A DNA stretch of 64,000 nt from Heliopora coerulea (lineage: Eukaryota; Cnidaria; Anthozoa; Scleralcyonacea; Helioporidae), in assembly GCA_030142905.1 (NCBI GenBank), contig JASJOG010000084.1, forward strand, positions 682,001 through 746,000. The letters are read 5' to 3'. The notes under the pieces are model-generated. The model was not told where the DNA came from. It searched no databases and was given only the letters and a program-made list of their open reading frames with translations. Position 1 is the first letter of the stretch. Each line of letters opens with the position of its first letter. Positions 1 to 64,000 of the stretch are shown one piece after another. The translations under genes were made by a program, and so were the position numbers.

Positions 1-977
1 TTTCCTCATCGTATTTTCTTATGGTTCTCCAATTCAATGTCGTTTGAAGTAGTATAAATTTGCACGAGAACTGAAATACACTGCTTGAACTTTACTAGAA
101 AACTTCGTTGAACAACTCTGCGTTGAAAAGCTGGTTTTAATCGACTGTGTCCAGACGTCTAACGTTATCAGGAATAAATACTGACACTACAGCCACTGAG
201 ACACAATAGCGACGAGCTAGCACACGGTGAATTCACCTTTCTCGTCTCCAGATATTGTGAGTTTACTAAGTACGGCCTCATGAAAAGTTTGGGAATATCG
301 TCCTGAATATGTCCAACGTATGAAAAACCAAAATTGACAAGGAACAGTCAAAACATGGGGAAGAAAGTTTTCCAACTTTCGGCAGCTCACGTACCTTTTT
401 AGCTTTCCAAACATTGTTTAACACTGCCAATGCAGTACTCTATTTTAATATCAGAACATCTGATTTCTGCTGATCAAAGCGTGCCCGTTTGCCTCTTCCA
501 TTCGATTTATCATGTTCAATAAACCAGTCATATTATGATCCTGTGTTTATGTCTCTGGAGCCACAAGCACTTGCAGCCGCACTAAGAAAAGTGAAGAGAT
601 TAAGGGACGAGAACGGATGCTGATGTAGTAAGTCGTCTGTGCGCGAAAATAAACAGACCTCATCCTTTGAGGCGTTACGCTTTTGTTATCACTTCAAGCT
701 TCGCTTTGTTTTAAAAATTTCTCTACTCGAGGACGACGCTTTGTGGTGATAACAAAAGCACTAACGCATCAGCCTGAAGGTTAACCGAAGGACGGACGAC
801 TTTATCTGCTAGTTGTAACTTTTCTTATTTCCTTTCCCAGGAAGCGTTTGACCTCAATAAAGTGCGGATGCGACCACAACATACTCGAGACAAAGAAATC
901 CGAGCTCTTCCGGTTGAGTAAGAATTCCCAAGCTTCTTGCCAGACGGCTCCTGTACTTCAACAGATAATTTTCAACA
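1..977. other. Upstream region of first zinc-finger gene
   Basis: No convincing coding exon seen. A pyrimidine-rich tract ending in CCCAG at 827-840 could be a splice acceptor, so the first coding exon may begin at about 841 with the segment 841-977 as 5' untranslated sequence. The open frames here are short and lack family resemblance. Confidence 0.4.
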
Positions 978-2946
978 ATGGACAGCACAACCCAAGGAGT
1001 CGATCCTTCAATTTACACGGATTTGTGGAGCGACAGCAAGGCCTCGCCGAGCTCAAACAGGATGATGTGCTATGCCCAAACAATATCAATGTTTTATCCC
1101 CGAGCGAACTTTTTTTACAGATGGTACCTTTTGAACGTTCATCCACATCGAACGAAATACATTGATGTGGAATCTCTCGGACTAGTTTATTCATTCTTAC
1201 CTTATGCAGATGGTTCAAGATGGCAAATTTTCGAAAGTTTGAAAACAGGAGAAGAATTACAAACAGTTCAAAGCGAAAGCAAAACTGAGACAACCGGTTT
1301 TCCATCAAACGAAGGTCAAACATTCTGCTTTCCTTATTTCCTGGCAAATTCCCCTCCGAGCCAAGACGCCGCGGAAGACATAAGCAAGAAGATTGTCGAT
1401 AAGAATGAAAGGCGGAAGAATTTTTGGAATTACAACGAGGCCGGTGATGAACTTTGGGAGTTTAACCAACGACGCCCAAGCGTCATCCGCAGACTGATAC
1501 CGAACGATGATAGCTGTTCTCCTAGAGAAGCCGTTTTGACTCCGAACGTATCCCCACAGCCTTTCATTGAAAAAGAGGAAGGGATCAAAACTAATGAAAG
1601 TTGGCAATCCTCTCCTATCCATAGTGAATCTCACCACTCCCATCCATGCTCAAACTCAAGGCTTGATCCGTCAAAAGCAAACGACTTCGATGTTCAGACA
1701 AAATGCACCCTTCCTAGCCCATTCAACGACATGATGACCGAGCTCAACGTTATGCAGAGCAAAATATCAGCTGAAGAAGTTGGCTCATCTACAACGGAGA
1801 AGAATTGCAAATTTTTATGTTTCTTTTGTAAAAAGCTATTTCAGCGGTTTTCACATTGGCAAGCTCACCAACAAGCCCATGTGGGAAAAATACCGTTCAA
1901 GCACCAACCACGTAGGCGAGGTTTCTCCAAAGCAGATGGTCTTCAGTGTCATGTTGCTTCACCTTTGAAGTATAAAAGCTTCAAGTGCCCGCTCTGTTCG
2001 AAGACTTTTCAAAAAAAAGCGTTTCTTGAGAAACATGTTTTTGCCCACACTAGCATTAAACCGTTCAAATGCGAGTATTGCAATAAACAGTTCAGTGATG
2101 CAGAGAGTATTCAGACTCATTTGCTGATCCACAAAGAAGAGAAAAGCTTCAGATGCCAGTACTGCAATCACTCTTTTATCAACGCCAAGAGACTTGTAAG
2201 GCATATCAGAGGGCATGAAGGTAAATAATTTAGTGAGCACGTAATGCAGGCAATAAATGAAAGGTGGTAGGAAGGAAGGAAGGAAGGAAGGAAGGAAGGA
2301 AGGAATGAAGGAAAGAAAAAAAGAAGAAAGGAAGAAAGGGAAGGAAGGAAGGATGGAAGGAAAGAAGGAAGGAAGGAAGGAAGGAAGGGAAGGAAGGAAG
2401 GAAAGAAAGAAAGAAAGAAAGAAAGCGTGAAGAAAGAAAGAAGGAAGGAGGGAAGGAAGGAAGATAGCAAGCAAGCAAACAAGCAAAGGGAAGAAGAGAG
2501 GATAGAAAGAAAAGAAAGAAAAGAAAGAAAGGGAAAGATTAAACTTTATCACCCTCAACCTCCTCCTTCTTCTTTTTCTTCATCATTTCCTACTTCTTCT
2601 TGTTCTACTTTAAATTTATTTCTATGATCATGATCATTTCAAGTGACTCGACATATTGAATTTGTATTCACGTTAAAAATTTTAAGGAAAGAAGCCATTC
2701 AAGTGTGAGATGTGCACTATGGCGTTTGGTAAGAAAAGTGCTTTGTTAGTCCATCACCGAGTGCATTCTGGGATCAAGCCATACACTTGTTCGGAGTGTG
2801 GAAAGGGCTTTTCGATTGCCGGTAATCTTCAACGGCATTTGTTGGTACATACCGGAGAACGACCATACAAATGTATGAAATGCCAGAGGACATTCAATAA
2901 TCCTAGTCATCTGTATAGGCATATAAAAAGCCAGCATATTCGATAA
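978..2946 (+). CDS. C2H2 zinc-finger protein, two coding exons
   Basis: Probable nuclear DNA-binding transcription factor (known role of the C2H2 family; target unknown). Exon 1 is 978-2220 and exon 2 is 2687-2946, joined as GAAG|gtaaat ... tttaag|GAAAG in phase 1. The joined protein is 500 residues. The first 270 residues or so are low in recognisable domains. Then come C2H2 fingers: CFFCKKLF...HQQAH, a degenerate unit that has lost its cysteines (FKHQPRRRGF), FKCPLC, FKCEYC, FRCQYC, and after the intron FKCEMC, YTCSEC and YKCMKC, ending in an FNNPSHL finger. That makes seven intact fingers and one degenerate one. The intron falls just before a finger, in the linker HEG|KKPFKC, which supports the junction. 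Without splicing, exon 1 would stop four codons into the intron. The ATG at 978 is the first in frame after the likely acceptor at 840. The intron is filled by a (GGAA)n array. The last three fingers closely match those of the gene at 15966-18289. I do not recognise a specific orthologue. Confidence 0.88.
2266..2530 (+). repeat. (GGAA)n polypurine array in intron
   Basis: About 265 bases of almost pure purine, mainly GGAA and GAAA units with occasional T. It fills most of the intron of the first zinc-finger gene, on its sense strand. The open frames across it (poly Lys/Arg/Glu one way, Phe/Leu/Pro/Ser the other) are artefacts. Confidence 0.95.
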
Positions 2947-2975
2947 AATATTGAGAAGAATTATGATTGTATGTT

Positions 2976-3019
<44 letters not shown>

Positions 3020-3235
3020 CATGTTTGTAGGTAAGTATGAATGTTGGTATGTACGTACATACGTTCGTATATATGAATCTATCTATGTATGCTTGAATGT
3101 ATGTTTATATGTTTGTATGTTTGTATGTATGTATGTGTGTATGTGTGAGTATGTATGTATGTGTATATGCATGTATGTATGTATGTGTGTATGTGTGTAT
3201 GTAGGTATGTATGCGCTTGTGTATTTATGAATTAG
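2976..3235. repeat. (TA)n then (ATGT)n microsatellite
   Basis: An (AT) run at about 2977-3016 passes into an impure ATGT/GTAT tetranucleotide tract up to about 3230. It starts about 30 bases after the stop of the first zinc-finger gene, so it probably lies in or just past its 3' untranslated region. Confidence 0.9.
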
Positions 3236-4040
3236 CATCCATGCATATGGCATGTATGAACCAGCATAAATGTTGGTGTGCTGGTGGTATACAAGTATTT
3301 AGATAGGTAGATAGGTAAACAGGTTTACTATTTGGAAACCAAACAGGAACACTTTACGAATCTGTAAAGATGCTGATGCTAAGGACTAGCATTTATTTTC
3401 GAAACGTCATATGTTGTAAAGCTTTATTAACATCTTGAAATGTGGCAATTATTCTGTATAAGGTTTGAAAACAAAAATGACAAGTGACAAATTTGTAAGT
3501 AAAGGCTCTCTATTTAAAGGTTCATTTTCTTGTAACATTTCATGCATCCAGAGACTTTCCGAAAATGGCGTCACCCTTTCTATCTTCTGATACACTTTAG
3601 CTTTTCAGACGTTACAATTGTCTGAGGTAGATAAGTAAAAATTAATTTCTTATGCAGCTTGCAAGGTTTGAAAATTCAAAGGGAAGCATGCAGTTCGTGA
3701 TCTCCAGCACCTTTTTTTTCCAGGTTATAAATGAGCAGAAGACTAAGTCTGTCATTTCCAAAAGAACTTTTAGAACGACGGAAAGTGTCGTGTGCAATTT
3801 TTCCATACCTCAAAATGTTTCCATATCTCAAAATATTCATCTTGATAGATATGCTAGTATAACGAAACTAGCATATGGAAAAGCTGTAAAAACCATTGTT
3901 CTTCATGAATGAAGTTTTGTCTAATAAGATAAATTTAATTTTTGTTTGTGAGTGAGTGTAAACGTTTTCATCTAGCATCTAGCGTGGTCGCCGAAGTGGG
4001 CCGGGGGTGGGAGAAGTACAAACCTCAGTAGTCCTCGTGG
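3236..4040. other. Intergenic, no feature recognised
   Basis: AT-rich single-copy-looking DNA. The only frame of note (3652-3912) has no family resemblance and no good splice context. Confidence 0.4.
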
Positions 4041-4353
4041 GGGTGCTGGTGGCACAGTGGTAGTGCACGTGTCTCTCATCACTGTGACAAGGGTTGGATT
4101 CCGGCTCCGTGCAGTTATCTGATTAAAATTACCTTGGTCACATGTGAGAAGAGTGTTGTCTAGTTTGTCTCTACAAAGCATCGCAGGTTTTCTCCGGGTA
4201 CTCCGGTTTCCTCCTGTAGTAACGCTGGATCCATGAGGGATGGCACTTGCTGGACCTCTAGGAAGAACAGCTTATGTAGCTGATAGGGTTATCCAGTATA
4301 AACAAAGGTACTTTACTTTACCAAATATATGCACCAAATAAATAAATAAATAA
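4041..4353 (+). mobile_element. tRNA-derived SINE, copy A
   Basis: The head reads GGTGGCACAGTGGTAGTGCA, which resembles an RNA polymerase III A box. A B-box-like GGTTGGATTCC follows about 40 bases on. The body contains CCTTGGTCACATGTGAGAAG and CTCCGGTTTCCTCCT, and the 3' end reads TATCCAGTATAAACAAAGG followed by TTTA/AAAT repeats. Three further copies lie at 23097-23377 (minus), 36488-36745 (minus) and 40614-40866 (plus), sharing head, body and tail. Nonautonomous; it encodes nothing. Confidence 0.85.
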
Positions 4354-4416
4354 AACAGCGATTTTGTCGTGGTAACAAATTTAAACACAGTTTTTAAATA
4401 CGTAGATACCATGGTG

Positions 4417-4778
4417 AATGGTAATTAAGATAAAGTAGGAGAAGATGAAGAGTAATTTACGCTTTGAAAAGGTATACACAGTTACCAAAGACTATTGGAT
4501 AGTTTAGTTCTTAAAAGAACTGTTTGAAACTTAGAGAGGTAAAATTCTACGTAAAGAATAAGCCTAAAGAATTAGAAAAAGCACGATGCAATTCGGCAGA
4601 CCACTTATCGTGCTTTTTTCTAATTCTTTAGGCTTATTCTTTACGTCGAATTTTACCTCTCTAAGTTTCAAACAGTTCTTTTAAGAACTAAACTATCCAA
4701 CAGTCTTTGGTAACTGTGTATACCTTTTCAAAGCGTAAATTACTTTTCATCTTCTCCTACTTTATCTTAATTACCATT
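4417..4778. mobile_element. Fold-back element with ~171-bp arms
   Basis: The left arm (4417-4587) and right arm (4607-4778) are near-perfect reverse complements around a roughly 19-nt loop. Arm ends are AATGGTAATTAAGATAAAG and its complement; the arms meet at GCACGAT/ATCGTGC. No coding capacity. It lies directly between copy A of the SINE and another SINE-like 3' end. Confidence 0.9.
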
Positions 4779-5056
4779 GCAAGAGGTCTGGTTAGAGTCC
4801 GGCTCCCCTCTTGTGAGGAGTTTTCACAAGCCAATTTCATCAACTTTTTACTTATAACTACTAAACCTAATAATCCTTACTCATCCCCTCAACCTTCCAG
4901 GTGGCTGGTAACCGGAGATCACAGGAAAACCACCACAACTTTCGGCTGGGGAGTTGACTTGATTGAGGGCCTCAAGTTTGTTGGCTTTGTATTACGTGCT
5001 ATCCTCTTTAAATATAGACTTTACTTACTTACTTACTAACTTACTTACTTACTTTC
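4779..5056 (+). mobile_element. SINE/LINE-like 3' fragment with (CTTA)n tail
   Basis: The segment begins GAGGTCTGGTTAGAGTCCGG, reminiscent of a tRNA-like B-box region. It ends in AAATATAGACTTTA followed by (CTTA)n at about 5022-5056. A tail of this design (AAATAAAG-like then tetranucleotide repeat) recurs near 40.9 kb and 61.7 kb in reverse orientation. Class inferred from structure only. Confidence 0.5.
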
Positions 5057-8000
5057 TAACTCTTCCTAACTCTTTCAAACGTGAGATCAAATTTACGGTA
5101 TTAACTACGTGAACAGGATTTGAACTCTCAAATCCACATATGTGGGGGTTGTTGCTATGAGGACTGAGCAACGTAAGCCACAATCAACAAATGTACCCCT
5201 AAAGGTCCAAAGAACAAAACAAGAGTATTTTGAGAAGGAAAAACGCTGTTGGGATAAAGTTATTTTATTTCTAAGTGGTGTGATTAATGACTGAGGTTAT
5301 ACTGAATTGGCATGTCCGTCTGGTTACCAAAGATATCTTCAAGAATGAATAAGTGTTGCCAAAACACTTTAAGTTTTTTTTTTTTTTTTTAAATCTACAA
5401 CAAATATTCTAATAATAACATGCGACAAGTAACCCGAAGGCAGGCACTTATATTATTCTCGTCTTGGAACACGTCAACTTTGGTAAATCATATTTAACAT
5501 GTTTATCCTGCAGGGATTTTTTCCCATAACAATAAATGACTCAAATAAAAACAAATCACAATTTTCGTCTGTCATGATATAGAATGTGAATGACAGTAAA
5601 ACTGGTAATATACTCAAATTTTAGATCAAAAATTACGATCAACATCATTAATACAAAGGGGAAGGAGTGACCTTTGATGCAGGAAAAATAACGGCTACAA
5701 CGTTCCAATTCGTCCATGACAACATTTCAAACACCTTTGACAACAATTTCGTTTCTTCGAAATTTAATAAACGTCGGGAGCGTTTATTAGAGGAAATACG
5801 GTATGCCATGTTTGTGAAGAATTATGTCGACAATAAAGTGCTATGTTTATGAATTCTCACGACTGGTAAGTCCTGTTGTATACAAGGAACTTACTCTGTG
5901 GTAACTGGAGCGCTTTCAACTCCAACGTCTACGCAGTTTCCTGGCTGAAATTGCAAAGTGCGTAAGATCGCCGGAGCAGCCAAACGGGGCTTAAGAAGGG
6001 TGATTCTGTACTTATAAATCAGATTGCTTTACTAAAACTTGTCATTAAAAACAGTAAAACGTCTTTCTCCAACGGTTTCTTGCGGTTTGAGTCCAGAACA
6101 TGCTTTTGAAAGAAATTTTTTACATTGACTGATAAAAAAAAGAAGAATCTTTCTGGTCACAATACCTATTTCTCTTAGTGAATGTAAGATACAAAGATCC
6201 AAACCTCAGACTACCTCTTAAAACATCACCTACATGCGTTTAAATTTCTTGGGTTATAATTCTACGTCTGTTGTTTTATGATGATTGAGTTTACGTGACT
6301 TCTGGCAGCAAGAGGCCAGCTAGCCAGCCTAAATCGCCCAGTAAAGCAGTAACCTTACAGTGGCGAAGCTAAGCATAGCAACTGTTCATGCAATGCAAAT
6401 TTAAGATTACCTATACCTGGCAACAAGATCATGCTATGCAATTATAAAATTATATAGAATATTAAGATGTCAACCAAAACATGGCCATAACATTCTCCTG
6501 CAATTTCTAGTCATGGCTATTGATTTTCCGGGCGGAAAGCGCAATCGCAATATAAAGATCAGAGCCCAGCTCAGAGTTCTTAAATGTATCACCATAGTAA
6601 AAGAGGCAACTCGAAAAGTTTTAAAACATGTTTACTGACGGTTCGTTGCGGCGTGCAACGTCTTCAGAGTATGGATTAACAAAGGTGAGAAAGAACTCTA
6701 TATATGGATCTATTATTTACATACTGGAATAATTAGGCGGCTAACCAATAGAAAACTGCGTGACCTGACAGGAAGTGACAGGCATACCGAAGAGGAAAGT
6801 ATTAAAATAGAGAAAGAGGTGCGGAAGAGATATTTTCGTTGAGAGACGGTTTGTATTTAGAAATAAGTAAACTCTCACGAATGAGGAGTTCAAAGTTAGA
6901 GAAAGATCTGCAGGAAGAAATGATGGAAAAATCGTTGATTCACCACATTTCATTTGCATTTTTGTTTAGTAACCATTGTGTTGTTGGATCTAAATGGCCT
7001 GATAACGAATATCCTAGACCATTTTAAACTCTTATAGCGAAACTCGTTGCTATGTTGCCAATGTCATCTTAGTGAAAAATCGAGCGGCACGATTCTTTAC
7101 GTCTAGCAACCTTTTTGCTTACATTATCGGTGAATTGGTCTGTCACCACATCGAAAGAGAAACAGTAAAGACCACCAATGACGAAAATAAGAAGACATCA
7201 AAACACAATCAAAATATTTCGTTTGATTTACGCTTGTCTCACATCTCGATTCCGGTTAGTTTGACCGTTAGCTTTTCACACCATTTTTGACATCAAATCT
7301 CCCGGTTGAGAATTTTTAACTATGGGTGGAGTTCTTTTCAAACGCTATTCCAGAATGTATGAAAACGGAAACTCCCAAGCTCTGAACTTAAAACTTCCTT
7401 GTAAAGGTAAAAAAGAATTTCACCGAGTCCCGAAACACACTATCAAGGACTGAATCCGCTTTCACTTATCCTATGGTTTGACGTATTCCACGGAGGTATC
7501 AGATTGGATGTACAAGGTATCTTGCTTAACGCGAGACTGTACAAGGAGAAACAAATTGGTACTTCGATTCAAATTTTGAAATCCCGAAGTCATCTCGTAT
7601 GTCAAGCCAATTGTATATCTAATTACCACGAAATCATTCTCATAAAACTCTTTAATGTAACTTGATATTTAGGGAGTTTATATTACATGCGGTGCGGCAG
7701 CTCTGTCGCCTAAGTCAAGAATCGGTGCATGATCGAAAATCATGGGTTGTAAAATTACTTTAGCAGACCGAACACTGTTGAAACAATTTGTTTATAGTTT
7801 AAAAAAAGCGGTGTCCACGACTCAGGAGCCGTTCTTGCATAAATAGCTCAGTTTGTGCCTTACGTAGTTTGCGTGTTATACGAGAACTCCAGTTGGATAT
7901 TCAGGTGACTACGTACAAGGTGTTTACGTAGTTAAATAGTATAATACTGGCATGAGACTATTGTCACTTACAAGGGCCACTTGCAAGCACGTTTCTGATT

Positions 8001-8169
8001 GAAAGCATCAGACCCTCTTGATGCCGCCAACTTTGTGGTATTCACAATGCGGAAACTGCATTTTTCCCCTTTCATTTTGAATTAAACAGAACGTTTTGTC
8101 CAGCTCGCCCTTGTGGTTAGTCTTTTGTTCGAGCACGTGGTTATTTTGGTCCGTTTCATGTTACGTTCA
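5057..8169. other. Intergenic, gene-poor
   Basis: No coding exon supported; all open frames are short and unlike known proteins. A poly-T run is at about 5377-5390. On the minus strand, 6668-6641 carries CTGAAGACGTTGCAC...CAACGAA, a motif similar to one on the plus strand at 11841-11872, so a degraded repeat is likely there. Confidence 0.4.
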
Positions 8170-8343
8170 AGAAACAAACTCCGAAAAACATCTTGAAGAC
8201 TTGAAATTTAAGTAAAGACAAGACTAATGTAAACAGGTTTCACAATTACTTTGAAATAAGATCGAAATATTACAGTTTACATTCGTCTTTATTTCACTTA
8301 AATCTTAAGTCTTCAAGATGTTGTTTTTGGGAGTTTGTTTCTT
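8170..8343. mobile_element. Fold-back element, ~70-bp arms
   Basis: Inverted repeat: the left arm (about 8170-8236) beginning AAGAAACAAACTCC is mirrored with a few mismatches by the right arm (about 8275-8343) ending GGAGTTTGTTTCTT. The spacer is about 38 bases. Noncoding MITE-like structure. Confidence 0.85.
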
Positions 8344-11300
8344 GCTCTATTTCCTTAAATTGTCGGCTGGTAATGGCTTATGTTACGTTCACCCGATGAC
8401 ATATTGTTTCCAGTGAAAATCTCTCTCGCCAAAATAAGAGCTATTATACAGCACTTATTTGTCTCCATGTAGTCGATCGAATTAACGAAAACGTCAACTT
8501 TTGAAAACCTATTCATGCCAACGGGAATTTTACAAGGATAATTTTATTCAAATCAATCATATTTATTAGATAATCAACCTTTATTATCCTATAGGCATTT
8601 TTAGTCATATGGTTTAATTCTGGATTTATATATCTCATCTGATCATGATCATTTATCACCCGAACTGGAGTTTTGGACCGTACCTGCGAAGTAGTTGGCC
8701 ACATACTTGAATTTCCGACGGGTCACGGGTAGAAGAAATAGCTCTAACAATTTTGGTCGCCATGTATACCTAACATATCAACTATGAGGAGCTTTGTTTC
8801 TTCAATGCAGACACCCTCTATGGCGAGAGAGGCATGTACTTTCGGTTTTCTTCTTCTGACTGGGTTCTCAATCGAAAGTCTCGTAGTTTTTCTCAACAGA
8901 ATACTGTGTTGGAAACTCCTTCGATTTACACATGCCTCCGGAAAATTTAACAACTTCTACACCAGGCAAGGAGATTGTGTGACGCTGCAAAAACTGTTTC
9001 CCTGTTCGTTCTTTTCTCTATACAGACGCCACGTCCTTATGTCAACGTCGTGAAGTAAAACCCGCAGAATCAAATATTGAAGATGCGTAGTCTAATAAGC
9101 TATTTCTGACGTTACGGGGTACTTTGTGACGTGCTCTCAACTACATGTTGGTAATAAACAACAATGTATATATCAGTCCATTATTCAGCGATATTTTTTA
9201 GAGGAAACTGTGATGGCGTTCCTGGAGAATTTGGTAGAGCTGAAAAGTAAGCAAAAACTTGAAGATGAAACAGTTTTTATGTCCCCCTCAAAAATTTCGG
9301 TGTCAGTCAGTGAATGGGTCTTTCAGAGTTTCAATCTCCCCTACGCATCCACTTTTAGATAAAAAGTTCGATAAAGTCGGAATCACAGAGCAATTTTTCT
9401 AAGCTGAGGGTAAAAATCTCATAACCTCCATTTCTAGAGAACATACAATTAAAAATAACACAATTTATACTTTTATTCCTGACTTCCCATTGCCCAAGGA
9501 GGTCATCGGTAACTGTGTTTTTATATTCTGTAAAATAACTCCTGTTCAAGCGGGATATTTCCGACAATTTACAACGCTTCGTTGGCATGAAACAAGTCAC
9601 TGCAAAACGGTGGAAATCACCTTAAAAAGGCAAGCGGCTCTTACTACGGGCCCGTCCTTCCAATATCAGGCCAAACTCGAACGAGGTATCCCATCTCTGT
9701 CGAAACACTGGCAGTCTCCAAATAATCTAAAGTGAAATTACCTCATGTCATTCAACCAGTCCTCTTAGGAAGATTAACTTTTAATACCAAGCCAGTCGGA
9801 AGATTGTCTTGAGTAAGTGTGACGGTTCTTGGAGGCATATCCGTTTTCTTACAAACTCTTGGAGAAGAGTATCACTCATAGGAAAGCAAGTGCTTTTAGC
9901 TGGGAGGACTAGCTCTTTTCTCTTAAGCCCTAAAAACGATCAACTTGGAGAAGCAAATCTACCTCTGAATGTAAACAGCCTTCTATATTATATCTTGATG
10001 CTGAACTGGTCACGCAGTTTATATAAACCACATGGATCCATGGGGAGGGCTATTGCCTTTCTCGCAAAAACATCTTGTAAAATATTCAGTACTTTAAATT
10101 AATTGCTGCTTCCGTCAGAATATTTTAAGATATCAATCCATTGGAATGTGGCTGAATATATATACCTTTAACTGGTTCTCATCAAGGACATGTGTTCCAG
10201 TGCAAACTTTTCACACTCTAGTGAAAGACCACGACAAGAAGATTGGGTTGACGATGCTGTCGTCTGTCCGATTACGATGGACACGATAATTGGACCAAAC
10301 TTGGAATTTGCTAACCGCAATAAATTACAGTTTTAGATTCTCACCACAAGACAGCCATTGGAACGACAAATATGGGTGGGAAAGGCTGCACCTATATTCG
10401 GCAAAAAGTCGACAAATTTAATGCTTCGAGAGATCTCTAAGCCTTCCCTTGTCAATTTAATTTTTCGGCTTTCGTGTGTCTCAAACGTAAGAGGAGGACA
10501 CAGGAAATTACTCTGCGTCCATCTGTCGTTGCCGTGAGGTTATATTGGGTACATGATTCCAAAAATAGACGGAATAACGTTTGACTGAACCCGCAGTGTA
10601 ATTATGTTTACAAATTATTTAAAAGAACCTCTTGTTCGTCATGACAACTACGCGAAGCCGCACGTGGAAAATTAGATAAGGCTCTCAATTTTTCAAACTC
10701 AGATAGCCATTTGCGCATGAAAAGGTAACAAAGATATTTCGCGAAATGAATTTCAATGAAATGAGCAAAAACAAGACAGTTGAAATGGAAATGTTTCGAT
10801 TTTATGTTTTCACATGAGAGTGACTCGTGCCTCGGACTGACCCAACCAGGGCAATTCTCCTTTTTTCGATGCACTGGTTATGAAGAGCTGCGCCTTTATG
10901 TCATCTTGATAAGATTGCCGTAAAAACAGGCTAAATTTATGGTCCTCATCCTGTGTTCATTGTATAGGATTTTGGTAATGCAGTGTTAGTGCAGTGAACT
11001 GGGTATACTAGAAGAGTTTGACATTCAATCTCGTCACCATGAAATGAAAGGTGAATTCGAGTCAAGAAGAGAGAAAACTTTCCCCGAGTCGCAACTTAAT
11101 GTTGTTGCCATAAATGCATCTTTAAAATGGCAACTGGAGTCGTAGCATAGACGTATAGCACGTTGGAGTAGATTTCCACATTGTGAGTCTTTAAAGCTGA
11201 AGGCAGTAACTAAAACTATATTCATCAAAGGGAACCAAGAAAATGTTCCTTAAGTTAATACTGAACATTTAAAGTTTGAAGTGTTGGTTTGGGTTTTCTT

Positions 11301-11579
11301 TGCATTTACGTTTGGCCAGTAGTTTCCATTTCTGTTTGTCAGGAAGAGCCAAATGACGGAGTCTGTGGCAAATGCTGGAAACAAACCGGTTCTAATTCTG
11401 AGTCATGGCAAATGACGTTCCAAATAAATATGAGCACCACCTAAAATAGTACAAAATTATGTGACAAATAATGAGTTGTTTTTCCCCTCATCTAAAACAT
11501 CTCCTTTACCCCACTGTCTCTTTTCTAACACTGTTTTGGTTGGTTGGACGCTTGATCAGTTAGACCGCTAGAACGTTTA
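8344..11579. other. Intergenic, gene-poor
   Basis: No supported gene. The frames at 8784-9053, 9126-9362, 9490-9735 and 9809-10102 are short, have no recognisable domain and show no convincing splice context, so I read them as chance frames. Confidence 0.35.
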
Positions 11580-11900
11580 AAACAGAATATGGAAGAAGTG
11601 AAGGCAAACAACTTCTTACTGGTCCATTTATTGAAAAAAACGTTTCGGCTGTTCAGCCTTCATCAGTTAAAACGGCATCGTTCTTTGAAAGTATTACCTT
11701 ATACAGTACATATTTGCATAGAAATTATTCATAATTAACATCAAAAGTTTTCACGTGAATAAGTTTTTACTAAAAAGTTTTACCAATATGATAATAATAT
11801 TAAATATGATATAAACATTGACAACGTTGTTATCCAATACCCTGAAGATGTTGCACATTTGTAACGAAAGATTATTAAATTTATTTCATTTGGAGCTGGG
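11580..11900 (-). other. Hammerhead-like core motif in a degraded retroelement-like segment
   Basis: On the minus strand at 11666-11641 the sequence runs CTGATGA, then GGCT-GAAC-AGCC (a short hairpin), then GAAAC: the order CUGANGA / stem II / GAAA of a hammerhead ribozyme core. An AATAAA follows shortly after. On the plus strand at 11841-11872 a related CTGAAGATGTTGCAC...AACGAAAG lies nearby, inverted. Hammerhead cores are known from Penelope-like retroelements and retrozymes. I could not see a clear stem I or stem III or a proper NUH cleavage site, so activity is not claimed. Confidence 0.35.
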
Positions 11901-12071
11901 TCCTTATCTTTATTTTTCGTTTATATGGCAGTACTAGCCATTCCGGACAGTTTATTGCCCCACCTAACATATGCCTGGCTGGCTGATAGCTCACTCCAAT
12001 TATGAGACGAATTCGAAGTTTGAATTGATCAAATTTCAGCTACTTTGGTGATAAACGAGCTTTCAGCTATG

Positions 12072-12663
12072 ATTCAGGCTGGTACATTGTAAATACCAGC
12101 GCCAGTTTTTAAAACATCGTTCCCCTTTGGGCCGATTTCTTAAATCGTTTCCACCTTCAGAGATTCAGAGTTCAGATGGTATGTTTCCACCACATATCAA
12201 TCTCCTCTTTTGAAGCCCGCTCCACCATGCAATTCTGCCTCCTCTTTTTTCTGACCAGTTGATGAGCAGCAACAAAGGACAAATAAAAAGTGCATGAGGA
12301 TCAGCTCTGTAGTGGAGCAACAAACTAAACCATACTAGAGCATTGGGGAAGAGACAAAGAAACGTAAAGGCTCCTCAACAAGAAACGATCATGACCCTAA
12401 TTCTCAATTACAATTCGTTCACGACTGTTGCAACTCGTCCTAGAGAATCTTATGACCGAATCGGATACATCAAGACGAAAAGGTTCTCTTTGATAAACGA
12501 CTGAACACAGATTAACTCAATGCTCCGAATATATTTGCTCTAGAAAGAGTTAAAGGAACGTTTACTCTGAATCTCTGAAGGGGGAAACGATTTAAGAAAT
12601 CGGCCTAAAGGGGAACGATGTTTTAAAAACTGGCGCTGGTATTTACAATGCACCAGCCTGAAT
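12072..12663. mobile_element. MITE-like element with ~104-bp terminal inverted repeats
   Basis: The left terminus (12072-12175) begins ATTCAGGCTGGTACATTG; the right terminus (12560-12663) is its reverse complement with few mismatches. Both arms contain CCAGCGCCAGTTTTTAAAA and AAATCGTTTCC or their complements. The internal 384 bases have no recognisable ORF. I see no clear target-site duplication. Probably a nonautonomous DNA transposon. Confidence 0.8.
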
Positions 12664-15090
12664 ATTGAAAATTCATTGCCAGGATAATATCACTAAGTCT
12701 GAATTGAACTCCGAAATGAGCGGATGAAAGTCTTCGTTGGGACTGAGAATGACATGTTTTGTTCAACCATTATCTCATTAGATCAAAGACGCAAGTACCG
12801 GTGTGCCATCTGCCCTAGTTAGGAATCGTTTTCTTCATGTAGCCGTGTAAACACGCTGACGTCACGAGCAATGGGACCAAGTTTAAACGTCATAGCCATT
12901 GGCAAGTGTGATATTGGTGACGTAGCAAGAAAGTGAAAAATACCTCAGGAGTGGTTTGGGTGCTACGTATTTTGGTATTTTGTAGCCCGAGCGATATTTG
13001 CAGTTTCTTGATTACTTTGCTGGTTTCAATAAAGTTACAAAGAAATGTGATCTCTAAGCACGTCCTTGCTGAACACAGCTGAGCAGTCACTTGTCGATTA
13101 ACTCCATGAAGTTCTTCGCTAAGCGAAGTAGGATAGGAACAACGACAGCTCATGCAACATGGATGGATTATCGCTGGGATGAAGCGAACGAAATCAACGA
13201 ATGCCTTGTACTCCTTTCTTCGCCTCACAATCAACTTCTAGATCCATGTTATTTCCTGAAATGTAGATTATTTCGATGTTCGGAAGGGTATTTAGGAACG
13301 GTTGTAAATGCAGGGATATAAATTTTCTGACGATATTTGGGTTTCGTTGACGACATTCGCTACAATGACGCTCGTTCCCAAACCACGAACGTGTTTCCGT
13401 TGGTTTTGAATCAACACGTGAAGCCATGCGTCATACACATCACGTAGGAATGATTTTACTTAAACGTCAGGCATTGAATTATTCTTTTAGTATCTGAGAA
13501 GACACAGAGACGCGAGGTAGAAGGATCATTACTTGTTACAAAGTGAAATATAAGGGATAACTCTAAAACCGGGAATCGAATTTCAACTGCAAGTGCGGGC
13601 CTAAAAACCAATCATCCTTGAGATTTCGTCGTCGGTGAATAAATTTGCAAACAGCTGAATTGAATGTTACCAAATTGGAGCTAAATAAGAAGAGAGGTAA
13701 GCTAGGTTTGGTAATTTCCAAACAAATATTAATTTACACTCGTTCGAGGAAACCTCTGAAGTTCGGACAAGATGAATTCAATTCTTGTTGATTGATCTAA
13801 AGAGCACGAGATATAGGCTCTTCATTTGCAGACTACAAGAGCGCAGCAGGTTAATATGGGCAAAATATGCATCGATATAGCGTTTCAAAGAGTCATATTT
13901 CTACTTAAAGAAACTTTTACTGGTAAAATTTTTGTTTGTTTGACGTGGCAGAATAGCGTATTGGTGAAATTCATACACCTTTGATTTTAAAGTTTTTACA
14001 TGAAATTTTAACCAGTAATCCCGCATGTACATCTTACAGTCTGTTCTACTACTCAAGTTGTTTATTGGCTTTTTTTTTTTTGCGATACAAAGACAACCGA
14101 ATGAACCACTGAATTCCAATTACTATATACGAAACCCTACTCACTTAGGAACAGAGGAACATTATTCCTTTTCTTAAAAAATCGGTTTATAGTCTATGTT
14201 CAGTAAACTAAAAATTTTTAGGAGCTGTTCATATACGGAGGGCTTGCTGGCTTGAAGAGTGGCTGCTCGTTCCATCACGATCTTGCTATGGCTGTAAAAT
14301 ATACTCAAGGTGAAGCAGAAAAGAAGAATTAGTTTAGTTTGGCTACAACGAAAACCCAAAAATAGTTTATATAATCCCTCACGACCCACGAAAGATTTTA
14401 CGTGACACGAATTAACCGGTAAGCCGAGTAGCCCGGCTCGATTGAAAAACTTCTCAAACGAATGAAAGCGCACTGGAGGTGACTGGAAAATGGAATATGT
14501 GTTGTTCATAACTCGTGAAAGCAGAAAAAAAAACCGCGATTATTCTAATAACTGTCCAAACTAATTGTAAGCAATTTCATTGACATTCAGTTGTACTGAG
14601 ATGCATACCCATGCTTTCAAGGGGCACAAGAATTTAAACTGGAGTCTCTCATGATATCCTATCGCATGAAACGTGTGAAACCCATCATTGTGTGCCAGAC
14701 AATGTTCTCTTTCATTTGCCTATTTGTTCTGTTACGTTAAGTCGAATCAGGCCAATACGTTACCAAAATTATATTTAATTTTTGTGTGCAATGATGTTAT
14801 ATAAGTTTATGTATTTGGTCGCACAACTCGTCAAGTCGTTCGAAATTTGAGTTGGATTTGATTCCGACGCCTGATCGCATGTCTCAGCGGCAAGGTAGAA
14901 CGTGAGATGAACTCAAAAGAACAGCCATTAAAAGCAAAACAAATCATAAACCTTGTTACTGAACCTTGATACTAGAGTTAGCCATTTATATTCCAGCAGA
15001 CCGTACACTACATCAGTGTAGTGCTGATGAGCAGGATGGAGTAGCCTACATTATATTGGCAACTCAAATGTCCCACGCTTGTGGTACATC
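12664..15090. other. Intergenic, gene-poor
   Basis: Nothing recognised. The minus frames at 12890-13234 and 14174-14509 are the longest, but they lack family motifs and an ATG in good context. Confidence 0.35.
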
Positions 15091-15093
15091 TAT

Positions 15094-15245
<152 letters not shown>

Positions 15246-15337
15246 GTAGGCCGAAATGGTTACGTCTTTAGTTAAATATACAATATATATATATATTATA
15301 CAAACATCTACTCTTAGTAAGATGAAACTTACTCACA

Positions 15338-15380
<43 letters not shown>

Positions 15381-15537
15381 CATACAATATATTTATATAC
15401 ATATACCAAAACTGGAAACGAGCTATTGGCTGAAGGATATAGAGCGCTTGATACTTAAAGAGTAGAGCAGTATAGTAGAGTTAACTTAAAATGTCATCTG
15501 TCGCTACTCAGTTGATCGCATGGACTCGTGAAAGTCT

Positions 15538-15560
15538 GAGTGGCGATATATATATATATA

Positions 15561-15600
<40 letters not shown>

Positions 15601-15606
15601 CCACTA
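15538..15606. repeat. TA-filled palindrome with GTGGCGATA ends
   Basis: GAGTGGCGATATATAT on the left is mirrored by ATATATCGCCACT on the right, with only TA repeats between them. It is a perfect hairpin candidate whose ends are not simple sequence, so it may be a tiny inverted-repeat element into which TA units expanded. Confidence 0.8.
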
Positions 15607-15860
15607 TATATATATATAGGTGGTGTGAGTAAAGGTATGTAAGTATATGTATGTATGTAGGTAGGTATGTGTGAATGTATATATGTATGTGTGTATGTAT
15701 ATAGGTATGTACGTGTGGATTTCTATATGTATGTCTGTATGTTTGTCTTCGTGTTATATATGCATGTACATGATAGGTAGGTATTTAGATATGTAGGTGG
15801 GTAGGCAGATAGCTATGTAGAGGTAGATGAGTAGGTAGGCAGGTATGTAATTATGTGTAT
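15607..15860 (+). repeat. Impure (ATGT)/(GTAG) tetranucleotide tract
   Basis: Degenerate GTATGTAT / TAGGTAGG repeats reach up to the 5' side of the second zinc-finger gene. The in-frame ATG at 15855 lies inside this tract, which makes it a poor candidate start. Confidence 0.85.
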
Positions 15861-15965
15861 GTGTCTGTGCGTGCGTATTTGTGCATGTTCAGCACAGGTA
15901 TAAGAGGCGCAAGAACCTTTAAGTTAAATCGCTTTTGTTATATCCAAGGTTCTTCAAACTTCGTC

Positions 15966-18289
15966 ATGACAAAAGGTCAAAGTCAGTTAGAGGAAAATTC
16001 GAACTCGGAGAAAGCATCGTATCTGGCAACAAGGTTTGCGATCGAAGACTTCGCTTTAAAATACCGAACGTCTTTGCAAATGGCAGAACAACTGGTAATG
16101 AACAACCTTACTGTAGCCCCAGTTAGCCCAAGGATCAGAGACGATCTCGAGGTGAGAGCAGCTTGGTCGGCGGCCATGGAGTGTCATAACCATCGAATGA
16201 AACCCGATGAAGAGGAGGACATGGAGGTAGAAAGTGGTTTGGAAAGCCGAGAAACTACCCACGAATCTTGTGACGTCAAAGAAGGCCTATCACTAAAACG
16301 TGAAGTCGTTACCAATCCACCGCATTCTTCTTCTCGGGTCGGATATCGCGAATTGCCTGCCTACGTTCCGAGAATTACTTTGAAGCCTAGATCGGCGTTC
16401 CCATTCCCTGGTAGATCTTTTGCAGACATGTACAAGAATCGGATGGAGGGACATGCAAACCTAACTGCTTTCAACCAACACATGTGGCCGTACTATAGGG
16501 TTGCTTACCCACCTTACATTATTCCCATGCGAATGTTCAACCGAAGTTATCCTGCTCAACATCCATCAGAGATTTATGAACCCCAAACTTTACCAACTGG
16601 CGTTCGTGATTTGCGATGCAAAAGCTATCATCAGCGAGCAAATTTCCAGTCCGTGGGCCATCCAGTTGTTCGCCCGTCGGAGAAACAAAATGGGCTGAGA
16701 CGGGATTTTAGAGAGAAAAAGAAACTGATAATTTTCCCTGAAGGAAGAGCATTGTTTACTGCTAGAAGAAATGTCGATAATGACGATTTAGCGACTGCAA
16801 AGGAGACGTACTTTCAAAGGAAAGAAGAAAGTCAAGCTTCAAACGATAAAGACGTCCCTCGCAGGAACTCGTGTCGTCCGAGCGTACTCGTCATGCACAG
16901 CTTGTCTACAAACTCCAGCAAGTCTTCGCCAAGTGAAGAAACGTTAAAAACATCTGAGCAATCAACTGAAAGAACTGATAACCACAGCGATACGAGTTTC
17001 GAGCAACACACAAGAAAGGACGACCATGAAGCGACGGATTCCGATTCCGCGACGACTCCGCCAAATTCCCCTTGTTCTAGCCACTCTGCGGCTAGTTCGG
17101 ATGACCAATATTCGTCAGACTCGACACGCAGTTGGGATTCCAGCAAAGGTGAGACAAAAACTCAACAACAAAGTGACAAACAAACACGTTGATATTGACA
17201 CTAACACAGATTGTAAACTGCCAATGACACCCTAAATCACCGTGTTACCGATACGTTTACCCTGAACCAAAACAGCACAAACGCGGACACTGATAATGAC
17301 AGCAAAAACACCAAAACTGGCCCTGACTAGACAGGCACCGACGGACATTAGTCTTCAACTTTCTACTTCTGATATTTACGAGCACTTTAGGATGCCAGCT
17401 CTAAACAAGGCCAATTTTAAGAAATATTCAGAGATACACATATTCAAGTACATATGGTTACCCAAGACTGTCCTACAAATGGATTTGCTGCGGATAATTT
17501 GCAGAGTGTATGGGGAAATGAGTGTTAATAACTACCAACTTGTGCAGTAAAAATATAACTTTTTTTCTGCTATGATAGCAATCAGCATTTAACAGTCGTT
17601 GACATACAACACTTCAAAATAAAAAATGTTGTATGTAAAGGGAGACGTTCGATTTCTGGATGGGATGGGACACCACAGACAGCTACGTTCAATATAATTA
17701 CCGTTTGTTTCAGAGGTTTAAATTGAGAGGGGGTAAATAAGACACTCCATTTAATGATGCACACTTTCCATCTTTAAAGATGCATACTTCGAAATAAATA
17801 ATACACAAAGTGTGTGTTAATTACACCCTCAAGATAGGCCATGACTCTGAAACCGTTACTTCTGATATACAAAAGCCATCTGCTGCCACAGACACACCTA
17901 TGTCGACATCTGACACAGAGAACAATGAATGCTGTAACGTTCGCGCTTTGTAGTTGCTTATGTCGACCGCTGGTTTTTGACCATGTCTCATCATTTCCCC
18001 TTTTTTTCTCACAGGAAAACCTCACAAATGTCACACTTGCGGCAGAGCTTTCAGGAAGCACAGCGCTCTAATAATCCACTACCGAGTACACAGCGGCGAG
18101 AAACCGTACAAGTGTCCCGAGTGTGCAAAACAGTTCTCCATATCGGGTAATCTCCGACGACACTTCCTCATCCACACCGGAGAGAGACCGTACGTTTGTC
18201 CTGAGTGTTCAAGAGCATTTAACAACCCCAGCCATCTCACAAGACACATACGTAAACTTCATCCCAATTCGCGAACTGAACAGCAATAA
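15966..18289 (+). CDS. C2H2 zinc-finger protein, three fingers, paralogue of the gene at 978
   Basis: Probable DNA-binding transcription factor. Exon 1 is 15966-17148 and exon 2 is 18015-18289, joined in phase 1 (AGCAAAG|gtgaga ... ctcacag|GAAAAC). The protein is 485 residues from the ATG at 15966. The frame is open upstream to an ATG at 15855 inside a microsatellite (would give 522), so the start is uncertain and an upstream intron is possible. Residues 1-390 have no domain I recognise. There is an acidic patch (EEEDMEVE) near residue 85 and a Ser/Asp-rich stretch around 315-390. The C-terminus has three C2H2 fingers (HKCHTC, YKCPEC, YVCPEC), the last with FNNPSHL, joined by SGEKPY and TGERPY linkers. 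These three match the last three of the gene at 978 finger by finger, and the intron enters the same linker position in the same phase. Ends RTEQQ-stop. Confidence 0.87.
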
Positions 18290-18340
18290 ACTCATGAACT
18301 AAAAAGGTTCGCGGTCTGCTGTAGAATACAGTTTAGAGAT

Positions 18341-18357
18341 TTAAATAAATAAATAAC
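18341..18357 (+). terminator. Candidate polyadenylation signals
   Basis: Overlapping AATAAA hexamers (AAATAAATAAATAA) lie about 55 bases after the stop codon of the second zinc-finger gene. This is a plausible poly(A) signal, though AAAT repeats are also common here as SINE tails. Confidence 0.45.
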
Positions 18358-21055
18358 GTCGGAGAAATTAATGTAAAACGTAGCAGTTCCAATACGTAGT
18401 AGCTACAGTCAGATGGTTTCTTAGAAGATTAATGTGATTGGTATGTTTTGAATTAAATAATTTATACCTTATCCCATACACGTGGCATAGGTCTGGTGTA
18501 GCTGAACCACTAAAGTCAATATAATCATTAAATGTGCATGTCATTTTAAGGATTCAATGGGGATCTTTGGATCTACGACGTCAACTTGAACGACGGGTGA
18601 TTAGCTTAATCCAAGATTAGTGAAAAACTTTGTGGACAAATTCTGATCACGCTGCTGAGAAAAGTTGGAATTTTCTTTAACAGATATTGCATGTGTACAA
18701 AAAGGTTCCAAGCTGTGAAATCTGAACTAGATTGTTCAACCAAAATAAACGAAACCAAAGCAACAGGTTAGCTGGTAAACCTAGATAAGCGCTAATCGTG
18801 CCTTGAAGAACCGGTCCCTGGAGAATAAATACGATTCGTTCTCTTTGTCTTCCATGAAGAATTCTTCCGTTAAAAGGACATAGTAGATCATAAGGTCCTT
18901 ATTTACACGACTGTCGCATGCAATGTTGTCATCAGGGTAGAGTACCTGCGTACCATTTGCTCGTTAAGGTGGCAATACATGTCCTGAAGACGCTTGTGAC
19001 TTCATCGTATACGTCACAGTGAACAACCTCATACGACATCGTCTTGTAAAGATGGGGACTGAGACATTGGATTAATTTAATTCAAACGTGTAAGTTTAGG
19101 ATATATATTGCCATGCTAAGTAAAGCATCGGTGAAATATTACTGAAACTAAATTGAAATATATCACGTTTATTTAATCACATAGAGGGTACGAAGGAACG
19201 CCAAAGGCGCCAGTAACATCTTAAAAAGGAATTATTTGAGGTGCGCAAAGGCTGAAAAAATTCACAAAACTGGCGGCAATAAAAGTGCGCAAATAGTTAT
19301 GTCCAGTCAGAAAAAAATATCCAAACACTGAGTTTCGATAAACTGACACTGAAGTGCTTTATAAACTGAGAAATGAGAGATTTGACATCGACAAATTGTC
19401 TTTGAAGTGCTTTATAAACCAAGAAACGACAGAATTGGCACAGACAAATTGAAGTGCTTTATAAACCGAGAAACAAGAGTATTGTCATCGAAGTGCTTTA
19501 TAAACTGATATACGTGCTTGGGTGCTTGACGTAAGTCAATCTGGATTTACTCGTGATGTTTGAGGGTAACTGAAGGTGTATGGACGACCCCCTCGCGCAG
19601 TTGGGCCCAGTCAATAGCCGTAATGAACACTTCAGTCATACAGACTAATCCTCAACTAGTTGTGCCTCAGCTATGTATTGGAGGTACCGCGTAATTCTCT
19701 GGGACACGCAAAGGACAAACAATAATAAATAAAAGTTCTTAAAATATTCCAGCAGATGATTTCGCGTACAATACGACGAACCCTTTCAATCGGTAGAAAA
19801 TCCTACGGACAAAACTCATAAAATATATCGCACTACAAAGTGCAAAGAATATCATTGTGGACATAGAGCTGGAAAAAATATTTCAGATCTCCATCCGAAA
19901 AGTGAACCAGTGATTTTATTTTCTTTCTTCTTTTCTTCTTGTTTCTACTTTCTTGTCCAGAACTTCAATATAGTCGTTCCTCGAATATAAAAATTGCATC
20001 GTATCTTCTTTTCTTCTTGTTTCTACTTTCTTGTCTAGAACTTCAACATAGTCGTTCCTCAAATGTAAAAATTGGATTGCGGAATACTTAGTTGCTGATG
20101 AACAAAAGGACTATATGATGTAAGTCAAAGAGCAACCGAGAAGGGAAAAACATTAAAAGCGTAACAGAGGCTAGTCTTCTTCTACTAATAACTCCAACTA
20201 GAACTCAAAGGTGGAACTTCGTGACATAGAAGGTTGTCATATTTACTTCATATTACATTTTGATATAAACTTCCTACCTTATATCACAAAGCGGAGAAAT
20301 TTCATTGGTTCTCCCCCTATTCCGTATCCCCTGATAATAAATAAAATGCAACAAGCCAATGAAAATCTCCTGTTTGTCACAAATCGCCCAATCAAACAGA
20401 GCTAACTTTTACTATAAGCATTTAAAGTTTGGCACGATTGACCAAATTCGCACTACAGCAATTAGACAAACCTCGATGGTTTTCTATGAGCGGTAGCCAA
20501 CTCAGGCCTTACCATCCATGACTATATCTCCTCATAAAAAACCTGGGTCTGTTGTTTTACTGTTAAGCACGTATAAACGTGGAATGATAGACAATTCTAG
20601 CGAACCTAGTTCGCAAGCCGTCCTTCATTATATACCGAGACAAGCTTGAGCGTTCTAGTATAAGAATATGACATTGATTCATTACATTAACATTACAGCT
20701 TTTGCATCACTGAGACAGTGACGACCATGTGAACAGTACAAATATATACACATACGTACGTACATACAAACGTACATATGTTTTTATGTAATATCTATTT
20801 AATATTATAATACGTAATATTTAAAAACTGAGCAGATATGCTTTATCGGATGTCAAACGCGAGGCGATAGCCGAGTGTTTTCGATCTCATAAAGCACGTC
20901 CTGCGAGTGAAATGAAACCCTTTATTAACTAATCGACAAATAAAGTTTGCAAATTAATGAACCGCAAAATTTTGAGGAGGAAAGTGGTGGGATCTATACC
21001 AGGTATATAATAGATACGACACGGTTGCAATCTTCCGTTGAGTTTCTCTATGCGT
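18358..21055. other. Intergenic with small tandem duplications
   Basis: No gene seen. At 19335-19513 there are four imperfect tandem units keyed by GAAGTGCTTTATAAAC (spacing about 40-65 bases). At 19925-20075 a roughly 80-bp unit containing CTTCTTGTTTCTACTTTC is duplicated once. At 20845-20925 sits a half copy of the GCTTTATCGG...CGAGGCGATAGCC...AAAGCACG fold-back family found complete at 30800-31216. Confidence 0.6.
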
Positions 21056-21059
21056 ACAT

Positions 21060-21078
21060 ATATTCATACACACACACA

Positions 21079-21112
<34 letters not shown>

Positions 21113-21425
21113 CATACCTACATACATACATACATACATACATACACACATACATGTGTATGTAATATATGTATGTATAGCAGACAGCAAGTGTACGCAA
21201 ATGTATAAATAGATAAGTATAGAAATGTTTGTATGTATATGACCGTGTCGTTGCCTATGTCAATACATACTTACGTGTACATGCATACCTATATGTGTAG
21301 GTATATGTGCATATGCATATGTATATCTATATCTATATATCTTTATATCTATCTCTATATCTACCCACCCACCCATCCATCGATCCATCCATCGATCCAT
21401 CCATCCATCGATCTATACATACATA
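21060..21425. repeat. (CATA)n and (CATC)n microsatellites
   Basis: CATA units at about 21064-21165 and CATC/CGATC units at about 21364-21420, linked by ATGT/TATC-rich DNA. The frames across these tracts are artefacts. Confidence 0.9.
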
Positions 21426-21967
21426 CATATAATTAACTTTGTGAACATATATATATTGGAATGACATGATGCCACATATAAAAAAAGGAATAATTTAACC
21501 GAACCTTCCTGTTGTATGAAGATCGTCCTCTCAGTGGCGTGAAACTCTGAGTAACAAGAAACAGTTTTAAATTTATAAATTATATATATGTATGTGTGTG
21601 TTTTTTTTTTCATAAAATCAACTATACAAGTCAGAATTGTTACAAGTGCACGAAGCGGACATGGCATCTATTATCCCTTGTTTGGATATTTTGACTATGT
21701 GGGGAGTTTGACTTTCGGAGTCCAGCTCCTACTTCACAAATAAATAAATAAATAAAAACCAATAAAAAAACAAACAACCACAAACAAAACAAAAAACAAA
21801 AAAGCTATATGTAAGTATGTAAAATTTACACCTTCCCATGTGTACCAACGAGTGTCAATGTGCAAGAGGTTTCTGTACATGCTCCATACTCGTTCCCCTA
21901 AATCGTTATCTCTAAGTCCTCCGCAACTTCAACATTACTGATTTATATCAAAAACTTTCTTAATGAG
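21426..21967. other. 3' flank of ABCG gene
   Basis: Noncoding. An AATAAATAAATAAATAAA tail at about 21740-21757, preceded by CGGAGTCCAGCTCC, looks like the 3' end of a SINE-type insertion on the plus strand. No strong AATAAA on the minus strand is seen close to the ABCG stop; ATATAAA at about 21945 is a weak variant. Confidence 0.4.
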
Positions 21968-24900
21968 CTACTTTTGCTGTCCACGTTTCGTGAACAACAG
22001 CAGTAGCAATGCAATCACCCTGAATCCAAAACCCATTGAAATCAAGGCAATGATACAAGTATTGAAACTATCTAGGTCATAATGGTTATCAATCTGAACC
22101 CGACTGATAATATCACTCAATACTTCTGACGTTTCGTGGGCCTCGATCTCGAAGATCGCCTCGGCTACCCATCGTGAAAATGATAAATTATAAAACGCCG
22201 TGGCAATCACAGTGTCGTCCAGTTTGCATAATTCTGGTGAACCACCTGTAGTATGAAAAAGAGAAAAAAGTCATGAGGAGATGGTAAAAGATCTACAGCG
22301 TCCAGCCACCTAACGGTCTCGAATTCTTGATATGTCAAGTTTCGCAGGTAGGTACTTGAATATTTGACATTGATGTCGTTAGGATAACTTGCAGTATATT
22401 AATCTATCAATGTGATTTGTGGTCAGATTATCTTGTTATTCTTATCCCATTTCACAACATTTGATTGTGGAAGCATTCCCCGAAACCATGCGAAAGAAAA
22501 ACATTACCTGGTTCAAGAAACCAAAAAACCTGGAACAACTATAAGAACATTGAACCAACAAGAAACCTTTTATTTTCTTTCATCTAATCTTGTTGAGAAC
22601 TGTATCAGAAGAAATGGTAATTTTTGTAAGTTGCTTTCATCGAGGAGTTAACGTCCTCTTTGGTATGGATGACCAAATGTAGGTTTTGAAAACTGAACTT
22701 AATTCCTGAGAACTAAAACTGGTTTTATGTTGAACATGTAAATTAATAATACACATGCTTAACAGGGAATATAAACATACCATGTATTCCGTGGTCATTC
22801 CTACCTGATAACAAAGCCATTATAACCACAGTTATAATTGCGGCCATCTGAGCATTCCTTGGCGTCATTATCAACGACAAAGCATAACCCAGGCCCGAGA
22901 GGTAAAACCATGCACACAAGAACACCAAATAGTGTAGACTAAACGGAGCTTAAGAGAAAAATAAACAGTCAAAGATAAGGAAACTAGTTAATAGAGAACA
23001 GGTAAGCGATTGCCTTCACGCATGTATATTTGCTTGCATTTGTGTTCGCGTGTCTGTGTTTGACCTTCTGGGTTTACGTTTGCGCGTTCGTTTGGCCTTT
23101 AATAAAGTACCTTTATTTATACTGGATATCCCCATCAGCTACCTGCGCTGTTCTCCCTAGAGGTCGAGTAAGGACCACCCCTCACGGGTCCAGTGTTACC
23201 ACAGGAGGAAACTGGAGTAGCCGGAGAAAACCTGCGATGTTTGGTAAAGTCAAACTGGAAAACATCTTCTCACATGTGACAAAGGTAACTTTAATCAGAT
23301 AACTGCACGGAGCCAGGATCAAACCCTAGTCACAATGGTGAGAGACACGTGCACTACCACTGTGCAGCCAGCACTTCCCTCCTCTGTGTTTATATTTATG
23401 TTTGTGCATCTGCGTTTGTGATCGTGATTCAGTTTGAGTATTTGAGTCTGTTCGGATAAGTCTGCATTCGTTTTTCCTTCCGTAACGGTGTTCGTGTTAA
23501 AGTTCGTGTCCGGGTTCGTTTCCGTGCTCATTTTCGGGTCCGGGTCCTTTTCCACGTCCGTGTTTGTGTTTGATTTTGCGTCTGTATTCGCGTTCGTTTC
23601 TATGCTTGTTCGATATTTGTGTCGGCGTCTCTGCCAGTGTTTGTATGTTTTACCCATCGAACTCTAAAAAGACTGGAACGAGACCTGCAAACTGTATTTT
23701 GAAGCCAACATGAAGGCTGACATGTAGGTCAATTTGCAGGTCATCCCAGTCCCCTACGCGATAAAACACGCAACCCATTGTGAAAAAAATTTAACCTAAA
23801 TTTCGGATTTTTTGACAGTTTTCTTTTTTTGTCCTAAGTAAGTGGAGGACAATGTCGGTAGGACTGCATATTTGTCAGAATTGACTGTCATTGAAAAGTA
23901 AAAGTTCAATACAACTTTTTCCCACACGTGTTTTTGACCTACATGGCTGCCCCCATGTCGGCGTCATTCAATCATGAGGCCTGGTACAACGTGATATCGT
24001 TTTAGTTTTTTTGGAGTTCAGTGGTTTTGCCTTGTGTGTCTATGTAAATCCCTGTATCTATGTCTGTACGTGCTTTGAACGTATTCTTTACATTTTTGCG
24101 TAGAGTTGCGCTTGAATTTATATCTCGCTAAAAGACTTGTCAATAAAACCCTCCGTATGTCTTCACTTACCAAGAAATGCAGCCAGGCTGTAGTATATGC
24201 TCAAGTAAATACCAGGAGAGACCAGCAGGATAGGGATGTAGGCCAGATTCACAGCAAGGAAATAACTGACACGATTAATGCCGGATGCACTTTCCCTGAA
24301 AAATTAATATATGAAAAAAAAAAAATTTAAGCATCTCCCTCCTTTGCCAACTGAATAAAGTTTAAGAATGGGAGGTTAACAGAGCATGCAATGAGCAACG
24401 AATGACGAAAAAAAGCCACCATCGACCTTTTTCCTTAATAAAGAGAATCAAAATCAAATCAAACATAGACTTTTCCTTCTATTACCTCCAAAAGACAACT
24501 CTACGGTGGCCAAAACTCCTTAAAGCTGCAACAACGCCAACTAGGCCGACAGTAATATTACCAAATACGGTAGATTCTGGCACATTATGAATTTCAACCT
24601 ACAAGATAATGACAATAGATATAATTTACCTCCAAAACACAACTCTGTTCAGCCCAAAGCACCGTACAGCAGCGGAAATAGCAGCTAAGCCAACTATGAT
24701 GTTGCCGAGTACTGTAGTTTCATGAACATCATAAATAAACACCTAAAATGCAAGAAAGTGGTCGTTGCTAAGCATTGAAATTGCAAGGAATGAAGTGGAT
24801 TTAAATTCATTACTAGTGGAGAGTTGTTCATGATTGGCGGCTGTTTCTAAGAGATGGCTATTTGTAAACGATGGCTGTTAATAAGAACTTTTTGTTTACG

Positions 24901-27900
24901 AGAAGTAATGCGTGTTCGAATCCCGCTCAAGCTAACTTTTCTAGCTGACTTTCGTAGTGTAGGTTTATCATGAAATATTTTATTGTTCATACGATATGGT
25001 TGTTTACAAGAAATAGTGGTTATGATGGGCTTGTTTGTTTCATGGGACCTTTAGTAGTGCATGGGACCATTAGTAGTGCAAGCTAGCTCCGTGTCTTATT
25101 CAGGGTGACACTTGTCTGGAACAAGAAGGAATCAGGTGGGCTGTATTTCCATATCATATATGAAAACGCATGTATATGGCTGTCATCTCGCAGAGTGGAG
25201 GGAGCTCCGTAAAAACCTGCAATATTAACCCTTCCCTATCAAAGAGGTCTCCCCTTGACGAGTAAAATTCGTCTGGCATTAGCCAAAGTAAAATGCAAAA
25301 CAACATTATAGCATTTACACTCGACCGTTAACAGTTAAGTTGGTAATTCTGAAGAAAGAAAATCTCGAGTGTCCAGATTCGCGAGGTCGCGCGTTCGATT
25401 TCCAGGCGGATGGTCCAAAGTTGCATTTTTCGCAACAGGTCCCGGCAGTGGCGTAGCGGAACTACTGAAGGCCCTTAGGAAATTTTCGTTCGGGGGCTCC
25501 CGTCGCCCCCTTAGCATAGACATATATTTCAAGACTTTAATCTCAGTTGTGTTTACAGAATCATCGGGGGGGCCCTTAGAGGTCGGGGGCCCTTAGGAGT
25601 TGCTCTAACCCTGACCATAGTCCGTTACGCCACTGGGTCCCGATTGGGTCTTAAAAATATCGAGACACTCGAGATTTTCCTCCTTCAGTAAAACATCAAA
25701 GACGGGTGTGGATCCAAAAGGGTTAACTATTTGTTTTGTGAGTTCGATCAAATAATTAGCACGCAAGAATTAAACGTTCTGGTTTCCGATTACCTCACGA
25801 AATAAGAGACCCAGAGCAGCACCAGCAATCAATGTAAGCGCTTGGTCAAGTAGCAACGTCTTTGCCATATGAAGCTGTAGCAGTAACTCTCTTTTCGTGA
25901 AGATCCACAGTTGTGTAAAGAACCCTGGACGAACGCTGTTCGGTTTCTGGGTGCTAGAAGGAATGGTGGGAGGAGGCACGTTTTCTATATAATAGGGGTT
26001 TAAAATTTTTAAAAGTTGTAAAAGTGGTTTACGAGTAGTGACAGAAGAGTTTTAAACGTTAAAACAGGTTAAAAATTCTAAAAGTGATATCTGCTACATT
26101 CCCACTTGCAGGCTTGTTTATATGCATTAATGTGTGTAAACGAACGTACAACAAACGTTGGATAAATAGCCATAGGCATGCCTGCGCTCTTGCGTGCACT
26201 ATACAAGCATCAGCATCTATTGGTAATTTTTGCTTGCATACACATCAAGACTTCTTTCCCCTCAAACCCTTAATGGAGGACGCACACCGTAGTTGCCCAA
26301 GCACTTTTGCCACCTTATAAAAAATCAACTATTACTTAGCCTTGACGAGTGAACCTGATGTACACCGTTACCTTGGCGTTCCACTGTCAGGGGTTGTGCC
26401 TCCTTCACGTTTAGTAGCAGACTACTGGGCCTACTGCTTGTGGGCGTCGCTTCTTCAACGGGTGTCTGATGTTTTTCCCATTCTTCAAAAAGGTCAGTGT
26501 AATAATTCCTTTCACACTTTACCGATCCCGCGATCACATCCATGTAGAAATCAGCGGGGTTCATGTAAGATGGCAGTGGGTAACCAATGCTAGCGAAGTA
26601 CGGCTCGGCATTTTCAACCGAGCCCGAATAAACTGTGCGACCCCCTCGGCCAAGGAGCAATACTTTATCAAACATTTCTATAACAAGAAAGATTCTGTTT
26701 ATTTTCTTTATCCACAGATCCATCAATCTGTCCATCCTTTCATCCATCCTGCCACTTGATTTCTGCGGATTTACTTTTTTTGTACTCATCACACATTTCC
26801 CTCTCTCCTTTCACCCTTCATCTTCTTTTTTAACCATCTATTTTTCTCACCAACTCACCAACCCACTGACATACGTGGCCACTCTTTCCCTATTCATTTT
26901 TTTCTCTTCTCCCTCCCCTCATCTCCTTTCATGCCTTCCATCCTTTATGCCAACTCTTCCACCCTCTGTCCCTTGTCTGACTTTCCTCTCACTCACATGG
27001 ATGGACAGACGCACGGACGGACTCACTCATACGTGTAAGCGCGCACGCAAGGACTCACTCATACGCGCGAGGGCGCACGCACGACGGCATTCATTCACCT
27101 ATTCACCCACTCACACACCTACACACCCACACAACTACGCTCACTCACCTACACACCCACTCAACTACACATCCACACAGCCACCCATTCACCAACCGAC
27201 CATCAACCCTTCCAACTCATACTGCACTCTCTCAGCAACTCTCTTCCTCACTTGCTCACTCACTGACTCCCTCCACCACATACCTACCCACCCACCCATT
27301 CATTCACTCACTCCTGTTCCACATTCTTATTGCCTTGATTCAAACCTTACTTAATATTTCGTATCTTGGTTGATGAATCACACACAGCACGGTCAAATTT
27401 CCTTTGGACGCCACTTCGTTTAACGCTGTGACCACAGCAAGACTTGACGAACTATCAAGGCCCCTGGAGGACAAAGTACAAGAGGTAAGACCCAAGGAAG
27501 TAACACGCATCCCGCGGTTAATGCAATGACTGCATAATAAGTGTATGTTCGCAGCAACTACCCGGAATTCCTTACACGTGATCACCGCCTAATGACTGAA
27601 TGTTTGACGGAAGTCGCAGGTTTCTGCAGTGCGTGGTGAGTTCATCCTCGGGGAGCAACACGCAGGACTCTAGCATCCGATGACTACGGGATAAATGTGT
27701 GATAAGGGATATTAAAGTAGGAGAGTATAGTAAAGGATATTATTAAATCTCAGCAGATTATGATGTTTGTTTTTCCTCCTTTGACATTGATAGGCGTTTC
27801 GAACGATCGGAAAACGCGAATTTTAAATCTAAAGAGACTATGTAATAAACAGTATACTGGAAATCCATCAACAGAGCCTTGGATAGTAAATTTTGTAATT

Positions 27901-30474
27901 TGGTTAGTAAAACTTCTGTCCGCCAACCCGAGTGGTTAATCATCCAGAAAAATTAAATTCGAGCCCTGAAATAGTAGTGTAATGTAATCCAACCATATTT
28001 GAGCGTTCATATAAACTAAACAGCCAAGAAATATTAAAGAATAGTTAATGAATCCAGTCTCAATATAAACCACCCGAACATTTTGAAGTTAGAGTCCAGT
28101 TAGCTCATCACTTTGTTTAGAAAATTTTTTCTCTAACAAGAAGCGCACGAGTGAAAGAAATCCATGACGCACTACTCATGTTCAGTAAACATTTACTTAC
28201 GTCGTTGGTTCATCTAGGAACAAAATGGTTGGATCCGCAACCAGCTCCATGCCAATATTTACGCGCCGTCGTTGACCTCCAGAAATACCTCGAGTTTCCT
28301 AGAATTTTCAAAATTTCTTAGAAATATTGATGCATACCAGTATATAAAGACTCGAGGAGACGATTTGTCCGTTAAACTTACCTCATTGCCGATTGATGTG
28401 TTGGCAACGTGACGGATTCCCAAGAGACTGAGGACCTTGGAAGACGAATGAATATATTAGAAGAGTTCACAACAGCAAAACGAGGGAGTAGGGTGGAGGA
28501 GATTATAGAGCAAGGTAGAGTGTAGAGCGTAGGATGTGGAACGATACAGTAAGTTAAGGTAGAGGAAGGAAGGAAGGAAGAAAGGAAGAAAGGAAGGAGG
28601 GAGGGAAGGAAGGAAGGAAGGAAGGAAGGAGGGAAGGAGGGAAGGAGGGAAGGAGGGAAGGAGGGAGGGAAGGAGGGAAGGAGGGAAGGAGGGAGGGAAG
28701 GAGGGAAGGAAGGAAGGAAGGAAGGAGGGAGGGAAGGAGGGAAGGAAAGAAGGAAGGAAGGAAAGGGGGAAGGAAGGAAGGAAGGAAAGAAGGAAGTAGG
28801 GAAGGAAGGAAGGAAGGAAGGAGGGAGGGAAGGAAGGAAGGAAGGAAGGAAGGAAGGAAGGAAGGAAGGAGGGAATGAAGGAAGGAAGGAAGGAAGGAGG
28901 GAAGGAGGGAAGGAAGATTTTATTTCACACTTTTTTTTATTAAATTATTTACATGTTTACACATCTAAGTAGCATTTAAAGAATAATTAATAAAGAATGA
29001 AGTCTGCATTTTGAGGGGAGTCTATAGTTAGAGTAGGGGAGATGACTGGGTAGTCAGGACTGAGAAGGACTATAAGAGGGAGAGAGAGAAAGGACAATGT
29101 AGGACAAGGCAAGTAAAGGTCAGGATATATGAAAGAAAAACAGAGGGCAGGGATGAGTATTTCGGGGAGGGCCAGGAGGTGAACAGGACAGTAAGGAGTG
29201 GTAAAAACAGACGGAGAGAAAAGAGAGTGTTAAGTAAAGAAAGCAATGTGAAAGGAAGGAAACGAAAAGATGCGGCAAAAAGATATAGTGGTACACGGTG
29301 AAGCAGATTGGATAGAGTTGTGAAATGAAAGGACGGTAAAGACAGAGAACCTAGGGAAGAAAATGGTAAGGCGAGAAAGGGAAAGAATGAATAGGAGCTA
29401 GAATAGAAGGGAAAAGGAATGAAAGAGAAGGAAACAGATGACGAGGGGAAGGAAATACCATGAAGGACAGGAAACGCGAGCGCATGCTTAGGCAGGGTGG
29501 AGGCAAGCGAGGTATGCGCGGGGGACCGGAGATTAGTAAGGCAAGGTTAATTTACTCTGTGTTACAAGTGGAGTATTGCAAAGAACTCATGACAAGATAG
29601 TTCAGACATATAACGTGACAATGAAAGACAAAGCAAAGAAATACAAGGAAAATAGTTGGCAATGACGTGTATATCAAAATAAAAAAGGAGAAAAACTAAA
29701 AATACCTTATTCACCATCTTTGCGTAATATTTTTGGTCGCTTTGAGGTGGAAGACGTAAGAGGGCGCTGTAGTAAAGAACTTCGCAGACTGTGAGTGAAC
29801 GATGCATGATATCCTCCTGTATTTCGAAGACGATACAATAATATTACACAAAAAAACGAACGCAAAGATTACGTTACAGGGCGACATTTGACGCCGTAGT
29901 GTCGCATGAAATATTAACACGGCTAACATGCAACTTGCATTTTCCACATGCATCAACGAATGATGCCATCTTTAACGCAACAATCTTCCTTAAACCATTA
30001 CATTGAAGACCGCACAGGTGGGAAAAAATTATTGATTTAACCAGGCTCACCTGAGGAACAAACCCAGTGACGCTTTTATAGTCCTGAATACCTTTCACTT
30101 CTCTACCATTGATTTTTATAGTCCCTCCACATTCCTAGAAAGAATAAAATGACAGAAAATCAGTATGTCAATATATCAGTATATCTATGTCTTTGCATAC
30201 TTATATGTGTATATACTTACATGTATAACGACACATATGTACTGTATACCTATCTGTATACGTAAATGTACATGTGCATATATATATATTTATATATAAG
30301 TAAATACAGAAGACAAAATTTTGCTATCGCTACTCTGAGTTTCACGCGCTCAGGCGATCATCAGGCGACAGCAAAATTTTGTCTTCTGTATTTACTTATT
30401 CGCTCTCCCAGTAACGGTATTGAGCGCTCTATATTTTCATTCCAACGCTGTAACCTTCGTGGTACTTACCATCG

Positions 30475-30511
<37 letters not shown>

Positions 30512-31859
30512 AATATAGACAAATATATCTTGAGTGAAACCATATACAGGCAGAGTGCTCGATACCGAAGTAGAGCAAAATATGAGAGAAGTGAGAGACA
30601 AAACTCGGATTACTTCATAGAACTTTTTAATGACGACAAATTTGTCGTGATTAAAAAGTTCTATGAAGTAATCCGAGTTTTGTCTCTCACTTCTCTCATA
30701 TATATATTTATATATATATTTTTAAAATTCATTAAAAATTCATGAGGAAATAACATAAGAAAATCATAAGCGTGTCGGATCTTTGTATGAAATAAAGATA
30801 CATGTGTCTTTATATGTGAAGAAGTTTAATTTTTTCGGCTTACGAAAGATAAACTTCCAAACTTTCTTCACGAATTAACGTATTAAGAGGTGAATTTCAT
30901 AAGACATTTAAAAAACTCGCAGTACGTGCTTTATCGGGTCTAAAGCACTCGGGTATCGCCTCGTGTTTTAAATCCCGAGAAATCACTCCTGCTCGGTTTT
31001 TAAAAATTACATACAAAAAACCAAGCAGGAGTGCTTTATCGGTATTTAAAACACGAGGCGATAGCCAAATGTTTTAGACCCGATAAAGCACGTACTGCGA
31101 GTTTTTTAAATGTCTTATGAAATTCACCACCTAATACGCTAATTCGCGAAGAAAGTTTGGAAATTTACCTTTCGTAAGCCGAAAAAATTGAACTTCTTCT
31201 TCTCGTATAAAGGCACATGTATCTTTATCACATATATAGATCTGACACAGTTGTGATTTTCCTTTGTATCTTCCTCATGAATTTTTAATGATGTCCCAAA
31301 GGGTGTCCCAAAAAAATGTATACACACTTTGAATGATTATAATAACAATGTTTATTAAGACATATCTAAGTTTTATGACCCAAGTTAAAGAAGACAAGTG
31401 TAGAATTTTTTGAGTTATCGCAGGTGTTAGAACTGATGACCGTTGCGGTCCAGGCACTGCTGATAACGCGGACAGATGGAATTGCAAACATTACGAATTA
31501 TGATCATTTTATTTGGTATTTGGGTGCATTCTCTTTCAATTGCTGCTCTCAACTCATTGATTGTTACAGGTTTTGTGCTACAAACCTTGTCTTTGACGTA
31601 TCCCTATAAAAAAAGGTCCACAGGCGTGAGGTCTGGTGAACGTGGGGGAATTCAATGCTATATCTTCACCCAATCCATCTGTGTGGCAGATTTTCGTAAG
31701 ATAGGCTCTCATATCACGATGGTAGTGGGGAGGTACTCCATTTTGCTGGAAATAAAACTCCTCATCTCCAAGTTGCTCACGAATGCTTGGCATTCGAAAG
31801 AAAGTTTGTTATAGTGAGTTATAATCACTCAAAGTGTGTATACATTTTTTTGGGACACC

Positions 31860-31909
<50 letters not shown>

Positions 31910-34900
31910 GCATGTGCAAATGCATATGTGTATATATGTATATGTATATGTATATTTATATGTATATGTAGATGTAGATGTGTATGAACCACCCACCAAC
32001 ATAATTTTTTCCCCACCAAGCATACATAGCACACCGCTGCACCCAATGTAGTTTCCATGTGATGGTTTATGTCATACTCTATTATAAAATAAGTTTGATG
32101 TCTCTCATTTGTCCTTGGAAGGATAGAGAGAGAGAGAGAGAGAATTGTCCAATCAGAGTATTACTTGATATGCCTTCCCCCTTCTCTTTTTCATAAAGTC
32201 GAACAGACAACATCTGGCTTCCACATCAGACACATACCCCATAGAACGCTTTTCCACACAAAACATTTAAAAATGTGGTTTTGCCAGCTCCTGATGGACC
32301 CAGCACAGCAGTCACTTCTCCAGCACTTATGTCTCCTGTTACACCTTGAAGAAGGACTTTGCCTTTGTTTGCACCCTGTGAAAGTTTACAGAAAAACAAC
32401 TGAGCTATAATAAGTGGTGTAATACATAGAGAAGAAATCATGATACAAAAGATCAGGTTTTCAAATGCCAATGGAGCTGTCAGTTGGGAAAAATATAAAA
32501 CAAAACACAATTCACATAATAAAACCTCTACTTCTTATTTCTTTTGAATTTCCATCATGAATTATCAATGAGTTTGAGAACAACATGCAAAGGAATGTTG
32601 ACAAGTTCTAAAAGATGTGGGATGTGAAAGATAGCAACAGATTATACATGGAATGAGGAGTGATTAGTTAATGATGAGATATTGATTTAATTGTCAGACA
32701 TGAGAGTACAGCACCTTAACAAGAATAAAATTAGCTGTATTAGATATAGACAGTAACATAAGAAATAACGAGGAGCATAGAATGATAAAACAAACAATGT
32801 GAAAAGTTTTCAGGAAGAAGTCTATGATGTATTGGAATACAGAATATGGATTCAGCTAGCACTAACGACTTTAATGTAGCTCAAATAATGTGAAAAGAAA
32901 CTGTAAGGCAAGATAAGAAAGTACAAGAACAGCATGGAAAATAAATCAAAACTAAAATCTTACTGAAGTTAGTTTGAGGCTCAGTTTTTCAAAGCTGATA
33001 TTATAGGAGATCTTTTTAGGCTCCAGTTCCAGCTCTCCTCTTTTGCTGAAATTGTCTAATCGCTGTAAAACCAAATGCATCCCACCGGAAAGGGAAAACT
33101 TTTGACTCAGCTTACGATTCCCAGTTGCTCTCCGCTTGTAGAGGTTGAAATAAAAATTAAAACAGTGTCTGTTGTTGAAGTAAAGGATAATTAATACAAA
33201 CGTGAACAGCAAGCAAGCATTGACAATGAGACCAACAACCAGAGTATGGGGAGATGTTTCACCTTCATCACAAGGAGATATAACCTGCAGAATAAACAAC
33301 AAAAAACAGAATTACCTCATCTCTCTCTGGCTTGGTTTCAACTTACATTATGTGGTTCTTGCAGTCACTATGATCTTTCACAGCTGAATTTGGGTATTCT
33401 TAAGGTCACAGAAACCATGATAACTGCCTCCAACACTTACAATCACCACATGCACTGTCACCACCACAAACGCCCCCAAAACAACTATTGGCAAACAACC
33501 CACTACTTAGAAACCCAACCATCACCACCATCATACCTACACTCCACACAAGGACAACTACTGCCACTGTAGCACCACTTTATTGTGCCACCAACAATAT
33601 CACCACCTTCACTGCTACCACAACCTTGGCAACTCACTGTCATAGGGGTGCTACCAGCACCAAGGCAACCTCCACCATTGCAAAATTATCCCACAACTGA
33701 GGCAGAAGCTATGATGGCAATGGTGTCATTTATAACTGATATAATCACAACCACTGACATGACCACAACATTGAAACAACCACAGGGCCACCACAACTAC
33801 CACAGACATAACCACCACTCCTGTCACACCCAGCAACGTAGCATCAGTTGCACAATCACCACTTCCACCTCAAAGGCAATACACTGCCATCAATACTATC
33901 CCCCCAGTCAATCCTCATCAAAATCATCAAATACTTACAGGACACTTCACTGGTCTGTGGCTTCCTTCTCTGCAAAAATGCCCAGATGGACATTTGAACA
34001 TGGTTGTCGTGTTTGGACAATAATGACCTGGTTGACAGCGAGCAGGATAGGATTGCCCCGCACAGGAGAGTTTGTTAGTGGATTCAATTAAGATTGGAGC
34101 ATTGTTTGAGGGAAGACAGCACTTCTGGAAACTACTGCAATTTCCAGTACTCTAATTTTTCAAAAACAGACAAAAAATGGTGGAAAGTTGTTGACATAAG
34201 CTAGTGATCCTAATATGCACATTCTCAAGCTATTCTCTCAGAAAAACTTTTCTGAGTCCCTTTTTCTGAGAGAACAGCTTGAGAGCGTGCATATTAAGAA
34301 CATTATAACTACCAAGCTTCTACAATTACATCATGAACTAGCGAGTTTATAACTGAGACACATATGCTGCATAGGCATTTTTAGCATGCTGCAGGTCAAA
34401 GGCTGGAAAAGATTAATGCTTAATTTTGACCAGTCAGGATCAGTCTATGAGAATCACCCTCCAGGTGATTAAAACGTGATTAAGAGTTCAGTAGAACCAT
34501 TCCTAAGACTTTTCAGAGGCTGTGTATTTAAATTTTTGTTTACATTGATTGTTGTCCAGATCTTTTCCAGCTAATGCAAACCATTTATATTTGCAGTTTT
34601 TATGGTGGATTTTCATGACTACCAAATCCCAACCAATACTTTGAACTTTTCCTCTTAGGGCAGAATGAAACTAGTGAAGCCATATAAAATCTTTGATTTT
34701 CAGTGGGCCATCAGAGCCCAGATTTAAAAATATCACACCCCATGTCCAGTGCTGAAAAAATATTTAATAAAATTGGAACTGTGTTTATGGTTTTGACTCA
34801 TAGTTGGGTTTTCAAGAGGCCTATTATAGGGTTAAATTTTGGTATGTGTATATCAGTAAATGTTTCTTGGATGACAAGCCAAGATGAAAAGCAAGAGTCA

Positions 34901-37872
34901 AATGGATGACTCACAAGTAACACTGCTTTGTTTCCCCTCTCTCTCTTACCCATGCCTTTCCTCTCTCTGTCTCTCTCCCCACTCCCTCTCCCTCTCCTTT
35001 CCCCTCTACCTTTCCCTCTCCCTTCTCCTTCTTCTCCTCTCTTCCCCACTTCCACCTCCATTCCCATCCTCTATTTTCACACCCCACTACCACTCCCCAC
35101 TCCCCACTTCCAATTCCCCACTCCCACTCCTTCCTCCTCTCTCTCTCCTTTCACTTACCTGCCCCTCCTAATTTCCTCCTTTTTTCCCCTCAATCTCTGT
35201 CTCTTTCTCTATCTCCCACCCTTCCATGTTCTCTCTGAAAATTATTATACACCAACTGACACACCATGCTTCATGCTTTGTTCTAAACTATCTTCCAAAA
35301 AAATTCCACACTGACCCTTATAATTGTCATCAGTGTGTACTCTTACCAGTTGATTTTGAATACAATAAGCTCCAGATGGGCAAGGCTTCAGACAAACAAC
35401 ATTTGCTTCACAAAAGTATCCTGCAAACAGAACAACCAAGATGACACATGAACAGTTTTTCAAAGCATGTCAAGACTAATCTCTTGACACTCTTTAAATT
35501 TTTACTAATAGTCAAAAAAAAATGTTCCAACCTGCTTAAAAATGCTTTTTCATCAATTTATTTTACGGGTTAACTTGCATTTTTAACTTAGAAAGAAAAC
35601 TGTATCGAGCCACCTTAATGACCTGTGGGTTTTGGCGGGAATATTCTTGGAGACAAGCAAACTAAATAAAGACAAGTTCTTCGGTCAAAAAGACAAGTTT
35701 TGCGAAGTATTTCTCACAACAAAATGCTCTGGAGTATCAGCAATGCCTCTCTTGGAGGGTTTTAGTTAAACGATTTATTGATGCAATGTAAATTTACAGT
35801 TGCCCGCCGATGGAAAAATCCAAGCAAGTAAGCGGGAAACTGCTACCTCGAAAGACGAGTTAAAAATGGCAAAAACAAACGACACAGAGAAGCAACAGCC
35901 TTGCAATAAATTCCTTACTGGCTTCGTTTGTTAGGTACGTACCAGTTACTTGTTTGCCTACAGTATTTCCTCAAGAAGCGGGCTCTTTTGTCACTTAGAA
36001 CCAACATGTAGACTACTATTGTCATGTTTTTTATGTTTGTTCAAGTTCGTTCACATACCTCCGGGACATGGCAAGGTGTTCCGTCCATTTGTAGAATAAA
36101 AACCACCAAGACATGCGCTTAGGTTCCACGGAGAACTGCATGATGAGGTTTGAAATTGCATTCTTTCCACATCCGTGGAGTTCTCGCCATCTGCACAAAC
36201 TGGAATACCGGAACAACAATATCGCGCGTAGTCACGTGGGCAACAATACCCGGTAGGAACTACTTGGGTTGCTAAGAATAGAAATCAGGATTTAAATAAT
36301 TCAAGATTTCCTTGCCGCACCAATTCAGAACGGTAAGAGTTTTATTTTTAAGACGATCAAGGTTTTCCTGTCCAGATATTTTACGTTATGACAATTATCT
36401 CTTTAACCAAAGCAGAACGATGGTATAAAATATTTATCCTTAGCAATACCATGGTTGGAAAGACCATTAAAAAAGTTAAAGAAAGTGTATGTCTATAGTG
36501 GATACCCTTACCAGCTAGCTAAGCTGTTCTCGCTAGAAGTCCAGTAAGGACCACCCCGAATGGGTCTAGTGTTACTACAGGAGGAAATCGGAGTACCAGG
36601 AGAAAACCTCTCATGCTTGGTAGAGTCAAACTGGACAACACTCTTGTGACCAAGGTAACTTTAATCAGACAACTACACGGAGGACGGAATCGAACCCAAG
36701 TCACTGTGAGAAACACGTGCTCTACCACTGTGCCACCAGTATCCCTACACACCTATTATTCGAGGTAGTTCGGTTAGATATTTATAAAGATGTTCATGAA
36801 TCATACAATACCTGAAGTTGGAATACGCAAATAAACGTAGAGTAAACTGAAAGACGTACAAATTTAGAAAATTGGGAATTGTCGTTCAATTTTATCGTGC
36901 ATCGAACCCAGGGGTCTGTGCACATTTTTGAATTAAATAAGACCACTTTAGTTCGCTTAACTTTCTGCTGGAATTTCGTGAAATAAATATAAATCTCGCT
37001 TATCTTGTGTTCATTGTCACATCACCGGTTTAATAACACTTGGCTATAGAAAATTTATTTTCACTAAATATATACCTCTGAAAAGCGGTCAACAGTATGT
37101 CTAACCAAACATTTATTTCGTTGGTATTTTGTCCAAGAGACTGCCTGAAACCCCGTACTTACGACCAAGTTTTCCTTAATTTTTCCTTGCCAAGGACCCT
37201 TGTTCAAACTTTAAAAGTTACCGGTCATGCCAGCTTTTCAATAAGATGACTTGTCAAGGAATAACTTGCCAGTCAGTGTGGTACACACAGGAGCAAATTA
37301 AACTTGTCAAAGAAAACTTGGCCGTTTTTGCGTCTTTTCTACTGCGCTTGATTACTCGCGTAGTAGTTGCGCTTCCACTGGTTCACTCGTATACACTTGG
37401 GACTGTATCTTTCGGTTTTATAATTTTATTTAGAGCTCTCACATTTACAAAATGAAGACCAGAACAACACTAACTACAGTAAAACCCATCGTGTCTAGTT
37501 GGCGTCATCCGAAAGTTGCCACTTAACATTGGCAATAGCTAACTACATAAAGGGCTATTATGTTACATGCATAAAGACTTATCTGTTATCGCTAAATTAC
37601 AAGCAATAAAGTCAATTCCAAATAACAATTTCATAAAACAAATACAAAATATCTCACAGCCATGTGCTCGGGACCTTACATTCACTCTACCCAAACAATT
37701 TTGTTTAAAGGTACAGCGAAGTTCAGTGGTCACTTAGTGGGTTGTTCACTTATTTGTGTGACGGTTAAGAAGAGTCAATCGACGCATTAACTGACGTCGA
37801 ACCCATAGTTATTTGGCATTTTAGACCAGAAAGGGGGATCTCAACGGATGTGATGGCGTGTGCTCGCTTGTG

Positions 37873-37914
<42 letters not shown>

Positions 37915-39744
37915 CGTTACGCAAAGGGTGAACGCTTCGAGTTGACGTAGAAAAATTTCGGTTGGTTTTAATGTCTACCTGCTGAGCAGAGGGTAGTTTG
38001 TTTTGTCCTTGTCTGTACAGTAATCAGAACATTTCAACGCTTTAACAAGACATAAACACTACGAACAAAGAAAAAAAATGTTGAATGTGCTAAACGTTCA
38101 ACCAAGTACAACAACTTAAACAGCGTTTTGGAAGAATAGAAACGAGATCAAGAGATCTGGGAAATCGACAATGATTCGCGGGTTTTTAGAGCATGTTTGG
38201 AATGTTATTTCTTTACGTAGAATAGCGGGAGGTCCAAATATAAAAACACAGATACCCCGCACTTTTGTTCGTATACAATACGCAAGATAACCTACCCTAC
38301 GTCATAAACGAAAAAATTCAGCGTACTATTTAACATTGTAGTCGTTATGAAGCTGTCACATAGGAGCCCTATATATAGAAGTTAAGAGCGACGGGTTGTC
38401 CCTAATACACAAAACACAGGAGTTTTCATGCGCCGAAACTAATGTTAATGAGCAAAATCCTTTATTCAAACTGATTTGCATTTGGTTCGGCACATGAAAA
38501 GTTCAACGTTTGAACTGGGTCTTAAGAACACAATTTCACCTTATAATTGGCTTACTAACGTTGCATTACCTACGAAGACTCTGGTGACTGCCTCGTGTAC
38601 ATCAAGACAAACAACTGGATACGACATTTGCACTTTAGAGATTAGGCCCAACGTGCCATTTGTGAACAGTTTTTATTGAAATTCTGTTGGAGCAACGTTA
38701 AAAGTTCTTACACAGACCCACCATATTACCTTAGATGCATGTACTGACAGTTTTAACCATCTTTTTCCGCCTACGCGGCATTTTGAAAGTTCAGACTTGT
38801 TGACAGCGTAAATGTCAAACTGGAAACGTGGTGAAACTTTCCTCAACACTGTTCTTAAAACTTCCTACGCTGAGACGTCTTCTTCTGAGACGAAATGAAA
38901 GGGGTTAAAAATGTCATAGACGTCAAACAGAAGAAGTGAAATTTTTAAAACTCTACAGGACAGGCTACAGAAGACGTGTTTGTAGTGCTTACTTAGAGAA
39001 CTCAGAAACTACTAAGCTCAAAATGCCTGACATTCCTGACAACCAATACATGTTCTTATTCCCTAAAAGGTTGTCAATGTACAAGATCAAAATATGTCAT
39101 GTTAAATATCCTCGTCGGATATCACGGCGGAAAATGTAATCTGGTCAGTAACATCAAAGCCCAGCATATTATTTATCACTAAGGCAAAAGTAAACAACCT
39201 CAGCGGCTTTTTTGAAGTACACACATTTTCCCTCACGCCGAGTTAAGGATTGAAAACAAGAGTCAGGAAGACCCTAGTTACGGTGCATGGGTTATGTTAT
39301 CAATGACATGGGCCAACCCAAGCGATGCCGGCTACGACAAGCAGCATTCCCTCACCTTCTGAAGAGATTAAATGTCGAGAACACGAGCTTCGAGGTGAAA
39401 ATTCAATTAAAATTTGACTGGAGGCAGCCACAAAATGAGGAGATACCGTTGCATCGCCCCAAATGTAGGCAACGCAGCTTTAATGTAAACAATGCAGGGT
39501 TATAAAATTGAGATAACAATGAACCTATTTGCATGTTACTTTGACATTCCATCACGGAATAGTGATTCGAAAATCATCGAATAGAACATAGAATGTAGTT
39601 CTGACTGTAAAAAGAATTGTCTCCATCATATATTTAAACAAATAGGACCACCATACCGTCACATAGTGCGTCTTTCGCAGCAGCAGAAGAACACCAACCG
39701 AAAACCAATAGTACAAAGAAGAATCGACCAATTTCTTTGACCAT
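21968..39744 (-). CDS. ABCG-family half-transporter with cysteine-rich ectodomain (ABCG24/28-like, WBC30-like), 17 exons plus one alternative exon
   Basis: ATP-driven membrane half-transporter; substrate unknown. Exons in transcript order: 39657-39744, 36059-36271, 35347-35420, 33939-34124, 32964-33284, 32238-32375, 30051-30134, 29706-29816, 28382-28435, 28201-28298, 27351-27463, 26336-26677, 25794-25984, then either 24630-24742 or 24486-24598, then 24171-24295, 22805-22948, 21968-22245. All junctions are GT-AG and keep phase; the total is 2673 nt, 890 residues. The order is: hydrophobic signal peptide (1-23); Cys-rich ectodomain (30-190, with CPSG and PGHYCP motifs); membrane span at about 201-222; ATPase with Walker [10 protein letters not shown] (320), Q-loop GFVPQ (368), signature ISGGQRRR (428), Walker B ILFLDE (448-453) and H-loop His486; then the ABCG membrane domain with WRESASG. 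ABCG half-transporters act as dimers (family knowledge). The first exon lies 3.4 kb upstream; its phase and signal peptide fit, but that join is the least certain. Three introns carry strand-biased simple sequence and several hold transposons. Confidence 0.93.
23097..23377 (-). mobile_element. tRNA-derived SINE, copy B
   Basis: Reverse-complement copy of the SINE at 4041-4353. The minus-strand head (CTGCACAGTGGTAGTGCACG) is near 23375, and the 3' end (TATCCAGTATAAATAAAGG) is near 23105-23135. It lies in an ABCG intron in the same orientation as the gene. Confidence 0.85.
23390..23650 (-). repeat. Degenerate hexanucleotide repeat
   Basis: Plus-strand units of the form GTNTTC/GTGTTN repeat loosely with a 6-base period (for example TTCGTGTCCGGGTTCGTTTC). 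The minus frame reads as a low-complexity Asn/Thr/Asp/Lys peptide, which I attribute to the repeat and not to a protein. It lies in an ABCG intron. Confidence 0.65.
24486..24598 (-). CDS. ABCG alternative exon a (mutually exclusive pair)
   Basis: 113 nt, acceptor ttgtag|GTTGAA and donor TGGAG|gtaata. It encodes 38 residues with [20 protein letters not shown], a hydrophobic membrane helix and the following intracellular segment up to FWR. It lies 31 nt downstream of exon b, with the same length, phase and residue pattern (23 of 38 identical). Joined to the next exon it reads [10 protein letters not shown]. Either exon alone keeps the frame; both or neither breaks it. Confidence 0.88.
24630..24742 (-). 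CDS. ABCG alternative exon b (mutually exclusive pair)
   Basis: 113 nt, acceptor ttttag|GTGTTT and donor TGGAG|gtaaat. It encodes the counterpart segment with [20 protein letters not shown] and ends in the same RVVFWR. It enters in phase 0 from the exon ending LLFRE and leaves in phase 2 to ESASG. The differences from exon a cluster before the helix (FIYDVHE versus EIHNVPE) and in the middle of the helix, where they may affect transport selectivity (inference). Confidence 0.88.
25358..25679. mobile_element. Outer inverted-repeat element, interrupted
   Basis: Termini GAAAATCTCGAGTGTC (25358-25373) and its exact reverse complement (25664-25679). It contains a B-box-like GCGTTCGATTTCC near 25391. 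A hAT-like MITE sits inside it at 25446-25635, so this element is older. It lies in the ABCG intron just upstream of the alternative exons. Confidence 0.7.
25446..25635. mobile_element. hAT-like MITE with 8-bp target duplication
   Basis: 190 bp bounded by CAGTGGCGTAGCGGA and its near complement TCCGTTACGCCACTG. Flanks are GGTCCCGG (25438-25445) and GGTCCCGA (25636-25643), matching at 7 of 8 positions. The 8-bp duplication and CAGTGGCGTA-type end fit hAT nonautonomous elements (family knowledge). G- and C-rich interior without an ORF. Confidence 0.8.
26760..27340 (+). repeat. Pyrimidine-rich and (CACT/CACC)n cryptic simple sequence
   Basis: The plus strand is strongly pyrimidine-rich (26760-27000), then loosely periodic in CACTCA/CACC units (27020-27320). 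It is intronic in the ABCG gene. A 239-residue plus-strand frame spans it but is pure low-complexity Ser/Pro/Thr/His. Confidence 0.75.
28561..28916 (+). repeat. (GGAA)n/(GGGA)n polypurine array
   Basis: About 356 bases of nearly pure purine on the plus strand, with essentially no pyrimidine interruption, ending at GATTTTATTTCACAC. It sits in an ABCG intron, so the transcript carries a long polypyrimidine tract. The abutting ATTTTATTT could be the reverse 3' end of a retroelement whose tetranucleotide tail expanded (inference). Confidence 0.95.
30297..30399. mobile_element. Short fold-back element
   Basis: TAAGTAAATACAGAAGACAA at the left is mirrored at the right end; arms are about 33 bp with a 36-nt spacer. 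Intronic in the ABCG gene. It abuts a (TA) run at both ends. Confidence 0.85.
30473..30511. repeat. (TA)n microsatellite
   Basis: About 38 bases of TA dinucleotide in the intron between the ABCG exons at 30051-30134 and 32238-32375, between two fold-back elements. Confidence 0.9.
30580..30701. mobile_element. Near-perfect hairpin element, ~60-bp arms
   Basis: The left arm from TATGAGAGAAGTGAGAGACA and the right arm ending in its complement meet at GACAAATTTGTC with almost no loop. A long, nearly uninterrupted inverted repeat like this forms a stable RNA hairpin when transcribed, here within ABCG pre-mRNA. Confidence 0.9.
30800..31216. mobile_element. Large fold-back element, ~200-bp arms (GCTTTATCGGG family)
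   Basis: Arms run from ACATGTGTCTTTATATG to the mirrored AAAGGCACATGTATCTTTA. Each arm holds CTCGCAGTACGTGCTTTATC and CGAGGCGATAGCC-like blocks (or complements), and the arms meet around AGCAGGAGTG. The centre holds further nested palindromes. A half copy is at 20845-20925. Confidence 0.85.
31301..31860 (-). mobile_element. Defective mariner-type DNA transposon
   Basis: Terminal inverted repeats GGGTGTCCCAAAAAAATGTA (31301) and its complement (to 31860) bound 560 bp. The minus strand (31793-31578) encodes a transposase fragment with an [13 protein letters not shown] motif. In this superfamily the position that is N here is normally the second catalytic Asp of the DD(E/D) triad, so the remnant is catalytically dead. 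The N-terminal DNA-binding half is missing, and the downstream SPDLTP-type region lies in another frame. Full-length elements are normally about 1.3 kb. No TA duplication is evident at the left side. Confidence 0.85.
31861..31982. repeat. (TA)n and TATATG repeat
   Basis: A pure TA run to about 31904, then TATATG/TATGTA repeats to about 31980. It begins exactly at the right end of the mariner remnant, so it may have grown from the TA target site. Confidence 0.9.
33400..33935 (+). repeat. Cryptic CAC/ACC-rich sequence
   Basis: The plus strand is rich in CCACCA, CACAAC and ACCAC units with almost no G for 500 bases. Intronic in ABCG, directly next to the exon ending at 33939. Plus-strand frames up to 168 residues across it are low-complexity and rejected as genes. 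Confidence 0.7.
34213..34298. mobile_element. Short inverted repeat
   Basis: ATATGCACATTCTCAAGCTA and its near complement form ~34-bp arms; the loop is short. Intronic hairpin, possibly a MITE remnant. Confidence 0.75.
34925..35225 (+). repeat. Polypyrimidine tract (CT/CCACTC)
   Basis: About 300 bases of CTCTCC- and CCCCACT-type sequence on the plus strand, intronic in ABCG. The transcript is therefore purine-rich here. Confidence 0.85.
36488..36745 (-). mobile_element. tRNA-derived SINE, copy C
   Basis: Reverse copy of the 4041-4353 SINE with minus-strand B box GGGTTCGATTCCG near 36695 and head GGTGGCACAGTGGTAGAGCA near 36743. It sits in the long first intron of the ABCG gene. Confidence 0.85.
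37868..37913. repeat. (TA)n microsatellite
   Basis: About 45 bases of TA dinucleotide in the first ABCG intron. Confidence 0.95.
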
Positions 39745-40613
39745 GGCAATGTTGCCTCTTCACGTCACTCGTTAAGTCGTGCTCAGCTTTTCTTATCGTT
39801 TTGTTATCACATGTACCAGTCAAATTCGTCGAAAGGGCTGCTGGGTCGTCAGCGACACTGTCCTTCAGGAAAATAGCAATTCTCTGGACATGTGTATCAA
39901 AGTCATTCACCGCATGGACTAATATCCAGTGAGATATGCTATGATAATTGAAATTGACGTGTACGTGTAAATGGCGTGGAATATGTAACGGAAATTTCCC
40001 TTCAACTTAGGTATAGCTGAATACCACTCATTTATTATGACACCAGGAGTCCGGAAATTATGGCTCGTTCTTCACAAACAAACCAGATAAAGACTGCTTC
40101 AAAACAGTCCTCAGAGTAACATGTTTAATTAACAGATTATACTCGAAATATACTCTTCATAATTGACAATATGCAAATTTTATACCGGGCCCACGAATAA
40201 ATCTCTTGAAAAATCATCACGCGACGGCATGTAGAAAATTTCAGTCCGGGGGTAATGCTTTGGACTTTTAAATTTCAGCTTGACTTGTCAGGCTTAAATA
40301 TTTCCATGTATGCAGCTCCAACGTCTGTTCTACAAAAATCTAAAGAAAATGTGCACTAGTATATTGGACATGAAGGTCAATCGACCTTTAGTTTGAATCA
40401 CTTTGATTAGAGGACCAGCTTCCATAGATGAAACCCAAGACGACCAAAAACGTTTGCTGTGAACCAGACATGTGACCAGCGATAAATCATGGCTGAAAAT
40501 ATCGAGGCTAATCTACAAGGTACAAGTGTTGTTTACCATTGCTCAATTTGATGTGTACGACTTAACTTAATAGAATCGTTCGGAGGTATTGCTACATTAG
40601 CAAGCAAATTATA

Positions 40614-40866
40614 GGGTTGCTGGTGGCACAGTGGTAGTGTACCTGTCTTTCACCACTGTGACTAGGGTTCGATTCCAGCGCTGATTAAAGTTACCTTGGT
40701 CACATGTGAGAAGAGTGTTGTCCACGTTGACTCTACCGAGCATCGCAGGTTTTCTCCGTGTACTCCGGTTTCCTCCTCTAATAACACTGGACCCATGAGG
40801 GGTGGCCCTTACAACTTAGGTAGTTGATAGGGTTATCCAGTATAAATAAAGGCACTATTCTATTCT
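40614..40866 (+). mobile_element. tRNA-derived SINE, copy D
   Basis: Head GGTGGCACAGTGGTAGTGTA, perfect B-box consensus GGTTCGATTCC at about 40668-40678, and 3' end TATCCAGTATAAATAAAGGC followed by CTATT repeats. It has the best-preserved pol III promoter of the four copies. Confidence 0.88.
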
Positions 40867-40883
40867 ACTAAAGAATTCCAACC

Positions 40884-41000
40884 TTGTTGGTTGGTTGGTT
40901 GGTTAGTTAGAGACTTTATTTAATGAGGGTAATACATAATAGTGCAAACACTAATAAACTTGTAGCTCTCAAAGGAAAAAATTTTACAAGATGCAATGAT
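40884..41000 (-). mobile_element. Retroelement 3' end with (AACC)n tail, reverse
   Basis: On the minus strand the sequence reads CACTATTATGTATTACCCTC, then AAATAAAGTCTCTAAC, then (AACC)n. The block CTAATAAACTTGTAG / TAGTGCAAA matches the segment at 61666-61760, so the two are copies of one family. Confidence 0.6.
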
Positions 41001-41387
41001 CTAAATATCTCTCTCTCTTTCTGGTGTTCTACCATATGGTAGATTTGAGTTCCGCCATCTAGGTCGATCACAAGCCGCTCTTTTCAGGCTGGCATATGAT
41101 AAAAGCTAATTTGAAGAAAATGACCTACATAATATACTGATACCTATATACATGTTGAATAGAATTAAAAGTGGCTAAGAAATAATTGATCATTGAGTAA
41201 AAATTTAACATTTGTTTCTAAAAATGCGGGTACTAGGCTACCATCTTAAATCTTGTGACTACATTACATACGCCACGACGAGCAATCATCGCTGACAATT
41301 GTGTAGTTCACAACGTGTCCTTGGTCTGATGGAGTTTGACAAAACACGGCTAAGAGTCACGGGCGTGGCTAGAAGGTATACCCGAAG

Positions 41388-41485
41388 AGGAGGATTAGGA
41401 TTAGGATCAGGTTTAGGGTTAGGCTTAAGGCTAGGGCTAACCCTAATCCCAACCCTGATAACCCTCATCCAATCCTAATCCTCCT
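41388..41485. repeat. Degenerate telomere-like palindrome
   Basis: GGATTAGGATTAGGATCAGG and TTTAGGGTTAGG on the left switch at about 41436 to CTAACCCTAATCCCAACCC and CCAATCCTAATCCTCC on the right. The two halves are inverted TTAGGG-like runs placed head to head. Flanking sequence (CGTGGCT...AGAAGG / TTCTCC..AGCCACG) extends the inverted repeat. Confidence 0.7.
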
Positions 41486-42075
41486 TCTCCAAGCCACGAT
41501 CAAAGAATCACGACCGACCTGGCCTCGCTGTAGAACTTTTCTTGCAACACAAAAGAAATGGATCTCTCAAAAGGAATTTTTGCTCTCCAGAGCATTCTTC
41601 ACGCCGTTCTTGCTTCACACTGAGGTACAACGAAACGTTCAGATTGCAGGTTTGATCTGTGGTTCATTAACAGACGTGCCATGACCAGCCTCTTCCCGAC
41701 CGTCAAAAAGGGTATGTTTGGGCAAAACAATGACGAAAAAGAACAAAGACCAAGAATTATTGAAAAACATTAATAACCCAAAATAACTTCTTCAACACGC
41801 TCAAATATATATACAGACATTAAAATGGGTTTCTCTTCTCAAGTAGACGATAGCTTCAATACATTAAGTCCACTAACTGTACAATTCTTGACACATATTT
41901 ACAAAAAGGTCGCGCGCTTTATCAATTTTATCATGTCATTGTTACATGGATGAATTTTTAATCGCGGCTTCCAACACAACATGCTGCCTCAAACTCAAGT
42001 TCAAAAACTTTCATAAACAAAATAATTAGACGCATCGATTTCATTCCAAAATCATCAACGCGGTAACAGGTTGTT

Positions 42076-42267
42076 TTATACTTCAAAATTGTCCTGCAAA
42101 ATGATAAGCTGCAACATCTGCTTGACTTCAGCGGGATTGCGTTTGTTGGTTTCCCAACCCGCTTCTCTACCAATCTTGTTATCGACTCAAAAGAAGCACT
42201 GTCGTTATTATTTAAAAGTTGAAGCACTTTAGCCGGTGTATTCTCAAAATTTACATCCACAGGTTCA
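42076..42267 (-). pseudogene. Orphan exon-like segment, frame broken
   Basis: After a good acceptor (ttcttccttgttag), the minus strand reads EPVDVNFENTPAKVLQLL and on through SFESITRLVEKRVG in one frame. Immediately after a GGG run a different frame continues as NPAEVKQMLQLIILQDNFEV and a stop at 42076-42078. Both halves look protein-like, which suggests a frameshifted terminal exon (pseudogene fragment or a sequencing error). No family recognised and no partner exons found. Confidence 0.3.
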
Positions 42268-44370
42268 CTAACAAGGAAGAAGTTAACTATTGAATGGATC
42301 AAAGCCTAGTACCGTCTTTAATTTCGAAATTTCTTGTTAGTGAAGGAGTGTATGCCAACTCCGGTTACACACAAACGAAAATTAGCTTTAAGCCTTTTAG
42401 TTCCCAGTTTAACTGAGCACATGTGGTGGATAAGGTTCAGAATCAAAATGAAAGTTTATCGTGATATCATACGAAGCTGTCCCACGTACGGCGTTTCAGA
42501 CATTCAAGCTTTTAACTTCCAAACATCTTTACAACAAAATTACCAAAAATTCCACCAATTGTTATGGCTAGTCATCAAGCCGCGATGTAATATCGATACT
42601 GCAATGATACCTCAGAGCGGATATTACATCGCAGCCCAGCGTTGTCGTGACAAAACAGTCTCACGTGGTACAATTCGATCAATCTGAATTCGAGCAGAGA
42701 TATTCACTCGCGACGAGCTAAAGGTCAGTTCACACGTTTGATTTTGTACGTTGCGATTGTCATCCTGGTGTATGTAATAAACTCATAACAGTCCATGCAG
42801 CAAGATATCCGCTTATGATTCGCTGTAGTTTGTCCTCGATGCTCTCGTCAGTTTAACACATACTCCAAGACATCAATCGCAAGGTACAAAATCGCAAGTT
42901 TAAACGGCCTTAACATTAATCCAAGTGGATGTACAGTCTACAGCAAAGTAAAACTACCACAATGATCCTTAGTCGACTTGATAGCTCGACTCAGCTTTGA
43001 AGTTTTCTAAATTTTGCTAGCTCAAATCCCCCTTAAGTCACAAAAGATTATTAGCTCATCTTCCGTTAGTCACATAACACTGATAGTTCATCTTTTAAAG
43101 AGTAGGGTATTGGCAGAAAGTTTTCATACATCAAAATTGTTGTGTTAGAAAGTCGTCGATGGAAATCATCCAGTGTAACACCTCACCTGCAAGTTTTCAA
43201 AATCAGACCAGCTGAAACGTTCGAGAACTCACATGTGTAAATATTTGAAACTTGACGCACGCAGCCCGCGCCGGCTGAAGTCCCTTGACCACGCTAACGA
43301 GGACGACGAACGATGGCGAACATGGTCTTGTAATAAATTAGGTCTCCATCACAGATTTCACGCCAAGATATATCTACTAAATTTACGGAATAATATTTCG
43401 TAAAATTCATTCCAGAGTTCGTGCTAAGTGTTCCGTGAAAACAACGTCGGGAAGGACTCCATGTAAACTTTAACTTTAACTTGAGTTTCGCTAGGCTTTT
43501 TAAGGCACGTCGTTGACATGGATAGGAAGACTTTCGGCACACCTGGCGAAGTCAAATGCTCGCAGTTGGAGCAGAATCAACACAAGTACCAAAGTACAAA
43601 GAACACTGAAGTACCAAAGAGTTTCACTAGGCTTCTGTTCGCACGAGCTCAACACAGAAAAGGAATCTGTCGGTACATATGTGCTGAGTTAGAGTAGAAT
43701 CAATACAAGCACTCAAGTTACAAGAGCCCTGAAGACGTGAGGCAGTATTACGATAATCGCCTCGTCCACCAAGTGACAGTTTCAGTTTGACTTCAAATGA
43801 CAGAGTACGTTACCAATATATAAGCCTTATCGCTGGAGTTTTCACGGCTTTATCTCACTACAGGTGACTCTTCACAGTGTCCTTTTTCTCTTCAGAGCAA
43901 CGGTATTGTTTCCTTTGTCGACACTGCAGCGCATCAGGACTTCGAAAACAAAGACCTCAACACAAAAACCCCGTGGGTTCACCATGCTAACTGTATTCCA
44001 CGACTGATCTGCATCTTCGCTTGCTTCTCTCTTCTCGCAAATTATTCTCGCCCTATCAGGGAATATTACAGGGATTTGGTTTATGTCCCTTATTTCATTC
44101 CCGAAAGACCTCTGCCTCCTGTTGTAACGGCCAAGTGCCTCCGACATGATCTCCCAGGATTTGTACGAGGCAACAGAACGTGGCTTCGCCTACCAACTTC
44201 CACTGTTTCCAGAAATCGTCTGTAATCTTGTACCGGATTTACACCCGTCTTGAAAAAGCCTCCAGGAAGGAAAGCTCGCACTGCACGAAGAACGTCGGAA
44301 GGGAGCCGAAAACGGGACGTCACGGCCCAAAAAGGATGATCGGGCTAGAGCACTTGTTTTCACTAAATGG

Positions 44371-57097
<12,727 letters not shown>

Positions 57098-57421
57098 TTC
57101 GCCTCGGTTCAACAACGCAACAATTGTTGCCACTTTCTTCTACGATTTCCTCTAGAACAATTCCAACCTGAACCGAATTGAAGTAACAAAGACATTAATA
57201 ACGAGGAATATCTGTTGGGCATCTCTTCTCAACCCACAGGGGGGCCCAGAAATTGCTATTATAAACTAAAACCAGCGGTAGGAGAGCGTCGACGAAATCA
57301 TAAACAATCTGTAGTAACTATATAAAATGTCGATGAACTCTCCAACTTGTCGGTGTCTACAGCCTTTGGCCTTCCTCCAAACCAAATAGGAACATCCAAA
57401 TCGTACCTGGAAAACTTTAAA
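57098..57421. promoter_or_regulatory. Candidate bidirectional promoter
   Basis: 324 bases separate the RBPJ start codon (minus) from the first ATG of the divergent ORF (plus). I see no TATA box or other defined element; a role as shared promoter is inferred only from head-to-head layout. Confidence 0.35.
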
Positions 57422-57787
57422 ATGCCTCTAAAATCCGTTCATAATAAAGAATGGCCTTTTGTACGAAGCGCTCGAAGAGAACGGACAGACCTCCGGAGAG
57501 ACGTTCCTTCAAGTTTCCTCAGATGGGAAACGTTTCACAGTAAGACAACCACTTCCATGAGAACTCACTCGAATCTTAAATCAAACAGCGAAAAATTTCC
57601 ACCCAAATCGATAAGTTTGGCTCGGCAGCGTATTATCGCGACACCTTTGGTCTTTTCACCCAACGATCGTGGGAATTTCTCTTCAAGCTTTGATGTTCGT
57701 GGGAAAGTTGACCCTTACCATATTAGGCATGGTCCGAACAATGGACGTCCATATAGGGCAGGCTTAGAACAATACCGCACGTGGTGA
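57422..57787 (+). CDS. Unrecognised ORF divergent from RBPJ, 121 residues
   Basis: I do not recognise this protein. The first ATG is at 57422; the frame is open back to a stop at 57323, and a TCTACAG at about 57356-57362 could be a splice acceptor, so it may be an exon instead of a whole gene. The product is basic and rich in Arg, Ser, Asn and Phe, has no signal peptide, membrane span or cysteine motif, and ends GLEQYRTW-stop. Evidence for coding is limited to length (above the local background) and head-to-head placement with RBPJ. Confidence 0.4.
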   Translation: MPLKSVHNKEWPFVRSARRERTDLRRDVPSSFLRWETFHSKTTTSMRTHSNLKSNSEKFPPKSISLARQRIIATPLVFSPNDRGNFSSSFDVRGKVDPYHIRHGPNNGRPYRAGLEQYRTW

Positions 57788-60700
57788 CGAGCCTTTTTCG
57801 TAAGAACGGCAAAGATAAGAGACGAAAGCGAATACGTGCGCATCTGCCATTTATGCAAAATACACTTGATTGTTTTCGGAATCTTTTGAATGAGGCTCAA
57901 GAAGCTTGTACGAGCTTTCGTTTTGCCATTAAGTACTGCGCGAGTTCCCGTCAGCTGTTTTGCTTACGCGAAATTCACACGGGAATTGTGTTTAAGTGTA
58001 AATAATACTAACCAGGGGTTGTTTCCGGTGTAATTAATAATTCTGATTAAGGTGACCCTGAGGAACATACGCTGCAACACGCGAAGACTGCTCATATTTC
58101 CGACAAGGCCCACACAACGTTGTGCGACATAAGTCGGAGTGGTTATTGGGAGTTTCTCAGTAGCGAATTCGGTTACAATTTCTTGGATTGTTTGAGGCGT
58201 CTTTACGCCCAGGAAGGGTAGGAGTTGACGCAATTCTTTTCGAGCAGTTTCGATTACTGTGGCAACTTGTTTGTGGATAAAGCAAATGAAATTGGAACGA
58301 AGCAATATTGGGTAGCAAGTGTATTATTTCACAAGAAAACAGCAAGAAAGTTCGATGTGCTATCACTCGAAACTCGGCGGACAATCGAAGAGGGGATATA
58401 AGAAAACAACTTGAGTAACTGTAGCATATAATTGACGAAAAACAAAACCCTCGTATCAGGAAATTAAAACGTCCAAGTGACGAAAGAGTTTAATTTATTT
58501 CCCTTCAAGCCATGTCCAATTTCCGTCATGTATGATATTGTTAAAGGAAAGGAGAACATCATTGGTTTGACAATGCCTTTATAACAGAGTCGAAATATCA
58601 CCGTAACTTTGTCTCTGTCTTGTCTTGTTTCATAACCTGAATATCAAGCTAACAAGATGACGTTGTTTGGATTGTTTTATTCTTTATTGTTTTTGGGTTT
58701 CTGTAGTTCCTACTTTTTGTCCTTCTTTTGTTCACTTAACATGTGTGATGTTAGGTGTACTAACAAAGAGGCTCACCTTGCTTGAACATAACGTAAGTTT
58801 GACCAAGTTACCCATGGTGTGAACCTTGTTAAAGACTAAGTTGCATTCTAGCGCATTTGAACGCACACCTATTTTGCATGGCTGCTTAAGGTTCAATACT
58901 CTTCTCCTTCACATGAACACCGCGTACAAAACCAAGTAGTTCTGGGTTTTTACCTTGTTTCCTGAAGTACAGAGCCATGTACCTGGTTGAACCATGACAC
59001 AGTTAACCTGAGTGTTTCTGCTACCAATGGAAACCTTCCAATACCACTCATTCCAGTATAAATAACATCGAATATTTCCAGATAAAAAAAGAGCAGCGTA
59101 AACCACCATACCATCGTTAACCACCATACCATCGTAAACCACCATATCACCAGAAGTTATCAGAAGACATTTGCAAATGAAGTCCTCAACAAACTTTGCC
59201 AAGATTAGAGAGAATTAAATTTGACCTAGACTGGACTGTGTGAGATGCGACATCAAAATTAATTTCAGTCCAATTTAATCGTTCTCACCCTTAGTTTTCC
59301 ATTGGGCTTGAATAGCATTCGACGAGACCGTTTAAAACGGGTCAAAACGTTATCACAGTACCATAAACCATCATCAAAATATCTAAAAACAATTAGAATT
59401 GCGGCGGCCGGGGTTCAAATTTGTCCCTTCTAGTTTGCTAGTTTCATTTTCTACCCTCTGATATTTCTTTTATACTGAATAAAAGGACAGTTGTTCAGCG
59501 AAGTGGAGTGAGTATTGAAGAGCGGAAGATATCAACCGACACTTAGGTGCATAATTGTTTTAGCATATACCTGGCATAATTGTTTTCTCATATGTTTTTG
59601 AAACTTTTTAAACAATTTTACGGAACGTTGGCTTGTCGCCCACTCATCATTTACGAACAAAACATTTTGAACAAAACATTTTGAACACATCTTGAGTGCA
59701 GTTATTGCCAAACAGTAAAACAAAAATACATATTTTTGAATGATTCATTGTCACTTTTCGTTGCATTTTTGGGATTGTTTTGCACGGCAGCTCTGTTTAT
59801 TAAAAAAAAGTTGTTCTTCCATAACTGAAACAAAACGGGACGCCATCTCGTTTTTTTCGGAGGTGAACAGTGCAGGGTATTCCGAGATGAACGAACCAAT
59901 CAGATTGCGGAAAAAAATACTGTTCACTTGTGAGGTATACTGTATGCTAAAGTGGACTAACGACTGCATTGATCAAAAATGTAAGGTAGTGAAAAATAGA
60001 GCGTGTTTCCGTCAATTTGCTTCAGTTTACTTTCTTTTACCTGTTAAATGAGCAATCATTACTTGTCAGAAGGCAGTAATTTACATCAGAAACAGCCATT
60101 AAAGTACCTGGTCTTATCCTTCCCTTTAAGATCATATGAAACAGACTAGACCGTTCAGTACAGTGATGGTAAAGATAAAGACTTGTTCACAAGAAACTAC
60201 TCGAGTTAGAGAACTAACAACTTAAGTAGAAGAGCACAAATGTGATGTCTAAATCTTTTTCGCGGTGGAACGCTAACTGTGCAATAATGGGCCTCACCGA
60301 CAAGGTCAAGTTGATCACAGTGAATGGGAAAATGATTTGTCAACGCTGCCTCACTCACTCGCATAGAACGCCTTTTCCAATCACTTGTTGCTCATTTAAG
60401 ATCACTGTTCAACATCAGTTACACTCTAATCACACTTTTGATATCCATGTCATGGCGAAACGTCTTGTACTATAGGTTTCACTGCTGTTGTCCTGAGGCG
60501 AAATTGCTGTATTCTCAATTAATTATCGACCAAGCTATCCCATCCTTAATGTAAATACCAAAATTCATCCTTGTGAAAAAACTGACATGTCCAGATATTA
60601 CATGAAACCCCCTAAAACGAGCTTGTCTCTGTAATGCCGGAAGGAGAGAGAAATTATAAAATGGAGCAGCCTCTTCAACGACAATAAGGCAGGATTATTT

Positions 60701-61430
60701 ACATCGGATTGAGCATGGAATTCTAATGACCTTAACCAATCTGGATTTCACGTGGGAACAAGGGAGTAAACATATTCCATTAATCTATTTAAAGAAAATA
60801 AATGGTTAACGGCGGCTAATCTCAACAGAAGGTCCCGGCAACGTTTGCCTGATAGGGGGCGTTGAAATAAACCAGAGGCATTTCGAACATGAGCTCCCAA
60901 AAGAATGAAAAGATTTCTTTTCTATATTGGAAAGTTTTATCTTCTTTAAACTAATACATTATCTACTCTGACGTAATTTAATCATTTAGTATCTGATTGA
61001 AGGCCGTGCACTTTACACTTGTTTGCCGGTAATCAAGTACAATGACTGAAGAATACTTCGAATATTTTTACAACTGGATTTAACTTACTAAGCTCACATA
61101 TGGTGCTAAAACCAAATACGAAGCGCAAGTTTAAACATTTAAAGAAAATCCATATGTCCGGTACATCTACGTCCAAACAAGACAGTGTATTTTAGTGGTA
61201 AAAATTGGGATGAGATGGTTTATGTAATGATATTTCATCGCTTCTATTTAAAACAATTTTTGGTGAGTCGATTTCTATTGCGTTTAGTTTTCCACGTAGC
61301 CTGCAAGACTTATCAGGATAACGGAAACGTGAGCCACTACAACAACAGCCTCCTAGTAAGAGATACTAATTATTCAGGCGGCTTTCAAGGAAGAACCACA
61401 CGCGAATTAAAATGAGAAAGTGTGAAGTAA
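57788..61430. other. Intergenic, mostly featureless
   Basis: Apart from a doubtful exon at 58071-58265, I see only a three-copy 17-bp tandem repeat (ACCACCATACCATCGTAA type) at about 59100-59150 and AT-rich single-copy DNA. Confidence 0.4.
58071..58265 (-). CDS. Doubtful orphan exon
   Basis: The minus strand reads an amphipathic, Leu-rich frame from VATVIETARKELRQLLPFLG to LVGNMSSLRVLQ and ends at GCAGC|gtatgt, a fair donor. The acceptor side (ACAAACAAG) lacks a pyrimidine tract and no ATG is near. It may be a real exon of an unseen gene or chance. Confidence 0.22.
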
Positions 61431-61431
61431 A

Positions 61432-61665
61432 TGAAGCGGCCATAAAATGAGTATCAGGGTATGGCAGTACGCGCCTTACAACTACCATAACGGTCAAAGT
61501 TAGGTAAAGGGTAAAATGAAGTAGCCACAAACATGAGCTTCAGGGAACGATAGCGCACGCATTACAACTACCATAAAAGTCAAACAAAGTTAGATAAAGG
61601 GCAAAAACGAATGAGCAGCCACAAAATGAGTATCATGGAACGAAAGCCCTCGCATAATTAACTCT
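61432..61665 (+). repeat. Tandem repeat, ~86-93 bp period
   Basis: About 2.6 units keyed by GCCACAAAATGAGTATCA and ACTACCATAA...GTCAAA..GTTAG. Divergence between units suggests an old local duplication. Noncoding. Confidence 0.75.
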
Positions 61666-61762
61666 GTTTCGTTAGTAAGTAACGTCTTTATTTCCAGAGG
61701 GTAAACACTAAATAGTGCAAAATACTAATGAACTTTAAAACTGTGCATTTGTTAACTCTTCA
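61666..61762 (-). mobile_element. Retroelement 3' end, reverse
   Basis: The minus strand reads GCACTATTTAGTGTTTACCC, then AAATAAAGACGTTACTTACT. It matches the element end at 40884-41000 in both the TAGTGCAAA...ACTAATGAACTT block and the AAATAAAG-plus-tetranucleotide tail. Confidence 0.55.
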
Positions 61763-62480
61763 TTGCTGGTGGTTAAACTGCCATTTTTTTTATTCCTTTT
61801 TTTAAAAGTTTATGATGAACCTATTAAGATCAAAATAAAGTTAATAAAAACTGTTCCTAAACCAGTCGTTTCCGACCTACATCTTGCTAAGACTTAGGTT
61901 GACGTACATTGATGTATGTTGACGAACAATGGTAGATAATGATGTACGATGGTGGCTAGTAGAGGATCTGTTATGCGAGAACTTCCTTAACTGGCGAATG
62001 TAGGGACCGGTTAATAAACATGGCGGTGTTTAAAGGGAAGACGTACAGTTACGTTCACGAAGGAATATCTCTAAAAAATGACGCCCTCGTTAAAACGTCC
62101 TCTTAAACATCTCGTATTTCTTGCCGAACATGAACAATTCCGGTAAGAATGTCTTTATTCTATCATTGCGATTACCATGGCTAACTGTCATGAAGTAGTT
62201 TGATGTTTAGGAAACATCAAACTACTTCAAACTTTCTCATATGATTTTTTTTTTTTTCTTTTTATTCATGTAAATAGTATATTTTTAGTTTTTTTTAGCT
62301 TTATAGATATATGTATATTTCAATTTTATATTTATTGCAGAACCTCACTGAAAATCACGGTTGTGAGTGAGCCTTCTGCTAAAAGATTCATTAAAGTTCA
62401 AAGTTCAAAGTTCATGAGAGCTTGGATATATTGAAGTAGATGAACGATCTTCAAGCTCGATACTCAGAAAATGATATCTG

Positions 62481-62553
62481 AGCCCCAGACGGGGATCGAA
62501 CCCGCAACCTTCTGATGACCGATTAGACGCTCTAACCATTGAGCTACCGAGAC
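62481..62553 (-). tRNA. tRNA-like sequence, anticodon position GGT (Thr), atypical
   Basis: 73 nt fold as a cloverleaf: acceptor GTCTCGG/CTGGGGC (several G-U pairs), T8 A9, D arm GCTC-AATGGTTA-GAGC, anticodon arm TCTAA-TCGGTCA-TCAGA, variable AGGTT, T arm GCGGG-TTCGATC-CCCGT. Loop position 33 is C, not the near-universal U, and the anticodon stem has an A-C mismatch. It may be a tRNA pseudogene or the head of a SINE. The pol III B box GGTTCGATCCC is intact. Confidence 0.5.
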
Positions 62554-62599
62554 TCAGATGGTGAGCTAAAGCTCACCATCTAAATAGCTCACCATCTGA

Positions 62600-62672
62600 G
62601 TCTCGGTAGCTCAATGGTTAGAGCGTCTAACCGGTCATCAGAAGGTTGCGGGTTCGATCCCCGTCTGGGGCT
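62600..62672 (+). tRNA. tRNA-like sequence, inverted partner, anticodon position GGT (Thr), atypical
   Basis: Same cloverleaf as its partner on the other strand, with loop CCGGTCA instead of TCGGTCA; this is the only difference. C33 and the A-C stem mismatch are shared, so these oddities predate the inversion-duplication. No T-rich pol III terminator follows directly. Confidence 0.5.
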
Positions 62673-62729
62673 CAGATATCATTTTCTGAGTATCGAGCTT
62701 GAAGATCGTTCATCTACTGTCATGAAGTA

Positions 62730-63838
62730 TTTACAAATGCAAATGCAATCTGGAAGACTATCAGATTCAAGCTAATATGAGTCATTCTTGTATAAATGTG
62801 CCATCGATGGTTGTTGAACAGTGCTAAACATATATAACGTGTATGTATGTATAAATGTATTTGTAATAAACTCAGGCTTGTTCTTTGTTATTCCAAGTTT
62901 CGTGTTATTGGACAATCTTCAGGCAACTTCCGAAGATTGTCCAAGGTTGTGAATCTCGGAGTAACAACGAACAAACCTAGATCTACTACCAATATTCTAC
63001 ACTCTATCATTAAAGATATCAAGCACTCTTGCTGGCGTCATTATGCTGTCACTCAACCTTCTCTATGTATGTATATATATGTATATGTGTGTATTGTAAA
63101 TGTAGATGTATATGTCAGACCTACCAAGCTTTGTTAACAAAATGAGGGACACCGGTTGGGTGTTAACTGGGCTTGTATTTTTTTTATTGCAAACGTTATA
63201 TGCATTGACAGAATCACCTGACCCATGAAGTTTTTTGACCTCAAAACTAGCAACTAACCTCTCTTGGGGTTGAAGCATTAATAGCATTTTGGTCCTTATT
63301 CCTCATGTAAGATAGCACACCAATGCTAGAGCTAATGGCAGATATTGATCACATAGAAGACTGTTTTAATGATAAAGAATATGTTGTATGTTAAGAGAGA
63401 AAAGCCTTCTGTTTGACTTCTAAAATAAAGCAAAACATTTGTGTGTTGTTATTGCAACACTTGATACACTACAAATGTAATTCTAGATGCTGCCTCAACT
63501 AGTATTAAGTGGTTTTAAAGGCTTCTAATTTACAACATTACCCAAGGTTTGAGGAAAATGGGATAATAATCTGTAGAAATGTGTGACTTCACAGAGATTA
63601 TAGCCATCCTTGCAGAACAGTTAAAACAAAACATAATCCAAAGATCAGCATCTTGAGAAATCCAAGATATGGATTCAATCCAAATCTTGTCTGCTGGTGT
63701 TGGTTTTTTTTCTTGCAGAACAGTAGGAACAAATATTGAATGTGTGACTATCACTCTGAATGCAAGACACTTGACATGGGGAAAGTGATACCTCAACTTT
63801 TGTTATTCATTTTCTCCATCATTTTCTTTCTCTTCTAG
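62730..63838. other. Upstream of the terminal membrane-protein exon
   Basis: No further exon of the gene at 63839 could be recognised. (TATG)n-like repeats lie at 63062-63118. A long AT-rich stretch with a pyrimidine tract (63805-63838) leads into the acceptor. Confidence 0.4.
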
Positions 63839-64000
63839 GTAAAATTAATTCAAACAGGGTGGATGGAATATATTTAAGTCTGTTAGTTGTTGCAGTATTT
63901 TTTTCATTGTTGTTTGCATTTGTTGGATATCGTTGCTGTCGTCGTAAACGATCTTCAGGGAAGAGGAAAGCTTTACGGAGACCAACAAAGAAGATTCGTA
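63839..64000 (+). CDS. Partial exon, single-pass membrane protein, runs off window
   Basis: After a strong pyrimidine tract and tcttctag acceptor, the frame opens in phase 1 and stays open to the window end (about 53 residues). It encodes a short outside segment (KINSNRVDG), a hydrophobic span of about 21 residues (YLSLLVVAVFFSLLFAFVGY) and a highly basic inside tail starting RCCRRKR, with paired cysteines that could be palmitoylated. The layout matches the membrane-exit exon of a type I receptor-like protein (inference). Family not recognisable from this piece. Confidence 0.6.

Follow-up and report, generated by a model that had tools for sequence, protein, structure and literature searches.

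Two adjacent 113-nt exons in a predicted ABCG half-transporter gene, termed A and B, are best explained as a mutually exclusive pair held apart by steric hindrance across an intron of 31 nt. We give this reading, a prediction rather than a measurement, a probability of about 0.7. One internal exon of the gene has been duplicated in tandem, and each mature RNA would carry one or the other version of a membrane helix. Coordinates and alignment confirm the exon lengths, the short intron, the 23 of 38 identical residues and the shared RVVFWR ends that the initial annotation had reported for this pair.

Results

Architecture of the ABCG gene

The gene lies within the window, i.e. the whole 64,000-nt stretch of Heliopora coerulea DNA analysed here (Table 1). 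Reading the minus strand and assembling the exons gives GT-AG borders at every intron and a product of 857 residues, in which a Cys-rich N-terminal part is followed by ABC_tran and ABC2_membrane_7. The start exon is absent from this model: the first modelled exon starts at 36271, two bases ahead of a codon boundary, and a start codon or any signal-peptide exon was not found at 36272 and upstream on the minus strand. Pfam places PF00005 at residues 282-435, PF19055 (ABC2_membrane_7) at 569-853 and PF01061 (ABC2_membrane) at 598-799 of the product. Judged by these matches, the order of a nucleotide-binding domain (NBD) followed by an ABC2-type membrane domain is that of an ABCG half-transporter.

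Among solved half-transporters, plant ABCG25 and ABCG16 and human ABCG2 are closest in sequence, with PDB matches over the NBD and the membrane domain to 8i38 (E 1.4e-63), 8wtm (5e-62) and 6eti (5e-59). Scores slightly above those of the half-transporters are reached by fungal PDR full transporters, each of which is matched in two stretches. PDB searches with the membrane domain alone returned no match, while the longer query did. When bacterial/archaeal and viral contigs were scanned for the membrane domain, 58 and 3 pattern matches were obtained, with no relative among them.

Table 1. Positions of the gene, the exon pair and the neighbouring exons and introns in the window.
Feature	Position	Strand	Remarks
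ABCG half-transporter gene as modelled	21968..36271	-	17 exons counting A and B; start-codon exon not found
Upstream shared exon	25794-25984	-	ends ...LLFRE at a codon boundary; TM1 region by ABCG25 alignment
Intron preceding exon A, 1051 nt	24743..25793	-	
Exon A, first alternative, 113 nt	24630-24742	-	37 residues and split Arg; acceptor TTTCTTGCATTTTAG, donor GAG|GTAAAT
Intron separating A and B, 31 nt	24599-24629	-	GT...AG; in-frame TAA after VVFWR if retained
Exon B, second alternative, 113 nt	24486-24598	-	37 residues and split Arg; acceptor ATTATCTTGTAG, donor GAG|GTAATA
Intron following exon B, 190 nt	24296..24485	-	
Downstream shared exon	24171-24295	-	opens ESASGIN after the split Arg codon; aligned from ABCG25 E469 on
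Last coding exon	21968..22245	-	ends ...TKRGQQK stop; from exon assembly

Besides the one separating A and B, the gene has 15 introns of 83-2103 nt. The intron between exons 32238-32375 and 30051-30134 holds a transposon-like remnant at 31300-31861, whose 43-nt terminal inverted repeats are 98% complementary with 476 nt between the arms; by eye, its minus strand resembles a broken mariner-type transposase. Two near-perfect palindromes share this intron, one at 30818-31199 (184-nt arms, 92%, 14-nt loop) and one at 30580-30701 (61-nt arms, 98%, no loop), both flanked by TA-repeat stretches and by eye foldback or MITE-like. The intron before exon A contains a 30-nt inverted repeat (25349-25378 and 25659-25688, 87% complementary, 280 nt apart), probably a small repeat element. 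A 14-nt stretch at the donor of B (24473-24486) is 86% complementary to part of the upstream exon (25950-25963), which we take for chance. Two similar stretches on the minus strand, 36500-36760 and 23100-23420, the first with 'GTGGCACAGTGGTAGAGCACGTG...GGGTTCGATTCC...', appear by eye to be copies of a tRNA-derived SINE. Elsewhere the window contains divergent tRNA genes 46 nt apart (62481-62553 on the minus and 62600-62672 on the plus strand; Rfam RF00005), and a C2H2 zinc-finger ORF at 969-2228 on the plus strand (Pfam PF00096), to which an open segment from about 2685 on the same strand is similar (43% over 79 residues).

Exons A and B as copies of one exon

Besides the 23 shared residues (split Arg counted), the exons have 74 of 113 nucleotides in common. 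The similarity is detected by tblastn against the 64-kb window with E 3.7e-10, and by blastp with E 5e-12 when 1277 stop-to-stop segments of at least 30 codons from all six frames were compared (E up to 1e-6, with low-complexity filtering, for pairs on one strand separated by 60-2000 nt). The sole other pair in this comparison, which is blind to duplicates sitting within one segment, joins a zinc-finger segment from 968 with one from 2685. At this level of similarity A and B are one tandem exon duplication and not a chance resemblance.

Differences fall on codon positions 1, 2 and 3 in 12, 8 and 19 cases (37 codons), 39 of 113 nt in total. An assembly or chance artefact is unlikely given this divergence with its third-position excess, since a fresh duplication or a misassembly would be near-identical. 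A third copy, or another duplicated exon of the gene, was not found by tblastn of the exon peptides against the window (best E 0.19 beyond self and A/B); that search leaves out exon 25794-25984, which the six-frame segment comparison covers. Nor does the 31-nt intron look like a shortened copy of a flank, its similarity not exceeding that of shuffled sequences (255 and 253 of 500 at or above).

In both exons the first base opens a codon and the last two bases begin an Arg codon; after joining, each terminates in RVVFWR. With A alone or with B alone, the frame is open from the first placed exon through all 857 residues and contains only the terminal stop. Assembly with both exons introduces 15 stops and assembly with neither 8, which bears out the earlier proposal that the frame is lost either way. 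Retention of the 31-nt intron keeps the frame (113+31=144), but as TAA directly follows VVFWR it would truncate the protein too. Loss of the frame would thus act as a second barrier: both exons, neither exon or a retained intron would lead to a premature stop, and full-length protein would arise from A alone or B alone only. The pair also combines similar length (113 and 113 nt), compatible GT-AG splice sites in the same frame, and homology; these are the features from which PMC3228551 predicts mutually exclusive exons.

Splice sites and the distance between the exons

We scored splice sites with a small matrix built from the ABCG gene itself, using leave-one-out for the other sites, whose scores are slightly reduced by this procedure. 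The donors of A (7.9) and B (9.1) fall within the range of the 14 other donors (3.7-11.8), and the acceptors of A (10.8) and B (7.4) within that of the 15 other acceptors (-1.1 to 14.3). A thus has the stronger acceptor and B the stronger donor. The description of each exon as having its own acceptor and donor and joining cleanly between LLFRE and ESASGIN is borne out by these GT-AG sites and by the open frames. A route through U2/U12 incompatibility was rejected: when judged by eye, the donors of the upstream exon (GTAATC), of A (GTAAAT) and of B (GTAATA) do not match the U12 donor consensus.

The 31-nt intron has no internal AG before its acceptor, and the nearest AG upstream of the acceptor of B is the last AG of A itself, 31 nt away. 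By AG scanning, the branch point of B should therefore lie within this intron, where any branch site is less than 31 nt from the donor of A. The 31-nt intron lacks a strict yUnAy motif. The motif is a weak test in this gene because the acceptor of A likewise lacks it in its 25-nt AG-free stretch, the nearest one lying 48 nt upstream.

A donor-to-branch distance below about 50 nt is the published criterion for steric exclusion. Efficient assembly is reported to need a minimum of about 50 nt, and with one adenoviral RNA it was lost altogether at 35 nt (PMC6692369); the same threshold of about 50 nt has been applied to OGDH (PMC7969005) and in a human survey of mutually exclusive exons (PMC5740500). 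For ultrashort human introns, lengths of 43-65 nt are cited (PMC8363638). The suggestion that the intron is too short for a spliceosome holds in that 31 nt is below each of these published figures; they are, however, human or in-vitro values (PMC6692369, PMC8363638), and spliceosomal limits, mostly mammalian or in vitro as published, may not be those of this host. In the proposed mechanism U1 on the donor of A and U2 on the branch point of B could not co-assemble across 31 nt, so that A would not be joined to B, and each exon would be used in a share of the RNA. Such a block would have to operate in this species as it does elsewhere; PMC6071210 gives the steric route for clusters of only two exons. 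The distance would account for A not being joined to B, but not for which of the two is chosen.

Constraint on the two copies and alternative explanations

Between A and B, dN is lower than dS by NG86 (0.29 and 1.83) and by LWL85 (0.33 and 1.27), with dS near saturation; the maximum-likelihood dS of 3.5 is saturated and not usable, and YN00 returned no value. These ratios bear on the alternative that deserves most attention, a tandem duplication in which one exon is live, either B with its higher family score or A with its stronger acceptor, and the other is a drifting relic that still looks like an exon. We regard this as unlikely, though well worth weighing. Against a relic, neither exon has a stop or an indel, and all four splice sites are intact. 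When the observed substitutions were redistributed over A, the observed identity was reached in 24 of 20000 trials, and a stop arose in 57% of trials. In a forward codon simulation (3000 runs for each case, starting from A or from B, scored for the observed identity without a stop), this outcome had P 0.001-0.0017 when a single neutral copy received all the changes and 0.017-0.020 if the neutral copy took 70% of the hits. It rose to 0.07-0.11 for one neutral copy with equal hits, and to about 0.5 and about 0.18 with both copies constrained at omega 0.15 and 0.3. Constraint on both copies therefore fits the simulated sequences best, with a P of up to 0.11 for a single relaxed copy. A and B both retain transmembrane hydropathy (1.93 and 1.66); neutral decay reproduced hydropathy, substitution type and the lack of new polar residues jointly in 1.3% of the runs with A and 3% of those with B, a combination that we chose ourselves and in which no single property falls below 9%. 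The family score is neutral on this point: both exons pass the PF19055 cutoff of 22.7 bits (B 130.0, A 115.9), and the 14 bits by which A trails B are inside the range of randomly decayed B, as 9 of 20 decayed copies with 15 differences score at or above A, so that the score does not discriminate for constraint on A.

Exclusive use might also be imposed by competing RNA pairings between docking and selector sites instead of by distance. Such pairings are known for Dscam and MRP clusters (PMC6071210) and could act on top of the distance, but we consider them very improbable as the cause here. Five intron-intron duplex tests yielded no significant pairing, with 15, 36, 6, 73 and 71 of 100 shuffles equalling or exceeding the stability of the native duplex, and the local fold of 24440-24800 (-81.6) is no stabler than its shuffled versions (mean -86.0); a 31-nt intron moreover needs no extra device against joint inclusion. 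We give still less credence to the idea that the exons are not exclusive at all, and that joining them or keeping the 31-nt intron yields a truncated or frameshifted RNA serving, through decay, as an off switch for the gene. Since joint inclusion, skipping and retention all produce premature stops, this could work in principle. An off switch would, however, have no need of a second copy in which the family sequence is preserved, and 31 nt is shorter than the ultrashort human introns (PMC8363638).

Consequences for transmembrane helix 2

In the alignment of the B isoform to ABCG25, the exon runs from within the first extracellular loop across TM2 and as far as R468, ahead of the coupling helix; the residues of A were placed through their ungapped match to B. 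By this alignment the alternative exon encodes transmembrane helix 2, which specifies the membrane helix and loop of the earlier description. The sole differences between the A and B proteins would lie in the last part of the first extracellular loop and in TM2, which in relatives forms part of the lining of the substrate cavity.

The substrate interface of ABCG25 is described as consisting mainly of TM2 and TM5a, with F442, I445, V449 and F453 of TM2 contacting abscisic acid and F457 joining them in the gate layers (PMC10581904); F453 is termed the cytoplasmic gate (PMC12117657). At F442, I445, V449, F453 and F457, A and B carry L/F, I/I, L/L, S/V and R/R, and thus differ at two of the four abscisic-acid contacts (F442 and F453). 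The differences show no enrichment on the pore face (2 of 5 ABCG25 positions, P 0.69; helical moment P 0.47). Of the ABCG25 mutants, F453A and V449A are described as affecting transport little, the I445 alanine mutant is singled out as severely impaired and F442A goes unmentioned in the text. Both the mild mutants and the identity of A and B at I445 count against a strong effect.

In an ungapped mapping to human ABCG2, 5 of 8 cavity positions would differ between A and B (F431, T435, F439, S440 and V442; P 0.11). At T435, a substrate-selecting residue, A would have Ile and B Thr. The list of cavity positions is taken from PMC12250437. ABCG25 and ABCG2 are reported to work as dimers of two half-transporters (PMC10581904, PMC12117657, PMC12250437), and if the present protein dimerises likewise, AA, AB and BB pumps would be possible, with isoforms that might handle substrates differently. 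Tentatively, and with more doubt than confidence, we propose that one ABCG gene yields two pumps differing only in the cavity-lining TM2 and the preceding loop, that the 31-nt switch makes joint inclusion physically impossible, and that AA, AB and BB provide three cavities whose substrate choice varies by cell type or condition.

Discussion

If both isoforms are made, the gene would amount to a natural experiment on how an ABCG pump selects its substrates, in which a single pore helix is swapped while all else stays constant. With an intron so short for a steric pair, it would also be a clean test of the lower distance limit of the spliceosome outside the usual model species. Exon-level switching would then extend to a second ABC transporter subfamily beside MRP, which belongs to ABCC, another subfamily than ABCG.

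Steric exclusion between two exons, frame-locked exons, short introns in mutually exclusive clusters and tandem exon arrays in MRP are already known; as the MRP arrays are in print, the general idea is not new. The initial annotation knew of no described case in this transporter type. That statement stands for ABCG itself, for which mutually exclusive exons were absent from the matches listed in the open-access literature, including cnidarian ABCG work, but not for ABC transporters at large, given the published MRP arrays (PMC6071210).

In its parts the pair resembles several known systems. The gene is like Arabidopsis ABCG25 and ABCG16 and human ABCG2 in that the half-transporter match covers both the NBD and the membrane domain; a second TM2 exon is not known to have been described for these three. 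alpha-Tropomyosin is said to have a two-exon mutually exclusive cluster with a donor-to-branch distance that is too short. In the human survey, potential steric interference applies to 57 of 629 clusters (9%), and 377 clusters (60%) contain exons whose length is not divisible by three (PMC5740500). Short introns recur in the exon 6 cluster of beetle Dscam1, where more than 45% are under 50 bp (PMC8042237); unlike A and B, this is a many-exon cluster that relies on docking/selector pairing and does not encode a transporter. MRP shares with our gene the duplicated, mutually exclusive exons of an ABC transporter gene, for which several independent duplications across phyla are reported (PMC6071210). 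It differs in that intronic stem structures guide the choice in Hymenoptera and that, in PMC6071210, it is not described as a two-exon steric pair. Adjacent alternative exons with a donor-to-branch distance below about 50 nt are also found in exons 4a and 4b of OGDH (PMC7969005). For A and B, exclusivity is predicted. In human OGDH the donor is followed by branch points at 25-41 nt (PMC7969005), and the whole intron between A and B spans 31 nt.
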